From assembly GCF_013004595.1 (NCBI RefSeq), contig NZ_JABEMC010000011.1:1-64000 (forward strand): a stretch of DNA of 64,000 nt, read 5' to 3'. A model generated the notes under the pieces. The model saw nothing but the letters and a program-made list of their open reading frames with translations. It did no database searches and was not told the origin of the DNA. Source of the stretch: Brevibacterium luteolum (GTDB taxonomy: Bacteria > Actinomycetota > Actinomycetes > Actinomycetales > Brevibacteriaceae). The translations under genes were made by a program, and so were the position numbers. Numbering within the stretch: position 1 is the first letter of the stretch; each line of letters starts with the position of its first letter. Shown here one piece after another: positions 1 to 64,000 of the stretch.

Positions 1-181
1 GTGACTCCTCGGGATCACGGGAGGGCTCGAGGCCGTGCTCGCGCAGGCGGGAGTCACGGACCCAGGCCTGAAGGGCTGATTTCGAGATCCCGAGGTCAGC
101 ACAGACCTGCTTCTGGGTCATTCCGTCGCCTACGAGATCGAGCGCTGATTGCTTGAACTCATCGGTGTAGATCTTGGGCAT
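1..181 (-). CDS. IS3-family transposase OrfA, N-terminal part (runs off the window)
   Basis: Read from an ATG at 181, the minus strand encodes about 60 residues beginning MPKIYTDEFKQSALDLV and continuing through a helix-turn-helix (MTQKQVCADLGISKSALQAW). This is the DNA-binding OrfA subunit of IS3-type transposases, which binds the element ends and is normally fused by -1 frameshifting to the OrfB integrase. The rest of the gene and OrfB lie left of base 1, so intactness cannot be judged. Its upstream side faces a second, disrupted OrfA. Confidence 0.8.
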   Translation of the reverse strand, partial: MPKIYTDEFKQSALDLVGDGMTQKQVCADLGISKSALQAWVRDSRLREHGLEPSRDPEES

Positions 182-233
182 GACTTCTATCCTTCCTGGA
201 ATTTATCCAGTCGTGAAGTCAACCAAACCTTCA
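1..233 (-). mobile_element. IS3-type element A, one end (remainder outside window)
   Basis: On the minus strand the element would begin with TGAAGGTTTGGTTGACTTC just upstream of OrfA and end at 233. The TG start fits IS3-family termini, and 233/234 is exactly where the neighbouring OrfA frame is interrupted. The boundary is inferred; the opposite inverted repeat and the target duplication are outside the window. Confidence 0.5.
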
Positions 234-401
234 GCAGTCCCTCCTGTGCTTACGCACCCAGACTCGCAAGGTCTCTTTGCTAAGGCCGAGTTCGTTCGCG
301 ACACGGGTGATGGCTCCGTTCGCGGTCTCCGGATCGGCCTGAGCATGGATGACAAGCTCTACGGCACGAGCCTTAAGTTCGTCGGTGTATTTCACTGGCA
401 A
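231..401 (-). pseudogene. Second IS3-family OrfA, truncated by element A
   Basis: Minus-strand frame starting at TTG 401 (preceded by GAAGGAGA, a good RBS) reads PVKYTDELKARAVELVIHAQ and then an HTH ending VANELGLSKETLRVWVRKHR. OrfA proteins are usually about 100 residues; this one stops after about 56, at the junction with element A. An ATG 21 bases further upstream (422) is possible but leaves no room for an RBS. Interpreted as an IS3 transposase broken by insertion of another IS3-type element. Confidence 0.75.
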
Positions 402-457
402 GAGAGAATCTCCTTCTTCCAATCTCCCTGCCTCTATTATCCCCGGGGCGATTCACA
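234..457 (-). mobile_element. IS3-type element B, 5' remnant
   Basis: Carries the truncated OrfA above. Upstream of the gene the minus strand holds TGTGAATCGCCCCGGGG, which resembles the TGAA(T/C)CGCCCCGG type of IS3 terminal repeat, placing the end near 455-457. The other end is not visible. Confidence 0.45.
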
Positions 458-792
458 GGTCTCGACGGTGGGTTGCGAGTGCGGATCGGCACGGTTCCAT
501 TCCTGCTGGACATCCCGGCAGCACTTTGCAGACCAGGGCGTTGCAGGGGCACGTGAATCTGCATGGTGGCGATCTGATGGAGCTCGTTCGAGAACGACGC
601 ACGTCAAAGGTCTTTGCCCACAGATCCTTACGGATGCGACCTATACTCCTGTTGAGACGTCCATGATCACAGTGCCGTGCCACCAGTCGCGCGTTGTCGT
701 AGGGGACTTAACGCTGCCGGGAACGATGCCTGAGGCCGGCCACACTGAACGCCGCGCCTCCCCTGCGCGTGCTGAGGAGCTAAGCACATCTC
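458..792. other. Intergenic stretch, no gene recognised
   Basis: About 335 bases between the IS remnant and the arylsulfotransferase-like gene. Open frames exist on both strands but show no recognisable protein pattern. No tRNA-like or hairpin-rich RNA structure stood out. Confidence 0.5.
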
Positions 793-2352
793 ATGACCCC
801 GTCGTCACGTCACCGGTCGCGCATAACCATCGGGGCCGCATCGATCATCGCCCTAGCGCTGACAGGCTGCACGGATGGCGAGGACAGCGCATCAGTGGAG
901 CTGAGGGAATATGTGAGCCGCCCGGACCTCACCGCCCCGCCTATCGAGGGTGAGCCTCTCGATCTGAGCGTCAATGGTATCGACCAGTATGTCTTCCTCG
1001 GCCCGAAGTCACAGGAGACAGGCATCTGGTCCGGCCGGCTCATCGTCGACGGCGCCGGGGAGCCCGTATGGATCGAGGAAGATTCCGACCCGGACGGCGA
1101 CACCGCAGGGTGGGATCTGCGCGTCCAGGACTACCAGGGCCAGGAAGTCCTCACGTGGTGGGAGGGAACGGTCGATACCCCGCTGGCCGAAGGAGAGGTT
1201 GTCATTCTCGATGACTCGTATGAGCAGATCGCCCGTGTGGGCACCGGCGGGGACCTGCCGCATCGCATGGTCGATCTCCATGAGACGACGGTGACGGAGG
1301 AGGGCACGCTGCTGGTGCTCGCCTATGTTCCGAAGCAGACTGATCTCACCGCGTTCGGAGGTGAGACGGACGGCTGAGTCTGGGACGGCGTCGTTCAGGA
1401 GATCGACCTCGAAACCGGCGAGGTCCTGTTCGACTGGAGCTCACTCGACCATATCCCCGTCACCGAAACCCAGCGCGAGTTCGAAGACGACGCGGGAACC
1501 GAGGAGAAGCCCTTCGACTACTTCCACGGCAATTCCGCCACCGTCGATGACGACGGTTCGCTGCTGGTGAATGCGCGCAACACACACGCCTTCTACAACC
1601 TCGACAGGGAATCCGGCGAGGTGAACTGGACAGCCGGCGGGCCTGAGTCCGACTTCGAGCTTGGTGACGGCGTTTACTTCGCATGGCAGCATGACATCGA
1701 ACGTCAGGCTGACGGCTCGATCACGATGTTCGACAACCAGTCAGCACCCACACGCGGTGACTCTTCGCGCGGGCTGCGCCTCGACGTCGACACCGACGAG
1801 ATGACCATCGAGATCATCACCGAGTATCTGCCGCCAGTTGATCGGATCGCAGCCAACCAGGGCTCGTTCCAGGAGCTGGCCAACGGACGCGTCGTGCTGG
1901 GCTGGGGTGCCCTACCGTCATGGACGCTGTACGCCCAGGACGGGGAGGTTCTCGGCGACTGGACCGTGGCAGCTGACTCGAACTATCGCGCGTACTTCCA
2001 CGAGTGGACGGCGACACCCACGGCACCGCCCGCAGCCGTCGCGCGGACAGAGGATGGCGTCACGAGTGTCTATGTCAGCTGGAACGGTGCGACAGAAGTC
2101 GAGTCATGGCGCGTGCTGGTCGGTGCCGATTCGTCCACGCTTTCCGAGGTCGCCACCAGTGAGCGCACTGGCTTTGAGACGGCGATCGAACTGCCGGAGG
2201 GCGCGGACGGAAACGGCGACGATGATGCTGATGAGGGCTCGGGGGAGTCACCGCAGTCGTTCGAACACATCGTTGTCGAAGCACTCAATGCCGACGGTGA
2301 CCCGATCGGCAGCGCGGCAGTCCAGCCCGAGGGCGAAGGACTGGCACAGTAG
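793..2352 (+). pseudogene. Arylsulfotransferase (ASST)-family lipoprotein, in-frame stop at 1375-1377
   Basis: The frame begins MTPSSRHRSR, has a lipoprotein signal peptide with lipobox LTGC (Cys26), and continues as an ASST-like beta-propeller protein; the part after the stop reads DGVVQEIDLETGEVLFDWSS, a hallmark of that family, and ends near 2350. TGA at codon 195 splits it into 194 residues plus the remainder; the reading frame is otherwise continuous, so a single base change (for example CGA or TGG to TGA) explains it. A 194-residue product would lack most of the propeller. Probably an envelope-anchored protein when intact. Stop readthrough or an assembly error cannot be excluded. Confidence 0.75.
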
Positions 2353-2384
2353 ACGGAAGACCAGCCGTGAGCTGGAGGTGCGGT

Positions 2385-2861
2385 GTGAAGTGGAAAGGGC
2401 CAGCAGCGCTGTTCAGCGCGTGGCTCCTGCACGATGTCGAGGAAGCACTCGCGTTTCCGGCGACCTGTGAGCGCCTTGCCGCTCAGACTGGAATCCAGCA
2501 GCTGCGTATGACCCCGCGCCAGTCTTAGATCGCTGTTGGTCTCATGGGGCTGCTGGCACCGGCGGCATGCGCACGAGGAGTTGCAGAATCGGGTGATTCT
2601 CGCTTCTACCGGGCGGTCGCTGCTGGGCTCGAAGCCCACGTGGGAACACATCTGCTCGCATCAATCCTCCAGCGCGGATACACCGCAGGTGTGGTCTCAG
2701 CCGTGTTGGTGATGTTGCCGGGAACAGTCAACGCTCGCAGGGAGTTGGCACGCTGCGGCCTCGACATCAGCGTGCGAGACACAGCAGCAGGCATCGCGAT
2801 CCTGGTGCCAGCAGCTACCGCTTGCCACGTCCTCGCCCGGTTCGCAGATTCGAGGAAGTGA
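2385..2861 (+). pseudogene. HXXEE-domain membrane protein, in-frame stop at 2526-2528
   Basis: GTG at 2385 is preceded by GGAGG with a 7-base gap. The frame contains the family-defining motif as HDVEE early in the protein, and after the stop the matching C-terminal half (HLLASILQRGYTAGVVSAVL). Total length would be 158 residues, normal for HXXEE proteins. TAG replaces codon 48 (CAG to TAG would explain it). An ATG at 2544 could still start a 105-residue fragment without the HXXEE motif. It lies 32 bases after the interrupted ASST-like gene on the same strand, so both members of this probable operon are broken in the same way. Confidence 0.7.
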
Positions 2862-2922
2862 TCTCCTTCTGCGCAACACTGTGACCGGTGCTCTCAGCCA
2901 CCCGGCCACCGCATCGCTGAGA

Positions 2923-2928
2923 TAGGGT
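2923..2928 (+). promoter_or_regulatory. -10 box (TAGGGT) of ytoQ
   Basis: TANNNT-type -10 about 43 bases before the ytoQ start, leaving a short leader with AGGAGG at 2961-2966. Confidence 0.4.
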
Positions 2929-2971
2929 TGAAGATGCTGACGGATACTGCATTTCTCTACAGGAGGCAGCG

Positions 2972-3412
2972 ATGAGCTTCAATGTCTATCTTTCCGGCGA
3001 GATCCACACTGACTGGCGGGACGAGATCGAACGAGGTGCCGAGGCCGCCGGTCTGGACGTCGTGTTCACCGCACCGGTGACCGATCACCCCGCAAGCGAT
3101 GCAGCCGGCGACCATCTGGGTGAGACGCCCAGCCAGTTCTGGCGCGATCACCAGTCAGCCAAGGTCAATGCCATCCGCACCCGCACCCTCATCGAGAACA
3201 GCGATATGGTCGTTGTGCGCTTCGGCGACAAGTACAAGCAGTGGAACGCCGCCTTCGAAGCCGGGTACTGTGCGGCGCTGGGCACCCCGTACATCACCTT
3301 GCACGACGAAGACACCGTCCATGCGCTCAAGGAAGTGGACGCCGGTGCCCAAGCCTGGTGCAAGACGACTGATCAGGTCGTCGAGACTCTGCGCTACGTG
3401 CTCAACGCCTAA
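2972..3412 (+). CDS. ytoQ: YtoQ-family protein (nucleoside 2-deoxyribosyltransferase-like)
   Basis: A 146-residue cytosolic protein starting MSFNVYLSGEIHTDWRDEI, a typical YtoQ opening, with the conserved stretches WRDHQSAKVNAIRTRTLIEN and FGDKYKQWNAAFEAGYCAA. YtoQ belongs to the nucleoside 2-deoxyribosyltransferase-like fold; its substrate is not established, so a precise reaction is not assigned. Length matches the family. ATG 2972 has AGGAGG with a 5-base gap. It stands alone; the next 190 bases contain no gene. Confidence 0.88.
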   Translation: MSFNVYLSGEIHTDWRDEIERGAEAAGLDVVFTAPVTDHPASDAAGDHLGETPSQFWRDHQSAKVNAIRTRTLIENSDMVVVRFGDKYKQWNAAFEAGYCAALGTPYITLHDEDTVHALKEVDAGAQAWCKTTDQVVETLRYVLNA

Positions 3413-3599
3413 GAGCTCTATCACAGCGGTTGGGGCGGGCTTTCACTCGCCCGAGGCGTGGAGGTGAGGACATGGTCCTCACTGAAACCGAATCCGGTTT
3501 CGCGGTCTATCCGTCTGTCGATCGCGCCAGCTTCCCCGTTCGCTGCCCCGAGGCTCCTGCTAGCGTCGCCCGTGGGAAGCGGCGCCGGCAGGTCTGTTC

Positions 3600-4169
3600 T
3601 CAGACCGTAGTTCTGATCGCCTCGGCTAGGCCGGAGTACTGCACGGCCTGACCAGCGTGCCGTTCGAGCGTCGGCAGGCTGATAGACGAATAGCCGAGCT
3701 TCCGCAGGATGCGGCGGGGCAGTACGTAGAACTTCCATTGCGAGACGGCGAGCGCGTCGTACTCTTCGTGCGTCTGTGCAGTGTGCACTGCGAACACGTA
3801 GATATCGGCGTTGTATGTCTGTTCGCGACTCAGACCGGAGGCGGTGTCCCAAATGCGTCGTTTCAAGCCGCTGAAGCTGATGCGTGAGATTGTGCGCTGT
3901 TCCCATGCCTGGACATAGGCGGATGTTTTGACTTCGATTGTGGTTCCCTCAGGTGTGACCACATCGTAGGCGTCCCACTCGATTCGAGATCCGACAGCGC
4001 CGACCGCGCGAGAGACGAGGAACTCGGCGATGTATCCGCGCACGTTGTTCACCCTCAAGTTCGACAGCGCGTATCGCCAGAAGTCGAGAACCGTTGCATC
4101 GATTCCGTCGAATGGTTCGTCTCCTCGCAGAGGAGCCGGCTGCGGTGGCTGCAGTGCAAAGTCCGTCAT
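3600..4169 (-). CDS. Uncharacterised protein with PD-(D/E)XK nuclease-like motif
   Basis: 189 residues, not recognised by name. Residues 45-89 show a pattern expected of a PD-(D/E)XK nuclease fold: Glu49 in a helix (GYIAEFLVSRA), Asp66/Asp69 (EWDAYDV), Glu79-Val-Lys81 (TIEVKTSAYVQ) and Gln87. The region after residue 90 is basic. A restriction-like or repair nuclease is therefore plausible but unproven. It lies 56 bases downstream of ku on the same strand, so co-expression with ku is possible, although a weak hairpin lies between them and GATAAT sits 6 bases before the ATG, suggesting a separate leaderless start. Confidence 0.7.
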   Translation of the reverse strand: MTDFALQPPQPAPLRGDEPFDGIDATVLDFWRYALSNLRVNNVRGYIAEFLVSRAVGAVGSRIEWDAYDVVTPEGTTIEVKTSAYVQAWEQRTISRISFSGLKRRIWDTASGLSREQTYNADIYVFAVHTAQTHEEYDALAVSQWKFYVLPRRILRKLGYSSISLPTLERHAGQAVQYSGLAEAIRTTV

Positions 4170-4191
4170 GATGCCATTATCGGATTTCTGC

Positions 4192-4215
4192 CGGCGCGGA
4201 AGGGCGATCGCGCCG
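4192..4215 (-). terminator. Weak hairpin between ku and the nuclease-like gene
   Basis: CGGCGCG (4192-4198) pairs with CGCGCCG (4209-4215) around a 10-base loop. There is no U-run, so it may only attenuate ku transcription. Confidence 0.3.
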
Positions 4216-4225
4216 AATCAGAAGC

Positions 4226-5152
4226 TTATGCGCTCTTCGCCGAATCCGACTTCTTCTTCGAAGACTTCTTCCCGCCCGACTTCTTTTCGTCTGATTTCTT
4301 GCCACCGGCCTTCTTGCCGCTCGAGGACCCGCCCGACTTCTGCTTCGACCCGTCGCGCCTGCGGTCCAGCGAGGATTTCAGCGCCTCCATCAGATCGACG
4401 ACGTCCGCGTCATCGCCGTCGGCCTCACCGGCTTCGTCAGGTGTCTCACCGAAGGTCGCCTCGGTGTCGAGGGTGTCACCGGCTTCCAGCTTGGCGTCGA
4501 TGAGCTTGCGCAGCTCGACCTGGTAGTCGTCCTCGAACTCCTCGGGGGTGAAGTCCGAGGCGAACTGCTCGACCAGAGCGCCGGCGAGCTCCTTCTCCTT
4601 GCTGCTGATCTTCGCCTTCGACTTCACGCCTTTGAAGTCGACGCTGCGGACCTCATCGGCCCACAGCATGCCCTGCAGCACGAGCACCTTCCCGCGCACT
4701 CGCAAGACACCCAGCCGGGTCTTCTGCCGCAGCGAATACGTCACCACCGCGGTCCGGTCACTGTCCTCCAGCGCCTGGCGCAGCAGCAGATACGACTTCG
4801 GCGACTTCGCTGCAGGCTCCAGGTAGTAGGTGCGGTCGAGCATGATCGGATCGATCTGCTCGGTCGGGACGAACTGCACGACCTCGATCTCGTCGTTGTC
4901 ACTCTCCGGCAGCGCCTCGAAGTCATCATCAGTGACGATGACGGTGTCGTCACCGGACTCGTAGGCCTTGTCGATGTCCTTGTACTCGACCTTCTCACCG
5001 CAGACCTCGCAGCGCCGCTCATAGCGGATCCGCCCGCCATCGGCGTCGTGGACCTGGTGGAAGGACACGTCGTGATTCTCCGTGGCGCTGTAGGCCTTGA
5101 CGGGAACGTTCACGAGCCCGAAGGTGATGGCGCCGGTCCATATTGCTCGCAT
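4226..5152 (-). CDS. ku: Ku DNA end-binding protein of non-homologous end joining
   Basis: 308 residues beginning MRAIWTGAITFGLVNVPVK, the canonical start of bacterial Ku. It forms a homodimeric ring on double-strand ends and recruits LigD. The core (residues 1 to about 250) includes a CxxC pair (RRCEVCGEK). The C-terminal 60 residues are a lysine/serine/glycine tail (repeats such as KKSGGKKSSKKK), as in Ku proteins whose basic tails aid sliding and LigD interaction. Upstream in-frame codons exist, but homology starts at this ATG. The start is 30 bases from that of divergent ligD, and TAGAAT 7 bases before the ATG suggests a leaderless mRNA. Confidence 0.95.
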   Translation of the reverse strand: MRAIWTGAITFGLVNVPVKAYSATENHDVSFHQVHDADGGRIRYERRCEVCGEKVEYKDIDKAYESGDDTVIVTDDDFEALPESDNDEIEVVQFVPTEQIDPIMLDRTYYLEPAAKSPKSYLLLRQALEDSDRTAVVTYSLRQKTRLGVLRVRGKVLVLQGMLWADEVRSVDFKGVKSKAKISSKEKELAGALVEQFASDFTPEEFEDDYQVELRKLIDAKLEAGDTLDTEATFGETPDEAGEADGDDADVVDLMEALKSSLDRRRDGSKQKSGGSSSGKKAGGKKSDEKKSGGKKSSKKKSDSAKSA

Positions 5153-5165
5153 AGCATGGATTCTA
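5152..5165. promoter_or_regulatory. Back-to-back -10 boxes of ligD (+) and ku (-)
   Basis: Plus strand TAGCAT at 5152-5157 suits ligD, giving a transcript starting near 5164 with AAAGGGA before ATG 5183. Minus strand TAGAAT (complement of 5160-5165) is 7 bases from the ku ATG, predicting a leaderless ku mRNA. Both promoters fit within about 30 bases, so polymerase binding should be mutually exclusive. Confidence 0.5.
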
Positions 5166-5182
5166 CGCAGAAAGGGACCACG

Positions 5183-7612
5183 ATGGCGCCAGCTCGCAAG
5201 AAGTTCCAGGTCGGAGACCGCACGCTCACCGTCTCCAATCTCGACAAGGTCCTCTACCCGGAGACCGGCACCACGAAGGCCGACGTCATCCGCTATTACC
5301 TCACCGTCGCTGACGTCCTCATCCCGCAGATCACCGGCCGGCCGGTCACCCGCAAACGCTGGGTTGACGGGGTCGGCACCGCCGCCGAGGCGGGACATGC
5401 CTTCTTCCGCAAAGACTTGGAGGACTCGGCCCCGGACTGGATCCCCACCGGCACGATCAAGCACAAGAGCGGCACCAACACCTATCCGGTGGCCGAGGAA
5501 CCGGCCGTACTTGCGTGGTTCGGCCAGGTCGCAGCCCTCGAGCTGCACACCCCGCAGTGGCGCTTCGGCCGCAACGGCCAGCCGCGCAACCCCGACCGCC
5601 TCGTCCTCGACCTCGACCCCGGCCCGGGAACCGACCTCACCGACTGCGCCACCGTCGCCGCCTGGTGCCGGGAGATCCTCGAGGACATGGGCATGCCGAC
5701 CTACCCGGTGACCTCAGGTTCGAAGGGCATCCACCTCTACGCCGCTCTTGACGGTCGGCACAACTCCGAGCAGATCTCCGACGTCGCCCACGAACTCGCC
5801 CGCGCACTCGAAGCTGACCACCCCGATGAGGTCGTCTCGACGATGAAGAAGACCGACCGCACCGGCAGGGTCTTCCTCGACTGGAGTCAGAACAGCGCCT
5901 CGAAGACCACTGTGAGCCCCTACTCGCTGCGCGGTCGTCTGCGCCCCACCGTCGCCGCCCCGCGCACTTGGGATGAACTGGCCGACCCGGACCTTGCGCA
6001 GCTGGAGTTCGAGGACGTCATCGCACGCGTTGAGGAGGGTCTGGACCCAATTGCGGACCTCGGTGCTGACCGGTTGGAGACCTACCGGTCGATGCGCGAC
6101 GCCGCCAAGACCAGCGAACCGGTTCCGGCACACAGGCCAGCCGACACCTCGAAAGTGGAGGCCCCGAGCTTCGTCATCCAGGAGCACCACGCCAGCAGCC
6201 TGCACTGGGACTTCCGGCTGGAGCACTCCGGAGTGCTCGTCAGCTGGGCGGTGCCCAAGGGCGTGCCGCTGAAGCACAACGTCAACCGGTTGGCCGTCCA
6301 GACCGAGGACCACCCGCTCGAATACGGTAGCTTCGAGGGCACGATCGCCAAGGGCGAGTACGGCGCCGGAGAGGTCACCATCTGGGATGCCGGCACGTAT
6401 GAGCGCGAGAAATGGCGTGATGACAAGGAGATCATCGCCGTCCTCCACGGCCGCGAGGACGGCGGGCTCAAAGGCATCCCACGCCGGTTCGCACTCATCC
6501 GCACGAAGGGGATGGACGGGAAGAACACGTGGCTGCTGCAGCTGATGAAGGACCAGCCCGGCGACGGGAACGGTCCCGCGCCCGAGGCGGGGGAGCGCGG
6601 CGAGAAGGCGGCTCCTTCTGCAGGTGGCCAGGACTCCGGCGACGTTCCTGCGCTCAGCGACATCCCCGCCCCGATGCTCGCCCGCGCGGGCTCGGAGGCC
6701 GACATCCGCCTCGGGAAGGGTGCTGGCGAGACGTGGGTCGCGGAGATGAAATGGGACGGCTACCGGATGCTCGCCGGCGTCGGGACCGGGGGAGTGGTGC
6801 TCGCCAGCCGCAACGGCCAGGACATGACAGAGCAGTTCCCGCAGGCAGGCGAGCTCACTGAGTTGCTGGAGGGCACCGGGATCCTCGACGGGGAGCTCGT
6901 AGCGCTCGACGGGGACGGGAGGCCGGACTTCAGTCTGCTGCAGGCGATGCTCAGCGGCGAGGACGACGTGCCCGATGACGCTGAGCTGCGCTATATGGTC
7001 TTCGACATCCTCGCCCACAACGGCCGCTCGCTCATCCGCGAAACCTACCGGGCCCGCCGGAAGATCCTCGCCGAGGTGCTTGATGAAGGCGAGTACGTCA
7101 CCGTGCCGCCGGCGCATGAGGGTCCACTGGAGGCGGCGATCAGGGCCAGCCGGGCGCTCGGGCTCGAAGGGGTCGTCGCCAAGCGCGCCGATTCGGTCTA
7201 CCTGACCGGCCAGCGCGGCTCGGCGTGGATCAAGCTCAAAACGCAGCTGCACCAGGAGGTCATCGTCATCGGCGCCCGCGACGGGAAGGGCGCCAGGGCC
7301 GGCGGGATCGGTTCGCTGCTTGTCGCCGTACCTGATGATGACGGAGAGTTGCGCTACGCCGGGCGGGTCGGCACGGGATTCACCGACCGGCAGCTGGCTG
7401 AGATCGAGGCGAAGCTGCGGAAACTTGAGCGCAAGACCCCGCCGGTCGACGATGTGCCGACCGAAGACCAGGCTGATGCATGGTGGGTGAGGCCGACGCT
7501 CGTCGCCGAGGTGACGCTGGCCGGGCGGACACGGCAGGGCCGGGTCCGGCAGGCCGCCTGGCGCGGCTGGCGCGATGACAAGGATCCTGACGAGGTGCGG
7601 TGGGAGGTGTGA
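5183..7612 (+). CDS. ligD: Multifunctional NHEJ DNA ligase LigD (polymerase-phosphoesterase-ligase)
   Basis: 809 residues, domain order Pol-PE-Lig as in Mycobacterium. The N-terminal primase-like polymerase domain (about 1-290) carries the metal-binding motif VLDLDPGPG near residue 140. The 3'-phosphoesterase domain (about 320-450) shows EHHASSLHWDFRLEHS near 334. The ATP-dependent ligase domain (about 480-809) has the nucleotidyl-transfer motif MKWDGYR near 522 with the AMP-accepting lysine. Together with Ku it fills, trims and seals double-strand breaks. ATG 5183 is chosen because AAAGGGA precedes it at proper distance; an in-frame ATG at 5156 has no RBS. The next gene starts 6 bases after the stop. 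Confidence 0.96.
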   Translation: MAPARKKFQVGDRTLTVSNLDKVLYPETGTTKADVIRYYLTVADVLIPQITGRPVTRKRWVDGVGTAAEAGHAFFRKDLEDSAPDWIPTGTIKHKSGTNTYPVAEEPAVLAWFGQVAALELHTPQWRFGRNGQPRNPDRLVLDLDPGPGTDLTDCATVAAWCREILEDMGMPTYPVTSGSKGIHLYAALDGRHNSEQISDVAHELARALEADHPDEVVSTMKKTDRTGRVFLDWSQNSASKTTVSPYSLRGRLRPTVAAPRTWDELADPDLAQLEFEDVIARVEEGLDPIADLGADRLETYRSMRDAAKTSEPVPAHRPADTSKVEAPSFVIQEHHASSLHWDFRLEHSGVLVSWAVPKGVPLKHNVNRLAVQTEDHPLEYGSFEGTIAKGEYGAGEVTIWDAGTYEREKWRDDKEIIAVLHGREDGGLKGIPRRFALIRTKGMDGKNTWLLQLMKDQPGDGNGPAPEAGERGEKAAPSAGGQDSGDVPALSDIPAPMLARAGSEADIRLGKGAGETWVAEMKWDGYRMLAGVGTGGVVLASRNGQDMTEQFPQAGELTELLEGTGILDGELVALDGDGRPDFSLLQAMLSGEDDVPDDAELRYMVFDILAHNGRSLIRETYRARRKILAEVLDEGEYVTVPPAHEGPLEAAIRASRALGLEGVVAKRADSVYLTGQRGSAWIKLKTQLHQEVIVIGARDGKGARAGGIGSLLVAVPDDDGELRYAGRVGTGFTDRQLAEIEAKLRKLERKTPPVDDVPTEDQADAWWVRPTLVAEVTLAGRTRQGRVRQAAWRGWRDDKDPDEVRWEV

Positions 7613-7618
7613 CGCGTC

Positions 7619-8368
7619 GTGACGGAGCCGTGGGAAGCTGCAGTCTTCGCCGGTGTCGATCTCGCTGCCGAACCGGGCAGGACCGGATTCGCCCGACTGC
7701 AGCGCACACCTCAGGGCCGGGTGGTCGTGGAAGACGCCGGCTGCGGGCTCGATGATGAGGAGCTTATCGAGATGCTCAGTGGGGTCTCGAAGGCCGGCAT
7801 TGATGTGCCCTTCGGCTGGCCGGCGGGGTTCGTTGAATTCGTCGCAGATCATGCACTGCAGCAGCACGCGGCGCCTATGGCAGCAGATGTGCGGTGGCGC
7901 CGGGGGATGGTCCTGCGCCGGACGGATCAGCTGGTGCACCAGTGGTGCGGTCTCACGCCTTTGAGCGTGGCCGCCGATCGTATTGCGTACCCGGCGCTGC
8001 GCTGGGCTGCAGTCGAGGCGCGCCTGCGCGATCGTGGAATGGAATGCCAGCGCGATGGCGCTGGGCGGGTATGTGAGATGTACCCGGCAGCAGCGTTGAA
8101 GGTGTGGCAGCTTCCATTTCGCGGCTACAAGCGGGACGGGCGGTTGCGGGAGGACATCGTGACGGGGCTGATCGAGCGGTGTGCAGTTGACTGGAACGGA
8201 TACGATTCGGTCTGCATGTCTTCGGATGACGCTCTCGATGCGGTCATCTCTGCTTTGGTGGCCGTCGAGTCGGCAGACGGGCGCACGCGCGTGCCGACAG
8301 CAGCGGAGCAGAAAGATGCCCTGACAGAGGGGTGGATCCACGTTCCGTTTGGCACGGTGGCCGTGTGA
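7619..8368 (+). CDS. DUF429 family protein (predicted RNase H-like nuclease)
   Basis: 249 residues from GTG 7619. The N-terminus GVDLAAEPGRTGFA and the later GIDVPFGWP, CEMYPAAALKVW and SSDDALDAVISALVA are characteristic of DUF429, a family predicted to adopt an RNase H-like fold with acidic active-site residues (here Asp in GVDLA, in GIDVP and in SDDALDA). Function is experimentally unknown. Only 6 bases separate it from the ligD stop, so it is almost certainly co-transcribed with ligD and may act with NHEJ; that is inference from position. Confidence 0.85.
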   Translation: MTEPWEAAVFAGVDLAAEPGRTGFARLQRTPQGRVVVEDAGCGLDDEELIEMLSGVSKAGIDVPFGWPAGFVEFVADHALQQHAAPMAADVRWRRGMVLRRTDQLVHQWCGLTPLSVAADRIAYPALRWAAVEARLRDRGMECQRDGAGRVCEMYPAAALKVWQLPFRGYKRDGRLREDIVTGLIERCAVDWNGYDSVCMSSDDALDAVISALVAVESADGRTRVPTAAEQKDALTEGWIHVPFGTVAV

Positions 8369-8620
8369 GTGGTGCATGTACGGCACCGCAGTGTCACGAG
8401 CGAGTTTCAGTCCCGGAGGGTTGGTCGATGGTGCCGTTGGGTACTCGTGCCTCTGGTTCCACGTCGCCGAACATTTTGCTACCGTGATGAACGTCACATG
8501 CGGATGGTGATACGTGCCTTCTGTTCTGAAGTATTAGTCAGGGTCTGCGGGACGGCGCGGCTCTGACTGGTCCTTGTCCACAGTTCCGTTTCGGCTATTC
8601 CTTCGCAGGTATGAGTGACC

Positions 8621-8626
8621 TAGTTT
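8621..8626 (+). promoter_or_regulatory. -10 box (TAGTTT) of the lipoprotein/PKD operon
   Basis: TANNNT element 28 bases before ATG 8655, followed by an A/G-rich RBS (GAAGAGGAG). Bases 8369-8620 upstream contain no recognisable gene. Confidence 0.4.
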
Positions 8627-8654
8627 TGGTTTAACCCGAAGAGGAGTCGACAGG

Positions 8655-9263
8655 ATGCGGTTCACAGGACGAGGCGTAGTGATGGGTGCGTCGCTAGGCG
8701 CGTTGGTGCTGGTCGCTAGTGGCTGCGCCGGTGCCCAGGAAGAGGAGCCGACTCCCTCGTTTGCTTCGTCCACCGCCGATGCAGAGCCGAGCCCTGAGCT
8801 CACCGAGCCTCCGTACGAGACAGAGTTGAACCTAACGCCGGATGAGAAGAAGGCGGCGGACGAGGCTTACCAGGTGTTGGTTAGCTTCACAGCTGCGTAT
8901 AACACCGTCGCCACTTCGGGGTACGAGAATCAAGACGTTGCCCTTCGATATGCGGGAGGCAGCTTTCGCGAAGCTTATGAAGATGGTTTCGACGAAGCGA
9001 GAAGCAACGGCGAGACAGCAACAGGATCTGTTGTTCATAACTACCATTTACTTAGCGACTTGACCCTTGAAGATGACGGGGGCGGAGAGGCTCTCTTCGA
9101 GTCGTGCGTTGACTACAGCAAGTTTGACCTTTTGGACAGCGAAGGCGAGTCACTTAAGGCAGACGATCTAGAACCCTTCATTGCGGACTACTCTCTGCAA
9201 CGCGAGAACAACAAATGGTTGATCGTTCAGGCTGAACAATCTGGCTACGGGTGCGAGAAATGA
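8655..9263 (+). CDS. Secreted lipoprotein of unknown function
   Basis: 202 residues with a lipoprotein signal peptide (lipobox VASGC near residues 20-24), a Pro/Ser/Glu-rich linker, then a compact domain from about residue 60 beginning LTPDEKKAADEAYQVLVSF. The late region (YSLQRENNKWLIVQAEQSGYGC) resembles the NTF2-like/DUF4878-style strands of envelope lipoproteins, but I do not recognise a family with certainty. GAAGAGGAG lies at the expected distance from ATG 8655. It overlaps the PKD-domain gene by 4 bases (ATGA), so the two are translationally coupled and probably function together at the cell envelope. Confidence 0.8.
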   Translation: MRFTGRGVVMGASLGALVLVASGCAGAQEEEPTPSFASSTADAEPSPELTEPPYETELNLTPDEKKAADEAYQVLVSFTAAYNTVATSGYENQDVALRYAGGSFREAYEDGFDEARSNGETATGSVVHNYHLLSDLTLEDDGGGEALFESCVDYSKFDLLDSEGESLKADDLEPFIADYSLQRENNKWLIVQAEQSGYGCEK

Positions 9264-10132
9264 CGCGCTTTCTTCTGCTTATTCTCGTTTTACTTTTACT
9301 TGCACCAGTAGAGGTCAAAACTCCGTTGTTAGCTGTCTCTGCTGGACCCTGCCAAGGCGAAATTCATAACGACTGGGGAAAGGTGAAATGCAAGAAAACG
9401 AAGAAGCGCGATGGCAAGGATCGTAAGCAACGCAAGAAGGACCGCGACGGTTCGGGCCGGGGCGGCGGCAACCGCAACGGCGACAATTCCGATCGTGATC
9501 GCCGGGACAACAACGCTGATTCCGGGCCTCGGGCCTGCCAGTTGCTTGAGGGCGACCCGGGGAGCCGGGCCAGGCAGTGTGAGCGCCGGCCGCAGCCGTC
9601 GCCGGATCGTGACAGCAACAGCCCGCCTGACACAGACTTCTATGTGGAGCCTCCACCGGATGTGACATGGGAAGACGTCGGGGAGACCTCGATCCCACCG
9701 TCTGACATCTTCGTCATGCCCGAAGGGTGGGGTGTGGTGAACAAGCCTGTAGCCGTATGGGCCGGCAATAACTCCTCGCGGACAGATACGATGGAGCTCG
9801 CCGGATACACCGTCGAGATCAGGGTGACGCCAGCGCAATACAAATGGAACTTCGGTGACGGCAACACAATCACCACGACCTCAGCCGGCCGCAAGCCCAG
9901 ATACGCCCACGACGCCGATATCAGCCATTCCTACACGGAAAGCGGTGACTACACGATCAATCTAACGACCAGTTACGTCGGTCAGTTCCGTGTCGACGGC
10001 GGAGCATGGGAGGACATCCCCGGCACAGCTGAGATCGCATCGAGACCGGTGCCAGTCGAGATCTACCGGTACGTGCGCTACCTCGTCGACGAGGACTGCA
10101 CCAAGAACCCCGACGGCCCCGACTGCCCATGA
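9260..10132 (+). CDS. Secreted PKD-domain protein
   Basis: About 290 residues from ATG 9260 (a GTG at 9251 is an alternative). A leucine-rich signal peptide is followed by a strongly charged, low-complexity stretch (KKTKKRDGKDRKQRKKDRD, then Asn/Gly/Arg-rich) up to about residue 120. The C-terminal half carries a PKD-type immunoglobulin-like fold: YKWNFGDGNTITTT followed by HSYTESGDYTINLTTSY. Cysteines near the C-terminus (DCTKNPDGPDC) could form a disulfide. Likely an exported adhesion or cell-wall-associated protein. ATGA overlap with the upstream lipoprotein gene indicates coupling. Confidence 0.82.
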   Translation: MTRFLLLILVLLLLAPVEVKTPLLAVSAGPCQGEIHNDWGKVKCKKTKKRDGKDRKQRKKDRDGSGRGGGNRNGDNSDRDRRDNNADSGPRACQLLEGDPGSRARQCERRPQPSPDRDSNSPPDTDFYVEPPPDVTWEDVGETSIPPSDIFVMPEGWGVVNKPVAVWAGNNSSRTDTMELAGYTVEIRVTPAQYKWNFGDGNTITTTSAGRKPRYAHDADISHSYTESGDYTINLTTSYVGQFRVDGGAWEDIPGTAEIASRPVPVEIYRYVRYLVDEDCTKNPDGPDCP

Positions 10133-10340
10133 GAACGCCGTCGGTCACCGCCTCCAGCGTCGGTCCGCTGGGCGATCGTCATCGAACCTCAGATGTAAGT
10201 GCCGATGTTGGCGGCACCCCGAGGTGTCAGACGGCACGCCGCAAGGAGTCACGGCAGAAGAACCGGCGCACGCCCCGATCCTCTGATGCCAGCGGGTGGA
10301 CTACCTCGGCGCCGATGTCGAGAACTCCTGCAAACCCTGA

Positions 10341-10937
10341 TCAAGCGCCCGTGCGCCCGCCGAATTGCCCGCCGGACTCATCGCGCAGCCGCGGTGTCAC
10401 CTGCCGGTGCGGGCGGATGCCGGTCTTATCCGCGTAGAAGGCCCGGATCCGATCCATATCGGCGGCGACATCACCGGTCATCTCCAGGGTCGGGCCGAGC
10501 CCGGTCGTGTGCGTCGTCGAATCGACGTAGCCCAGGGTCACCGGCATGCCGGTCTCGCGAGCGATGCGGTAGAACCCAGACTTCCAGTGAGTGTGCCCGC
10601 TGCGAGTGCCGTCCGGGGTGATGACGAGCCCGAAGATCTCCCCAGCGCGGGCAGCCTCGACGACCTCAGCGACAACGCGGCTGGGATTGTCGCGGTCGAC
10701 CGGGATGCCGCCGGTGGCGCGCATGAACGGCCCCCGCCAGGAGCGGAACAGGCTCTTCTTTCCCATCCAGCGCACATCGATGCCCAGCTCCCAGGCGATG
10801 CAGAGCATGAGTATGAAGTCCCAGTTCGAGGTGTGGGGTGCGCCGATGAGGATCGTCGGCTGAGTCGGTGCCGGCTGGGTGCGCAGCGTCCAGCGGCTGA
10901 AGCGCCAGAAGGCGCGGGCGGCGAGTCGTCGGAGCAT
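10341..10937 (-). CDS. PlsC-like 1-acylglycerol-3-phosphate acyltransferase
   Basis: 198 residues. The acyltransferase motif H-x4-D appears as HTSNWD near residue 35, and the second substrate-binding motif as TPDGTRS near 108 (EGTR-type with Asp). These define the PlsC/LPLAT superfamily, which transfers acyl chains to lysophosphatidate or related acceptors on the membrane. The exact acceptor is not predictable. TACGGT lies 6 bases before the ATG, predicting a leaderless mRNA. Upstream is a fragment of an unrelated gene, so it appears monocistronic. Confidence 0.85.
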   Translation of the reverse strand: MLRRLAARAFWRFSRWTLRTQPAPTQPTILIGAPHTSNWDFILMLCIAWELGIDVRWMGKKSLFRSWRGPFMRATGGIPVDRDNPSRVVAEVVEAARAGEIFGLVITPDGTRSGHTHWKSGFYRIARETGMPVTLGYVDSTTHTTGLGPTLEMTGDVAADMDRIRAFYADKTGIRPHRQVTPRLRDESGGQFGGRTGA

Positions 10938-10943
10938 AGCTTA

Positions 10944-10949
10944 ACCGTA
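10944..10949 (-). promoter_or_regulatory. -10 box (TACGGT) for leaderless acyltransferase mRNA
   Basis: Complement of ACCGTA; 6 bases separate it from the ATG at 10937, which would be the transcription start. Confidence 0.45.
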
Positions 10950-11031
10950 GAGCACTCTCGAGCCCCGAAGCGCACCGGTCCATCCGGCGTGCAGCCAGGC
11001 GCGCAACGTCGGTCACCGCTCCCGAGGTGGT

Positions 11032-11190
11032 TCACACGATGCACAACTCGTTGCCTTCGGACTCGTGCATGAGCAGCCAGTGGCCCGCCGGTTCGTGGAA
11101 CTTGCCGGTGAACGCGATATCAGGCTCGACGAGACTCTTGGCATGGACGTGCATCGACTCGACGTCCTTGGCCTCGCTGGAGCTGCGCGA
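11032..11190 (-). pseudogene. C-terminal remnant of a VOC (glyoxalase/bleomycin-resistance) protein
   Basis: A minus-strand frame reads EAKDVESMHVHAKSLV, then HEPAGHWLLMHESEGNELCI and a stop at 11032-11034. The end matches the typical VOC C-terminus (DPEGNEFC-type). The N-terminal half is absent: the region upstream is the 3' end of the HerA-like gene. No start with an RBS is seen. Probably a decayed fragment; the family call rests on about 40 residues. Confidence 0.5.
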
Positions 11191-11210
11191 TTGATCTCGG
11201 CTGTTGCGTC

Positions 11211-12842
11211 TCAGCGCCGACGGCGCCGGCCGGTGCCGAAGATCCCGCGGGCGATCTCGCGGGCAGCGGTGCGGGTGAACTGCCGGAACTCGCGGGAATT
11301 CACCACCTGCTCGAGCATCGTCCGATCCTGTCTGCCGGGCGTCGTCGACCGGCTGCGGCTGGTTCTGCCCGCCCCTGCGGTGTCCGGCAGCGGGATCCGA
11401 GCCTCATCGTGTTCGGCATCCGGCCCGCTGCCTGGCGCCGGCTCCGGGCCCGAGGTGCCCTCCGCCTCGGCGTCGGCAGCACCGGCTTCCAGGCGCTGGG
11501 TGAGGATCTCGCGGGCCGATTCCCGGTCGATGCGCTCACCGTAGGTCGCCTGATGGGCAGAATCGGTTACGAGCTGTTCCATCAGGGCCGGGTCGCTGGG
11601 ACCCATCTTCGAGCGCGGGGCGAAGATCTTCGTCGCAGCGACCGGTGTCGGTGCCCCATCGGGATCCATGACGGTTACGATCGCCTCGCCGGTGCCCAGC
11701 GTGGTGAGCAGCGCACCGAGGTCGACATCAGTCGTCGGGAAGGTCGACACCGTCTCCTTGAGCGCTTTGGCCTCCTTGGGAGTGTGGGCGCGCAGCTGAT
11801 GCTGGATGCGCGAGCCGAGCTGGGCGAGCACCGCCTCGGGAACGTCGGTGGGCTGCTGGGTGACGAAGAAGACGCCCACACCCTTCGAACGGATAAGGCG
11901 CACCGTCTGGGCGACCGAGTCGAGAAACGCCTTCGACGCGTTGGCGAACAGCAGGTGGGCTTCGTCGAAGAAGAACACGAGCGTGGGTTTGTCGGCGTCA
12001 CCCACCTCGGGCAGGGTTTCGAACAGCTCGGCGAGGAGCCACATGAGGAAGGTCGAGAACAGGGCCGGGCGGTTCTGCACGGCCGGCAGCTCGAGCATCG
12101 AGATCGTGCCGGCAGCCCCCTGGGTGCGCAGCAGGTCGGAGATGTCGTATTCGGGTTCGCCGAAGAACGCGTCGGCACCCTGGATCTCCAGGTTCGCGAT
12201 CGCGCGCAGGATCACCCCAGCCGAGGCGGTGGAGACTCCGCCGATGTCCTTCAGGTCCGCCTTGCCCTCCGGGGAGGTGAGGAAGGACAGCACCGCCTTG
12301 AGGTCGGAGAGGTCGAGCAGCGCCAGGCCTGCGGAGTCGGCGTAGTGGAAGATGAGGCCGAGGACGGACTCCTGGGTGTCGTTGAGGCCCAGGACTTTCG
12401 ACAGCAGGAGTGGTCCGAAGGAGCTGACGCTCGCACGCATCGGGATGCCGGTGCCCTCTCCGCCGAGGGAGTAGAAGGTCACCGGGGAGGCCTCGGGCTG
12501 CCAGTCCTGGCCGTTGGCCTGGGTGCGGGCGGTGAGCTTCTCGGACGGCTCACCGGGGCTCGCCATGCCGGACAGGTCGCCTTTGAGATCGGCTGCGAAC
12601 ACGGGAACGCCGGCAGTGGAGAGCGCCTCGGCAAGCACCTGGAGGGTGATCGTCTTGCCGGTGCCTGTGGCACCGGCGATGAGGCCGTGGCGGTTGAACA
12701 TCGCCAGCGGGATGCGCACGCGCACATCAGGGGCGGGGGTGTCGCCGTCAAAGGCGGAGCCGAGGTCGATGGCGGGTTCGTCGAAGGTGTATCCGGCGCG
12801 GATCGCTTCAAGGGCCTGCGTGTCGCTCATGAGGTCATTCAA
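11211..12842 (-). CDS. HerA-like ATPase, DUF853 family
   Basis: 543 residues. Walker A GATGTGKT at residues 57-64 and Walker B near 285 (TLVFFFDEAHLLFANAS), followed by sensor-type segments IRSKGVGVFFVTQQPTDVP and LGSRIQHQLRAHTPKEAKAL, define the DUF853 branch of HerA/FtsK-type ATPases. Such proteins are hexameric translocases or helicases; the actinobacterial role is not established. The last 100 residues are Pro/Ser/Arg-rich and end in a basic tail (GTGRRRRR). Start at ATG 12842 or the in-frame ATG 12830; neither has a strong RBS. It is monocistronic, divergent from the FitAB operon. Confidence 0.88.
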   Translation of the reverse strand: MNDLMSDTQALEAIRAGYTFDEPAIDLGSAFDGDTPAPDVRVRIPLAMFNRHGLIAGATGTGKTITLQVLAEALSTAGVPVFAADLKGDLSGMASPGEPSEKLTARTQANGQDWQPEASPVTFYSLGGEGTGIPMRASVSSFGPLLLSKVLGLNDTQESVLGLIFHYADSAGLALLDLSDLKAVLSFLTSPEGKADLKDIGGVSTASAGVILRAIANLEIQGADAFFGEPEYDISDLLRTQGAAGTISMLELPAVQNRPALFSTFLMWLLAELFETLPEVGDADKPTLVFFFDEAHLLFANASKAFLDSVAQTVRLIRSKGVGVFFVTQQPTDVPEAVLAQLGSRIQHQLRAHTPKEAKALKETVSTFPTTDVDLGALLTTLGTGEAIVTVMDPDGAPTPVAATKIFAPRSKMGPSDPALMEQLVTDSAHQATYGERIDRESAREILTQRLEAGAADAEAEGTSGPEPAPGSGPDAEHDEARIPLPDTAGAGRTSRSRSTTPGRQDRTMLEQVVNSREFRQFTRTAAREIARGIFGTGRRRRR

Positions 12843-12981
12843 GCACAGCAGGCGCGCGCAGCAGCGGCGATCGCTTCAGGGGCCGGTAGGAGCACACCAT
12901 GCGGTTCTCTCTGCGTGGGCCGGGAGTCTGCGTTGGCTCTGGTTCTTGCCTGGTTGACTCTGGTTCTCAGCTGCAGACAGG

Positions 12982-13001
12982 TGATATCATGAGTGATATC
13001 A
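12982..13001 (+). promoter_or_regulatory. FitA operator: two TGATATCA palindromes over the -10 box
   Basis: Two perfect 8-base palindromes TGATATCA at 12982-12989 and 12994-13001 are 12 bases apart centre to centre. TATCAT (12985-12990) is a good -10 box inside the first. GGAGGT at 13005-13010 precedes the antitoxin start. Tandem palindromes over the promoter are what a ribbon-helix-helix antitoxin would bind for autorepression. Confidence 0.6.
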
Positions 13002-13018
13002 AACGGAGGTGATGCGTG

Positions 13019-13252
13019 ATGGCTGCGATAGTGGTGCGAGGACTCGAGGAATCGGTCAAATCCGCCCTGGCTGCGCGGGCGCGGAAGCACGGGCGCTCCA
13101 TGGAAGCTGAAGTGCGCGAGATTCTGACGCAGGCGGCCAGCAGACCGAATATCGGAATGGCACTGATGCAGGCCGCTCGGGAAGCTGGAGGCGTTGATGA
13201 GCTTCCCGTTCCCAGCAGGGACGAGCGCGCACGCTCGGTGGACTTCGCGTGA
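13019..13252 (+). CDS. fitA: FitA-like ribbon-helix-helix antitoxin
   Basis: 77 residues beginning MAAIVVRGLEESVKSALAAR. The segment IVVRGL, ARARKHGRSMEAEVREIL is the RHH/Arc fold of FitA-type antitoxins (FitA_like: hyper-short strand then two helices). The C-terminus (LPVPSRDERARSVDFA) is the toxin-neutralising tail. ATG 13019 is used because GGAGGT is 8 bases away; a GTG one codon earlier is possible. Its stop overlaps the toxin start by 4 bases (GTGA), so the antitoxin is made first. It probably represses its own promoter through the palindromes upstream. Confidence 0.9.
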   Translation: MAAIVVRGLEESVKSALAARARKHGRSMEAEVREILTQAASRPNIGMALMQAAREAGGVDELPVPSRDERARSVDFA

Positions 13253-13668
13253 TCGTCTTAGACACGAACGTCATCTCGGAGCTGTTCCGTCCGCTGCCGA
13301 ACCCGCGTGTGGTGGCGTGGCTCGAATCGCTGTCTGGTGAGGTTGCGATCACTGCGATCACGGCTGCCGAGCTGTTGGTCGGTGTTCGCCGTCTGCCCGG
13401 CGGCAGACGTCAGACGCAGCTTGCACAGAGTGTCGAAGCTGTCCTGGACCAATACCGGCGGCTCAATGCTGTGCTGCCCTTCGACGTCGCCGCTGCATCT
13501 CATTACGCAGAGCTCGTCGCCAATCGTAAAGCTTCGGGATCTCCCATCAGCATGGCTGACGCGGAGATCGCGGCGATCTGCCGCACTCATCTCGCAACGT
13601 GCGCAACGCGCAACGTCAAGGACTTCCAGGGAACTGGTGTCTCCACGATCAATCCGTGGGAAGCCTGA
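13249..13668 (+). CDS. fitB: FitB/VapC-type PIN-domain toxin
   Basis: 139 residues from GTG 13249, beginning MIVLDTNVISELFRP. The PIN-domain acidic residues are visible: Asp5, Glu41 (TAAELLVGVRR), Asp104 (ISMADAEIAA) and Asp125 (RNVKDFQG). PIN toxins of this type are Mg-dependent ribonucleases inhibited by the cognate antitoxin. Coupled by a 4-base overlap to fitA. All catalytic residues are present, so the module looks functional. The RNA target is unknown. Confidence 0.92.
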   Translation: MIVLDTNVISELFRPLPNPRVVAWLESLSGEVAITAITAAELLVGVRRLPGGRRQTQLAQSVEAVLDQYRRLNAVLPFDVAAASHYAELVANRKASGSPISMADAEIAAICRTHLATCATRNVKDFQGTGVSTINPWEA

Positions 13669-13836
13669 ACAGCTCTCTCAGTCGGCGGTGGAAGGCTCGG
13701 CGGCCGTCGTGCCGGATGGGTGCGACGAGATCAGTCTGTCCGGCAGGCTGTCGAGCACTGGGGCATCATGGAGGCAGTCTGAGGGCACATGTGCGCCCGT
13801 CGACGATGACGATCAGGCTGGCGAGGAGACTGTTCT

Positions 13837-14835
13837 GTGGAGGCTGGGACACATGCCCGAGAAGCGGGCCGCATCAGGTCGCCAAGGCGCGTCCTCGTGC
13901 TCCTGAATCCTCTGGCCGCTGACCGGCACCCCGGGTGTGCGACCGCGCTCGCCGCAGCTGCGGCGGACCTTGAGCTGTTCGTTCCGACCGGTGCTGACGC
14001 CCAGCTCCAGTTCAATGCCGCGGCCGAGGCGGTTGAGGCCGGTGTCGATGCGGTGGTCGTTTGCGGCGGTGACGGCACAGTGGCCGCCGGTTTCGCCCTG
14101 ACTGCTGGCACCGGCATCCCGCTGGGCATCGTGCCGGCAGGCACCGGCAATGATTTCGCCCGCGCCGCCCGGATCGAACGCGGCGACCCGGTCGGCAGCC
14201 TGTCCCGGCTGCTCGATGGGCTGCGGGACGGTGCGCTGCGGGACGGTGCGCTGCGCAGCTGCACGGTAGATGCGCTGCACATGACGGTCACGACTCCGGA
14301 CTCAGGCCAGTCGCACGTATGGGTAGCGAACTCCGCCAACATCGGCTTCGACGCGCTCGTCAACGCACGCGCCAACACCTACCGCCGGCTGCCTGTCACC
14401 GGACGCTACCTCGTGGCGCTCCTGCGCGAACTCCCAGCATTCCGCCCGGCACGATTCCGCATCTCGCGCGACGACCAGCCGCCTCAGAATCTGACGGCCA
14501 CGCTCATCTGCGTGCAGAACGGGCCCTGGATCGGCGGCGGCATCCCACTGGCCCCCGCAGCCGACCCCAGGTCCGGGACCGCCGTCATGAGCACAGTCGA
14601 CAGGATTCCCCGCCTCCTGCTGGCAGGCCTCTTCCCGCTCATCTACCTGCGCGCCCACCGACTGTTGGCACCGCTGCGGCAGCATCGGGTCGAACGCGTC
14701 CGGGTCACAGTCCCCAGCAGCGTGCCGGTCTACGCCGACGGCGAGGAGATCCTCCCCAGCAGCCACGACGGGGCCGAAGTGGAGATCGCTGTCATGCCCC
14801 GGGCTGTCCGCCTCATCCAGGGTCTGCCCGACTGA
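13837..14835 (+). CDS. YegS/diacylglycerol-kinase-like lipid kinase
   Basis: 332 residues from GTG 13837 (GAGGAG 9 bases upstream). After a short basic start, RRVLVLLNPLA opens the kinase fold, and GGDGTVAAGFAL plus PAGTGNDFARA give the nucleotide-binding and catalytic motifs of the DagK_cat superfamily. The C-terminal beta domain ends VPVYADGEEI, including the conserved DGE. These enzymes phosphorylate diacylglycerol, sphingoid or related lipids at the membrane. A 15-base in-frame tandem duplication lies near residue 130. DUF488 follows 28 bases later on the same strand. Confidence 0.9.
   Translation: MEAGTHAREAGRIRSPRRVLVLLNPLAADRHPGCATALAAAAADLELFVPTGADAQLQFNAAAEAVEAGVDAVVVCGGDGTVAAGFALTAGTGIPLGIVPAGTGNDFARAARIERGDPVGSLSRLLDGLRDGALRDGALRSCTVDALHMTVTTPDSGQSHVWVANSANIGFDALVNARANTYRRLPVTGRYLVALLRELPAFRPARFRISRDDQPPQNLTATLICVQNGPWIGGGIPLAPAADPRSGTAVMSTVDRIPRLLLAGLFPLIYLRAHRLLAPLRQHRVERVRVTVPSSVPVYADGEEILPSSHDGAEVEIAVMPRAVRLIQGLPD
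14221..14250 (+). repeat. Two tandem 15-base units inside the lipid-kinase gene
   Basis: CTGCGGGACGGTGCG occurs twice in a row (14221-14235 and 14236-14250), encoding LRDGA twice. Length is a multiple of three, so the frame is kept. Confidence 0.85.
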
Positions 14836-14863
14836 CAGCCTCCGTGTGGGGCATCATGGATGT

Positions 14864-15217
14864 ATGAGTGAGATCACCATTGCACGCATCTACGACGACA
14901 ACGAAGGCGGCTACCGCGTGCTGCTCGACCGGCTCTGGCCGCGCGGCATCAGCAAGGAGGACGCGGATCTGGATCTGTGGGCCAAGGACGTCGCCCCGAG
15001 TGATGATCTGCGCACGTGGTTCCACAACGGCGGAGACTACAGCGAATTCTCTAAGCGCTACCGCGCTGAGCTCAAGGACAACGAGGAATTCGACGACTTC
15101 GCCGCCACGCTGGCCGAGCAGAAGAACATCGTGCTGCTGACCGCGTCGAAGGACCCCGAGCACAGCCACCTGAGCGTGATGAAGAAGATCCTCTCCTCAC
15201 GCAGCACGAAGAGCTGA
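14864..15217 (+). CDS. DUF488 family protein (YeaO-like)
   Basis: 117 residues from ATG 14864. LDRLWPRGISKEDADLDLW and WFHNGGDYSEFSKRYRAEL are the signature segments of the short DUF488/YeaO family; the later NIVLLTASKDPEHSH completes it. Function is unknown; a cytosolic protein possibly related to metal or oxidative stress in other bacteria, which the sequence does not show. It follows the lipid kinase closely and may be read through from it. Confidence 0.88.
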   Translation: MSEITIARIYDDNEGGYRVLLDRLWPRGISKEDADLDLWAKDVAPSDDLRTWFHNGGDYSEFSKRYRAELKDNEEFDDFAATLAEQKNIVLLTASKDPEHSHLSVMKKILSSRSTKS

Positions 15218-15277
15218 GCTGCGGCTGCATCGCCGGGGCCGGCCGTCAGGCAGCCGGCAGTCGGGGCAGCACGCAGT

Positions 15278-16720
15278 TCAGGCGAAGAACTCCTGGCTCG
15301 CAACACTCGGGGCATCAGGGCCGATGACGTCGATGAGCACATCGGCATCCCGGTAGGAGGCGTGCCGGGTCCACCCGTCGATGCCGGCCAGCGCCGCATG
15401 GGCGCTTTCAGCGCTCCGGTAGCCACCGGGCACCGGGTGCCGCCAGTGCGCGGCCAGCACCACCCCGCCTGAGCGCAGGCTCGCCGCCGCCGAGGTGAGG
15501 AACCCTGCGAATGACTCGTCGCTGAGGTAGTAGGCCAATTCGCTGAAGACAATGAGGTCGAAGCTGCCGGTCGGCCAGTCCTCGATCCCGGCACAGCGCA
15601 CCTCGACCGAGGCGCCGGCACTGCTGGCGCGCAGCCGCTGCCGGGCGGCATGGACGGCAGCAGGCACGACATCAGCGCAGATGAGCTCCTCACACCGGGC
15701 GGCGAGCTTCTCACTCAGCATCCCGATTGAACAGCCGGGCTCGAAGACCCGGTCGAAGCGCGGCTTGGGCAGCATCGCCATGATGAGCTCAGCGCGCCTG
15801 CGCTCGTACCACCGCTGGCCGACCGACCACGGGTCATCAGCGTGCCGGTAGAGGTCATCGAAGCCGGCCGAGCGGTGGACGAAGACCACCTGCCGCTCCC
15901 GGCACATCCGCTCCCGCACCCTCGCCGGCAGAACGACCGCCTCGGGCCCGGCGGCCGGATCCCGGTCGACGGCGACCCCGTAGTCGAGACTGACCTGGGA
16001 GCGGAAGCAGTCCAGCGCGGCAGGCAGCGACGCCCGTAGCCGCTCGGGCACATCGAGGCGCACCGCAGCTGCCGCGAGCTCATCGGGCACGTCTGCCGGC
16101 GCGGTGTGCTGCCACAGCCACACCGGATATTCGACGACCGGGCAGGTCGGACGGGTCGCAGCGGCGGCGAAGGCGGCCCGGCCAGCCGCGTCGTGATCGG
16201 GGTGGCCGTCGGTGCGCAGGGGAGCAGCGATCCACGTGCCGGTCGGCAGCTCATCGAGGAGTTCAGCCAGCCGCCCGGCAAGCGTCTCCTCATGCTCGGC
16301 AACTGCGCCGTCGGGGATCGACAGCCGGGTGACCGGCGGGACGGGACAGCCGGCGGCATCAGCGAGAACCTGCAGGGCCGCGTCAGTTTCGCCCCGGCGG
16401 ATGGCGGCGAGCTCGGCCGGATCGACGGCCTCCGGCGGGTGTGAGCCCTCGCCGTCGGTGACCGCAGCCAGGCGGACCAGGATACCGGCATCGAGGGCGG
16501 CAGCGAACAGCCCGCCGGCGCCGGCGATCTCATCATCTGGGTGTGGAGCGACGATGAGCAGTCCCGGCAGCGCCTCGGCTCCCGGCCAGGCGGGCAGCGC
16601 GGCGGCGCAGGTGTCGATCTCCGTGCCCGAGGCGGCAGGCACCTGGGCGCCGGAGAAGGTGCGCTCGCCGGCAGACTCAGCGTCGGCTGCGGGACCGGTT
16701 GCGGGGGTGGGCTCAGTCAT
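15278..16720 (-). CDS. Fused PIG-L deacetylase / NodS-like SAM methyltransferase
   Basis: 480 residues from ATG 16718-16720. Residues about 50-270 are a PIG-L (LmbE) zinc deacetylase: APHPDDEIAG at 59-68 and HPDHD at 173-177 carry the zinc ligands and catalytic Asp. Residues about 285-480 are a NodS-type methyltransferase: motif I VFEPGCSIGMLSEKLAARC near 326-343, acidic Asp350 after the second strand, then FDLIVFSELAYYL. The combination suggests removal of an N-acetyl group from a sugar followed by N-methylation. Its start overlaps the end of the acyl-CoA-dehydrogenase-like gene by 8 bases; together with the GT2 gene it forms a tight three-gene operon. Confidence 0.9.
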   Translation of the reverse strand: MTEPTPATGPAADAESAGERTFSGAQVPAASGTEIDTCAAALPAWPGAEALPGLLIVAPHPDDEIAGAGGLFAAALDAGILVRLAAVTDGEGSHPPEAVDPAELAAIRRGETDAALQVLADAAGCPVPPVTRLSIPDGAVAEHEETLAGRLAELLDELPTGTWIAAPLRTDGHPDHDAAGRAAFAAAATRPTCPVVEYPVWLWQHTAPADVPDELAAAAVRLDVPERLRASLPAALDCFRSQVSLDYGVAVDRDPAAGPEAVVLPARVRERMCRERQVVFVHRSAGFDDLYRHADDPWSVGQRWYERRRAELIMAMLPKPRFDRVFEPGCSIGMLSEKLAARCEELICADVVPAAVHAARQRLRASSAGASVEVRCAGIEDWPTGSFDLIVFSELAYYLSDESFAGFLTSAAASLRSGGVVLAAHWRHPVPGGYRSAESAHAALAGIDGWTRHASYRDADVLIDVIGPDAPSVASQEFFA

Positions 16721-17717
16721 GGGCGCCGGTGAGTCCGAGGAGCCGATCCCAGGCTGCAGTCGGAGCAGTGTCATCGTTGTGTTCGGTGATCTGGGCGGCG
16801 ATGGCAGCCTCGTCGGCTTCGGCGTGGGTCTGGCGGATGTAGACGCTGAGGTCGGCCACCAGCTGCGCGTGCTCGCCGTCGCCGCACAGCGGCCCGGCAC
16901 CGAGTGCCCGGCCGACGCGTTCGATGACATCAGCTGCCATCCGGTCGATGCGGGTGCGCACCGCCAGCGCGCGAGCCATCATCAGCCCCGAGGAGTTGCC
17001 GGGGTCGGCGTCGATGAACGCGGCAGTCGACTCCAGCAGCGCCCAGCCGGCGGCAAGCTCGGCTGCGACCGCACCGGCCTGCGCGGCGATGAGCGGGGAG
17101 ACGCCCTCACGCTGTGCCTTGGCCAGCAGCGGTTCGGCCACGGCGCGGGCGCCGCCGTACCAGCAGGCTGCGACTCCAGCACCGCCGTGCCAGAAGCCGG
17201 GCCGGTCGAGATAGTCGCGGTGGCTGCCGAGCCGGCGAGCCGGCACCGTGTCGAACTCGACCCAGCCGGAGTCGCTGGCAGCCATTCCGACAGCAGGCCA
17301 CGTTTCGGGCACCGCACGCACGCCGTCCTGGCGCAGATCGACGGCGAAGAACCCGACCTGCCCGGATTCCTCTCGGGCGGTCACGAGCGCATGGGTGCAC
17401 ATGCCGGCCCCTGAGCACCACGGTTTGGTGCCGGTCAGCGACCAGGCGCCTGCCGCCTCGGCGGCGGTGAGCTGCGGCTGCGGCGGCTCAGCCGCCCATA
17501 CGCCCCAGTGGCTGCCCGGTTCGACGAGGTCGGGTGCGCCGAGGTCGGTGGTGATCGCCTGGGCATCGGCGTGGGCTTCGATGAACCGGGCGGTGACGAG
17601 GTCCGCGCGGGCGAGGCGCGCCAGCGTGGCGAACCGGGTGAGGGTGTCGCCGCTGGCGGGGTGGGGGAGTGCGTGGCCGGTGAGCTGGGCGGCGAGCCGG
17701 CCGCGGGTCTGGGTCAT
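16713..17717 (-). CDS. Acyl-CoA-dehydrogenase-like flavoprotein
   Basis: 334 residues. SLTGTKPWCSGAG and the later WVEFDTVPARRLG, GGARAVAEPLLA and GRALGAGPLCGDGEHAQLVA correspond to the flavin- and dimer-contact regions of acyl-CoA dehydrogenases. It is shorter than typical family members (about 380), mainly at the N-terminus, and the end (ADLSVYIRQTHAEADEAA) matches the branch found in glycan clusters rather than beta-oxidation. I could not identify the usual catalytic glutamate. Overlaps both neighbours (4 bases with GT2, 8 with the PIG-L fusion), so it acts in the same pathway, perhaps oxidising a sugar-linked acyl or amine substrate. Confidence 0.82.
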   Translation of the reverse strand: MTQTRGRLAAQLTGHALPHPASGDTLTRFATLARLARADLVTARFIEAHADAQAITTDLGAPDLVEPGSHWGVWAAEPPQPQLTAAEAAGAWSLTGTKPWCSGAGMCTHALVTAREESGQVGFFAVDLRQDGVRAVPETWPAVGMAASDSGWVEFDTVPARRLGSHRDYLDRPGFWHGGAGVAACWYGGARAVAEPLLAKAQREGVSPLIAAQAGAVAAELAAGWALLESTAAFIDADPGNSSGLMMARALAVRTRIDRMAADVIERVGRALGAGPLCGDGEHAQLVADLSVYIRQTHAEADEAAIAAQITEHNDDTAPTAAWDRLLGLTGAHD

Positions 17718-18400
17718 GAGATGAGCTCCTTGAGGTCGTCGGACAGGCCGCCGGGTGAGCGGCCATCGGTGCGGCGGGAGGTGGTGACGGGGATGTCGAG
17801 CGGCCAGCGCACGTCAAGGCCGGCGGCCTCAGCGCGGGTGACGAGGTCGACGTCCTCGTGCACGGCCAGGGCTGCGAATCCGCCGAGGACGTCGTAAGTG
17901 CGCGGGTGGAAGGACAGGTTGGCGCCGTGGATGTGGCGGTGGCCGGCCGGGGTGATGCCGGTGGCATACAGGGCCGACCAGCGGGTGCCCAGCGTGTCCG
18001 GCAGCTGCGGGTCTGCCGGGGGTTCGAGGCAGACGGTGCCGGCGATGAGTTCGGCGCCTTCGGCGCTGAGCTCGAGGAGGCGGCGGCACCACGAGGTGGG
18101 TACGGCGCTGTCGGCGTCGGTGGTGGCCAGCCAGGCGGCCTGTGGTGCGGTGGCGCGCAGGTGGGCGAATCCGGCGTGCCGTGCCGCGCCGACCCGGCCG
18201 AGGCGGACCGGCAGCACGTCGGCGCCGTGGGCGCGGGCGGTGGCCGCGGTGGCATCGGTGCAGGAGTCGGCGACGACGAGGACGCCGAGCCGGCAGCCGG
18301 CCGCCGCCGCCGAGGCGTTGAGGGCATCGAGCGCGCGGGGCAGGAGGGCTTCCTCGTTGTGGGCGGGGATGACGACGTGCAGCTGCGCGGAGTCCGTCAC
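17714..18400 (-). CDS. Family 2 glycosyltransferase
   Basis: 228 residues from GTG 18398-18400, chosen because AGGAGGG lies 7-13 bases upstream; in-frame ATG at 18460 lacks this. LHVVIPAHNEEALLPRALD opens the GT-A fold, ATTDADS is the DxD-type metal/nucleotide-sugar motif, and GANLSFHPRTYDVLGGF followed by VHEDVDLV is the acceptor/ED motif. No transmembrane helices are evident, so it is probably a soluble or peripheral transferase. First gene of the operon with the ACAD-like and PIG-L/NodS proteins; WcbI starts divergently 148 bases away. Confidence 0.9.
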   Translation of the reverse strand: MTDSAQLHVVIPAHNEEALLPRALDALNASAAAAGCRLGVLVVADSCTDATAATARAHGADVLPVRLGRVGAARHAGFAHLRATAPQAAWLATTDADSAVPTSWCRRLLELSAEGAELIAGTVCLEPPADPQLPDTLGTRWSALYATGITPAGHRHIHGANLSFHPRTYDVLGGFAALAVHEDVDLVTRAEAAGLDVRWPLDIPVTTSRRTDGRSPGGLSDDLKELIS

Positions 18401-18548
18401 CTGTCCATCCCTCCTGCCACAGTTTTCCCGGGAGCGGGTGGACCATTCCCAGGGCGTCAAGGAACCTTGTACTGTGATCCTACCTGCTCATTTCCGTCAT
18501 CGGCAGCACTGCGGCCGTGGTGATGATGAGCTGACCTGAGGAGATGCC

Positions 18549-19517
18549 ATGGGCAGACGACAGCACTACGCAGCGTTCTACGAACTCGCCCCCGCACCGT
18601 GGGCAGACGACCGGCCGAAGGCGGTCGTGGTGGGCAACTGCCAGGCGGAGTCGATGCGCATCCTGCTGGAGTCCAGCGGGTGGCTCACCACCATGCGGAT
18701 CCCGCCGATCTTCGAATGGACCGAAGAGGACACCGCCCGGGCTCGGGCGCTCATCGAGGGCATCGATGTGCTCGTCATCCAGCCGGTGCACGCCGACTAC
18801 CGCGGCATGCCGTGCGGCACCGAACAGCTCGAAGCCCTCCTGCGCCCCGAAGCGGGCAGCGTGCGGATCCCCTCCCTGCGCTACAACGGGCTGCACCCGT
18901 ATCACGCGATCGTGCGCGACCCGCAGGATTCGAGCCTCGACCCGCCGGTGGTGCCGTATTCGGACCTGCGCACCATCATCGCCGCTGCCGCCGGCCGCGA
19001 CCCGGCAGATGCCGCCGCCTGGCTGGCCGGCGCGCCACCGCTGAGCCCGCAGGCCATCACCGCCGCGGCTGCGGAGTCGGTCTCCCAGCTGCGCCGCCGG
19101 CAGGACGCCCACGGCACCGTCGTCATGGATGACGTGCTCGCAGCCGCCCCGCACTGGCCGACGATCAACCACCCCGACACCGCTACCCTCATGACCCTGG
19201 CCGAACGCACGCTGCAGCGTGCCGCGGAGGTCACCGGCGCCGAGGAGGTGGTCACCCCTGTGCATCCGGGCCGGGAGCTGCTCGGCGGGCTGGAGGCACC
19301 GGTGCGGATGGAAGCGGCAGCGGTATTGGCTGCCGAACTGCGGCAAGGAGCCCGGGAGGACGCGTGGCAGTCCCGTGACTGGGATGCGCCGGTCAGCGAG
19401 GACCAGGTGGCTGCCGAGCAGGCGGTGTTCTGCCAGCGGCCTGGGTTCGTCGAGGCGGCGCTGGACCGCTGCCGGGAGCGCATCGAGATCCTCGGGCTTG
19501 ACGCCCTGCTGCCGTAG
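18549..19517 (+). CDS. WcbI-family polysaccharide biosynthesis putative acetyltransferase
   Basis: 322 residues starting MGRRQHYAAFYELAPAPW. The segment KAVVVGNCQAESMRILLES holds the GNCQ motif that defines WcbI proteins, followed by DVLVIQPVHADYRGMPCGTE and SLRYNGLHPYH. WcbI is implicated in capsule acetylation in Burkholderia; the acceptor here is unknown. The GAGGAG RBS 5 bases before ATG decides the start. It is transcribed divergently from the GT2 operon and is most simply the fourth enzyme of that pathway. Confidence 0.88.
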   Translation: MGRRQHYAAFYELAPAPWADDRPKAVVVGNCQAESMRILLESSGWLTTMRIPPIFEWTEEDTARARALIEGIDVLVIQPVHADYRGMPCGTEQLEALLRPEAGSVRIPSLRYNGLHPYHAIVRDPQDSSLDPPVVPYSDLRTIIAAAAGRDPADAAAWLAGAPPLSPQAITAAAAESVSQLRRRQDAHGTVVMDDVLAAAPHWPTINHPDTATLMTLAERTLQRAAEVTGAEEVVTPVHPGRELLGGLEAPVRMEAAAVLAAELRQGAREDAWQSRDWDAPVSEDQVAAEQAVFCQRPGFVEAALDRCRERIEILGLDALLP

Positions 19518-19527
19518 GCGCGCCGAG

Positions 19528-20118
19528 TCAATCGGCGTCGGTTGCGCGTTCAGCGCGGTCGAGATCGGCCGGGGTGTCGATGTCGATGAGCTCAGACTCG
19601 GTGGCGGGGATGAGGGTGACCTCCCGGCCGCGGTAGAGCGCCTTGACCGGCAGCCCGACAGCAGACCCCAGGCCGGCTACGGCATCCCGGAGCACCGCCT
19701 CGGGCCAGGCCGCACACAGAAACTGCACCCGCCCACTCGGGTCGACGGCTGCAGCCGGAGACGCGGCCGCGGCAGACTCGCGCAGCCGGTCGAGCAGTGA
19801 CGCGGTGATCGCCGGCATGTCACCGGCGAGCACCAGGATGACCCTCTCACCTGCCGGCAGCGCTGCAAGAGCGCAGCTGATGCCGTGCAGCGGCCCGCCG
19901 AACGCTGGCTCTTCTGCCACCACCTGCACCCGGGTGAGCGCGCTGGCATCGATGCCGGCAGCCGAGCCGCACACGATGATCTCGCCGACCCCGGCGGCCT
20001 CAACGGTGGCGAGGAGTGAGGCGATAACCGGTGTTCCGGCGATCTCGATGCCCGGGGTGTGTCGGCCGCTGAAGCGGCTCGAGCGCCCGCCGGTGAGGAT
20101 GATCGCCGCAGTGTCCAT
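19528..20118 (-). CDS. mobA: MobA-like nucleotidyltransferase (molybdenum cofactor guanylyltransferase family)
   Basis: 196 residues. IILTGGRSSRFSG is the NTP-binding loop, VLAGDMPAITASLL the DMP metal motif, and ELIDIDTPADLDRA the usual C-terminal motif. The conserved lysine normally found a few residues after the loop (DK) is absent; the sequence there is GRHTPGIEI. Activity or specificity may therefore differ from true MobA. No other molybdopterin genes are in the window. It converges with wcbI (10 bases apart) and starts with a leaderless-type promoter. Confidence 0.75.
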   Translation of the reverse strand: MDTAAIILTGGRSSRFSGRHTPGIEIAGTPVIASLLATVEAAGVGEIIVCGSAAGIDASALTRVQVVAEEPAFGGPLHGISCALAALPAGERVILVLAGDMPAITASLLDRLRESAAAASPAAAVDPSGRVQFLCAAWPEAVLRDAVAGLGSAVGLPVKALYRGREVTLIPATESELIDIDTPADLDRAERATDAD

Positions 20119-20124
20119 ACCGCT

Positions 20125-20130
20125 AGCCTA
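20125..20130 (-). promoter_or_regulatory. -10 box (TAGGCT) for leaderless mobA-like mRNA
   Basis: Complement of AGCCTA, 6 bases from the ATG at 20118. Confidence 0.45.
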
Positions 20131-20361
20131 CGGGCGCATCCCAGCCTGCGGCGAGAACCGCCTCGGGCGCGGACCGCCTGGCACGCCGGGAGCGCAGGAT
20201 GTCCACGCCCAGCTCGTCGCGGCGTTCACCTCAGCCGCGCCGATCGTGCTGACCTTCGCCGCTCTGGACCACCACCGGCCCTACGGCACACCTCGGCATC
20301 ATCGACGGCGCCTGCACTGAGTACCCCGGCCAGCGCTGCACATCTCACTTGGTCGGGCAGG

Positions 20362-20475
20362 GCGCTGCTTTTCGTCTTTCCGGGCATGAGGCTGCTGCGC
20401 TCCGACGGCCGTCACCTCGGCGACAGGATCGCCGACACCCAGGTGGTCCCGGTCGGGAGTACAATCGCGCCATGA
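20362..20475 (+). pseudogene. Possible C-terminal remnant of an RDD-type membrane protein
   Basis: One frame reads LLFVFPGMRLLRSDGRHLGD then RIADTQVV before a stop at 20473-20475, similar to the end of RDD-family proteins (HDRLAGTVVV-type). No plausible N-terminal half or start is visible in 20131-20360, which otherwise holds nothing I recognise. It overlaps the promoter of the next gene. Low certainty. Confidence 0.25.
20460..20465 (+). promoter_or_regulatory. -10 box (TACAAT) for leaderless YdeI-like mRNA
   Basis: TACAAT is 6 bases before ATG 20472, so the transcript likely begins at the A of the start codon. Confidence 0.5.
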
Positions 20476-20756
20476 GTGAGGATCTGCCCGGCGGTGCCGT
20501 CCATCCGCTGCCTGAGGATCTGGGCGCAGAGCTCACCGCGCACGCCCAGGCGCGTGAGGCGTGGCTGGACATCACGACTCTGGCGCGCAACGAGTTCATC
20601 TGCTGGGTCGAAGACGCCAAGCAGGCCGCAACGCGTGAGCGCCGCATCCGGCGCACCCGCGAGGAGCTTGAGGATGGGATGCGCCGGCCGTGCTGCTGGC
20701 CCGGCTGCAAGCACCGCGAGCGCACCGGCAGGCCACCGGCCGCCCAGGGCAGCTGA
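20472..20756 (+). CDS. YdeI/OmpD-associated family protein (short)
   Basis: 94 residues. LTAHAQAREAWLDITTLARN and FICWVEDAKQAATRERRIRR match the C-terminal YdeI/OmpD-associated domain (PF13376), in which short proteins lacking the N-terminal DUF1905 are common. Biochemical role unknown; some relatives were linked to bacteriocin or peptide resistance. It ends CCWPGCKHRER, with two cysteines outside the domain. Leaderless promoter upstream; it ends 3 bases from the convergent MgtC gene. Confidence 0.82.
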   Translation: MSEDLPGGAVHPLPEDLGAELTAHAQAREAWLDITTLARNEFICWVEDAKQAATRERRIRRTREELEDGMRRPCCWPGCKHRERTGRPPAAQGS

Positions 20757-20759
20757 ACC

Positions 20760-21461
20760 TCAGTCGTTCTCCTCGGTGGCGGCGATGACCCGGTAGACGC
20801 CGGGCAGTTCGGTCAGCTCTTCGACCAGCGTGCCGGACTTGAGATCCGGGCCAGGGGTGAAGCGCAGCGACGCCTGGATGATCGTGCCCTTCCGGCCGTG
20901 CAGGCGCTGCGTGTGGGTCAGGGCCGCCTCGTATCCCAGCTCCGAGGCGGTGGCGAGGATGTCGCGCAGCACACCGTGGCCGTCAGCGTAGCGGATCGTG
21001 ATGTAGCGCGAATGGCGCGGATCGCGCATCCGCTTGACTGCGAAGGTCACGACGAACACGGTCAGCAGGTACAGTCCGACCGTCAGCGCCGCAACAGCCG
21101 GCATGCCGGCACCGCAGGCCATCCCGACCGAGGCGGTCACCCAGATGCTGGCTGCGGTCGTGAGCCCGGAGACGCTGTTCTGGCGCACGAAGATGACACC
21201 GGCACCGAGGAAGCCGATGCCGGTGACGATCTGCGCGGCGATCCGGGCGGGATCGCGGGTGACGTCCTCAGCTGAGGCGAAGCCGTAGACCGACACGAGC
21301 GTGAAGAGGGCAGCGCCCAGGCCGACGAGGATGTGCGTGCGCGCTCCGGCGCTCTTGTGACGCAGCTCGCGTTCGACGCCGATGATCGCCGAGAGCACGA
21401 AGGCGGCCACCAGCAGCACGGCCTGGGTGCCCAGGTCGGCGGAAACGAGATCAATGTCCAC
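20760..21461 (-). CDS. MgtC/SapB-family membrane protein
   Basis: About 233 residues from GTG 21459-21461 (GAGG 8 bases upstream). The N-terminal part has four or five membrane helices with IIGVERELRHKSAGARTHIL, VTGIGFLGAGVIFVRQN and GLTTAASIWVTASVGMACG, all typical of MgtC/SapB. The C-terminal ACT-like cytosolic domain (about 150-233) contains RYITIRYADGHGVLRDIL. Such proteins affect Mg homeostasis or virulence through ATP synthase or transporters; the mechanism is not visible here. It starts 25 bases after the DJ-1 gene and is probably in its operon. Confidence 0.9.
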   Translation of the reverse strand: MDIDLVSADLGTQAVLLVAAFVLSAIIGVERELRHKSAGARTHILVGLGAALFTLVSVYGFASAEDVTRDPARIAAQIVTGIGFLGAGVIFVRQNSVSGLTTAASIWVTASVGMACGAGMPAVAALTVGLYLLTVFVVTFAVKRMRDPRHSRYITIRYADGHGVLRDILATASELGYEAALTHTQRLHGRKGTIIQASLRFTPGPDLKSGTLVEELTELPGVYRVIAATEEND

Positions 21462-21486
21462 GTCGGTGTCCTCACTCCCTGTTCTG

Positions 21487-22137
21487 TCAGCTGCCGTCGC
21501 CGAGGCGGTGGGCACCGGTGCCGGGGACGAGTCCGTTGCGTGCAGCGAAGGGGTCCCAGCCCGGGTCGGCATCGACGTCGAGTTCGACGAAGTCGCAGGC
21601 CTCACGGGCCTGCTCCGGGCTCGTAAGCGATGCGATGAGGGCAGCGGTCATGTCCATCCCGGCAGCCACACCCGAGGATGTCCAGCGGCTGCCGTCTTCG
21701 ACCCAGCGGGCGACCGGCTGCCAGTCGACATCGCTTCCGAAGCCCGTCGCCCACCGGTAGGCGCGCTTGTTCGTCGTCGCCCGGTGCCCATCGAGCAGGC
21801 CGGCCGCTGCCAGCAGCGCCGATCCGGTGCACACCGAAGCCACCACCTCGGCGTCGGCACAGTACTCCCGCAGCCAAGTGAGGAACCCCTCCTCGGTGAC
21901 GAGCCGGCGCGTGCCGAAGCCGCCGGGAACAAGTACGATATCGGCTGCCGGGGCTGCGGTGCAGGCGGTGTCGGGCACGATCCGGGTGCCCTGATGGCTG
22001 GCGACCGGCTCACCGGTGGGCCCGAGCATGACGATGGTGAAGTGATCGGGCAACACGCTGAGCAGCTCGACGGGCCCGAAGACATCGAGCACTTCGAACC
22101 CCTCGAACAGGACGACGGCGACAGTGCGGTTCTCCAC
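21487..22137 (-). CDS. DJ-1/PfpI-family protein
   Basis: About 217 residues. VVLFEGFEVLDVFGPVELL and the nucleophile elbow VASVCTGSALLAAAG (catalytic Cys in CTG) are typical of the isonitrile-hydratase-like/AraC-associated branch of DJ-1/PfpI; NKRAYRWATGFG and TSSGVAAGMDM complete the pattern. The substrate cannot be inferred. TAGACT lies 6 bases before GTG 22137 (codon 2 of an alternative ATG start at 22140), so a leaderless GTG start is favoured. Followed closely by the MgtC gene. Confidence 0.87.
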   Translation of the reverse strand: MENRTVAVVLFEGFEVLDVFGPVELLSVLPDHFTIVMLGPTGEPVASHQGTRIVPDTACTAAPAADIVLVPGGFGTRRLVTEEGFLTWLREYCADAEVVASVCTGSALLAAAGLLDGHRATTNKRAYRWATGFGSDVDWQPVARWVEDGSRWTSSGVAAGMDMTAALIASLTSPEQAREACDFVELDVDADPGWDPFAARNGLVPGTGAHRLGDGS

Positions 22138-22143
22138 CATCCC

Positions 22144-22149
22144 AGTCTA
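22144..22149 (-). promoter_or_regulatory. -10 box (TAGACT) of the DJ-1/MgtC operon
   Basis: Complement of AGTCTA. It is 6 bases from GTG 22137 but only 3 from ATG 22140, favouring the GTG as the leaderless start. Confidence 0.4.
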
Positions 22150-22202
22150 CGCAGGAGAACTCCGAAGCAGGTTCCGGTCGACTGAACCCGGGCAGCACAA
22201 GA

Positions 22203-22229
22203 GCGGAGCAGCATCGTCTGCTGCTCCGC
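22203..22229 (-). terminator. Hairpin downstream of the VWA-LPXTG gene
   Basis: GCGGAGCAGCA (22203-22213) pairs perfectly with TGCTGCTCCGC (22219-22229) across a 5-base loop. On the minus strand it is followed by TCTTGTG, a weak U-rich tail. Confidence 0.5.
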
Positions 22230-22284
22230 CCTCTCAGCGGGTCCAATGGATCACCTGCTCACCGGCACGTGATCACGCGTGTCA

Positions 22285-23775
22285 TCAGGCCCGATTGCGG
22301 CGGGTAAGCGCGACAGCTGCGGCACCCGTTGCGAGCAGTGCGAGTCCGAATCCGACGGACATACCGACCTCGGCGCCGGTGCGCGGCAGGTCGCGGTCGT
22401 CGTCGCGGCCCGAGCCATCTTCATCGCGGCCGTCGTCATCCTTGCCGTCGTCGTCACCGGGCTTGTCAGAGGGCTTGTCAGACGGCTCGTCCGAGGGCTC
22501 GTCCGAGGGCTGGTCGCTGGGCTGATCGGTCGGATCATCCGAAGGCGTGTCCGTCGGATCATCGCTCGGGTCGTCCGTCGGCTGCTCCGTCGGGTCATCG
22601 GTCGGGGTCTCCGTCGGATCATCCGTGGGATCCTCGGTCGGCTCCTCGGTGGGATCGTCGCCAGCCTTCGAGTTGACGACGGTGCAGGTGACGACCTGTT
22701 CGCGCTCGACTGTCAGGCTGAAGCCGGTCTCACCGGCGTTCTCAACCGGCACATCGACCGGCTCCTCACCGCTGGTCTCCCGGCACACAGCGTTCTTGCC
22801 GTCCTGCTGCAGCAGCGTGAAGTCGTCCTTGAGCGTTTCGGTGATCGTCGTGTCCACTGTCGGGTTGGAGACGAGATCCTCATAGGAGAAGTTCGCCACG
22901 CCGTTCTCATCGGTGGTGGCCTGCGCGGGGTCGGCGTTGGTGGCTGTGAAGTCCCAGCCTTCGGCCGGCTCCGGCTCAGCCTCGCCGATCTGCGTCTTCT
23001 TCAGCACCGTCACGCTGCCTTCGCAGGTGGCGGCAGCGATCTGCCGCAGACGCTCGCCGAGCTGGTTGTAGTCATCGGCGGAGAAGTAGTCGGAGTTCTC
23101 ATTCGGGCCTGAGATCTGCACGATGTTCTCGATCGTCGGCTCGCTGCCCACGGCGATGCCGACCATCTTCGTGCCTTCGCCCTTAACGCCGTTGGCCGAG
23201 GTGATGGCGGTGTCGAGGTCGATCTGGTCGAACCGGCTTCCGCGGTCGGTGCTGTCACCCTCACCGGGGGTGCCGTAGGCGGTCGGCTTGCCGTCGGTGA
23301 CGAAGAGCACGGCGTCGTAGCTCTTGCCCTGGGCCTGGGCGATGCCGCGGTCCCAGTTGGTGCCGCCGTCGCTTCTGGCGGGGCGTGTGAGTCCGTCGAT
23401 GCGGTCCTTGACGCCGGCGGCATTGCCGGATTCGGCGATGCTCGTGACCGGGATATCGGCGTTGTCGCCGGCCGGGGAGAAGGTGGCGAAGGTCTGCACG
23501 CCCACGGAGCTCGGAGTGCCGGTGAGGGTGTCGACGACGCCCTTGGCGGCTTCCTTGGACTTTTCGACATCGGCATCGGTCAGGGAGTTGGACAGGTCGA
23601 GCACGATGCCGAGGTTGAGGCCGCAGCGATCAGGCAGGGATGGGTTCGGAGCTGGTTCGATGGACTGCGCAGCAGCAGGGGAAGCTCCGATGAACGCCGT
23701 GGCGGCGACCAGGGATCCAGCCGCGGTTGCGGCCAAGAGGCTGCGGAAGCCACGTGAACGGGTGGGAGGCGTCAT
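22285..23775 (-). CDS. Sortase-anchored von Willebrand A-domain surface protein (LPXTG)
   Basis: 496 residues. A signal peptide ends around residue 36 (ASPAAAQS). The VWA domain (about 52-260) has the MIDAS motif DLSNS near 60 and FVTDGKPT, for metal-dependent adhesion. A second domain (about 260-385) resembles a prealbumin-like/Cna-B-type pilin module (GWDFTATN, TVDTTITETLKDD). A Pro/Thr/Ser/Asp repeat stalk follows, then LPRTG at 463-467, a hydrophobic helix and RRNRA. It should be cleaved by sortase and linked to peptidoglycan. No sortase gene is in the window. GAGTGAG precedes the ATG. Confidence 0.92.
   Translation of the reverse strand: MTPPTRSRGFRSLLAATAAGSLVAATAFIGASPAAAQSIEPAPNPSLPDRCGLNLGIVLDLSNSLTDADVEKSKEAAKGVVDTLTGTPSSVGVQTFATFSPAGDNADIPVTSIAESGNAAGVKDRIDGLTRPARSDGGTNWDRGIAQAQGKSYDAVLFVTDGKPTAYGTPGEGDSTDRGSRFDQIDLDTAITSANGVKGEGTKMVGIAVGSEPTIENIVQISGPNENSDYFSADDYNQLGERLRQIAAATCEGSVTVLKKTQIGEAEPEPAEGWDFTATNADPAQATTDENGVANFSYEDLVSNPTVDTTITETLKDDFTLLQQDGKNAVCRETSGEEPVDVPVENAGETGFSLTVEREQVVTCTVVNSKAGDDPTEEPTEDPTDDPTETPTDDPTEQPTDDPSDDPTDTPSDDPTDQPSDQPSDEPSDEPSDKPSDKPGDDDGKDDDGRDEDGSGRDDDRDLPRTGAEVGMSVGFGLALLATGAAAVALTRRNRA
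22459..22659 (-). repeat. Coding repeat for a PTD/PSD stalk
   Basis: Imperfect 12-base units encode DPTE, DPTD, QPSD and EPSD in tandem (about 16 copies), a rigid wall-spanning stalk. The DNA is slippage-prone, so copy number may vary between strains. Confidence 0.8.
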
Positions 23776-23908
23776 GTTCTCTCACTCAGTTAGGTATATA
23801 TTCATACGGGACATGGTTCACGTTATACAGATGTCACTGTCAGGTCAATTACAGAGACGCCGTTTTCTCTGAATAACGTCTGTGTGCGCGTGGGGGCTGG
23901 CTCGTCAC

Positions 23909-23914
23909 TAGACT
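23909..23914 (+). promoter_or_regulatory. -10 box (TAGACT) for leaderless hydrolase mRNA
   Basis: 7 bases before ATG 23922. Confidence 0.5.
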
Positions 23915-23921
23915 GTTCGCC

Positions 23922-24773
23922 ATGAGTCCACAGACCCAGACGACCGGCACCGGTGAGACCCGAGCGCAGACGAAGCTGCACACCACGCAGATCGGCAGCG
24001 GCAGCGGTGACACCGAGAAGATCGTCTTCCTCCACGGCCTGTTCGGCCGCGGCAAGAACTTCACCTCGATCGCCAAGGGCCTCGAGCCCGAATGCACGAG
24101 CCTGCTCGTCGACCTGCCCAACCACGGGCAATCCCCGTGGACCGAAGAGTTCGACTACGTCGAGATGGCCGATGCCGTCGCCGAGGAGCTCGTCACCTTC
24201 GGTGCCGAGGAGTCGCCTGTCGGTGTGGTCGGGCATTCGATGGGCGGCAAAGTCGCGATGATGCTCGCCCTACGTCACCCCCAGCTGGTCGACCGCCTCG
24301 TCGTCGAGGACATCTCGCCGGTCAGCAGCGCAGACTCCTCACACGATGCCGGCAGCGGCTTCTCCCACCTGCTCAACACCCTGCGCGCCCTCGACCTCTC
24401 CACCGTCGACTCCCGCAGTGAGGCTGATGAGAAACTCGCCACAGACATCCCCGATGACCGTGTGCGCGGCTTCCTGCTGCAGAACCTGCGACCCGGTGAT
24501 GACGGCTACTACTGGGAGCCGAATCTCGACCTGCTGTGCCGCTCCCTGTCGAGAATCGGAGACTTCCCCGACACAGACGGCAGGACCTACGACCGGCTCG
24601 TCCTTTGGGCCGCCGGAGAGAAGTCCGACTACATCAAGCCGGAGTACACCCCGGCGATGCGCGCCCTGTTCCCGCGCATGCTCAAGATCACCATCAAGGG
24701 AGCCGGGCACTGGATCCACTCGGAGAAGCCCCAGGAGTTCCTCGCCGCGCTGCGGCGATTCTTCATCTCATAA
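23922..24773 (+). CDS. Alpha/beta hydrolase (YbfF/ABHD11-like)
   Basis: 283 residues. KIVFLHGLFGRGKNF gives the oxyanion loop, VGVVGHSMGGKVAM the nucleophile elbow with Ser106, and GAGHWIHSEKPQEFL the catalytic His near 262. The spacing and FGRGKNFTSIAKGL, LVDLPNHGQS resemble YbfF/ABHD11 esterases. Cytosolic; the natural ester is unknown. The promoter predicts a leaderless transcript. The CPBP gene follows after 52 bases with its own promoter. Confidence 0.88.
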   Translation: MSPQTQTTGTGETRAQTKLHTTQIGSGSGDTEKIVFLHGLFGRGKNFTSIAKGLEPECTSLLVDLPNHGQSPWTEEFDYVEMADAVAEELVTFGAEESPVGVVGHSMGGKVAMMLALRHPQLVDRLVVEDISPVSSADSSHDAGSGFSHLLNTLRALDLSTVDSRSEADEKLATDIPDDRVRGFLLQNLRPGDDGYYWEPNLDLLCRSLSRIGDFPDTDGRTYDRLVLWAAGEKSDYIKPEYTPAMRALFPRMLKITIKGAGHWIHSEKPQEFLAALRRFFIS

Positions 24774-24812
24774 GCGTCACCGCACGTGAGCCGCAGGGCG
24801 GTCGCGCGCTGG

Positions 24813-24818
24813 TAGTTT
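24813..24818 (+). promoter_or_regulatory. -10 box (TAGTTT) for leaderless CPBP mRNA
   Basis: 7 bases before ATG 24826. Confidence 0.5.
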
Positions 24819-24825
24819 TGGTGTC

Positions 24826-26205
24826 ATGCATGATGACCAGCCCGGACACCCGGACCCCACGCGTTCCCCACATCCCCAGCCGCACACTGCCCCCGGCCCT
24901 GAGACCGGCCGCAGCCCAGACCACCACGCGGCGCCCATGGCACCGGCAGCTTCGGTCGGCCAGCCCACACCAGCCAGCGCTCCGTACGCCGCAGCGGATC
25001 TGCCCGCAGCTGACCCCTCGACCGCTCCCTCCGCCGCGGAGCGCGGTCAGACGCATTCGGAGTTCTACCGTTTGCCGAGCAACCGCTGGTGGAAGGGCGT
25101 CATCACGATCATCGCGCTGCTCATCACGATGCTGGTCGCCTCTTTCGTCTTCACCCTCATCGCCGGCATCATCGACCTGGCCACCGGTCAGCTCGATATC
25201 GAAGCGGCAATGGAGGGCGAGATCGGTATGTCGCCGCTCATGCTGCTGGCCACCAACCTCTCACTCATCGCACTCGCCGTCGTCGCGCTCATCTTCCACC
25301 GCTTCCTGTTCCGGCAGCGCATCGGCTTCCTCAATTCGGTGGTCGGACGGTTCCGCTGGACGTGGCTTCTGTGGAGCCTCATCCCCATCGGCATCGGCTT
25401 CGCCATCTACATCACACTGCTCGTCGTCAGCAGCGACTGGGATGCCTACGCCCCGCTGCCGGCCGGCATGACGATCTTCTACCTCGTCGTCGTCCTGCTC
25501 ACTACCCCGTTCCAGGCTGCAGCTGAGGAGTACGTCTTCCGCGGCGTCATCCAGCGCATCGCCGGCGCCTGGGTGCGCGGGCCCATCCCGTCGCTCATCC
25601 TCGGCACCGCCGTCAGCTCTGTGCTCTTCGCCGCAGCCCACATGGCCGGTGACCCGTGGCTGATCCTGTACTACTGGCTCTTCGGCGTCTTCCTCTCCCT
25701 CCTCGCCCACTACAGCGGCGGTCTGGAGGCACCGATCGTCATCCACGCGATCAACAACGTCGCCCTGTTCGTCACCGCGACCTTCAGCGGTGAGATCGCC
25801 CAGGAGATCGACCGCTCGGCCGGTGCCGGCGGGCCGTTCATGCTCATCCCGGTCGCTGCGATCCTCGTCGTCTCCGCCGCAGCGATCATCCTCGCCCGAG
25901 TGCGCAGCGTCCAGATGTACGGGGTGGCCGAGGAGATTCCGCGCCGCGGCGCCGCGACCACCGGAGCTCCGGTGCAGCAGTGGGGTGCCGAGGCGCCAGC
26001 CCCGCTGCCGTACGATCACTACGCGCGGGCCGATGCCGGACAGCCGCCCGCTCCCGAGGCGGCGCCGCCACAGCACTTCGGCACCGGCTGGCAGGACGGG
26101 AACGCCGGCCAGCCCGGACCCAGCCAGCCCGTCCCCGGGCAGACAGGTCAGCATCGTGGCCAGCAGCCAGGTCAGCAGCCGCCCGGCTGGCCGGACCAGC
26201 AGTGA
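24826..26205 (+). CDS. CPBP-family intramembrane metalloprotease (CAAX protease-like)
   Basis: 459 residues. A hydrophilic Pro/Ala-rich N-terminus (about 1-80) precedes roughly eight membrane helices. The catalytic motif EEYVFRG is near residue 234, with FAAAHMAGD and later HAINNVALF supplying the other conserved polar residues of the ABI/CAAX family. The C-terminal 90 residues are Pro/Gln/Gly-rich (PGQTGQHRGQQPGQQPP). Substrates of bacterial CPBP proteins are mostly unknown. A strong terminator follows the gene. Confidence 0.9.
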   Translation: MHDDQPGHPDPTRSPHPQPHTAPGPETGRSPDHHAAPMAPAASVGQPTPASAPYAAADLPAADPSTAPSAAERGQTHSEFYRLPSNRWWKGVITIIALLITMLVASFVFTLIAGIIDLATGQLDIEAAMEGEIGMSPLMLLATNLSLIALAVVALIFHRFLFRQRIGFLNSVVGRFRWTWLLWSLIPIGIGFAIYITLLVVSSDWDAYAPLPAGMTIFYLVVVLLTTPFQAAAEEYVFRGVIQRIAGAWVRGPIPSLILGTAVSSVLFAAAHMAGDPWLILYYWLFGVFLSLLAHYSGGLEAPIVIHAINNVALFVTATFSGEIAQEIDRSAGAGGPFMLIPVAAILVVSAAAIILARVRSVQMYGVAEEIPRRGAATTGAPVQQWGAEAPAPLPYDHYARADAGQPPAPEAAPPQHFGTGWQDGNAGQPGPSQPVPGQTGQHRGQQPGQQPPGWPDQQ

Positions 26206-26211
26206 CAACGA

Positions 26212-26245
26212 CAGCGGCCGGGATTCGATCGGGTCCCGGCCGCTG
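26212..26245. terminator. Bidirectional terminator between CPBP and HhH-GPD genes
   Basis: CAGCGGCCGGGA (26212-26223) pairs perfectly with TCCCGGCCGCTG (26234-26245), loop of 10, followed by CATTTCTC. A second small hairpin, ACCGCT-TTA-AGCGGT, lies at 26255-26269. Confidence 0.7.
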
Positions 26246-26275
26246 CATTTCTCAACCGCTTTAAGCGGTCGATAA

Positions 26276-26860
26276 TCACTTCTTCTGCTTGGCTGCCTTC
26301 GCCGCGGCCTTGCGGGCCTTCTTGTTCTCCCGCACCTGCTGCAGCGTCTCATCATCGACGATGTCAGCAGCAGAGATGAGCGCGTCCTCATCCCCGTACT
26401 CACCGGCCGCCTCACGCCAGCCCTCAGCCTGCAGATCGAACTGCTTGCCCAAAAGCGATAAGAAGATCTTCGCCTTCTGATCGCCGAAGCCCGGCAGCTT
26501 CTTCAGCCGCTTGAGCACCTCGGCCCCATCCGGGTCGCCGGCAGTCCACAGCGCCTCGGTTTTGCCGTCGTAGTCGGCACAGATCGTGGCCGCGAGCTTC
26601 TGCACCCGCTCAGCCATCGACTTCGGGAACCGGTGGACGGCCGGCTTTTCCTTGAACGCCTCGAGGAACTCCTCGGGATCGGCCTCGGCCACCAGCTCGG
26701 GGGAGTAGCCGCCGAGGCGCTCGGCCAGTTTGGCCGGTCCGGCGAAAGCGGACTCCATGGTGACTTGTTGATCGAGGAGCATTCCAGTCAGCAGGGCGAA
26801 GGGATTCTCAGCCAGCAGCTTGTCAGCGGCCGGCTCGGTCGCCAGATACAGAGTCGTCAT
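26276..26860 (-). CDS. HhH-GPD-type base-excision DNA repair protein
   Basis: 194 residues. NPFALLTGMLLDQQVTMESAF is the start of the HhH-GPD fold, and LKKLPGFGDQKAKIFLSLLG is the helix-hairpin-helix (LPGFG) that contacts the DNA backbone. The C-terminus is lysine-rich (ARKAAAKAAKQKK). This short actinobacterial branch is annotated as a DNA glycosylase-like protein of unknown lesion specificity; the usual catalytic Asp/Lys of characterised members is not obvious. Convergent with CPBP across the terminator. Confidence 0.87.
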   Translation of the reverse strand: MTTLYLATEPAADKLLAENPFALLTGMLLDQQVTMESAFAGPAKLAERLGGYSPELVAEADPEEFLEAFKEKPAVHRFPKSMAERVQKLAATICADYDGKTEALWTAGDPDGAEVLKRLKKLPGFGDQKAKIFLSLLGKQFDLQAEGWREAAGEYGDEDALISAADIVDDETLQQVRENKKARKAAAKAAKQKK

Positions 26861-26909
26861 GCCCCTATTGTGTCAGCACTGGACATTCCTGTGCCTGCGC
26901 CGATCCTGC

Positions 26910-26915
26910 TAGCGT
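26910..26915 (+). promoter_or_regulatory. -10 box (TAGCGT) for leaderless ychJ mRNA
   Basis: 7 bases before ATG 26923. Confidence 0.5.
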
Positions 26916-26922
26916 CGGATCC

Positions 26923-27363
26923 ATGACAACGCATGCGTTCTCCCGCAGCAGCGGCGGTGCGACCTGCCCGTGCGGCGGCCTGCCGATAGGTGCAGCCTTC
27001 CGCGACTGCTGCCAGCCCGCCCTCAACCTGCAGACCTGGCCTGCCACCGCCGAGGCGCTCATGCGCTCGCGCTACTCCGCCTTCGCCACCGGCAACGGCG
27101 ACCACCTCTTCCGCACGTGGGATCCGCGCACTCGCCCAGCCGACACCACCCCGCCGGTCGCTGACTGGGTGCGCCTGGAGATCCTGCGCACCGAAGCCGG
27201 GGGAGAAGACGACACCGAGGGCATCGTCGAATTCCGCGCCCACTGCATCGAAGACCGCGAGAAGCACATCATCCACGAGGTCTCCACCTTCGCCAAGCGC
27301 GCCGGCCGCTGGGTCTACGTCGACGCCCTCGAAGCCTCCGGCCAGCCGGCGGGGTCGCGATGA
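26923..27363 (+). CDS. YchJ family protein (UPF0225) with SEC-C-like zinc motif
   Basis: 146 residues. TCPCGG and FRDCC near the N-terminus form the SEC-C-like Cys cluster, followed by AEALMRSRYSAFATGNGDHL and TWDPRTRP, typical of YchJ. The C-terminal part is an NTF2-like fold (GIVEFRAHC, STFAKRAGRWVYVDA). Function unknown. Leaderless promoter; its end overlaps the DUF1697 start by 4 bases. Confidence 0.9.
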   Translation: MTTHAFSRSSGGATCPCGGLPIGAAFRDCCQPALNLQTWPATAEALMRSRYSAFATGNGDHLFRTWDPRTRPADTTPPVADWVRLEILRTEAGGEDDTEGIVEFRAHCIEDREKHIIHEVSTFAKRAGRWVYVDALEASGQPAGSR

Positions 27364-27899
27364 GCCAGCGCAGCGCGTTCTTTCTGCGCAGCATCAACGT
27401 CGGCGGACGCAACCGCGTGCCGATGTCCGAACTGCGCGCACTCGCCGGCCGCCTCGGCGCCGGAGACATCGCCACCCACCTGGCCAGCGGCAACCTCGTG
27501 TGCACCCCGCCCGAGGCGCCGGCCGCCTTCGCCGATCGCCTCACCGCGGCAGTCGAGGAGACGTACGGATTCGCAGTCCCGGTCGTCACCCGCACCGCAG
27601 CCGAACTCGCAGAGATCCTCGCCGACGATCCCTTCGCCGGGATCGCCGACAATCCCAGCACCGAACTCGTCTACCTCTTCGCCGCGCCCGTCGCCGAGTC
27701 CGGCCGCTGCGCGTTGCCGCTCACCGGCGGCGAACAGGCCGCCTGGGCAGACGATCACGTGCGAGTCTGGCACGATCGCGGCGTGCACGGCTCGAAGGTC
27801 TCCCACAGCCTGCTCGAACGCCGGCTGGGCTTCACCGTCACCGCCCGCAACGTCCGCACCCTGGCGGCCGTCTCGGCACTGTGCGACCGGGCGGAATAG
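27360..27899 (+). CDS. DUF1697 family protein
   Basis: 179 residues. FLRSINVGGRNRVPMSELRA and HLASGNLVCTPPE are the conserved opening of DUF1697; VSHSLLERRLGFTVTARNVR ends it. No known biochemical function. Translationally coupled to ychJ by an ATGA overlap, and 54 bases ahead of the sulfurtransferase gene. Confidence 0.9.
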   Translation: MSQRSAFFLRSINVGGRNRVPMSELRALAGRLGAGDIATHLASGNLVCTPPEAPAAFADRLTAAVEETYGFAVPVVTRTAAELAEILADDPFAGIADNPSTELVYLFAAPVAESGRCALPLTGGEQAAWADDHVRVWHDRGVHGSKVSHSLLERRLGFTVTARNVRTLAAVSALCDRAE

Positions 27900-27953
27900 G
27901 ATGGGCAGGCGTGCCGTTACGCACTCAAGAAGCCACACCCCTATGGAGGTTCA

Positions 27954-28862
27954 GTGACACAGCGCCCCGCGGCCGACCCGAATGAGAAGTTCAGCGACTA
28001 CGCCCACGGCGAGAAGCTCGTGAGCACCGCCTGGGTCGCCGAACACCTCGGCGACGACGGACTTGTCATCGTCGAAAGCGACGAGGACGTCCTGCTCTAC
28101 GAGACCGGCCACATTCCCGGAGCCGTCAAGGTCGACTGGCACACCGAACTCAACGACCCCGTCACCCGCGACTACCTCGACGGCGAGGGCTTTGCCGCCC
28201 TCATGTCGAAGAAGGGCATCAGCCGCGAGGACACCGTCGTCATATACGGCGACAAGTCCAACTGGTGGGCCGCCTACGCGCTGTGGGTCTTCGAGCTCTT
28301 CGGCCACCCGGATGTGCGCCTCATGGATGGCGGGCGTGCGGCCTGGATCGCCTCCGGCGGTGAGATGACGACCGACGCCCCCAAGCGCGAGGCCACCGAA
28401 TACCCGGTCGTCGAGCGAGTCGACGCCGGCAGCCGCGCCTTCATGACCGATGTGCTCGACCACCTCGGCAAGCCGCTCATCGACGTGCGCTCGCCGGAGG
28501 AGTACACCGGTGCCCGCACCCACATGCCCGACTACCCCGAAGAGGGCGCCCTGCGCGGTGGGCACATCCCGACGGCCGCCTCGGTGCCGTGGGCGCGGGC
28601 GGCCAACGAGGACGGCACCTTCCGCTCCCGCGACGAACTCGAAGCGATCTACACCGACGAGGTCGGCCTCGACCGCAACGATGACATCATCGCCTACTGC
28701 CGGATCGGCGAGCGCTCCAGCCACACCTGGTTCGTGCTGCGCTACCTGCTCGGCTACGAGTCGGTGCGCAACTACGACGGCTCCTGGACCGAATGGGGCA
28801 ACGCCGTGCGCGTGCCGATCGTCAAGGGCGAAGACCGCGGGGAGGTGCCCGGACGCGCATGA
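27954..28862 (+). CDS. Thiosulfate sulfurtransferase (two-domain rhodanese, CysA/SseA type)
   Basis: 302 residues from GTG 27954 with GGAGG 5-10 bases upstream. Two rhodanese domains: the N-terminal, inactive (about 25-150, [10 protein letters not shown]-like region [14 protein letters not shown]) and the C-terminal, active (about 165-285) with the persulfide loop [13 protein letters not shown], catalytic Cys near 249. It transfers sulfane sulfur from thiosulfate to thiophilic acceptors. Overlap with sufE by ATGA supports a sulfur-trafficking operon; actinobacteria often pair these two genes. Confidence 0.93.
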
Positions 28863-29332
28863 GCGAGAACCTTCCTGAGTCGCTGCAGGAGATCATCGAC
28901 GACTTCGCAGCCCTGGCCGAACCGGACAAGCTGCAGCTGCTGCTCGAATTCAGCAACGAGCTGCCCGGCCTGCCCGAGCGCTACGCCGACCACCCCGAGC
29001 TGCTCGAACCGGTCCCGGAGTGCCAGTCGCCGATCTTCCTCGTCACCGAAGTCGGCGACGGCGAGCAGGCCAGCACAGAGGCGCCGGCTGGCGAGGACGC
29101 TGAGGTGCGGCTGTTCTTCTCCGCCCCGCCCGAGGCGCCGACGACCCGCGGCTTCGCCGGCATCCTGCACGAGGGTCTCAATGGGCTCACGGCCAAGGAG
29201 ATCCTCGAGGTGCCCTCGGACCTGGCGCTCAAGCTCTCGCTCAACGACTCCGTCAGCCCGCTGCGGCTGCGCGGCATGTCCGGGATGCTCGCCCGCATCC
29301 AGCGGCAGGTCAAGGAGAAGGCGCTCGGCTGA
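28859..29332 (+). CDS. sufE: SufE family sulfur acceptor
   Basis: 157 residues. The sulfur-accepting loop [10 protein letters not shown] places the catalytic Cys at 55, and [37 protein letters not shown] are typical SufE segments. SufE takes persulfide from SufS-type cysteine desulfurases for Fe-S assembly; in actinobacteria this version is paired with the rhodanese upstream. A 12-residue acidic insert ([16 protein letters not shown]) lies in the middle. Last gene of the ychJ-sufE run. Confidence 0.92.
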
Positions 29333-29399
29333 ACCCCGCAGGGCCCACCCGAGGGCCAGCGCCCGCAGTTGGCCGCAGCCGCTTGAGGCTGCACCTGGC

Positions 29400-31016
29400 T
29401 CAGCCGAGCAGTGCGCGCAGCGTGACGACGCCGACCGAGCCGATGAGCGCTGCCGCCGGCAGGGTGATGACCCAGGCCAGAGCGATCGGCTTCATGAGGT
29501 TCCAGTTCGCCGCTCGGTTGACCAGGCCGACGCCGAGCACCGCGCCGATGAGGATGTGTGTTGAGGACACCGGCAGGCCGAGCACCGACGCACCCATGAC
29601 GACACCGGCTGCGGCGAGCTCGGCGGCGAACCCGGAGGCCGGGTGCATCTTCGTCAGGCCCGTGCCGACGGTCTGGATGACCTTGCGGCCGACGAACCAC
29701 AGCCCGGCGATGAGCGCGACACCGGCAGTGACCATGATCGCCGCCGGCACCGCCGACTCCTCAGCCACCGACTGCGTTTTGAGCACATCGATGATCGCTG
29801 CGAACGGGCCGACGGCGTTGGCGATGTCATTCGAGCCGTGGGAGAACGCGAACGCCGAGGCGGTGAACACCTGCATCCAGCTGAAGAGCAGGAACGTCGA
29901 GCGTGACAGGTCGTGGTGGCGCAGCGTCTTGGCGAAGATGAACACCGCCATCCACACCGACGCACCGATCATGCCGAGGATGAGGTAGTTGCCGACACCG
30001 TCGATCGACAGGTCGAGGTTCTTCAGCCCCTTGAACAGCAGCATCGAGCCGATGATGATCGATCCGCCGGCAGCCAGCAGCGGCACCCACACCTGCAGCG
30101 CGCGGTGCGCATCGACCTGCTCGGCCTCCTGCTGCAGGTCGTACAGCTCCCGGTAGTAGTCGGATTCGAGCTCCTCGCGCTTGAAGTCCGGCAGGTTCAC
30201 CTGCGCGGCATCGCGGGCCATGACATTGGTGTAGGCGATCTGCTGCAGCTCCGTCAGCCGCTCAAACGACTGCTTGTGCCGGTTGCGCAGCTCTGCCCGG
30301 CTCACGCGCAGCTGGCGCAGCTTCTCATCGGCTTCCTCGTTGTAGACGAGGATGTGCTTCTTGATCCGGCCGAACAGCACGTAGGCGACGAGCCCGCCGA
30401 GCACGGGGGAGAGCACCCAGGAGATCGCGATCTGGCCGATCTGACCCCACTGCACCATCTCCAGTCCACCGGTGCCGGTGACGATGCCGAGGGTGACAGC
30501 CGCGCCGACGATGCCGCCGATGATCGAGTGCGTTGTCGAGACCGGCCAGCCCATCCGGGTGGCCACCAGCAGCCACACGGCCGCGCCGAGCAGTGCCGAC
30601 ATCATGATGAACACGAAGTCCATCGGGTCGACCTGCATCCCGCCGAGGTCGACGATGCCCGAGCGCACCGTATCGGTGACATCACCGCCGGCGAGCACCG
30701 CACCGGAGACCTCGAAGACGGCGGCGACCATGAGCGCCTGCTTCATCGTCAGCGTCCCAGCGCCGACACTCGTGCCGAACGAGTTGGCGACGTCATTGCC
30801 GCCGATGTTGAAGGCCATGAACATGCCGAAGATGATCGTGGTGATGAGCACGAGCCGGAACTGGGTCTGGCCGACATAGCCGAACGACCAGAACGTGAAG
30901 CCGATGAACGCTGCCGCCAGCAGCAGTCCGAACCAGATGTGCCACCACTTGTCGGGGCCGAGAAAACCTCGCGTCACCGGAGCATGTGCGCCGCGGGTCA
31001 TCGTATCGTCTGCCAT
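29400..31016 (-). CDS. PiT-family inorganic phosphate transporter
   Basis: 538 residues from ATG 31014-31016, chosen for GGAGG 4-8 bases upstream; an ATG 33 bases earlier lacks this. Inverted repeats of the PiT family are clear: [19 protein letters not shown] and [14 protein letters not shown] in the first half, [14 protein letters not shown] and [17 protein letters not shown] in the second. About 10-12 membrane helices with a cytoplasmic helical insert around residues 225-320 ([20 protein letters not shown]). It imports phosphate, probably as a metal-phosphate or with H+/Na+. No PhoU-like partner is adjacent. Own promoter; monocistronic. Confidence 0.93.
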
Positions 31017-31150
31017 GATTCCTCCAGACACATAAGCGCTTGCTTTCACTGGATTGTCGGCACCACAGGTGGCCTGTGGCTGAATTCCAGAGGAGTTTTG
31101 GGCGTACTCTCGCCGTTCCCGAGGCGCCGGGCACCTGCCCAGTACGCGAA

Positions 31151-31169
31151 TGAGGTTGTCCTAACTACC
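31151..31169 (+). promoter_or_regulatory. Putative IdeR/DtxR iron box
   Basis: TGAGGTTGTCCTAACTACC matches 11 of 19 positions of the mycobacterial/corynebacterial iron box consensus and lies over the -35 region of the siderophore-interacting-protein promoter. Iron-dependent repression would fit the gene. Confidence 0.45.
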
Positions 31170-31176
31170 GGTGGGG

Positions 31177-31182
31177 TAGGGT
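31177..31182 (+). promoter_or_regulatory. -10 box (TAGGGT) of the siderophore-interacting-protein gene
   Basis: TTGTCC at 31156-31161 may serve as -35. A GTG at 31189 is 6 bases downstream, so a longer leaderless start is possible besides ATG 31237. Confidence 0.45.
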
Positions 31183-31236
31183 GGGGCCGTGGCCGCACCC
31201 GGCCAGATCCCTACATGCGAAAGGCAGGTTGCCGCA

Positions 31237-32070
31237 ATGGCGCCAGCGAAGAAGCGCACTCTGCGCCACGGCACCGTCACCTCCCGGCGGGGGCTCTCCG
31301 ATGAGCTCATCCGCCTCACCGTCACCAGCAGTGATCTCATCGGCCTCGACGTGCCGTACACCGACCATTACATCAAGTTGCTCTTCCCGCCCGCCGGTGC
31401 CGAGTACGCCTGGCCCGACGATGCCGCCGAGGTGCTCGAAGACCGCACCCGGCCCGATGCGCCGGTCACCCGCACCTACACGCTGCGCCGCGTCGACACG
31501 GAGACCGGGGAGGCGGAGATCGACTTCGTCATCCACGGTGAAGAGGGACTCGCCGGCCCCTGGGCCCGCGACGCTGAACCCGGTGACCGGTTCGCCTTCT
31601 TCGGTCCCGGCGGTGCCTGGGCGCCACCGGCCGGAGTGCACATCGTGCTCGCCGGCGATGAGTCGGCAGCCCCGGCGATCGCCGCCGCCCTCGATGCCCT
31701 GCCAGCCGGCACCTCGGCGACGGCCTTCATCGAGATCGCCCACCAGCGTGCCCGCTTCGAGATGCCCGAACCCGAAGACGCGACACTGCAGTGGGTCGCC
31801 CGCGACGGCGCGACACCGGGCACCGCGCTTGCCGCTGCCGTGCGCGACTTCACCCCGCCTGCAGGCGAGGTCGCCTATTTCATCCACGGCGTCGCTGAGA
31901 TGATCAAGGATCTGCGCCGGTTCCTCTTCGTCGAACGGGGAGTGGAGAAGTCCGCCGCCTCGATCTCCGGCTATTGGCGGCTGGGCATGACCGAGGACGA
32001 ATGGCAGTCCTCCAAGCGCGAGTTCGTTGCCGAGATGGAGGCCAGCGAACAAGCCGCCACCGGCAGCTGA
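31237..32070 (+). CDS. Siderophore-interacting protein (FAD-dependent ferric-siderophore reductase family)
   Basis: 277 residues from ATG 31237 (AGG 8 bases upstream). TRTYTLRRVD is the FAD-binding RxYT motif, GPWARDAEPGDRFAFFGPGG the linker to the NAD(P)H domain, and GYWRLGMTEDEW the conserved C-terminus of the ViuB/SIP family. These cytosolic flavoproteins release iron by reducing imported ferric siderophores. A GTG at 31189 gives a 293-residue form and is positioned for leaderless translation; the extra 16 residues show no conservation that I recognise. Likely iron-regulated through the box upstream. Confidence 0.9.
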   Translation: MAPAKKRTLRHGTVTSRRGLSDELIRLTVTSSDLIGLDVPYTDHYIKLLFPPAGAEYAWPDDAAEVLEDRTRPDAPVTRTYTLRRVDTETGEAEIDFVIHGEEGLAGPWARDAEPGDRFAFFGPGGAWAPPAGVHIVLAGDESAAPAIAAALDALPAGTSATAFIEIAHQRARFEMPEPEDATLQWVARDGATPGTALAAAVRDFTPPAGEVAYFIHGVAEMIKDLRRFLFVERGVEKSAASISGYWRLGMTEDEWQSSKREFVAEMEASEQAATGS

Positions 32071-32125
32071 ATCCGGTGCCGCAGCCGTGTGTGGCGCCGG
32101 TCATATAAGGCAGGGGCAACTATTG

Positions 32126-32154
32126 TTGCGCGCCGATCCGAGATAATGTATAGA
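32126..32154 (+). promoter_or_regulatory. Promoter of the peroxiredoxin gene (TTGCGC-17-TATAGA)
   Basis: -35 TTGCGC at 32126-32131 and -10 TATAGA at 32149-32154 with 17-base spacing; leader of about 30 bases with AGAAAGG RBS before ATG 32191. Confidence 0.55.
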
Positions 32155-32190
32155 CATATCCCCGTTGGTTCGCTGCAGAAAGGCATCGAC

Positions 32191-32853
32191 ATGTCCCTTC
32201 ACCTTGGAGACACCGCCCCTGACTTCACCAGCGAGACCTCGACGGGACCCATCGCGTTCCACGACTGGGCCGGTGACGAGTGGGTCGTGTTCTTCTCCCA
32301 CCCAGCCGACTTCACCCCTGTGTGCACCACCGAGCTCGGCCGCGTCTCCCAGCTGCAGGCCGAATGGGACAAGCGCGGCGTCAAGCCGATCGCGCTCTCG
32401 GTCGACACGAACGAGGAGCACGCCCAGTGGATCCCCGACATCAACGAGTACAACAACACCACCGTTGAATACCCGATCATCGCCGACCCGGACAAGAAGG
32501 TCGCCGAGCTCTACGACATGATCCACCCCGGCGAGGGCGACACCTCCTCGGTGCGCTCGGTGTTCGTCATCGACCCGGTTAAGAAGATCCGCCTGACGAT
32601 GACCTACCCGAAGTCCACCGGCCGCAACTTCGACGAGATTCTGCGCGTCATCGACGCCCTGCAGGAAGCCGACCGCGGCGAATGCGCCACCGGCGTCGAC
32701 TGGCAGCCCGGCGACAAGGTCATCGTGCCCCCGGAGGTGCCGACCGCTGAGGCGAAGGAGAAGTTCGACGACGTCGAGGAGCACTACTCCTACCTGCGCA
32801 CCGCCCGCGTCAAGGCCGACGCCGCTGGCACCGGCGCTGTCGGCTGCGGCTGA
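32191..32853 (+). CDS. 1-Cys peroxiredoxin (Prx6 family)
   Basis: 220 residues. SHPADFTPVCTTELG carries the peroxidatic Cys45, and the C-terminal extension (about 160-220, VDWQPGDKVIVPPEVPTAEA) is typical of the Prx6/1-Cys group. Reduces H2O2 and alkyl hydroperoxides in the cytosol. A Cys near 166 and one at 219 (VGCG) might act as resolving residues. Own promoter; a strong terminator follows. Confidence 0.93.
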   Translation: MSLHLGDTAPDFTSETSTGPIAFHDWAGDEWVVFFSHPADFTPVCTTELGRVSQLQAEWDKRGVKPIALSVDTNEEHAQWIPDINEYNNTTVEYPIIADPDKKVAELYDMIHPGEGDTSSVRSVFVIDPVKKIRLTMTYPKSTGRNFDEILRVIDALQEADRGECATGVDWQPGDKVIVPPEVPTAEAKEKFDDVEEHYSYLRTARVKADAAGTGAVGCG

Positions 32854-32916
32854 CACCGCGCTGACGTGCGCATGACGGCTGACCGGCGCGCTCCGGTCAC
32901 CGGCTGCTGACTGTTC

Positions 32917-32944
32917 TGCGGCCCCGCCCACCGGCGGGGCCGCA
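32917..32944. terminator. Bidirectional terminator between peroxiredoxin and pcm
   Basis: TGCGGCCCCGCC (32917-32928) pairs perfectly with GGCGGGGCCGCA (32933-32944), 4-base loop. Confidence 0.7.
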
Positions 32945-32966
32945 GTCGTCTGCAGGCCGCGGAATC

Positions 32967-33557
32967 TCAGTCTCCGTGGGCCTCGCGGATGAGCGGGACG
33001 AAGGCGTAGCCGCCGTGTTCGGTGATGTGCACCTCGCCCTGGACGAGCTTCTTCACCCGCAGCATCGTCGAGCCGACCGGGATGACGAGGATGCCGCCGG
33101 GAACGAGCTGGTCGATGAGCTCTTCGGGCAGCTGGGTGGCGGCAGCCGAGACGAGGATCCGGTCGAAGGGCTCGGCATCCGGCAGTCCGAACACCCCGCC
33201 GGTCGCCTCGACGATCTCGACGGTGTCGATGTCTGCCAGCAGCTGCCGGGCGGTGTCGGCCAGCGCACTGATCCGCTCGACACCGGTGACAGAGCCCTCA
33301 CGCCCGACGAGCTCGGCGAGGATCGCGGTGCTCCAGCCGGTGCCGCAGCCGATGTCGAGGACCCGCATCCCCGGGTGGACCTGGAGCAGGTCCATCATCG
33401 CCACCACCGTGCTCGGCTGGGAGTTCGTCTGCCCGTAGCCGATCGGCACCGGCCGGTCCCACTGGCTGCTGCGGCGGTGCTGGGCAGGCAGGAACCGGGC
33501 GCGGTCGAGGCGCTCCATCACCTCGCGGATCTCCGATGGGCGGGCGGCTGCGGTCAT
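32967..33557 (-). CDS. pcm: Protein-L-isoaspartate O-methyltransferase
   Basis: 196 residues from ATG 33555-33557; AGGAGTGAGGAC directly upstream decides the start. IGYGQTNSQPSTVVAMM is the substrate-binding segment and VLDIGCGTGWSTAILAEL SAM motif I. VLVSAAATQLPEELIDQL continues the fold. It repairs isoaspartyl residues in aged proteins. The gene follows the phosphopantetheinyl transferase by 56 bases and may be third in the patatin operon. Confidence 0.92.
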   Translation of the reverse strand: MTAAARPSEIREVMERLDRARFLPAQHRRSSQWDRPVPIGYGQTNSQPSTVVAMMDLLQVHPGMRVLDIGCGTGWSTAILAELVGREGSVTGVERISALADTARQLLADIDTVEIVEATGGVFGLPDAEPFDRILVSAAATQLPEELIDQLVPGGILVIPVGSTMLRVKKLVQGEVHITEHGGYAFVPLIREAHGD

Positions 33558-33613
33558 GTCCTCACTCCTTTGCTGCCACCAGTGTAGGAACCCTGCCTGT
33601 GTCCGGGCTGGCC

Positions 33614-34258
33614 TCAGCCGGCCAGGCACAGGGCAGCGTGGAACGGCTCCTCAGCTGCCACTGGTACGACGTCAGCGGGAACGGTGACGTCGCACAGGCA
33701 CATGCTGGCCCCCGCGCCCGAGGCGGTGGTGACGTCATCGGCGGCGAGATCGCGCAGCAGGCCGGTCCCGTAGGCCTTGAGGAGTGCCTCCTTGCGCACC
33801 CACAGCTGGGTGAACACGACAGCCTGCTCGGCGGGCTCAGCCTGGGCGATCGCCGCCTGTTCGGCCGGATGCAGCAGCGCCGCGACCTCGGTCGCGGTCT
33901 GCCGGGTGGCTCGCGCTTCGATGTCGACGCCGAGGCGGACATCGGCTGCCGCGATCGCCAGCAGACCTCCGGAACTGGCAAATGAGACGAAAGGGCCAGG
34001 CGCGCCGTCGACGAACAGCAGGGGAGCGCCGCACTCATCACTGTCCAGGTCCACGGACTCGACCGGCACCTGCAGCCAGCCGGCAAGCACCTGCCGGCTG
34101 ATCTGCATCCGCATCGCTGCCTCAGCAGAACCAGCCGATCGTCCCGGGGACGAGGACACGTCTGTCGTGCATGCGCTGAAGTCGGCGATCCACATGGGCA
34201 CATCGGGTCGGCGCGGGCACGGGACGGTGAGCCTGGTGACCCCAGGCGGCAGGTTCAT
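33614..34258 (-). CDS. 4'-phosphopantetheinyl transferase (Sfp-type)
   Basis: 214 residues. The Mg/CoA-binding motif GVDIE is at 110-114 (Asp112, Glu114) and WVRKEALLKAYG at 153-164 (Glu157, Lys161), as in Sfp-type enzymes, which activate acyl or peptidyl carrier proteins by adding phosphopantetheine. The protein is slightly short but complete. ATGA overlap with the patatin gene indicates coupled translation. No NRPS or PKS is in the window; targets are elsewhere. Confidence 0.88.
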   Translation of the reverse strand: MNLPPGVTRLTVPCPRRPDVPMWIADFSACTTDVSSSPGRSAGSAEAAMRMQISRQVLAGWLQVPVESVDLDSDECGAPLLFVDGAPGPFVSFASSGGLLAIAAADVRLGVDIEARATRQTATEVAALLHPAEQAAIAQAEPAEQAVVFTQLWVRKEALLKAYGTGLLRDLAADDVTTASGAGASMCLCDVTVPADVVPVAAEEPFHAALCLAG

Positions 34259-35178
34259 GAGCCGTCGAGACCGAGGAATTCGCGGATCGCCGGCATCTCG
34301 CGGCGCACCTGCGACAGGCCCATCCGGTGGGCTGCGGCGAGCTTCGAAAGATTGCGCTCGCCGTTGGACACCGGCATGATCTCCGGTGCGAAGACATACG
34401 CTTTGCCCTGGCGTTCGAGTTCGAAGACCTGCTCGCGCATCTCGTTGTAGCGCTTCCACCGGCCCAGCAGCGCATCGGCGACCGCCGGGTGCCGGCGGAA
34501 GTAGCTGCGGTAGAAGGCCGGGAACCGCTGCGGGGCCTTCTCATAGTCACGCTGCTGGGTCAGCACGATGAGGAACTTCTCGTAACCGGCCCGCTGGGCG
34601 GTCGGCAGCGGAATCCCGCCGTGCTCGGCGAGCGCACCGTCGACATAGGTGCGCTCGCCGATCGTCACCGGCGGCATCACCACCGGCATCGTCGACGATG
34701 CCTGGACGGCCGTCATCAGGTCGTGCATCTCATCGACATCGGCGCGCGACCAGATCCGCTCCTCACCGGATTCCACATCGACAGCCGCGATGGCGAACTC
34801 CGCCGGATTGGCCTCGAAGGTCTCCCAGTCGAACGGCAGCGCCTCATCCGGCTGCGAGGTGCCCTGGTAGATGTACTCGGAGTTGAACAGGCCCTGCCCG
34901 CGCAGGAACGTGCGCATATTGCCGAAGTTCGGGTCAGCGGAGAACTCGACGAAGCAGCGGCGGGCTCGCCACGGGTCATGCGAGAGGTAGTTCGCGGTGT
35001 TCGTCGCACCGGCGCTGATGCCTGCCACCCAGTCGAAGTAGATCTCCTCCTCGAGCAGGCGGATGACCATCGCCGACGTCAGCGCTGCGCGCATTCCGCC
35101 GCCTTCGAAGATGAGAGCCGTGTCGGTCACCGTGCTGTGCAGCTGAGCCGCGCCAGCTGTTGTGTCGTCTCCTGGCAT
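34255..35178 (-). CDS. Patatin-like phospholipase
   Basis: 307 residues. The oxyanion motif GGGMR is at 26-30, the nucleophile Ser55 in GISAG, and the catalytic Asp180 in DGALAEHGGIP. This Ser-Asp dyad defines bacterial patatins (RssA/YjjU-like, given the RSYFRRHPAVADALLGRWKR tail region). Cytosolic or membrane-associated lipid acyl hydrolase. Leaderless promoter with GGAG within the 6-base gap. First gene of the patatin-PPTase-pcm run. Confidence 0.92.
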   Translation of the reverse strand: MPGDDTTAGAAQLHSTVTDTALIFEGGGMRAALTSAMVIRLLEEEIYFDWVAGISAGATNTANYLSHDPWRARRCFVEFSADPNFGNMRTFLRGQGLFNSEYIYQGTSQPDEALPFDWETFEANPAEFAIAAVDVESGEERIWSRADVDEMHDLMTAVQASSTMPVVMPPVTIGERTYVDGALAEHGGIPLPTAQRAGYEKFLIVLTQQRDYEKAPQRFPAFYRSYFRRHPAVADALLGRWKRYNEMREQVFELERQGKAYVFAPEIMPVSNGERNLSKLAAAHRMGLSQVRREMPAIREFLGLDGS

Positions 35179-35184
35179 GGCTCC

Positions 35185-35190
35185 AATCTA
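35185..35190 (-). promoter_or_regulatory. -10 box (TAGATT) for patatin operon
   Basis: Complement of AATCTA; 6 bases from the ATG at 35178. Confidence 0.5.
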
Positions 35191-35301
35191 CGACACCACG
35201 CGCCTCTTCGGGTGGGCTCAGGCCGTCCCGATTTCCGTGAGATCAGCCATGCCCGCACGCAGTCCTGTGCCGCAGACATCCATAGTGAAGCACAAGACAG
35301 C

Positions 35302-35329
35302 TTGCCGGATAGGTTCAGCAGGCTAGGCT
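35302..35329 (+). promoter_or_regulatory. Promoter of udgB (TTGCCG-16-TAGGCT)
   Basis: -35 TTGCCG at 35302-35307 and -10 TAGGCT at 35324-35329; ATG 35336 is 6 bases further, so leaderless. Confidence 0.55.
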
Positions 35330-35335
35330 CAGGAC

Positions 35336-36205
35336 ATGACCGAACGCCTGCCGCACCCGCTCACCGGCCAGCTCTTCGCCTCGCCGGTGCCTGCCGGCCA
35401 GGGCTGGCCGGAAGATCCTGCCAAGCGCAGCACCCCGGTGGCCCGCAGTGCTGAGGACGTCACCCGCCTGGCCGATCGTGCACGCACCCTGGCTGAGCTC
35501 GATGCCCGGGTGACGAAGTGCCGGGCCTGCCCGAGGCTCGTCGACTGGCGCGAATCGGTCGCACACGACAAGCGCGCATCCTTTGCCGGGGAGCCGTACT
35601 GGGGCAGGCCGGTCGCCTCGCTCGGGGACCCGGAGGCGTGGTTGGGCATCATCGGCCTCGCCCCGGCGGCCCACGGCGGGAACCGGACCGGGCGGATGTT
35701 CACCGGTGACCGGTCCGGCGACTGGGTCCATGCTGCGCTCTACCGGGCGGGCATGAACTCCCAGCCCGACTCGAAGGTGGCAGGCGACGGACTCGTCATG
35801 ACCGGCGCGCGCACGATCGCCCCGGTCCACTGCGCCCCGCCGGACAACAAACCCACCCCAGACGAACGGCACGCCTGTGCCGGGTGGCTGCGGCGCGAAC
35901 TCCAGCTCATCCCCACCCTCGAAATCCTCATCGCTCTCGGTGGGATCGCCTGGCAGGCGACCCTGTCCGGTGTGCGCGCCATGGGCTGGGATGTCCCGCG
36001 CCCCCAGCCGCGGTTCGGCCACGGCGCCGAGGCGGTCCTCACCCGGCCAGATGGTGTGGCGGTGCGGCTGCTCGGCAGCTATCATCCCAGCCAGCAGAAC
36101 ACCTTCACTGGCCGGTTGACGACTGACATGCTCGATGCGGTGTTTGCCCGGGCAAAGGTGATTCACCAGGTGAACACTGGTGAAACCCTGAGTCCCGACT
36201 CATGA
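35336..36205 (+). CDS. udgB: Type-5 uracil-DNA glycosylase (UdgB)
   Basis: 289 residues. Cysteines in CRACPRLVDW (62 and 65) and further ones supply the Fe-S cluster. Motif A GLAPAAHGGNRTGRMFTGD lacks the acidic residue of other UDGs, diagnostic for family 5, and motif C is HPSQQNTFTGRL. These enzymes remove uracil, hypoxanthine and other deaminated bases and are common in high-GC actinobacteria. The promoter indicates leaderless translation. The butanediol dehydrogenase gene follows after 85 bases. Confidence 0.94.
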   Translation: MTERLPHPLTGQLFASPVPAGQGWPEDPAKRSTPVARSAEDVTRLADRARTLAELDARVTKCRACPRLVDWRESVAHDKRASFAGEPYWGRPVASLGDPEAWLGIIGLAPAAHGGNRTGRMFTGDRSGDWVHAALYRAGMNSQPDSKVAGDGLVMTGARTIAPVHCAPPDNKPTPDERHACAGWLRRELQLIPTLEILIALGGIAWQATLSGVRAMGWDVPRPQPRFGHGAEAVLTRPDGVAVRLLGSYHPSQQNTFTGRLTTDMLDAVFARAKVIHQVNTGETLSPDS

Positions 36206-36290
36206 GAGAACGTGCATAGGACGCCTGCCCGGTCGTAATCTGGAGGCAGGCAGTCGGATCGGCTGTCCGTCTCGCGAAAGGTTCACGATC

Positions 36291-37352
36291 GTGAAAGCTG
36301 CACGCTACTACGACAACCACGACATCCGCATCGAAGACATCCCCGAGCCGGAGCTCAAGCCCGGCACCGTCGCCATCGACGTCGCCTGGTGCGGCATCTG
36401 CGGAACCGATCTGCACGAGTACCTCGAAGGCCCGATTTTCGTCCCGCCCAAGGGCAGCCCGCACCCGATCTCAGGGGAAGAGGCTCCGGTGACGTTGGGC
36501 CACGAGTTCTCCGGCACGATCACCGCCCTCGGCGAGGGCGTCGACGACCTCACCGTCGGTGAGTCCGTCGTCGTTGAGCCCTACATCATCGCCGAAGGCG
36601 TCGACACCGGTGAGGGGTCGGACTACCAGCTGTCGCCGAATATGAACTTCATCGGCCTCGGTGGCCGGGGCGGTGGCCTGTCGGAGAAGATCGTCGTCGA
36701 ACGCCGCTGGGTGCACCCGGTCGGTGATATCCCGCTTGACCAGGCCGCGCTCATCGAACCGCTCTCGGTCGGCCATCACGCCTACGTCCGTTCGGATGCG
36801 AAGACCGGCGACGTCGCCATTGTCGGCGGTGCCGGGCCGATCGGCCTGCTGACCGCCGCCGTGCTCAAGGCCGAGGGCCTGACGGTCTACATCTCCGAGC
36901 TCTCCGAGGCCCGTAAGGCCAAGGCGCGTGAGACCGGTGTGGCCGATGAGATCTTCGACCCCCGTGAGGTCAACGTCGCCGACGAGGTCCGCAAGCGAAC
37001 CGACGGCCAGGGCGCAGACGTCGGCTTCGAGTGCTCCTCGGTACCAGCCGTCCTCGACATGCTGCTCGATGCAGTGCGTCCCGGTGCGGTCATCGTCAAC
37101 GTCTCGATCTGGGGCTTCAACCCCGAGGTCGCGATGTCGCAGCTCGTGCTCAAGGAGATCGACCTGCGCGGCACCATCGGCTATGCCAACGACCACCCAG
37201 CGACCATTGAGCTCGTGCGCTCCGGCAAGCTCGACCTCGCCCCGTTCATCACCGCGAAGATCCCGCTCGATGACCTCGTCGAGAAGGGCTTCGACCAGCT
37301 CATCAACAACAACGAACAGCATGTGAAGATCCTCGTCTACCCCAACACCTGA
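36291..37352 (+). CDS. Zinc-dependent 2,3-butanediol dehydrogenase
   Basis: 353 residues from GTG 36291 (AAAGG upstream). WCGICGTDLHEYLEGP contains the catalytic-zinc Cys and TLGHEFSGTI the zinc His/Glu, and the insertion with FVPPKGSPHPISGEE is typical of (R,R)-butanediol dehydrogenases. The NAD-binding fingerprint GGAGPIGLLTAAVLK lies near 180. It interconverts acetoin/diacetyl and 2,3-butanediol. A hairpin terminator follows. Confidence 0.9.
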   Translation: MKAARYYDNHDIRIEDIPEPELKPGTVAIDVAWCGICGTDLHEYLEGPIFVPPKGSPHPISGEEAPVTLGHEFSGTITALGEGVDDLTVGESVVVEPYIIAEGVDTGEGSDYQLSPNMNFIGLGGRGGGLSEKIVVERRWVHPVGDIPLDQAALIEPLSVGHHAYVRSDAKTGDVAIVGGAGPIGLLTAAVLKAEGLTVYISELSEARKAKARETGVADEIFDPREVNVADEVRKRTDGQGADVGFECSSVPAVLDMLLDAVRPGAVIVNVSIWGFNPEVAMSQLVLKEIDLRGTIGYANDHPATIELVRSGKLDLAPFITAKIPLDDLVEKGFDQLINNNEQHVKILVYPNT

Positions 37353-37377
37353 CGCATTTTGCATCAGGCATCGACAC

Positions 37378-37413
37378 GGCCCGCCGCCTCAGGAAACTCT
37401 GAAGCGGCGGGCC
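37378..37413 (+). terminator. Terminator after butanediol dehydrogenase
   Basis: GGCCCGCCGC (37378-37387) pairs with GCGGCGGGCC (37404-37413); inner TCAG/CTGA extends the stem after one mismatch. Confidence 0.65.
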
Positions 37414-37455
37414 TACGATATTCGACGGACCATCTGCCGAGACTCCGAGGACCCT

Positions 37456-38481
37456 ATGTCGCATCAGGCCCACACCCCGCATGCCGGCCAGCCGCCGCGT
37501 GCCCCGCGCCGACCGTGGCACCTCGTGCCGCTCGACATGCTGCGGGGATTCCTCATCGGGTGCGCCGAGCTCGTCCCCGGCGTCTCCGGTGGCACGATCG
37601 CGCTGGTGACCGGCATCTACGACGAGCTCATCGGCTCGGCCTCCCATGTCATCTCCGCTGCCAAGAAGCTCGTCGTCGGACCCGACCGGATCAACGGGAT
37701 GATGACCGAGCTGCGCCGCACCCAGTGGATGCTCATCATCCCCGTGCTCATCGGCATGGCGACTGCCGTGCTCTCGATCGCGGGGGTGATGAAGGACTTC
37801 GTCGCCGCCTATCCCGAGCACTCCCGCGGACTGTTCTTCGGTCTCGTGCTCGTGAGCATCCTGGTCCCGCTGCGCATGCTTCCGGCCCGGCGACCGGGCC
37901 AGCATCGGGCCGTGGGCGTCATCATGTTCGTCCTAGCCGCCGCAGCCGCGTTCATCATGGTCGGCTTCGCCGGCGGCGGCAACGATGCCGACCCCTCGCT
38001 GATCGTCGTGTTCTTCGCTGCTGCCGTGGCGGTCTGCGCGCTTGTGATCCCCGGCGTGTCGGGATCGTTCTTCCTGCTGGCAGTGGGTCTGTACGCTACG
38101 ACGATGACAGCGATCAGCGAACGCGACCTCGGCTACATCGCGATCTTCGGCCTCGGCGCGGTCTTCGGTCTTGCCAGCTTCGTGAGCCTGCTGCGCTATC
38201 TGCTCACCCACCACAGGCGGGTGACCCTGCTCGTCATGGCCGGGCTGATGTTCGGTTCGCTGCGCGCCCTGTGGCCGTGGCAGAGCGACGGCACCCCGGA
38301 CGCCAGGGGTGAGACCCACGGTGTAGGCGCGCTCATCCTGCCGACCGCCCCGATCGCCGGGCCCGTGCTGCTGGCGCTCGCCGGTGCCGCCGCCGTGCTC
38401 ATCCTCATCCTCGTCGAATCCCGCTATTCGCCGGTCGGCCACGACGAGGAACTCGACGTCGAGCACAAGCCGGCACGCTGA
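37456..38481 (+). CDS. DUF368 membrane protein (PopT-type undecaprenyl-phosphate translocase family)
   Basis: 341 residues, about nine membrane helices. CAELVPGVSGGTIALVTGIY and the internal repeat ALVIPGVSGSFFLLAVGLY are the hallmark VPGVSGG motifs of DUF368. Members (PopT) were shown to return undecaprenyl phosphate across the membrane for cell-wall synthesis; assignment here is by family. The C-terminus (VGHDEELDVEHKPAR) is cytosolic. GAGGA before ATG 37456. Tpx follows with its own promoter. Confidence 0.9.
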   Translation: MSHQAHTPHAGQPPRAPRRPWHLVPLDMLRGFLIGCAELVPGVSGGTIALVTGIYDELIGSASHVISAAKKLVVGPDRINGMMTELRRTQWMLIIPVLIGMATAVLSIAGVMKDFVAAYPEHSRGLFFGLVLVSILVPLRMLPARRPGQHRAVGVIMFVLAAAAAFIMVGFAGGGNDADPSLIVVFFAAAVAVCALVIPGVSGSFFLLAVGLYATTMTAISERDLGYIAIFGLGAVFGLASFVSLLRYLLTHHRRVTLLVMAGLMFGSLRALWPWQSDGTPDARGETHGVGALILPTAPIAGPVLLALAGAAAVLILILVESRYSPVGHDEELDVEHKPAR

Positions 38482-38535
38482 GGGCCGGGAGTCTCATTGT
38501 GACCGTCTGCCATTTGCCAGGGGTGTGCAGACGCG

Positions 38536-38541
38536 TAAGGT
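38536..38541 (+). promoter_or_regulatory. -10 box (TAAGGT) of tpx
   Basis: 6 bases before ATG 38548; the gap GAAGGC also resembles an RBS, but it is too close for a conventional leader. Confidence 0.45.
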
Positions 38542-38547
38542 GAAGGC

Positions 38548-39045
38548 ATGGCTACTACCGCATTCCAGGGAGATCCTGTCAGCACCAACGGCTCGCTGCC
38601 TGAGACCGGCAGCAAGGCACCTGCCTTTGAACTCGTCGGCACCGACCTGTCCTCAGTCACCTCTGCCGATGTCGCCGGCAAGCGCGTCGTGCTCAACATC
38701 TTTCCCAGCGTCGACACCGGCGTGTGCGCTGAGAGCGTGCGCAAGTTCAACGAGCTCGCCGGCACGCTCGACAACACCGCTGTCATCTGCGCCTCGAAGG
38801 ACCTGCCGTTCGCCCTCGGCCGGTTCTGCGGCGCGGAGGGACTCGACAACGTCACCAGCGCCTCGGCCTTCCGCACCGACTTCGGCGATGACTACGGTGT
38901 GCGCATGACCGACGGCCCGCTGGCCGGCCTGCTCGCCCGCTCAGTCGTCGTGCTCGACGAGAACGGCGTCGTGCTGCACTCCCAGCTCGTCCCGGAGATC
39001 GGCCAGGAACCGGACTACGACGCAGCCGTCGCCGCCCTGGGCTGA
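38548..39045 (+). CDS. tpx: Thiol peroxidase
   Basis: 165 residues. [20 protein letters not shown] places the peroxidatic Cys at 60, and [10 protein letters not shown] the resolving Cys at 94, the atypical 2-Cys arrangement of Tpx. Reduces alkyl hydroperoxides using thioredoxin. A 15-base-pair hairpin terminates transcription just after the gene. Confidence 0.94.
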
Positions 39046-39086
39046 CGCGCCCACCACCTCGGCGCCGGAAACCGGCGCATCACCGA

Positions 39087-39120
39087 CAGCCGGCTGGATC
39101 TGCACAGATCCAGCCGGCTG
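39087..39120. terminator. Bidirectional terminator between tpx and the PIG-L gene
   Basis: CAGCCGGCTGGATCT (39087-39101) pairs perfectly with AGATCCAGCCGGCTG (39106-39120), 4-base loop. Confidence 0.75.
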
Positions 39121-39121
39121 C

Positions 39122-39841
39122 TCACATCTGAATCGCGCGGAACCCCACGGCGTTGGCCACGCCGGCGCGCTCACCGGCAGCAGCGGTCATGCCCTCGAGC
39201 ATCTCGCGCGGGGCGGGGTGCCCCGGCAGGGCGTCGAGGTAGACCTCGTGGGCTGACAGCGAGGCGATGCCGCGCTCCAGCGGCTCCCCGGTGACATCGA
39301 CAGCGCAGGTCGGCTCATCACCCGAGACGAGCAGCCAGTCCGCCTTCCACGCCTCCAGGCCCTCCTCGTCGCGCAGTTCGGGGAAGACCCACGGATTGTC
39401 GGCATCGCGGATCGCATCGATGACAGCCAGGCCGACATTGCGGTGGTCGACGTGGTTGAGCCCAAAGCTGACCTCCAGCTTCCACGGCAGCGTGATGATC
39501 GCCTGCGGGCGGTAGGACCGGATCTGCCGGGCGATCGCCCGGCGCAGCGCATGGTCGGCCTCGACGAGACCATCAGGGAAGTCGAGGATCGTCAGCGACT
39601 CAACCCCCACCTCGGCGCAGGCGGCCTCCTGCTCGCGGCGGCGCAACGATGCGACCTCGGCCGGATCCATGTCGCGGATGCCGGCCTCACCGGCGGTCAG
39701 CAGAAGATAGGAGACATCGATCCCGGCCGCTGTCCAGGCTGCGACGGCGCATGAGGCGCCGTATTCCATGTCGTCGGGATGGGCGACGACGCCGAGGACG
39801 CGGTCGATGCCGGTGGTGTCGAAGAATTCGAGATCGCTCAT
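39122..39841 (-). CDS. PIG-L (LmbE) family deacetylase
   Basis: 239 residues. VVAHPDDMEYGASC near 18 and NHVDHRNVG near 131 hold the zinc ligands and catalytic Asp. The overall pattern (MSDLEFFDTTGIDRVLGVVA, DFPDGLVEADHALRRAI) fits standalone actinobacterial GlcNAc-type deacetylases, related to MshB/Bca of thiol biosynthesis. No mycothiol genes are next to it, so substrate is uncertain. Leaderless promoter. Confidence 0.88.
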   Translation of the reverse strand: MSDLEFFDTTGIDRVLGVVAHPDDMEYGASCAVAAWTAAGIDVSYLLLTAGEAGIRDMDPAEVASLRRREQEAACAEVGVESLTILDFPDGLVEADHALRRAIARQIRSYRPQAIITLPWKLEVSFGLNHVDHRNVGLAVIDAIRDADNPWVFPELRDEEGLEAWKADWLLVSGDEPTCAVDVTGEPLERGIASLSAHEVYLDALPGHPAPREMLEGMTAAAGERAGVANAVGFRAIQM

Positions 39842-39847
39842 GCATCC

Positions 39848-39853
39848 ACCCTA
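39848..39853 (-). promoter_or_regulatory. -10 box (TAGGGT) for leaderless PIG-L mRNA
   Basis: Complement of ACCCTA; 6 bases from the ATG at 39841. Confidence 0.45.
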
Positions 39854-39872
39854 GGCCATGGGCGGGCACATC

Positions 39873-40940
39873 TCAGCGGGACTCGTCTGCCGCCTCCGGT
39901 CCGTCGCCGGCGGCGTGGGAGCCGCCTGCAGGGTCGGGGCCGGACTGCGCTCCGGGAGCGGAGCCGGTGCTCGCCGGGGCACTCTGCTCGGCGTCCTCGC
40001 CGCTGTCCTTCGTGCCGTGGCCGAAGGGCAGCAGGTGCATGACGCCGACGATGAGGAGCCCGACGATGAGGCCGAGGATGAGCGAGCAGATCGTGTTGAT
40101 GAGCCAGCCGAGCACCGCCCCGACCGCCGGCACGGCAGCGCCGTAGCCCTCGAGGTGGTGGACGACGCCGTAGAGTCCGTCCCAGCCGAGGTCCTTGGTG
40201 CCCACGAGCAGGATGTGTCCGCCGACCCACAGCATGGCGAAGGTGCCGATGATCGAGATCGCATCGAGCACGCGCGGCATCGCAGCGACGAGGAAGTGGC
40301 CGAACTTCTGCGTGCCAGCAGACTCCTTCTGCGTCATCGCCAGGCCGATGTCGTCCATCTTCACCAGCAGCGCGACAACGCCGTAGACGAGTACCGTGAT
40401 GCCGACGGCGACGGCGATGAGGATGATCGTGCGGTTGACGAGCGGCTCGCTGGCGACCTCGTTGAGGGAGATGACCATGATCTCGGTCGAGAGGATGAAG
40501 TCGGTGCGCACCGCACCGGTGACGACCTGCTTCTCGCTCTTCTCACCCTGCAGCTGCGTGGGCTGCTCCTTCTCCGCGTGGTGGCCGCGCAGCTTCTCCC
40601 AGACCTTCTCGGCGCCTTCGAAGCACAGATAGCAGCCGCCGATCATGAGCAGCGGCGTGAGCACCCACGGCAGGAACTGGCTGAGCAGCAGTGCGGCCGG
40701 CAGGATGATGAGCAGCTTGTTGCGCAGCGAACCGAGTGCGATCTTCCAGATGATCGGCAGCTCGCGTGCCGGGGAGACACCGTGCACGTACTGCGGGGTG
40801 ACGGCGGCGTCGTCGACGACGACACCGGCGGCCTTCGCGCTGGCGCGGGCGGTCGCGGCTGCCACATCGTCGGCGCTGGCAGCCGCCATGCGCGCCATCG
40901 CGGCGATATCGTCGAGCAGTGCGACGATGCCGCCGCTCAT
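39873..40940 (-). CDS. DUF808 family membrane protein (YedI-like)
   Basis: 355 residues. MSGGIVALLDDIAAMARMAA, VVVDDAAVTPQYVHGVSPAR and GGCYLCFEGAEKVWEKL are hallmark DUF808 segments. Seven or so membrane helices; function unknown. The C-terminal 50 residues are polar and low-complexity. Its ATG overlaps the stop of a 21-codon upstream ORF (ATGA), so translation is probably coupled to that ORF; there is no strong RBS of its own. Confidence 0.9.
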   Translation of the reverse strand: MSGGIVALLDDIAAMARMAAASADDVAAATARASAKAAGVVVDDAAVTPQYVHGVSPARELPIIWKIALGSLRNKLLIILPAALLLSQFLPWVLTPLLMIGGCYLCFEGAEKVWEKLRGHHAEKEQPTQLQGEKSEKQVVTGAVRTDFILSTEIMVISLNEVASEPLVNRTIILIAVAVGITVLVYGVVALLVKMDDIGLAMTQKESAGTQKFGHFLVAAMPRVLDAISIIGTFAMLWVGGHILLVGTKDLGWDGLYGVVHHLEGYGAAVPAVGAVLGWLINTICSLILGLIVGLLIVGVMHLLPFGHGTKDSGEDAEQSAPASTGSAPGAQSGPDPAGGSHAAGDGPEAADESR

Positions 40941-41002
40941 CGTCCGGCTCCCGAGGCGGTGTGCGCCGCGCGCGGATCGTGCAGGTGGGTCCTCGCTGTC
41001 AT
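40937..41002 (-). CDS. 21-residue leader ORF coupled to DUF808
   Basis: Minus-strand ATG at 41002 opens a frame reading MTARTHLHDPRAAHTASGAG-Arg and ending TGA at 40937-40939, overlapping the DUF808 start by 4 bases. TAAGAT lies 7 bases before the ATG, so the transcript would be leaderless and the ribosome delivered directly to DUF808. Similar leaderless short ORFs precede many mycobacterial operons. Whether the peptide has a regulatory role is unknown; the three histidines are notable. Confidence 0.5.
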   Translation of the reverse strand: MTARTHLHDPRAAHTASGAGR

Positions 41003-41009
41003 AGCTGAC

Positions 41010-41015
41010 ATCTTA
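41010..41015 (-). promoter_or_regulatory. -10 box (TAAGAT) of the leader ORF/DUF808 transcript
   Basis: Complement of ATCTTA; 7 bases from the leader ORF ATG. Confidence 0.5.
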
Positions 41016-41052
41016 CGGCCCACCGGCGCTGAAGCGGCGCTCATCGGCACGG

Positions 41053-42540
41053 TCACTTGACGCCGCGCATGAGCCGGATGACCGGCTTGGCCGTCAGCAG
41101 CACGATGAGGCCGGCGACGATCGAGGCCAGGCCGAGCGTCGTCCAGTACGGCACCTGGTTGTTCGCGTCGTAGTACGTCGCGAACACACCGGACAGCGAG
41201 GTGCCGACACCGGAGCCCAGGAAGTACAGGGCGATCATCTGCGAGGTGAACACCTTCGGCGACAGGCGGGTGGCCACCGACAGGCCGATGGGGGAGATGA
41301 GCAGCTCGGCGACGACGAAGAGCGCGAGGATGAACGTCACCCACAGCAGCGGCACGGTGTTGCCGTGCGACTGCGCGAACGGCAGGAACAGCAGGTAGGA
41401 CCCGCCGATGACGAGCAGCGACAGCCCGGCCTTGATCGGGGTGGCCGGTTGCCGGTCGCCGAGCTTGAGCCAGATCGCGGAGAACACCGGGGCCAGGGCG
41501 ATGACGAAGACCGGCGGGATGAGCGCGATCCAGGCGATCGGCATCTCCCAGCCGAAGATGCTGCGGTTGAGCTCGGTGTCGGAGTAGGCGGTGAGGACGT
41601 TGAAGATCTGCTGGTACAGCGACCAGAACGCCACCGTCGCCAGCACGAACGGGATGAACGACAGGGTGCGGGAGCGTTCGACCTCGGTGATCTCCTTGCT
41701 GCGCAGGATGACGGTGAAGTAGGCGGTCGCGGCGATGAGGCAGACGAGGGTGGTCCAGATCGCGAGGTTGTCGGCGTTCATGAACCCCGACATCCACAGC
41801 ACGGTGATGACGGCGATGACGCCGATCGCGCCCGCACCGAACTTCCAGCGCTGACCAGCCGGCAGCGGGTTGACGACGATCTTCGCCGAGGCGGGGATGT
41901 TCTTGCGTCCGGTCATGTAGACGACGAGGCCGATGGCCATGCCGACGGCGGCAGCACCGAAGCCGACGTGGAAGCCGATGCTCTTCTGCAGCCAGCCGGT
42001 GAGCAGCGGGCCGAGGAAGGCGCCGATGTTGATGCCCATGTAGAACAGCGAGAATCCGGCCTCGCGGCGGGTGTCCTTCTCTGTGTAGAGCGTGCCGACG
42101 ATCGCACTGGCGGTGGCCTTGAGGCCGCCGGAGCCGAGCGCGACGAGGATGAGACCGACGGCCACGCCGCCGACCCCGGGCAGCACGCCGAGGGCGATGT
42201 GACCGCACATGATGATGACGGCAGACCAGAACAGCACCGGTTCGGTACCGAACACCCGGTCGGCCAGCCAGGCCCCGCCGACGGTGGCGAGGAAGACTGC
42301 GCCGCCGTAGGCGCCGACGATCGCCAGGGCCGTCGGCTGGTGGATGCCGAGCCCGCCGTCAGTGGTGTTGAAGTACAGGTACAGGGCCAGGATGCCGGTC
42401 ATGCCGTAGTAGGAGAAGCGCTCCCACATCTCGAGGCCGAACAGCTGCATGAGCGGCAGCGGGTGGCCGAAGAAGCGAGTGTCGTTGCGCATGTCCTCAG
42501 CGCTCAGAGCCGAGGCGTCCGTCTGAGACGAGCCAGTCAT
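41053..42540 (-). CDS. POT-family proton-dependent oligopeptide transporter
   Basis: 495 residues from ATG 42538-42540 (AAGGAC 8 bases upstream; another ATG at 42558 is possible). MWERFSYYGMTGILALYLYF is the ExxERFxYYG motif of proton-coupled peptide transporters, followed by GAWLADRVFGTEPVLFW and FYMGINIGAFLGPLLTGWL (PTR2 signature). About 14 membrane helices. It imports di- and tripeptides with protons. Monocistronic. Confidence 0.93.
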   Translation of the reverse strand: MTGSSQTDASALSAEDMRNDTRFFGHPLPLMQLFGLEMWERFSYYGMTGILALYLYFNTTDGGLGIHQPTALAIVGAYGGAVFLATVGGAWLADRVFGTEPVLFWSAVIIMCGHIALGVLPGVGGVAVGLILVALGSGGLKATASAIVGTLYTEKDTRREAGFSLFYMGINIGAFLGPLLTGWLQKSIGFHVGFGAAAVGMAIGLVVYMTGRKNIPASAKIVVNPLPAGQRWKFGAGAIGVIAVITVLWMSGFMNADNLAIWTTLVCLIAATAYFTVILRSKEITEVERSRTLSFIPFVLATVAFWSLYQQIFNVLTAYSDTELNRSIFGWEMPIAWIALIPPVFVIALAPVFSAIWLKLGDRQPATPIKAGLSLLVIGGSYLLFLPFAQSHGNTVPLLWVTFILALFVVAELLISPIGLSVATRLSPKVFTSQMIALYFLGSGVGTSLSGVFATYYDANNQVPYWTTLGLASIVAGLIVLLTAKPVIRLMRGVK

Positions 42541-42619
42541 ATCCTTAGTCCTTGTCATTCGGTCGCTGCCTTCAGACCAGGGGCCGGCAGGTGCCGGGGC
42601 AGTGCTGAAGGCCGCCGAC

Positions 42620-42625
42620 ACTCTA
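42620..42625 (-). promoter_or_regulatory. -10 box (TAGAGT) of the POT transporter gene
   Basis: Complement of ACTCTA, about 80 bases before the chosen start; a leader of roughly 70 bases would result. Confidence 0.3.
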
Positions 42626-42779
42626 CTCCTGTGACACAGCTCGCGCCAACGCGCCCTGCCGCCTGGCTCACACCCTCCAGCTGCTGACCTGGCCTCCTCC
42701 GCCACCGCCTCCACCACCGCCGTCGCTGACAGCCCGGCCGCGCTGTACATGGCCTCGCGGGCGGTGGCAGGATGTGGTC

Positions 42780-43256
42780 ATGACTGCACAGGAGACCACC
42801 GGCGGCGACGCACAGCGCCGCGTCGAGGTGACCAGGATCACGGAGAACCGCTACCGGGCGCGCACCGCCTCGGGCGCTGAGATCGAGTTCGGCCGCGGCG
42901 AGGGGCTCATGACTCCCGTCGAGCTGCTGCTGGCGGCCACCGCCGGCTGCTCGGCCATCGATCTCGACACCGTCACCACCCGCCGCACCGAACCCGAGCG
43001 CTTCGACATCACCGCCACCGGCGAGAAGATCGTCGAGGACGATGAGGCCTCCCGGCTCGATGACATCCGGCTGCACTTCGACCTCGCCTTCCCCGACGAC
43101 CAGGCCGGCCGGCAGTCGGCGAAGATGGTCGAGCGGCTGCTCACGCTCTCCCACGACCGCTACTGCACCGTCTCGCGCACAATCGAGAACGGCGCACCGG
43201 TGACGATGACCTCCGAGGTCAGCCCCGACATCGCAGCACGCTCTCAGGACGCATAA
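42780..43256 (+). CDS. OsmC-family peroxiredoxin-like protein
   Basis: 158 residues from ATG 42780. TPVELLLAATAGCSAIDLDTV carries Cys57 and HDRYCTVSRTIENGAPV Cys129, the catalytic pair of OsmC/Ohr proteins. The sequence is closer to OsmC/YhfA than to Ohr. Cytosolic thiol-dependent hydroperoxide reductase. It is 49 bases ahead of the interrupted methyltransferase gene, which has its own promoter. Confidence 0.9.
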   Translation: MTAQETTGGDAQRRVEVTRITENRYRARTASGAEIEFGRGEGLMTPVELLLAATAGCSAIDLDTVTTRRTEPERFDITATGEKIVEDDEASRLDDIRLHFDLAFPDDQAGRQSAKMVERLLTLSHDRYCTVSRTIENGAPVTMTSEVSPDIAARSQDA

Positions 43257-43292
43257 GCGCCCAGCGCTTCGTGCCGGCGGCGCCTGCGCACC

Positions 43293-43298
43293 TAGGAT
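43293..43298 (+). promoter_or_regulatory. -10 box (TAGGAT) pointing to ATG 43306
   Basis: 7 bases before ATG 43306. This fits leaderless initiation at the codon upstream of the in-frame TAG rather than at ATG 43354. Confidence 0.45.
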
Positions 43299-43305
43299 GA
43301 CCGCC

Positions 43306-44088
43306 ATGGATGACACCTGGTTTGCCGGCGTGGCCGAGTAGCATGAGCTGCTCATGGGTGCCGCCTGGCAGCGGCTCATGGCCCACATCGGGCCCGCCGT
43401 CGCCGAGGCGGTCAGCACCTCGGCGGGTCCGATCGTTGAGTACAGGGCCGGGTCGGGCATCGGCAGCACGCGCCTGCATGAGCGGTTCCCGCACGCCGAT
43501 CTCATCGCGTGCGAACCTGATGCGATCATGCGCGCCGTGCTCTTCGGCCGGCTCGGGGCTGATGCGAGGATGCGTGAGCGCGTCACCGTCATCCCGCTGC
43601 CGGTCGCAGCCGAGCACGCAGAAGAGCTGCGCGCCCAGCTGCCGGCTCCCGGCAGTGTGCCGGTCATCCTCGTCGCCCATGTGCTCGGCATCCTCGACGC
43701 CGATGCCCGGGGTCTGCTGTGGCAGCTCATCGCAGAGTCGCTGACCGATTCCGGCATCGCACTCATCACCGCCGGGTCCCCGCACGCAGACGACCCGGAA
43801 GACGCCGACGCGCAGACCGCGCCAGACGCTCCGCAGGTCTTCATCGAGGACATCACTGTCGGTGCGCACACTGTCACCGGGGAGTACCGGCGCGAGAACG
43901 GGCACATGCAGGTGACTTACACCCAGCGTGATGCCGCCGGTGCGGTGCTGCGGCAGGTCGCGACCGAACCGCGGGAGATCACCGCTTCGCTGATGATCGA
44001 GGACTACCGACGTGAAGCAGCCGACCACGGCTTGGAATCACAGGTGGTCTCGGGCTACATCCTCAGGCTCAGCCGTCAGCCTCAGTGA
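43306..44088 (+). pseudogene. Class I SAM methyltransferase with in-frame TAG at codon 12
   Basis: ATG 43306 opens MDDTWFAGVAE, then TAG (43339-43341), then HELLMGAAWQRLMAHIGPAV and a methyltransferase-like protein of 244 residues from ATG 43354. VEYRAGSGIGSTRLHERFP is motif I, though unusual (Tyr-Arg where Asp/Leu-Gly is normal); VPVILVAHVLGILDADARGL follows. CAG or TAC to TAG would restore a 260-residue protein of normal length. ATG 43354 has no convincing RBS, so expression would need reinitiation or suppression. The 3' end overlaps the convergent macro-domain gene by 20 bases. Confidence 0.65.
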
Positions 44089-44590
44089 ACACCTGGGCGA
44101 AGGCTGCGTGGATGTCAGGGGAGAAGAGCACGAAGCGCACCTCGTCGATGCCCTCCCAGCCCTGGGCGGAGCATGCCTGCCCGGCGGCCTCAGCGGTCTC
44201 GGAAGCCGACCAGCCGTAGACCCCGGCGCCGATCGCCGGAAACGCCACCGTCCTGGCTCCCATACGCTGCGCCTCTCTCAGGCTCTCCGCATAGCAGGAG
44301 ACGAGCACCTCGGGATCGGTCTGGCCGGCGTGCCGGTTCGGGCCGACGGTGTGGATGACCCAGTCAGCAGACAGGTTTCCGGCCGGAGTCGCGACCGCCT
44401 GGCCGGCGGGCAGGCCGTCGGGCAGCTGCTCGGCACGGACTTTCCGGCACTCTTCGAGCAGGTCCGGTCCGGCTGCCCGGTGGATCGCGCCGTCGACTCC
44501 GCCGCCGCCGAGCAGGGAGGAGTTGGCGGCATTGACGATCGCTTCGCAGGTCTCGGCGGTGATGTCTCCGGTGCGCAGGGTGATGCGCAT
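44069..44590 (-). CDS. Macro-domain protein (O-acetyl-ADP-ribose deacetylase-like)
   Basis: 173 residues from ATG 44588-44590 (GGAG upstream). ITLRTGDITAETCEAIVNAA, NSSLLGGGGVDGAIH and VAFPAIGAGVYGWSASETA form the ADP-ribose pocket of MacroD/YmdB-type macro domains; Asn in VNAANSS and Asp in GGVDGAI are the catalytic positions. It hydrolyses O-acetyl-ADP-ribose or removes ADP-ribose from proteins. It follows an unknown gene by 20 bases (same operon). Confidence 0.92.
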   Translation of the reverse strand: MRITLRTGDITAETCEAIVNAANSSLLGGGGVDGAIHRAAGPDLLEECRKVRAEQLPDGLPAGQAVATPAGNLSADWVIHTVGPNRHAGQTDPEVLVSCYAESLREAQRMGARTVAFPAIGAGVYGWSASETAEAAGQACSAQGWEGIDEVRFVLFSPDIHAAFAQVFTEADG

Positions 44591-44610
44591 AGTCAAGCTG
44601 CTCCTTCGGA

Positions 44611-45063
44611 TCAGGCGACGGTCAGCGAGACGGAGCACAGCCCGCCGTTGACGTCGTATTCGGTGCGGATCTCGGTCGTCTCCAGGTTGAACACCTCGGC
44701 GCCGGCCGTGTTGTCCTCGAACAGGGCGTGGACCCGCTGCGGGGCGCCGAACGTCTTGTGCACCTGCGCGGCATTCGGCCGGCACCACCACGACTCAACG
44801 AGCCAGGAGGGCACGACGATGCCGTTGAAGGAACCGGTGCGGTCGTAAACGAGGCGCAGCTCCACCTCGGCCAGCGTGCCGGAGGCGAAGAGGAACTCGA
44901 CACCGGAGTTGACGAAGGTCCACCACACGCAGTCATCGGATTCCGTGCGCAGCGGATTCTCCCCGACGACGAGCATGGCGGAGAGGACGGCGATGTCATC
45001 GCAGCGGCGGCCGACAGCGCGACTGAGGGGAAGGATGTTTCCGGACACGGGCAGCGCGTTCAT
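44611..45063 (-). CDS. Uncharacterised protein upstream of the macro-domain gene
   Basis: 150 residues, not recognised. No signal peptide or membrane helix. Features: MLVVGENPLRTESDDCVWWTF and VYDRTGSFNGIVVPSWLVES, tryptophan-rich (WW twice), and an all-beta-looking C-terminus. The start at ATG 45063 is supported by TAAGCT 7 bases upstream (leaderless). It is probably co-transcribed with the macro-domain protein, so a role in ADP-ribose or stress biology is possible but not shown. Confidence 0.65.
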   Translation of the reverse strand: MNALPVSGNILPLSRAVGRRCDDIAVLSAMLVVGENPLRTESDDCVWWTFVNSGVEFLFASGTLAEVELRLVYDRTGSFNGIVVPSWLVESWWCRPNAAQVHKTFGAPQRVHALFEDNTAGAEVFNLETTEIRTEYDVNGGLCSVSLTVA

Positions 45064-45070
45064 GTGACAC

Positions 45071-45076
45071 AGCTTA
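45071..45076 (-). promoter_or_regulatory. -10 box (TAAGCT) of the unknown/macro operon
   Basis: Complement of AGCTTA; 7 bases from the ATG at 45063. Confidence 0.45.
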
Positions 45077-45241
45077 CAGTCGCTCACGTGTGAAGCGGGA
45101 GGGGCTGGACAGCGCGCCTGTATCACGATTGCGTGACGATCGGCGACCCGGCGGGTGGATCTTTTCACCGGCAATCGGGTTTTGGCTACGGTGAGATCGC
45201 ATTCGTGTCCCACTTCCCACCAGGTCACTGGAAGGACATCC

Positions 45242-46414
45242 ATGTCTCGCACGACCCGTGCCCCGCTGCGCCGACGGTACCGCACCGTCCTCGCCGCAGC
45301 CGTTCTCACAGCCACCGGGCTCACCGGCGTGGCCGGTCCCGCCGCGGCCAACCCGCTGGCCGATCCTCCGCAGATCGGTCACGATCTGCCGCCGCGCCCG
45401 CCGATCAAGCAGATCGAAGTCGATCCGCTCACCGGCCACGTCATCGACACCAACCCGGCCGCCGATCCGCCGCTCAAGCCCGGCTCCGGGCTGCACGAGG
45501 GCAAACCGGCCTTCGTCGACGTCGCCGTTGCCACGGTCTGGACCGATTCCTCCAGCCCGCGCAAGGTCGACCAGCCGGCGCTGGCCAACCCAGTGAAGCT
45601 CGATGAGTGGAACGCCAACCTCAAGGACACCGAGGTGCGCCGCGGACTGACCGGCAAGACACAGACCCAGGCGCTCTACGGCGACGAAGTCCGTGTCCTG
45701 TCGCTTACGAAGGACTGGGCGAAGGTCGCCGTGCGCTCGCAGTCCGACCCCGGCGCCAAGCACGGCTATGAGGGCTGGATGCCGCGCGCCCAGCTCGTCG
45801 GCAACCCGGACTTCGGCAAGCTGCGCGGTGCAGGCGAGCTCGCCGTCGTCAAGGCGGTCAAGACCGCTGTCAGCGACGCCCCGGGCGGCAAGGCGATGAA
45901 GGCCGTGTCGACGAACACCGAACTGCCGGTGCTCACCCGCAGCGATGATGCCGTGCGCGTGCGCCTGCCCAACGGCACCACCGGCTGGGTCAAGTCCGCT
46001 GACGTGCGCCTGCAGGCGTCCGGCACCGGCGCCCCGAAGCCCAAGCCGACCGATCTGACCGCCACGGCCAAACGGTATGAGGGCATCCGGTACCTGTGGG
46101 CTGGCACGTCCCAGTACGGCTTCGACTGCTCCGGTTTCACCTATGCAGTCTTCCGCTCCCACGGCATCGACATCCCGCGCGACTCCGGCCCGCAGTCGAA
46201 GGCCGGCAAGAGCGTGAAGGCCTCGCAGCTGCAGCATGGCGACCTCATCTTCTTCGCCAATCGCGGCGGCAAGGGATCGGTCCACCATGTCGGCATGTAC
46301 ATCGGCGGCGGGAAGATGATCCACGCCCCGAACGCCTCGAAGAACGTCGAGATCGTCGACTGGAAGAAGTGGGATCGCTCCGGCCAGTTCGCCGGCGCCA
46401 AGCGCTACCTCTGA
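45242..46414 (+). CDS. Secreted NlpC/P60 (C40) peptidoglycan endopeptidase with SH3-like domains
   Basis: 390 residues from ATG 45242 (GGAAGGAC upstream). Signal peptide to about residue 38 (GVAGPAAANP). The middle (about 80-270) shows two SH3b-like repeats, including YGDEVRVLSLTKDWAKV and LPNGTTGWVKSADVRLQ. The C-terminal domain has the catalytic Cys in FDCSGFTYAVF, His in HHVGMYIGGG and a third polar residue in MIHAPNASKN. It cleaves cell-wall stem peptides. A perfect hairpin terminates the gene. Confidence 0.93.
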   Translation: MSRTTRAPLRRRYRTVLAAAVLTATGLTGVAGPAAANPLADPPQIGHDLPPRPPIKQIEVDPLTGHVIDTNPAADPPLKPGSGLHEGKPAFVDVAVATVWTDSSSPRKVDQPALANPVKLDEWNANLKDTEVRRGLTGKTQTQALYGDEVRVLSLTKDWAKVAVRSQSDPGAKHGYEGWMPRAQLVGNPDFGKLRGAGELAVVKAVKTAVSDAPGGKAMKAVSTNTELPVLTRSDDAVRVRLPNGTTGWVKSADVRLQASGTGAPKPKPTDLTATAKRYEGIRYLWAGTSQYGFDCSGFTYAVFRSHGIDIPRDSGPQSKAGKSVKASQLQHGDLIFFANRGGKGSVHHVGMYIGGGKMIHAPNASKNVEIVDWKKWDRSGQFAGAKRYL

Positions 46415-46438
46415 CAGATCTGAGCGCTGAGAACAGCA

Positions 46439-46466
46439 GGGCCCGGAACCGATCGGTTCCGGGCCC
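46439..46466. terminator. Bidirectional terminator between NlpC/P60 gene and icd
   Basis: GGGCCCGGAACC (46439-46450) and GGTTCCGGGCCC (46455-46466) pair perfectly around GATC; ACAGC/GCTGT extends it by five pairs. Confidence 0.75.
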
Positions 46467-46492
46467 AGCTGTTGTCGCTGAGGATCAGAGGA

Positions 46493-48850
<2,358 letters not shown>

Positions 48851-48939
48851 CTATCCTGTTGCGCGGGGTCCACGCGACCCTGCCGCCACCAGGGAAGATC
48901 CGGTGACGGCTGAGTACCAGCACAGGGGAGGAGACCGCG

Positions 48940-49578
48940 ATGGCGAAGCTGTACTTCCGCTACGGCGCCATGAATTCGGGCAAGTCCACCGCCCTGCTGC
49001 AGGCGGCCTACAATTATGAGGAGCGCGGCCAGCGGGTGCTGCTGGCCAAGCCGCGCATCGACACGAAGGGCGCTGACGAGATCGTCTCCCGCTTAGGCGT
49101 CACCCGCACCGTCGACTTCCTCATCGACGCTGATGCCGATGTCGAGCAGATCTTTGCCGACACCGCCGGCTACGTCGACCACGATGCGCTCATCGAGAGC
49201 CTGGAGATGCCCGTCCAGCCGGTCGCCTGCCTGCTCATCGACGAAGCCCAGTTCCTCACCGGCAGCCAGGTCGATGACTGCCTGCGGATCGCGACCCTGC
49301 ACAACGTGCCGGTCATGGCCTACGGCATCCGCACCGACTTCCAGACACGGGCCTTCCCCGGCTCAGCGAGGCTGCTGGAGATCGCCCACACGCTCGAGGA
49401 GCTCAAGACGATCTGCCGGTGCGGGCGCAAGGCGATGTTCAACGGCCGCCAGGTTGATGGCGAGTTCGTCTTCTCCGGCGACCAGGTCGCCATCGACGGC
49501 ATGGACGTCACCTACGAGTCGCTGTGCGCCAACTGCTATCTCACCCGGTCCGGGGGAGTGCTCGGCGCGCCGCGCTGA
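48940..49578 (+). CDS. tdk: Thymidine kinase (type II)
   Basis: 212 residues. P-loop YGAMNSGKST at 8-17; VACLLIDEAQFLTGSQVDD carries the Walker B-like acidic residue and the catalytic glutamate. Zinc lasso Cys in CRCGRKAMFNGR and CANCYLTRSGG. Phosphorylates thymidine in nucleoside salvage. Strong RBS GGGAGGAG before ATG 48940. Confidence 0.95.
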   Translation: MAKLYFRYGAMNSGKSTALLQAAYNYEERGQRVLLAKPRIDTKGADEIVSRLGVTRTVDFLIDADADVEQIFADTAGYVDHDALIESLEMPVQPVACLLIDEAQFLTGSQVDDCLRIATLHNVPVMAYGIRTDFQTRAFPGSARLLEIAHTLEELKTICRCGRKAMFNGRQVDGEFVFSGDQVAIDGMDVTYESLCANCYLTRSGGVLGAPR

Positions 49579-49699
49579 GCCGGCCGCCGCCTCGGCGACG
49601 CCTAACGATCCGGACACGCCTGCGCCCTGCGGTATCGGTGCGTGAGCGCCTTCACTATGGTGGAAGCTGAACGTTCCGTGTGAAGGAGGAGGCTCGACC

Positions 49700-50509
49700 A
49701 TGACGATCCCGCTGCTGTCCTACTCGATCGTCCACGATCCCGGCCCCGACGCTCCCGTCCTCATCCTCGGCAACGCGCTGGGCACCACCCGCGAACTTTG
49801 GGCTGGTGTGGCCTACCGGATGGCCGATGACTACCGCATCGTCACCTTCGACCTGCCCGGCCACGACCCCGCCAGTCACACCGCAGACGATCTTGAAGCC
49901 CAGCTCGCCGACCTCACTCTGACCGACATCGCCGCTGGTGTCATCGCCATCGCCGATGCGATCGGCGCTGAGACCTTCCTCTACGCCGGCCTGTCGATCA
50001 GCGGCGGGGTGGCCATGCAGCTGGCCCTCGACCACCCCGACCGGGTCACCGCCGCAGCCGCTCTGTGCGCGGCCCCGAAGTTCGGTGACGCTGAGAGCTG
50101 GGACGCGCGCATCGCCGCCGTCCGGGCTGACGGCACCCGCAGCCTCATCCCCGACACCGCCGACCGGTGGTTCGCCGCCGGCTTCCTCGACGAGGACAAC
50201 CCGGCAGGCCCGATGGTCTGCGAGATGCTCGGCAACGTCCCTGACGCCGGCTACATCGCCTGCTGCCAGGCGCTGTCGCGCTTCGACCTCACCGACCGGA
50301 TCTCCGACATCTCCATCCCGATCCTCTTCGTCGCCGGCGCCCAGGACATCGGCAACCCGCCGGAGTCCATGCGCGCCCTGGCCGAACAGGTCGAGGCAGG
50401 TGAAGCGACCGTCATCCCGGATGCCGCCCACATCGTCGTCGCCGAACACCCCGACCTCGTCTGCGATGCGCTGACCGCCTTCTTCTCCCGCACCGAGAAC
50501 CGCAGCTGA
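49700..50509 (+). CDS. Alpha/beta hydrolase (3-oxoadipate enol-lactonase-like)
   Basis: 269 residues. LILGNALGTTRELWAGVAYR is typical of the PcaD-like group, FLYAGLSISGGVAMQLAL gives Ser99 as nucleophile, and DAAHIVVAEHPDLV the catalytic His. No other beta-ketoadipate genes are nearby, so the lactonase role is uncertain. AAGGAGGAGG precedes ATG 49700. The DASS transporter gene follows 70 bases later. Confidence 0.85.
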   Translation: MTIPLLSYSIVHDPGPDAPVLILGNALGTTRELWAGVAYRMADDYRIVTFDLPGHDPASHTADDLEAQLADLTLTDIAAGVIAIADAIGAETFLYAGLSISGGVAMQLALDHPDRVTAAAALCAAPKFGDAESWDARIAAVRADGTRSLIPDTADRWFAAGFLDEDNPAGPMVCEMLGNVPDAGYIACCQALSRFDLTDRISDISIPILFVAGAQDIGNPPESMRALAEQVEAGEATVIPDAAHIVVAEHPDLVCDALTAFFSRTENRS

Positions 50510-50578
50510 CACACCCCGTCCACCCGCCCCATCCATCCGCCTGTCCACCGCCCCCATCGATCTGAGGGAATGAGCCCG

Positions 50579-52210
50579 ATGTCCGAGAACAGACCAGCAG
50601 GCGAACACGCCTCCCACTACTCGCCGCTGCCGCGCACCGGCAGCAGCGAGCAGAATATGCTCTCACCCGGAGAGCGGGCACAGCCGTTCTCGACGTCGAC
50701 GAACTACACCCGCTGGATCGGCATCATCGGAGGGCTCGTGCTCGCCGCCATCATCTGGTTCGTCATGCCCGAGGACGTGCCCCACGGCGCCCGCGTCACC
50801 GCCGCCACAGCCAGCCTCATGGCAGTGTGGTGGATGACCGAGGCGCTGCCGATCCCGGCCACCGCACTCGTCCCGCTCGTCGTCTTCCCCCTCCTCATCG
50901 AAGGCACCGAAGAGGCCCCGGTGACCGTCTCCTCAGTCGGCGCGAAATACGGCTCCGACACGATCTTCCTGTTCATGGGCGGGTTCCTCATCGCCCTGGC
51001 GATGCAGCGCTGGAACCTCCACCGGCGCATCGCCCTCATCATCCTGTCGTTCATGGGCGAGCGCACCGGCGCACTCATCGCCGGCTTCATGATCGCCACC
51101 GCGTTCCTGTCGATGTGGGTGTCGAACACCGCCACCGCCGTGCTCATGCTGCCCATCGGCCTGTCTGTCCTCGTGCTCGTCAACGAGGCGATGTCGAAGA
51201 CCGGTGATGACACGCTCGAAGACTCCGAGAAGGCCGATGACGACGCGACCGGCACCGACGGCATCCTGCAGTCGCGCTTCGGGACCGCACTCATGCTCGG
51301 CATCGCCTATGCCGCCTCGATCGGCTCGGTCGCCACGATCATCGGCACCCCGCCGAACACCCTGCTGGTCGGCTACCTGCGCGAGAACGAGGGCATCAAC
51401 ATCCAGTTCGGCCAGTGGATGCTCGTCGGCACCCCGGTGGCGATCGTCATGCTCGTCGTCGCCTGGTTCGTGCTCACCAAGATGTTCTTCAAACCCGAGA
51501 TCGACCGGATCCCCGGCGGCCGCGACCTCATCCGGGCGGAGATGGACAAGCTCGGACCGGTCTCCCAGGGCGAATGGCGTGTCCTCACCCTCTTCGTGCT
51601 CGCTGCTGTGTCGTGGATCGCGCTCCCGATCATCTTCGAAGACCCGCCGATCGACGACGCCGGCATCGCCATGACCATCGGCCTGCTGCTGTTCTTCATG
51701 CCCGCCGGCCACGCCCGCGGCGTGCGCCTGCTCGACTGGGAATCGGCCGTCGAACTGCCGTGGGGTGTGCTGCTGCTCTTCGGCGGCGGCCTGGCGCTGT
51801 CGGACCAGTTCACCAAGACCGGGCTGACCGACTGGATCGGCGAATCAGTCCAGGCGCTGGACTGGGTGCCGCTTATCGCACTCGTCGTCATCCTCACCAC
51901 CGGCATCATCTTCCTCACCGAGATCACCTCGAACACCGCGACGGCAGCGACGTTCATCCCGGTGGTCGCCGGTGTGGCGATGGGCCTGGGCTACGACCCG
52001 CTGCTGCTGACGATCCCGGTCGCACTCGCCGCCACGTGTGCGTTCATGCTGCCGGTGGCCACCCCGCCCAACGCGGTGGCCTACGGCTCGGGTTATGTGC
52101 GCATCGCCGACATGGTCAAGGGCGGTGTGGTGCTCAACGTCATCGGCATCGTCATCATCTCGATCGTCACGATGACGATCGCGGTGGGCGTCTTCTCGAT
52201 CGCTCTGTGA
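50579..52210 (+). CDS. DASS-family sodium/dicarboxylate (SLC13-type) symporter
   Basis: 543 residues from ATG 50579 (GAGGGA 9 bases upstream; ATG 50570 is too close to it). Two SNT motifs that bind sodium, WVSNTATAVLMLP and EITSNTATAATFIPV, together with WWMTEALPIPATALVPLVVF, define the family. About 11 membrane helices and a polar loop around 205-225. It likely imports succinate, malate, citrate or sulfate with Na+; the substrate cannot be told apart here. Confidence 0.92.
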   Translation: MSENRPAGEHASHYSPLPRTGSSEQNMLSPGERAQPFSTSTNYTRWIGIIGGLVLAAIIWFVMPEDVPHGARVTAATASLMAVWWMTEALPIPATALVPLVVFPLLIEGTEEAPVTVSSVGAKYGSDTIFLFMGGFLIALAMQRWNLHRRIALIILSFMGERTGALIAGFMIATAFLSMWVSNTATAVLMLPIGLSVLVLVNEAMSKTGDDTLEDSEKADDDATGTDGILQSRFGTALMLGIAYAASIGSVATIIGTPPNTLLVGYLRENEGINIQFGQWMLVGTPVAIVMLVVAWFVLTKMFFKPEIDRIPGGRDLIRAEMDKLGPVSQGEWRVLTLFVLAAVSWIALPIIFEDPPIDDAGIAMTIGLLLFFMPAGHARGVRLLDWESAVELPWGVLLLFGGGLALSDQFTKTGLTDWIGESVQALDWVPLIALVVILTTGIIFLTEITSNTATAATFIPVVAGVAMGLGYDPLLLTIPVALAATCAFMLPVATPPNAVAYGSGYVRIADMVKGGVVLNVIGIVIISIVTMTIAVGVFSIAL

Positions 52211-52250
52211 ATGTGAGGACCGTCATGCCCTCAGCCTGCTGACCAGCAGT

Positions 52251-52256
52251 TAGGGT
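52251..52256 (+). promoter_or_regulatory. -10 box (TAGGGT) for leaderless OYE mRNA
   Basis: 6 bases before ATG 52263. Confidence 0.45.
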
Positions 52257-52262
52257 GAGGGC

Positions 52263-53339
52263 ATGGCGAAGCTCTTCGAACCGGTCACCCTGCGCGGACT
52301 CACCGTCCGCAACCGCGTCTGGCTGGCACCGATGTGCCAGTACTCCTGCGAGAACCTCGACGGCATGCCCGGTCACTGGCACCTCGTCCACCTCGGCGCC
52401 CGCGCCACCGGCGGCTTCGGGCTCATCCTCACCGAAGCAGCCGCAGTGCTGCCCGAGGGCCGGATCTCCCCCCAGGACGCCGGCATCTGGTCCGATGCCC
52501 ACACCGAGGCCTGGGCTCCGATCGTCGACTTCGCCCACAGCCAGGGCGCAGCGATCGGCATGCAGCTCGCCCACGCCGGCCGCAAGGCCAGCACCTACCG
52601 TCCGTTCGTCGGCGAACCGTCCGGCTCCGTCCCCGAGGCAGAGGGCGGCTGGGCGACGGTCGGGCCCTCGGCCCTCGCATTCGAAGGGCTGGCAGAGCCG
52701 GCAGCGCTGAGCCGGGAGGCCATCGCCGAGGTCGTCGAGGCCTTCGCAGCCGCCGCCCGCCGGGCTGACGCGGCCGGTTTCGACACGGTCGAGATCCACG
52801 CCGCCCACGGCTACCTGCTGCACTCGTTCCTCTCACCGCTGTCCAACGTCCGCGACGACGAATACGGCGGTGACCTCGCCGGCCGTTCACGGCTGCTCAT
52901 GGAGGTCTACACCGCCGTGCGCGAGGCCTTCCCCGAGGATAAACCGGTGCTCGTGCGGATCTCGGCCAGCGAATGGACCGACGGCGGCTTCGACGTCGCC
53001 GAGGCGACCGAGGTCTCCATCGCCCTGCAGGACGCCGGTGCCGACCTCATCGACGTGTCCTCCGGCGGCAACGTCATCGCCGACATCCCGGTCGGCCCGT
53101 CCTATCAGGTGCCGCTGGCCGCCGAGATCGCCGCCGCCGGTGTCACCACCGGTGCTGTCGGGCTCATCACCGAACCCGCCCAGGCCGAAGGCATCCTGGT
53201 CTCCGGTGATGCCGATGTCGTGCTGCTGGCCCGTGCTGCACTGCGCGAACCTGCCTGGCCGCTGCGGGCCGCTCACGCACTGGGACTCAACTGGCGCGAC
53301 GCGCCGTACCCGCCGCAGTACACCCGCGGCAAGTGGTGA
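52263..53339 (+). CDS. Old yellow enzyme, YqjM-type NADH:flavin oxidoreductase
   Basis: 358 residues. NRVWLAPMCQYSCENLDGMP contains the thermophilic-like Cys of YqjM-class OYEs; MQLAHAGRKASTYRP holds the substrate-binding His/Arg region and HAAHGYLLHSFLSPLSNVR the catalytic H-x2-H. FMN-dependent reduction of activated alkenes. Leaderless promoter; converges with the SMR pair. Confidence 0.93.
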   Translation: MAKLFEPVTLRGLTVRNRVWLAPMCQYSCENLDGMPGHWHLVHLGARATGGFGLILTEAAAVLPEGRISPQDAGIWSDAHTEAWAPIVDFAHSQGAAIGMQLAHAGRKASTYRPFVGEPSGSVPEAEGGWATVGPSALAFEGLAEPAALSREAIAEVVEAFAAAARRADAAGFDTVEIHAAHGYLLHSFLSPLSNVRDDEYGGDLAGRSRLLMEVYTAVREAFPEDKPVLVRISASEWTDGGFDVAEATEVSIALQDAGADLIDVSSGGNVIADIPVGPSYQVPLAAEIAAAGVTTGAVGLITEPAQAEGILVSGDADVVLLARAALREPAWPLRAAHALGLNWRDAPYPPQYTRGKW

Positions 53340-53349
53340 GTCGACAGTC

Positions 53350-53706
53350 CTAAGACTGCGACGCTGCCTTCTCCGTACCGGCGTCATCGGCCTTATCAGC
53401 GGTGAGCTGCAGCCCGGCAACACCGGCGATGATGAGGACCAGACAGGCGATCTTGCCGGGCCCGAACTCCTCGCCGAGGACTGCGGACCAGGCAGCGGTC
53501 GTCGCTGCGCCGACTCCGGTCCAGATCGCATAGGCGGTGCCCATTGGGATCGCCCGCATTGCATAGGCTAGGCCGGTCAGCGATGCCGCGAGGCCTATGA
53601 GGAAGAGCGCTCCGCGTCCGGGGTGCAGCACTCCGGCGGCCAGCATGCCCGCCCAAACCGCCTCGGCCATGCCGGAGAAGATGAGTGCCAGCCAGTACTT
53701 CGTCAT
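53350..53706 (-). CDS. SMR-family efflux subunit B (guanidinium exporter candidate)
   Basis: 118 residues, four membrane helices. The central Glu is in SGMAEAVWAGMLAA near 14; AYAIWTGVGAATTAAWSAVL and IACLVLIIAGVAGLQL match SMR helices 3-4. It overlaps subunit A by 4 bases (ATGA), so the two are made together and probably form a heterodimer. The polar C-terminal tail (KADDAGTEKAASQS) is unusual for SMR. Guanidine-III riboswitch control of the operon points to guanidinium as the substrate. Confidence 0.88.
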   Translation of the reverse strand: MTKYWLALIFSGMAEAVWAGMLAAGVLHPGRGALFLIGLAASLTGLAYAMRAIPMGTAYAIWTGVGAATTAAWSAVLGEEFGPGKIACLVLIIAGVAGLQLTADKADDAGTEKAASQS

Positions 53707-54014
53707 GACAGCACCTGCAGTCCGACGACACCGGCGATGATCGCTGCGACACAGGCGATCCGCACGAGATTCAGCCGTTCAGTCCCGCGCAGCGCGCCGA
53801 GCGCCAGCGTGGTGATCGCGCCGACGGCGACCCACACGGCATAACCGGAGCCGACAGGAACCTTCTGCAGACCCCACGCGAGGCCTCCCATAGAGACGAT
53901 GGTTCCGATGATGAAGAGAGTCAGACGCGGCACGATCCGCAGATGGCGGGCGGCCAGGGCGAACGCCCACATCGCCTCGAACGTGCCGGATGAGATGAGA
54001 ACAGTCCAGTACAT
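53703..54014 (-). CDS. SMR-family efflux subunit A (guanidinium exporter candidate)
   Basis: 103 residues from ATG 54012-54014, beginning MYWTVLISSGTFEAMWAFAL with the essential Glu13. WGLQKVPVGSGYAVWVAVGA and IACVAAIIAGVVGLQVL are typical SMR helices. An in-frame ATG at 54071 would be inside the riboswitch and is rejected. No strong RBS is visible between the aptamer and the ATG, suggesting that access to the start is what the riboswitch controls. Proton-driven antiporter. Confidence 0.9.
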   Translation of the reverse strand: MYWTVLISSGTFEAMWAFALAARHLRIVPRLTLFIIGTIVSMGGLAWGLQKVPVGSGYAVWVAVGAITTLALGALRGTERLNLVRIACVAAIIAGVVGLQVLS

Positions 54015-54023
54015 GATGAGAAA

Positions 54024-54065
54024 GCGGCCGTCTTTGCGCTCGGCGGGTACGGCTCCCTCGTCCGC
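54024..54065 (-). promoter_or_regulatory. Guanidine-III (ykkC-III) riboswitch
   Basis: On the minus strand the leader carries GCGGACGAGGGAGCCGTA, then CCCGCC, and AAGACGGCC just before the gene. This follows the guanidine-III consensus (GGACGAGG..GCCGUACCC..AGACGGC). Pairing GCGG/CCGC gives P1 and GCCGT/ACGGC gives P2, which interlock as the diagnostic pseudoknot. The 10-base gap between aptamer end (54024) and ATG (54014) fits translational control. Guanidinium binding would expose the start of the SMR pair. Confidence 0.8.
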
Positions 54066-54089
54066 TGGCACTGTCGGTGCCTGCCCGCC

Positions 54090-54095
54090 ACCATA
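54090..54095 (-). promoter_or_regulatory. -10 box (TATGGT) of the riboswitch/SMR transcript
   Basis: Complement of ACCATA; transcription would start about 18 bases before the aptamer. Confidence 0.4.
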
Positions 54096-54228
54096 GCACC
54101 GGCGCAGCCTCCCGGCAGGGTGCGCACATCCAGTGAGACCCGTGTGCGGCGGGCACCGTTCCCGCTAGGCTGGAACCGGAGCCGCCGCTGGCAGTCGCCG
54201 GCGGCACACCGGAGAAGAGGAGATCGCC

Positions 54229-54882
54229 ATGGACCTGCAGCTCACCGATGTTTCCCTCCGCTCGATCGCCGTCTCGGAGATGAGCAACAACGTCTACCTG
54301 CTCACCTCGGCCACGACCGGCCAGCAGGTCATCATCGATGCCGCCGACGACGTCGAGGCCATCGAATCGCTCGTCGACGCCGGCGCCGAGGCGGGGCCCG
54401 CCGATGCCGCCCACGTCACCGATGTGCTCACCACCCACCGGCACTGGGACCACGTCCGCGCCCTCAAGCCGATCACCGAGCGCTACGACGCCCGCACCGT
54501 CGCCGGCGTCAATGACGCCGAGGCGATCACCGAGGAGTCCGGCCAGACCATCGACCAACCGGTCGCCCATGGTGAGACCCTGTCCTTCGACGGCTTCGAG
54601 CTCGAGGTCATCGAGCTGCGCGGGCACACACCCGGATCTGTCGCGTATGTGCTGCGCGACTCCGGGGGAGAGGTCGTCATCTTCTCCGGCGACAGCCTGT
54701 TCCCGGGTGGTCCGGGCAAGACATGGAGCAGCGAGGACTTCGCCTCACTCATGGACGACCTCGAGGAGCGGATCTTCGGGCAGTTCGGCGACGAGGCCCA
54801 CGTGCTGCCCGGCCACGGTGATGCGACCACGATCGGTGCCGAGCGCCCGCAGATCCCTCAGTGGCGCGAGCGCGGCTGGTGA
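54229..54882 (+). CDS. Metallo-beta-lactamase-fold hydrolase (glyoxalase II-like)
   Basis: 217 residues. TTHRHWDHVRAL is the HxHxDH zinc motif (His70, His72, Asp74, His75), with further ligands in RGHTPGSVAY, SGDSLFPGGPG and LPGHGDAT. Resembles short actinobacterial glyoxalase II-like hydrolases; the substrate may be a thioester of another low-molecular-weight thiol. RBS GAAGAGGAG before ATG 54229. Confidence 0.9.
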   Translation: MDLQLTDVSLRSIAVSEMSNNVYLLTSATTGQQVIIDAADDVEAIESLVDAGAEAGPADAAHVTDVLTTHRHWDHVRALKPITERYDARTVAGVNDAEAITEESGQTIDQPVAHGETLSFDGFELEVIELRGHTPGSVAYVLRDSGGEVVIFSGDSLFPGGPGKTWSSEDFASLMDDLEERIFGQFGDEAHVLPGHGDATTIGAERPQIPQWRERGW

Positions 54883-54885
54883 CGC

Positions 54886-55518
54886 TCAGCGCACCTGCAG
54901 GTAGATGACCGCCGCTGCCGCCCACGCAGCGGTCAGCAGCAGCGCGGCGACGACACCGGTGTTCCACCGACGCTGCGGCGCCGTGTCTTCGAGCACCGGA
55001 TCGGTGAGGAATCCTCTCTGCTTTAACTCGGCGTGGTAGTCGACGACCGCGATGATGAGCGGATTCGCGTTGTCGCGTGCACGCGCCCCATCCGAGGCAC
55101 TCGGCGGCATCTGCCGGGAGGTCGGAACAGCGCGCTTCATCGCCCGCGGCATCGCCCACGCGGATTCGTTCGTCCCCCAGCGCGTCGTGACGGCCAGCCC
55201 GTACCGCAGATCGAATTCATCAACCGCCGGCCAGGGGATCGGTGTCGTGCGCAGAATGTTGACGAAGGTCATTCCGGCAGGGGAGAGGTCGACGCGCGGG
55301 TGCCAGTACAGCGCCCAGATGAGTGCTGCACCGAAAGCGGGGACACCTATCAGCACCAGGGCGGTCAGCGGCGGGAACTGGTAGACGATGCTCACAGCTG
55401 CAACAACAGCGACGCCGATGGCAGTGCCGGCGAGGACACGGGAGCCGGCCGGGCGCAGAGTGCCCTCCTCGGGGAAGCTCGGTGGCCCGGAGCTCTGGCG
55501 ATTCAGCAGCGAGAACAT
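54886..55518 (-). CDS. Membrane protein with bacterial PH-like domain
   Basis: 210 residues from ATG 55516-55518. Two N-terminal helices (about 28-75, VLAGTAIGVAVVAAVSIVYQ and LIGVPAFGAALIWALYW) are followed by a PH-like domain (about 76-175, VDLSPAGMTFVNILRTTPIP) of the type in actinobacterial CFP-6-like proteins; a last helix (VVAALLLTAAWAAAAVIYLQ) anchors the C-terminus. Role unknown. Leaderless-type promoter, although GGAGG also lies in the gap. Confidence 0.8.
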   Translation of the reverse strand: MFSLLNRQSSGPPSFPEEGTLRPAGSRVLAGTAIGVAVVAAVSIVYQFPPLTALVLIGVPAFGAALIWALYWHPRVDLSPAGMTFVNILRTTPIPWPAVDEFDLRYGLAVTTRWGTNESAWAMPRAMKRAVPTSRQMPPSASDGARARDNANPLIIAVVDYHAELKQRGFLTDPVLEDTAPQRRWNTGVVAALLLTAAWAAAAVIYLQVR

Positions 55519-55525
55519 GGCCTCC

Positions 55526-55531
55526 ACCCTA
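55526..55531 (-). promoter_or_regulatory. -10 box (TAGGGT) of the PH-domain gene
   Basis: Complement of ACCCTA; 7 bases from the ATG at 55518. Confidence 0.45.
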
Positions 55532-55737
55532 ATCGAAAGCCAGCGCGGTTCTGCGCTTGCAGGACACGCAGAACCCCGCTGCCGGCATCTCAGAAGACCC
55601 GCCTCGGGAAGGGCCGGACGATGCAAGTTCATACAGTGATCTGCACAACATGCACCCCACCATTCATCGACGTCTCAAATCGGTAACGATAGGCGTTATT
55701 TCCCGGATTGTGGACTCCGTCACAGGCTCCGGTGGCC

Positions 55738-55743
55738 TAGCTT
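55738..55743 (+). promoter_or_regulatory. -10 box (TAGCTT) of the oligopeptide ABC operon
   Basis: TANNNT element giving a start near 55750 and a leader of about 90 bases. Bases 55532-55737 upstream hold no gene that I recognise. Confidence 0.35.
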
Positions 55744-55756
55744 TGGTTGCAATCCA

Positions 55757-55774
55757 CACTTCACTCATGAAGTG
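55757..55774 (+). promoter_or_regulatory. Palindrome in the ABC operon leader
   Basis: CACTTCA (55757-55763) and TGAAGTG (55768-55774) form a perfect 7-base inverted repeat around CTCA, just past the inferred transcription start. It could be a repressor operator or a 5' hairpin. Confidence 0.35.
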
Positions 55775-55840
55775 CTCACCTGGCAGTCATGATTGTCATG
55801 CTGTCAGGTGAGATTGCGATTACCGATAGAAGGAGACGAC

Positions 55841-57667
55841 GTGAAAAGAGGCATTCTCACCGCAGCAGCCGGTGTGGCGGCGTCAGCACTGGTGCTGTCC
55901 GCGTGCACACCGCCCGGTGACGGTGGTAACGGCGGCAACGGAGGTGACGGCGGCAACGGCGGTGGCGGCGAAGTCAGCGTGATGTGGAACCAGCCGTTCT
56001 ACTCGATGAACAACAACACTTCCGCCACCAACAACGTCACGAACGCCAATGTCGTGTACATGATGAACGAGGCGTTCAAGTACTACGACGAGAACCTGGA
56101 GCTGCAGGACAACACCTCGTTCGGCACGGTCGAGCAGGTGTCCGAGGATCCCCTCAAGGTCAAGTACACCTACAGCGACAACGCCAAGTGGTCTGACGGC
56201 ACCCCTGTCGACGCCGCGGACCTCGTGCTCGCCTGGGCTGCTCGGAGCGGCAACTTCAACACCACCGAGGACGCAGAGCGCGACGACGAAGGTGTCGTCG
56301 AGGACGCCGGCGGCGATGTCTTCTTCGACGCCGCAGAGCCGGGCCTGGCACTGATCAAGGACTTCCCGGAGATCTCCGAGGACGGCAAGGAGATCACCTT
56401 CGAGTACACGAAGCCCTTCGCAGACTGGGAGACCAACCTCACCATCGGTGACTCCGGCGTGCCTGCACACATCGTGGCCAAGAACGCCCTCGACACCGGT
56501 GACGCCGAGGAAGGCAAAAAGGCCATCCTCGACGCAGTCGAGAACGAGGACAAGGAGAAGCTGGCCAAGGTCGCCGAGTTCTGGAACACCGGCTACAACA
56601 TGACGTCGATGCCGGAAGATGAGGATCTGCTCATCGGCACCGGCCCGATGAAGATGACCGACTTCAAAGAAGGTCAGTATCTGACCCTCGAAGCACGTGA
56701 CGACTACGAGGGCGATCGCAAGCCGCAGCTCTCGAAGATCACGGTCCGCTACAACGAGGATCCGATGGCCGCCGTTCAGGCACTGGAGAACGGCGAGGTC
56801 CAGCTCATCAACCCGCAGTCGACTGCTGACGTCCTCCAGGCCGTCGAGGCCATCGACGGTGTTGAGAACAACACCGCCGACGGTGCGACCTACGAGCACG
56901 TCGACCTGACCTTCGACAACAACGGTCCGTTCGACCCGGCTTCCTATGGTGGCGATGAGGAGAAGGCCAAGCAGGTCCGCGAAGCCTTCCTGCAGTCGAT
57001 CCCGCGCGGCAAGATCGTCAACGACATCGTCAAGCCGCTCAACGATCAGGCTCAGATCCGTAACTCGTTCACCCAGGTTCCGGGCTCGCCTGACTACGAC
57101 ACGATCGTTCAGGGCTCGGGCATCGAGGACACCTACGGTGAAGGCGATGCCGAGAAGGCCAAGCAGATGCTTGAAGAGGCCGGCGTCGATGAGGCTCCGA
57201 AGGTCCGCCTGCTGTACGCGAAGGGCAACGCCCGTCGTGAGCAGGAGTTCCAGCTCATCAAGGAATCGGCTGAGAAGGCTGGCTTCGAGGTCATCGACAA
57301 CTCCTCCGAGACCTGGTCCGAGGACCTGGGCAACGGTGAGTACGATGCTTCGCTGTTCGGCTGGCAGTCCACCTCGACCGCTGTGACTGAGTCCGACGCG
57401 AACTTCCGCACCGGTGGTCAGAACAACTTCGGCGGATTCGCCAACGACGAGGTCGACAAGCTCTACGACGAGCTCCAGACCGAGACCGACCCGGCACGCC
57501 AGGCTGAGATTCTCGGCGAGGTCGAGAAGATCCTGGTCGATGAAGGCTTCGGCCTCACGCTGTTCCAGTTCCCGGAGGTCGTTGCGTACTCCGATCAGCT
57601 GCAGAACGTGAAGCCGATGACCGTGTCACCGACCATGTTCTGGAACTTCTGGGAGTGGCAGATGTGA
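55841..57667 (+). CDS. Oligopeptide ABC transporter substrate-binding lipoprotein
   Basis: 608 residues from GTG 55841 (GAAGGAGA upstream). Lipobox VLSAC near 21-25, then a Gly/Asn-rich linker (GDGGNGGNGGDGGNGGGG) and the SBP_bac_5 fold: YSDNAKWSDGTPVDAADLVL, GTGPMKMTDFKEGQYLTL and AEKAGFEVIDNSSETW. Acidic composition. It captures oligopeptides (or a related solute) outside the membrane for the permeases encoded next. A strong hairpin between this gene and the permease probably raises its expression relative to the rest. Confidence 0.94.
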   Translation: MKRGILTAAAGVAASALVLSACTPPGDGGNGGNGGDGGNGGGGEVSVMWNQPFYSMNNNTSATNNVTNANVVYMMNEAFKYYDENLELQDNTSFGTVEQVSEDPLKVKYTYSDNAKWSDGTPVDAADLVLAWAARSGNFNTTEDAERDDEGVVEDAGGDVFFDAAEPGLALIKDFPEISEDGKEITFEYTKPFADWETNLTIGDSGVPAHIVAKNALDTGDAEEGKKAILDAVENEDKEKLAKVAEFWNTGYNMTSMPEDEDLLIGTGPMKMTDFKEGQYLTLEARDDYEGDRKPQLSKITVRYNEDPMAAVQALENGEVQLINPQSTADVLQAVEAIDGVENNTADGATYEHVDLTFDNNGPFDPASYGGDEEKAKQVREAFLQSIPRGKIVNDIVKPLNDQAQIRNSFTQVPGSPDYDTIVQGSGIEDTYGEGDAEKAKQMLEEAGVDEAPKVRLLYAKGNARREQEFQLIKESAEKAGFEVIDNSSETWSEDLGNGEYDASLFGWQSTSTAVTESDANFRTGGQNNFGGFANDEVDKLYDELQTETDPARQAEILGEVEKILVDEGFGLTLFQFPEVVAYSDQLQNVKPMTVSPTMFWNFWEWQM

Positions 57668-57707
57668 GGTAGAGGTCCTCTTCACTGAGACCTCTTCAGC
57701 TCTAACC

Positions 57708-57738
57708 GGCGGGGGTGCCGGCACCTGGCACCCCCGCC
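57708..57738 (+). terminator. Intercistronic hairpin after the substrate-binding-protein gene
   Basis: GGCGGGGGTGCC (57708-57719) pairs perfectly with GGCACCCCCGCC (57727-57738), 7-base loop, no U-run. It lies 40 bases past the SBP stop inside the operon: partial terminator or 3' stabiliser. Confidence 0.6.
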
Positions 57739-57771
57739 TCACCCTGTTCCACGACCCTCACGGGAAGACCA

Positions 57772-59309
<1,538 letters not shown>

Positions 59310-59313
<4 letters not shown>

Positions 59314-60521
59314 CTACCTCACTTCCAGATCCCTCGAAGCACGAGGACACACACACTCTCGAAGGCGACAACGCCATCGAGGCCCAGGAAACCGCCGGCC
59401 TGTCGCAGGGCCAGATCGTCTGGCGCCGGTTCATCCGGCACAAGGGCGCCATCGCCGGCCTCACGATCGTGCTGCTCATCGCGATCCTGGCGTACTCATC
59501 AGTGGGTGTCGGCCCGATTCCCGGCTGGTGGATGTTCAACCACTACAACACCAATGACGTCATGAACGGCGGTGCGCCGACATGGCAGCTGTCGAACATC
59601 TTCTCGCCCGGCCAGCACCCGTTCGGGCAGGATGATATCGGGCGTGACAACTTCGCCCGCGTCATGAAGGGCATCCAGATCTCCATCATGGTGATGCTCG
59701 TGATGGGTGCGCTCTCGCTCGTCGTCGGTGTTCTCATCGGCTCGCTGGCCGGTTACTACCGCAAACGGATCGACGATGTGCTCATGCGCATCACCGACCT
59801 GTTCATCACCCTGCCGGTCATCGTCGTCGGTGCTGTGCTCGGTGTGCTGGCAGGCAAGTACTCTTCGCCGCTGCTGCTGGCGATCTGCCTGGGCCTCATC
59901 CTGTGGCCAGGTCTCGCTCGCCTCGTGCGCGGTGACTTCCTGTCCCTGCGCGAACGCGAGTTCGTCGACTCGGCCCGCGTAGCCGGTGCCAGCGACTTCC
60001 GCATCATCTTCAAGCACATGCTGCCCAACGCGATGGGCGTCATCATCGTCAACACGACGCTGCTCATGAGCCAGGCGATCGTGCTGGAGACTGCGTTGTC
60101 GTTCCTCGGCTTCGGTGTCACCGCACCGGACGTCTCGCTCGGCCAGCTGATCAACGAGTACCAGAGCTCGTTCTCCACCCGCCCGTGGCTGTTCTGGTGG
60201 CCGGGTCTGTTCATCATCGTCATCGCCCTGTGCGTGAACTTCGTCGGCGACGGTCTGCGCGACGCATTCGACCCGCGTCAGAAGCGCATCCCGTCGAAGA
60301 AGGAGATGCTCAAGGCGCAGGTCCGCAAGCCCGAGCGCACCGAGGAGGAGGCAGCCGCGGCTGTCACCACCGGTGCCGGTGCCACCGGCATGCCGTACGC
60401 CGAGAGCGCTCCGGCCGAAGGTCCGGACCGGCCCGGGCCGGCCGGCACGGTCAACACCCACGAGGATCCGGGTGACAACAGCCCAGGCGGCGTGGATGAC
60501 ACTGACGGACCGAAGCACTGA
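59310..60521 (+). CDS. Oligopeptide ABC permease, DppC type
   Basis: 403 residues. IVWRRFIRHKGAIAGLTIVL is the N-terminal membrane entry of DppC/OppC, FGQDDIGRDNFARVMKGIQI its extracytoplasmic conserved motif, and LREREFVDSARVAGASDFRI the EAA loop that docks the ATPase. The last 75 residues are a polar Pro/Ala/Gly-rich tail not typical of the family. Overlaps dppB-like by 4 bases; the ATPase gene starts 9 bases after its stop. Confidence 0.94.
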
Positions 60522-60530
60522 GGGGCTGAC

Positions 60531-62321
60531 ATGACTGAACACACGAAAGACGCTGCCCCGATCCTCTCGGTGCAGGACCTGGGAGTGAACTTCTGGGTCG
60601 GCGGTGAATGGTTCACCGCTGCAGAGGGCCTGAACTACGAGCTGTATCCCGGTGAGGTGCTCGCCATCGTCGGTGAGTCCGGCTCGGGCAAGTCGCAGTC
60701 GTCGATGTCGCTCATCGGCCTGCTGCCCAAGAACGGCCTGGCCACCGGCAGTGCGAAGCTCGATGGGCGTGAGCTCGTCGACATGCCGATGGCGCAGATG
60801 CAGCGCATTCGCGGCAAGGAGATCTCGGTGATCTTCCAGGAGCCGATGACCGCGCTCAACCCGGTCTACACCTGCGGTTTCCAGATCGTCGAGACGCTGC
60901 GCACCCACTTCGATATGGGGCCCTCGGCCGCCAAGGAGCGGGCGCTGGAGCTTATGCGGCTCGTCGACATCCCGGAGCCGGAGCGGCGTTTCAACTCGTT
61001 CCCGCACCAGCTCTCGGGCGGTCAGCGCCAGCGCATCATGATCGCCCAGGCCCTGGCCTGCGATCCGCGCCTGCTCATCGCCGATGAGCCGACCACGGCA
61101 CTCGACGTCACGGTGCAGGCGGAGATCCTCAAGCTCATGCGCGACCTGCGTGAGCGGATCGACTCCGGCATCATCCTCATCACCCATGACATGGGTGTCG
61201 TCGCCGATATGGCCGACCGCATCCTCGTGATGAAGAGCGGCCGGGTCGTTGAGACCGGCACCGCCGATGAGATCTTCTACAACCCGCAGCACCCCTACAC
61301 CAAGCAGCTGCTTGACTCGGTGCCGCACCTGGGTGAGAAGGAAGGGCGTGTCTTCGGCGACTCCGTCGAGGACCTCGAAGAGGCGGCCACGCCTGAGCCG
61401 GCCGAACGCGACTGGGTGCCGGCCGACATCACGCTGGAATCGACTGAGACGATCGTGCACCCGGATGAGAGCTACGACCCGACCGAGACGCCGGCGCTCA
61501 AGCTCACGAACGCCGCGATCGAATACCCGAAGATCGGCCGCACGCCGGCCTTCCGGGCCGCCCACGACATCAACCTGTCAGTGGCTCCCGGCGAGGTCGT
61601 CGGCCTCGTCGGCGAATCGGGTTCGGGCAAGTCGACGATCGGCCGTGCCGCACTCGGCCTGCTGCCGGTCGTCGAGGGCTCCCTGGAGATCAACGGCACC
61701 GACATCACCGGCATGAGCAACCGCCAGCTGCGGCCGCTGCGCCGCGATGTTGGCATCGTGTTCCAGGATCCGGGCTCCTCTCTCAACCCGCGGCTGCCGG
61801 TCGGTGAGTCGATCGGCGAGCCGATCTTCCTGCACGAGAAGCTCAAGGGACCAGCGCTCAACCAGCGTGTGGAGGCACTGCTCGACTCCGTCGAGCTGCC
61901 GACCTCGATGCGCAACCGCTATCCGCATGAGCTCTCCGGCGGTCAGCGTCAGCGCATCGGCATCGCCCGTGCACTGGCGCTGCAGCCGAAGCTGCTCATC
62001 GCTGATGAGCCGACATCGGCACTCGACGTGTCCGTGCAGGCCAAGGTGCTGGAGCTGTTCCAGCAGCTGCAGCGCGAACAGGGATTTGCCTGCCTGTTCA
62101 TCTCCCACGACCTCGCCGTCGTCGAGATGCTGGCCCGCCGTGTGGCCGTCATGCGCCACGGCTACCTCGTCGAGGTCGGCAACTCCAGCGACATCGTCGC
62201 CGACCCGGTGCACCCGTACACGCAGCGCCTGCTCGCTGCTGTGCCGGTGCCCGATCCCAATGAGCAGCGACGTCGCCGCGCAGCCCGCGATGCGATGATC
62301 TCCGCCACCCGCGAGGACTGA
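60531..62321 (+). CDS. Dual ATP-binding protein of oligopeptide ABC transporter (DppD-DppF fusion)
   Basis: 596 residues holding two complete ABC domains. First half: Walker [11 protein letters not shown] near 48, signature [15 protein letters not shown], Walker [13 protein letters not shown]. Second half: Walker [15 protein letters not shown] near 365, signature [15 protein letters not shown], Walker [13 protein letters not shown]. Both DppD/DppF-type C-terminal motifs ([22 protein letters not shown]) are present. Powers the two permeases. A strong terminator follows. Confidence 0.96.
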
Positions 62322-62340
62322 GCCGCACGCACCGCGCACG

Positions 62341-62374
62341 AAGCGGAGGGAGACCGACTGGTCTCCCTCCGCTT
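62341..62374 (+). terminator. Terminator of the ABC operon
   Basis: AAGCGGAGGGAGACC (62341-62355) pairs perfectly with GGTCTCCCTCCGCTT (62360-62374), loop GACT, then TTCGTC. Confidence 0.8.
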
Positions 62375-62736
62375 TCGTCATGGCTGAAACGGTGCCAGAC
62401 AGGCTGGCAGCGCTCACCATGCACCCGCTGGGCGAGCTGGCCCGGCACCTCAGGACACCGTCCGCACCGCGCTCAGGCGACCACCGCCTCGGGCGCGGTG
62501 CGCAGGGGCACACGGGCCCAGGCGCACATGCCCGGGCACACGGCATCGGCACGCACTTCAGGAGCACCGGGGGAGCAGGCAGCGGTGCTACCCCTGCCAG
62601 CGCATACAGACGACGCCGGGGCGAAGCTGCTGCTCCGCCCCGGCGCCGCGGGCTGTGAACCCTACCTTTGTGAGTATCCCCCGTGCGTCACCCCGCGAGG
62701 GAACGGGGAACCGTCAGATGAAAGACGACATTCTCA
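62375..62736. other. Intergenic stretch, no gene; one hairpin
   Basis: No convincing protein frame. CGCCGGGGCG (62614-62623) and CGCCCCGGCG (62636-62645) form a hairpin that could terminate the protease gene, which ends at 62737 on the minus strand. Confidence 0.45.
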
Positions 62737-63972
62737 TCACTTGTGGCCGTACTCCAGGTTGTAGTAGTCCAGTGCGTCGGGCACCGGCTGGAAGTACGAG
62801 GATCCGTCGACGTAGCCGCCGTTGAAGCCGCAGTCCTGTCCGGCAGGTCCACCGGAGGTCATGCCCACGGCCTGGTTGCCGGCGGTGTAGGCACCACCGG
62901 AGTCACCGGCAGCGGTGCACACGGTCGACTCGCCGAGTCCGGAGACCTGGGCGACGTCGCGGCCCTGCGAATCGGAGTAGTTCACCGTGGCGTTGTAGCC
63001 GGTGATCTCACCGCAGGTGACACCGGAGGTCGCACCGGTGCGGCACAGCTCGGTGCCGATCGGGGCCTGCCAGGCGCCTTCCTCGGCATTCGTGATGCCG
63101 TGGTTCGAGCCGTAGGTGTTGGCCTCGGTGCTGACCTCGTTGCCGTCGCCCAGCACAACGTATCCGATGTCGCGGTCCGGCTGGCCGTCGTAGGACTTGA
63201 AGGCGGTCTCACCGTGGGAGCCGAAGTCCTGGCCCTCAACCGTGAAGCTGTCCTGGTCCTCGATGCAGTGACCGGCCCACACCATCACGTGGTTGCCCTC
63301 ACCGTCGGTGGCCGGGAAGCCGGCCGAACAGTAGCCGCCGCCCAGGCCGATCTTGTCGCCGCCCTTGGCAGTGGCGTGCAGTTCGTTGCGCTCACCCTTC
63401 TGGACCTTGACGGCGTTACCGTACTCGGCAGCCTTGTCGAGCACGGCGGTGTCGGCCTTGGTGTCGGTGACAGTGACGACGACGGCGTCGTCAGCGATGT
63501 GCGGGGCGACGGAGACGACACCGGCGTCATCGGCGGCGAGCTTCGAGAGCGCATCGGCGATTTCATTGAGCCTGCTCTCGCCGTTGGTGGCGTCGCGGAC
63601 CTCGAAGCCGGCGGCTTCAGCGGCCTTGGCGGCCTGCGAACCGGCCGGGGCCTGGAGGACGAGCTTGTTCTCGTCGTTGAAGAACGCGCCGTCGTAGGTG
63701 TTGCCGGCCTGCACGAGGTCGTAGTAATCGTTGTTCTGCGTGAACTGCGCCTGCAGGTGGTCCTTCTGGGCTGCGACCGTGCGGCCCGAGGACTCGGCCA
63801 TGATCTTCAGCTCCTTATCGCTGAAGTTGGCCTCGCCCTTCTTGACCTCCGGGGACTTCTGGATGGCCGTGTCGGCCGCCCCGCCCGGTGCTGCGAGAGC
63901 CGGCATCGCCGCTCCCATTCCTGCAAAGGCCAGCGAGCCGACGAGGGCCGCGTGGACGAACGTGCGTTTCAC
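62737..63972 (-). CDS. Secreted S1E (alpha-lytic/streptogrisin-type) serine protease
   Basis: 411 residues from GTG 63970-63972 with AAGGAGA upstream. Signal peptide to about 27 (MPALAAPG), a propeptide to about 205, then the protease domain: catalytic His in WAGHC, Asp in QPDRDIGYVVLG, Ser in AAGDSGGAYTAG. Paired cysteines (YCSAGF..WAGHC, LCRTGATSGVTCGE, VCTAAGDS..DCGFNGG) give the three disulfides of S1E enzymes. The prodomain folds the enzyme and is removed outside the cell. Confidence 0.95.
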   Translation of the reverse strand: MKRTFVHAALVGSLAFAGMGAAMPALAAPGGAADTAIQKSPEVKKGEANFSDKELKIMAESSGRTVAAQKDHLQAQFTQNNDYYDLVQAGNTYDGAFFNDENKLVLQAPAGSQAAKAAEAAGFEVRDATNGESRLNEIADALSKLAADDAGVVSVAPHIADDAVVVTVTDTKADTAVLDKAAEYGNAVKVQKGERNELHATAKGGDKIGLGGGYCSAGFPATDGEGNHVMVWAGHCIEDQDSFTVEGQDFGSHGETAFKSYDGQPDRDIGYVVLGDGNEVSTEANTYGSNHGITNAEEGAWQAPIGTELCRTGATSGVTCGEITGYNATVNYSDSQGRDVAQVSGLGESTVCTAAGDSGGAYTAGNQAVGMTSGGPAGQDCGFNGGYVDGSSYFQPVPDALDYYNLEYGHK

Positions 63973-64000
63973 GAGTTTTCTCCTTGTGAGAGTCGTTCAG

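Follow-up and report, generated by a model that had tools for sequence, protein, structure and literature searches.

Three overlapping minus-strand genes of Brevibacterium luteolum appear to form one cassette with four activities: a GT2 glycosyltransferase, a flavoprotein of the acyl-CoA dehydrogenase (ACAD) fold, a PIG-L deacetylase and a NodS-family methyltransferase. They lie in a 64,000-nucleotide stretch of DNA, the window of this analysis. We consider it somewhat more probable than its opposite (about 55%) that the cassette makes a small N-methylated amino-sugar glycoside for the response to osmotic, desiccation or oxidative stress. If each enzyme behaves as its family does, the soluble glycosyltransferase would transfer an N-acetylhexosamine onto a small acceptor, the PIG-L enzyme would remove the acetyl group, the NodS-family enzyme would methylate the freed amine, and the flavoprotein, a proposed oxidase or monooxygenase, would oxidise the product, perhaps on its nitrogen. 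Some actinomycetes, B. luteolum among them, have a second module (WcbI, X330 and GT2b) that may acylate and extend the product. Bacteria would then possess a second, overlooked protectant beside trehalose, encoded by a cassette that many Pseudomonas and Acinetobacter also have and that in places sits within trehalose operons. A preliminary description of this DNA knew of no described product for the combination in actinobacteria; this agrees with the listed titles and abstract beginnings of open-licence papers, none of which describes the pathway, and the accessible parts of PMC5423435, PMC12029717 and PMC7143919 name no such cassette.

The glycosyltransferase gene (17714–18400, minus strand) starts with GTG behind AGGAGG, within an open reading frame that opens at 18460. 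It overlaps the ACAD-like gene (16713–17717, minus strand) by 4 bases, and this gene overlaps the fusion gene (15278–16720, minus strand) by 8 bases. The fusion gene, whose open frame extends beyond the start at 16720 to 16930, encodes the PIG-L half at 15881–16720 and the methyltransferase half at 15278–15880, both on the minus strand, with PF02585 and PF05401 matched in one frame. B. gallinarum has the identical fused-frame arrangement at 90% identity; the fusion is therefore not an assembly slip of the B. luteolum genome. On the plus strand, a WcbI-family gene (18549–19517) encoding a putative acyl/acetyltransferase matched PF18588 (192.2 bits against a gathering threshold of 29.2, E 1e-56). 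The overlaps of 4 and 8 bases, the deacetylase-methyltransferase fusion and the divergent WcbI gene had all been described before, and coordinates and Pfam matches bear them out.

The glycosyltransferase (228 residues) matched PF00535 (E 2e-13), and both its profile (A2) and its AlphaFold2 model (pLDDT 94) placed it among soluble-domain GT2 enzymes with a GT-A fold; it contains no membrane segment, and its hydropathy plot showed no hydrophobic stretch over 1.6. The PIG-L half matched PF02585 (76.9 bits against 28.2, E 3e-21) and kept the zinc-site motifs HPDDE and HxxH in 30 of 30 rows. The nearest solved relatives of its profile were GlcNAc-type N-deacetylases, including MshB, BshB1, teicoplanin Orf2 and diacetylchitobiose deacetylase, and it remained below the equivalog cut-offs for MshB (14 of 224 bits), BshB2 (41 of 195) and BshB1 (28 of 182.5). 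The methyltransferase half, a proposed N-methyltransferase, matched PF05401 (51 bits against 24, E 2e-13). Its profile (A7), which holds no NodS rows, matched 4isc, NodS (3ofj, E 1e-26) and phosphoethanolamine N-methyltransferases, as well as one enzyme of amino-sugar chemistry, the gentamicin N-3'' methyltransferase. In the tree, which is midpoint-rooted and in which the long Legionella and Sulfitobacter rows are placed with little certainty, the cassette methyltransferases formed a branch separate from NodS (97/89).

The ACAD-like protein matched only the middle domain, PF02770 (46.5 bits against a gathering threshold of 33.3, E 4e-12), which places it in the family. A search with its AlphaFold2 model (pLDDT 89.6) gave isovaleryl-CoA dehydrogenase (Z 29.6, rmsd 2.5, 309 aligned residues) and the monooxygenase TdsC (Z 28.8, rmsd 2.8, 310 aligned) as close matches, so that dehydrogenases and monooxygenases tie by structure alone, judged from the predicted model; KijD3, TdsC and DnmZ were within the Foldseek top five. 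The tie would also suit an enzyme that really dehydrogenates acyl groups, in which case the product would be an acyl sugar or modified glycolipid. We regard this as improbable, since PF00441 was unmatched in the Pfam search, the catalytic Glu of the YEGT motif is replaced, and a G-x-K-x-W-C-S-G-A stretch aligns with its counterpart in DszC. The genome's own ACADs kept this Glu in 6 of the 8 sequences aligned; among the cassette proteins the residue is Gln (39 of 39) or, read one place on, Ser, His, Thr, Cys or Gln, and never Glu, with His after the site in 38 of 39. From the alignment, the catalytic Glu of acyl-CoA dehydrogenases would thus be missing at YEGT, and a catalytic base may lie elsewhere, as in isovaleryl-CoA dehydrogenase. 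With the group D flavin monooxygenases and sugar N-oxygenases (DszC/TdsC, KijD3, DnmZ) the protein has the fold and the CSGA stretch in common, but it is shorter, with about 20% identity or less, and the active-site His that DszC possesses has no clear counterpart. A flavin-reductase gene lay near the cassette at 1 of 115 loci, and one lies near the split cassette of A. baylyi (L074). A bolder version of the stress-solute proposal is a long shot: the flavoprotein might oxygenate the N-methylated amine to an N-oxide or nitrone glycoside, a trimethylamine-N-oxide-like chaperone beside trehalose that the second glycan module would extend in some actinomycetes.

The 139 loci examined come from several phyla and include Pseudomonas, Acinetobacter, Rhodococcus and others; at 119 of them all four activities are encoded within about 3.5 kb, and such repetition shows that the grouping is not chance. 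One or two members were absent nearby at the remaining 20 loci, including five Caballeronia loci at which the glycosyltransferase was not found. The 139 comprised 80 named loci, 12 plasmid stretches, 7 relatives and 40 class loci, with one place counted twice (L104 and L195); they excluded short stretches (L001-L010), a lone ACAD without the cassette (L098), the nodS and trifunctional controls (L110-L114), and own-genome ACADs and short copies (L116-L157). The named loci were the best 80 of 366 relatives with the fusion as query, which biases them toward deacetylase-methyltransferase adjacency. Searching with the ACAD-like protein only, in 40 of the 53 carrier genomes found among 296 sampled actinomycete genomes, gave the complete quartet at 32 of 40 loci. 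PIG-L and methyltransferase shared one frame only in actinobacteria, at 27 of the 139 loci, and were neighbouring genes elsewhere. Fusion here and adjacency there support consecutive steps, as the preliminary description had proposed; the neighbourhood survey that it called for likewise upholds its compact cluster.

Stress-related genes recur around the cassette. In two Comamonas genomes the order was otsA-cassette-otsB, and in Pseudomonas the cassette directly followed glgX, the GlgX match ending no more than 90 bp from the ACAD domain at 18 of 45 Pseudomonas-type loci; TreZ, TreY, GlgX, GlgB and TreS were named here from GH13-type Pfam domains and gene order. As a control, one strong GlgX copy was present in 13 of 14 such genomes and two in the other. 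A trehalose, LigD or catalase marker was found at 41 of the 45. The enzymes of the cassette, which stands in or beside trehalose/alpha-glucan islands (otsAB; treYZ-malQ-glgX), are not trehalose enzymes, and it is also found without these islands. Legionella lytica has otsB nearby, and an Acinetobacter ursingii plasmid carries the cassette beside otsBA and a catalase gene. Mobilizable Acinetobacter plasmids carry it adjoining otsBA, one of them with catalase too, and it may therefore bear on dry-surface survival. In actinomycetes, a catalase gene lay within 10 kb at 9 of 40 loci against 0.30 expected (10-kb distances and genome cross-counts were read manually). The stress link is only partial in actinobacteria, where 13 of 71 loci had a nearby trehalose, LigD or catalase marker. 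In the window, a gene for LigD (prim-pol, 3'-phosphoesterase and ATP ligase; 5048–7612, plus strand), recognised by Pfam and tblastn, lies outside the cassette at a distance of 7.7 kb. The preliminary description had overlooked both the neighbouring trehalose, catalase and LigD genes and the occurrence of the cassette in Pseudomonas, Acinetobacter, Rhodococcus and others. According to the accessible part of an A. baumannii RNA-seq study, the cassette is transcribed as one operon and falls together with otsAB and catalase; this is one co-regulation result, from colistin mutants in two strain pairs (PMC5660220). Neighbouring trehalose, catalase and DNA-end repair genes point to a stress-protection product and not to a nodulation-like signal.

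Such a signal, a Nod-factor-like lipo-chitooligosaccharide, had been suggested in the preliminary description because of the enzyme set, and one chain does carry a NodS-family methyltransferase together with a deacetylase. We find this reading scarcely credible; it was dropped because deacetylase class, glycosyltransferase type and methyltransferase clade all disagree. NodB is a CE4 polysaccharide deacetylase, whereas the deacetylase here is PIG-L and no CE4 family was among the Pfam matches of the four proteins. NodC is a membrane-bound chitooligosaccharide synthase; the small soluble GT2 is not of this kind, and no NodC model was among its NCBIfam matches up to E 1. Nod-factor clusters have an adjoining NodA acyltransferase; none of the ten proteins between 13,249 and 22,140 matched a NodA family in Pfam. 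The NodS assignment held in part: NodS (nodABCSUIJ) and the cassette methyltransferase have the family PF05401 and a DPW motif in common, but against the NodS equivalog (NCBIfam NF041650) the latter scored 57.8 bits, below the cut-off of 300, and is thus NodS-family and not NodS. The partners of NodS are NodA, NodB and NodC, those of the cassette enzyme PIG-L, ACAD and a small GT2; three nodS stretches contained no PIG-L or ACAD gene. The trifunctional proteins also combine a glycosyltransferase, a NodS-like methyltransferase and a deacetylase on one chain, but theirs is annotated as a polysaccharide deacetylase, the tree groups them with NodS, and no ACAD gene lay beside them in two stretches. 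An origin of NodS from inside the cassette family was rejected, as NodS and the trifunctional proteins hold their own branch. The cassette is, moreover, spread through bacteria without known symbiosis.

That the cassette serves to build or decorate a glycan or glycolipid of the cell surface (exopolysaccharide, capsule or lipooligosaccharide), with WcbI as its acylating enzyme, is unlikely but deserves more weight. WcbI is a capsule-cluster protein in Burkholderia pseudomallei, as far as the accessible part of the source goes (PMC4104973), and a UDP-galactopyranose mutase gene lies near the cassette in D. gobiensis. In addition, WcbI travels with X330, GT2b, GT4-like and GT28-like genes, and the cassette was present in 11 of 14 genomes with WcbI; co-occurrence with this multi-glycosyltransferase module could indicate a larger surface glycan. 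Against it, most of the range (for example Pseudomonas and Acinetobacter) has trehalose, LigD or catalase genes nearby instead of polysaccharide genes, the glycosyltransferase has no membrane segment, and no flippase or polymerase was among the recurrent families of 90 loci. WcbI itself had been counted as part of the cluster, a place it loses: it occurred at only 2 of the 80 named loci (the best 80 of 366 relatives) and about 58 kb from the cassette in genome G003, and so was rejected as a core gene. A class-wide survey instead makes it an accessory partner: it belongs with X330 and GT2b to a second module, which tends to occur in the same genomes as the cassette. In B. luteolum the X330 and GT2b genes lie on another contig. 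A redox cofactor or low-molecular-weight antioxidant seems improbable too. Mycothiol and bacillithiol are made by a glycosyltransferase and then a PIG-L deacetylase, MshB, BshB1 and teicoplanin Orf2 deacetylating a GlcNAc-type unit after glycosyl transfer; these relatives of the PIG-L half, together with the catalase linkage in actinomycetes, favour such a product. MshA and BshA are GT4 enzymes, unlike the GT2 of the cassette, and the quartet has neither a cysteine ligase or thiol-adding gene nor antibiotic scaffold genes, its PIG-L being fused or coupled to a methyltransferase.

Upstream sequences offered a lead. Of 67 actinobacterial upstream stretches, 7 had a sigma-B/F-like motif, where dinucleotide shuffles gave 0.24 and at most 2; related genomes in the set and some poor motif versions keep this signal at the level of a lead. 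RpoS-like motifs were not enriched at 60 gram-negative loci (loose, 8 against 5.1; strict, 0 against 0.5), which counts against the stress-protection reading. Upstream of the glycosyltransferase gene, the inverted repeat CAAGGNNCCTTG (18458–18469) may be an operator; B. gallinarum (L011) and G003 (L101) have it in the corresponding position, and the B. luteolum genome has four sites.

The three cassette genes lie on the minus strand of the window and overlap by 4 and 8 bases along the order GT2 glycosyltransferase (GT, 17714-18400), ACAD-like protein (16713-17717) and PIG-L/NodS-family fusion (15278-16720); the gene for WcbI, a putative acyl/acetyltransferase (18549-19517), is divergent from them, all as given in the preliminary description. 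None of the cassette proteins reached the cut-offs of the NCBIfam models, and the MobA-like nucleotidyltransferase encoded convergently with WcbI (19528-20118) fell under every NCBIfam cut-off shown. The genome comprises 21 contigs (2.97 Mb), and among named relatives the one closest to the fusion, 90% identical, comes from Brevibacterium gallinarum.

A scan with the fusion as query recovered 366 relatives; the best 80, which were retained, came from Pseudomonas, Acinetobacter, Caballeronia, Janthinobacterium and Halomonas as well as Rhodococcus, Antrihabitans, Mycolicibacterium, Actinoplanes and relatives, Geodermatophilaceae and Nesterenkonia; in most of them the PIG-L deacetylase and methyltransferase (MT) were adjoined by ACAD and GT, in two main gene orders. 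When 139 loci were searched with four component profiles, all four components occurred within 3.5 kb in 119, "near" meaning at most 3.5 kb from the methyltransferase or ACAD. A near GT was missing in 11 loci, a near PIG-L match in six, methyltransferase and GT together in two, and the ACAD in one, at a contig end. To offset the bias of the fusion query towards adjacent PIG-L and methyltransferase, 296 actinomycete genomes were searched separately with the ACAD profile alone. A cassette ACAD was detected in 53 genomes (30/115 genera), and among the 40 such places fetched, 32 held all four components and 38 at least three. Within the genus Brevibacterium the distribution was patchy, with a strong ACAD match in 13 of 25 genomes. 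The neighbourhood was conserved in both searches, and the cassette is well supported as a unit. Additional genes followed it in some loci: a second PIG-L gene in Pseudomonas loci L041, L044, L046, L060 and L083, and RidA-like and flavin amine oxidase genes in five Rhodococcus loci (L020-L024, about 11,480-14,820).

PIG-L and methyltransferase shared one frame in 27/139 loci, all actinobacterial, and were neighbouring genes elsewhere; in the methyltransferase tree, which was only partly supported, fused forms appeared in more than one place. The shared frame, the adjacency and this scatter support the suggestion that the two enzymes act consecutively. The PIG-L profile matched N-deacetylases of GlcNAc-type units (diacetylchitobiose, BshB1, teicoplanin pseudoaglycone, MshB), and the zinc-site stretches were intact. 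A methyltransferase profile built without any NodS row matched NodS (E 1e-26), phosphoethanolamine N-methyltransferases and the gentamicin N-3'' methyltransferase, so that N-methylation of an amine would be the natural guess. By far the closest structure was PDB 4isc, titled 'Methyltransferase' (E 1e-70); a structure for cassette methyltransferases may therefore exist already. Trifunctional glycosyltransferase/NodS-like methyltransferase/polysaccharide deacetylase proteins of Sulfitobacter (L111 4366-7446) and Gloeothece (L112 3958-7434) are nearer to Nod logic than the cassette of the window.

The GT has a GT-A fold without a membrane segment, and its best structural match was WrtF (Z 22.4, rmsd 2.1, 181 aligned), followed by K4CP, TarS and TarP. 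The ACAD-like protein has a complete ACAD fold; its top five Foldseek matches included KijD3, TdsC and DnmZ, and VIA-align placed monooxygenases and dehydrogenases level. The Glu of the YEGT motif was retained in 6/8 of the genome's own ACADs; cassette ACADs had Gln at or next to that place (39/39) and His two places on (38/39). We lean towards an oxidase or monooxygenase. Downstream of the A. baylyi cassette lies a flavin-reductase-like gene (L074 12857-13831), possibly a partner of the ACAD-fold enzyme.

WcbI was present in 14/296 actinomycete genomes, 11 of which carried the cassette (Fisher p 6e-7; by genus 9/10, p 2e-5). In four of the 11 (the genome studied here, G000, and G298, G182 and G164) no more than 10 kb separated it from the cassette, as was also the case for Rhodococcoides trifolii and B. 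gallinarum. X330, a weakly GT4-like protein, occurred in 13/14 WcbI genomes, and the cassette in 13/17 X330 genomes; a further protein, GT2b, accompanied WcbI and X330 in the loci examined. In genome G003 the three formed an uninterrupted group some 58 kb away from the cassette. In our genome this second glycan module is on a contig other than that of the window (C1, about 109,360-115,070; L202 5364-11070), where X330 and GT2b are side by side and divergent from GT4-like and GT28-like genes; WcbI, their usual partner, adjoins the cassette in the window instead. Given this co-occurrence and linkage with X330, GT2b and the cassette, a role for WcbI in a linked glycan pathway is probable. Passages of PMC4104973 report that B. 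pseudomallei WcbI binds CoA and gave no activity in assays.

Stress genes recurred around the cassette in gram-negatives. Comamonas antarctica and C. endophytica had the order otsA-ACAD-PIGL-MT-GT-otsB, and in Pseudomonas paraversuta the ACAD was preceded by GH13, GH77, GH13 and CBM48 (GlgX-type) genes, with GlgB- and TreS-type genes beyond. Among 45 Pseudomonas-type loci, no more than 90 bp separated the end of the GlgX match from the ACAD domain in 18, LigD was present in 23, and a trehalose, LigD or catalase marker in 41. As a control, 13 of 14 Pseudomonas-type genomes (4.7-6.7 Mb; 11 picked as GlgX-linked, three not) had one strong GlgX copy and one had two. Plasmids gave similar arrangements: otsBA beside the cassette on two Acinetobacter plasmids, one of which, from Acinetobacter ursingii, has the order catalase, cassette, otsBA; otsB, GH65, PIGL, MT and GT in Legionella lytica, plus an ACAD detected by profile only; and catalase on cassette-bearing Sulfitobacter and Cupriavidus plasmids. 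The cassette ACAD was seen on 19 Acinetobacter plasmid records (L093, L096 and others).

Among actinomycetes, 9/40 genomes (6/26 genera) had a large catalase no more than 10 kb from the cassette, against an expectation of 0.30 if each genome is taken as independent. In one case, a Micrococcales genome had catalase, ACAD, PIGL/MT, WcbI, X330, GT2b and GT as a run of overlapping ORFs, its ACAD and GT found by component profiles and not by Pfam. Trehalose, LigD or catalase markers accompanied only 13/71 actinobacterial loci. For Brevibacterium the sole link is LigD, which in the window is 7.7 kb away from the cassette and is near it in B. gallinarum as well; a single LigD within 10 kb is by itself a weak indication. 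Overall, the evidence supports a stress context, and does so more firmly for gram-negatives than for actinobacteria.

Published passages mark A. baumannii ACICU_02432-02435 (glycosyltransferase, SAM methyltransferase, LmbE, ACAD-related) as one operon. Two colistin-dependent mutants express these genes at 31- to 62-fold lower levels, with otsA, otsB and a catalase falling alongside, as part of a set of 33 genes more than tenfold down in both mutants (PMC5660220). In A. nosocomialis and A. baumannii the same gene string has a gene for a blue-light receptor beside it (PMC9020721, PMC6240043). The relevant passages of these three papers assign it no function, and no description of the cassette pathway was found in searches of one open-licence library. 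On balance, the cassette is best read as a stress-induced route to an N-methylated amino-sugar glycoside, with its chemistry predicted from enzyme families.

The inverted repeat CAAGGNNCCTTG, 5' of the GT gene (18458-18469), was retained in B. gallinarum and G003 and had only four sites in our genome; it is a possible operator. A PIN-domain protein (13249-13668) is possibly the toxin of a toxin-antitoxin pair.
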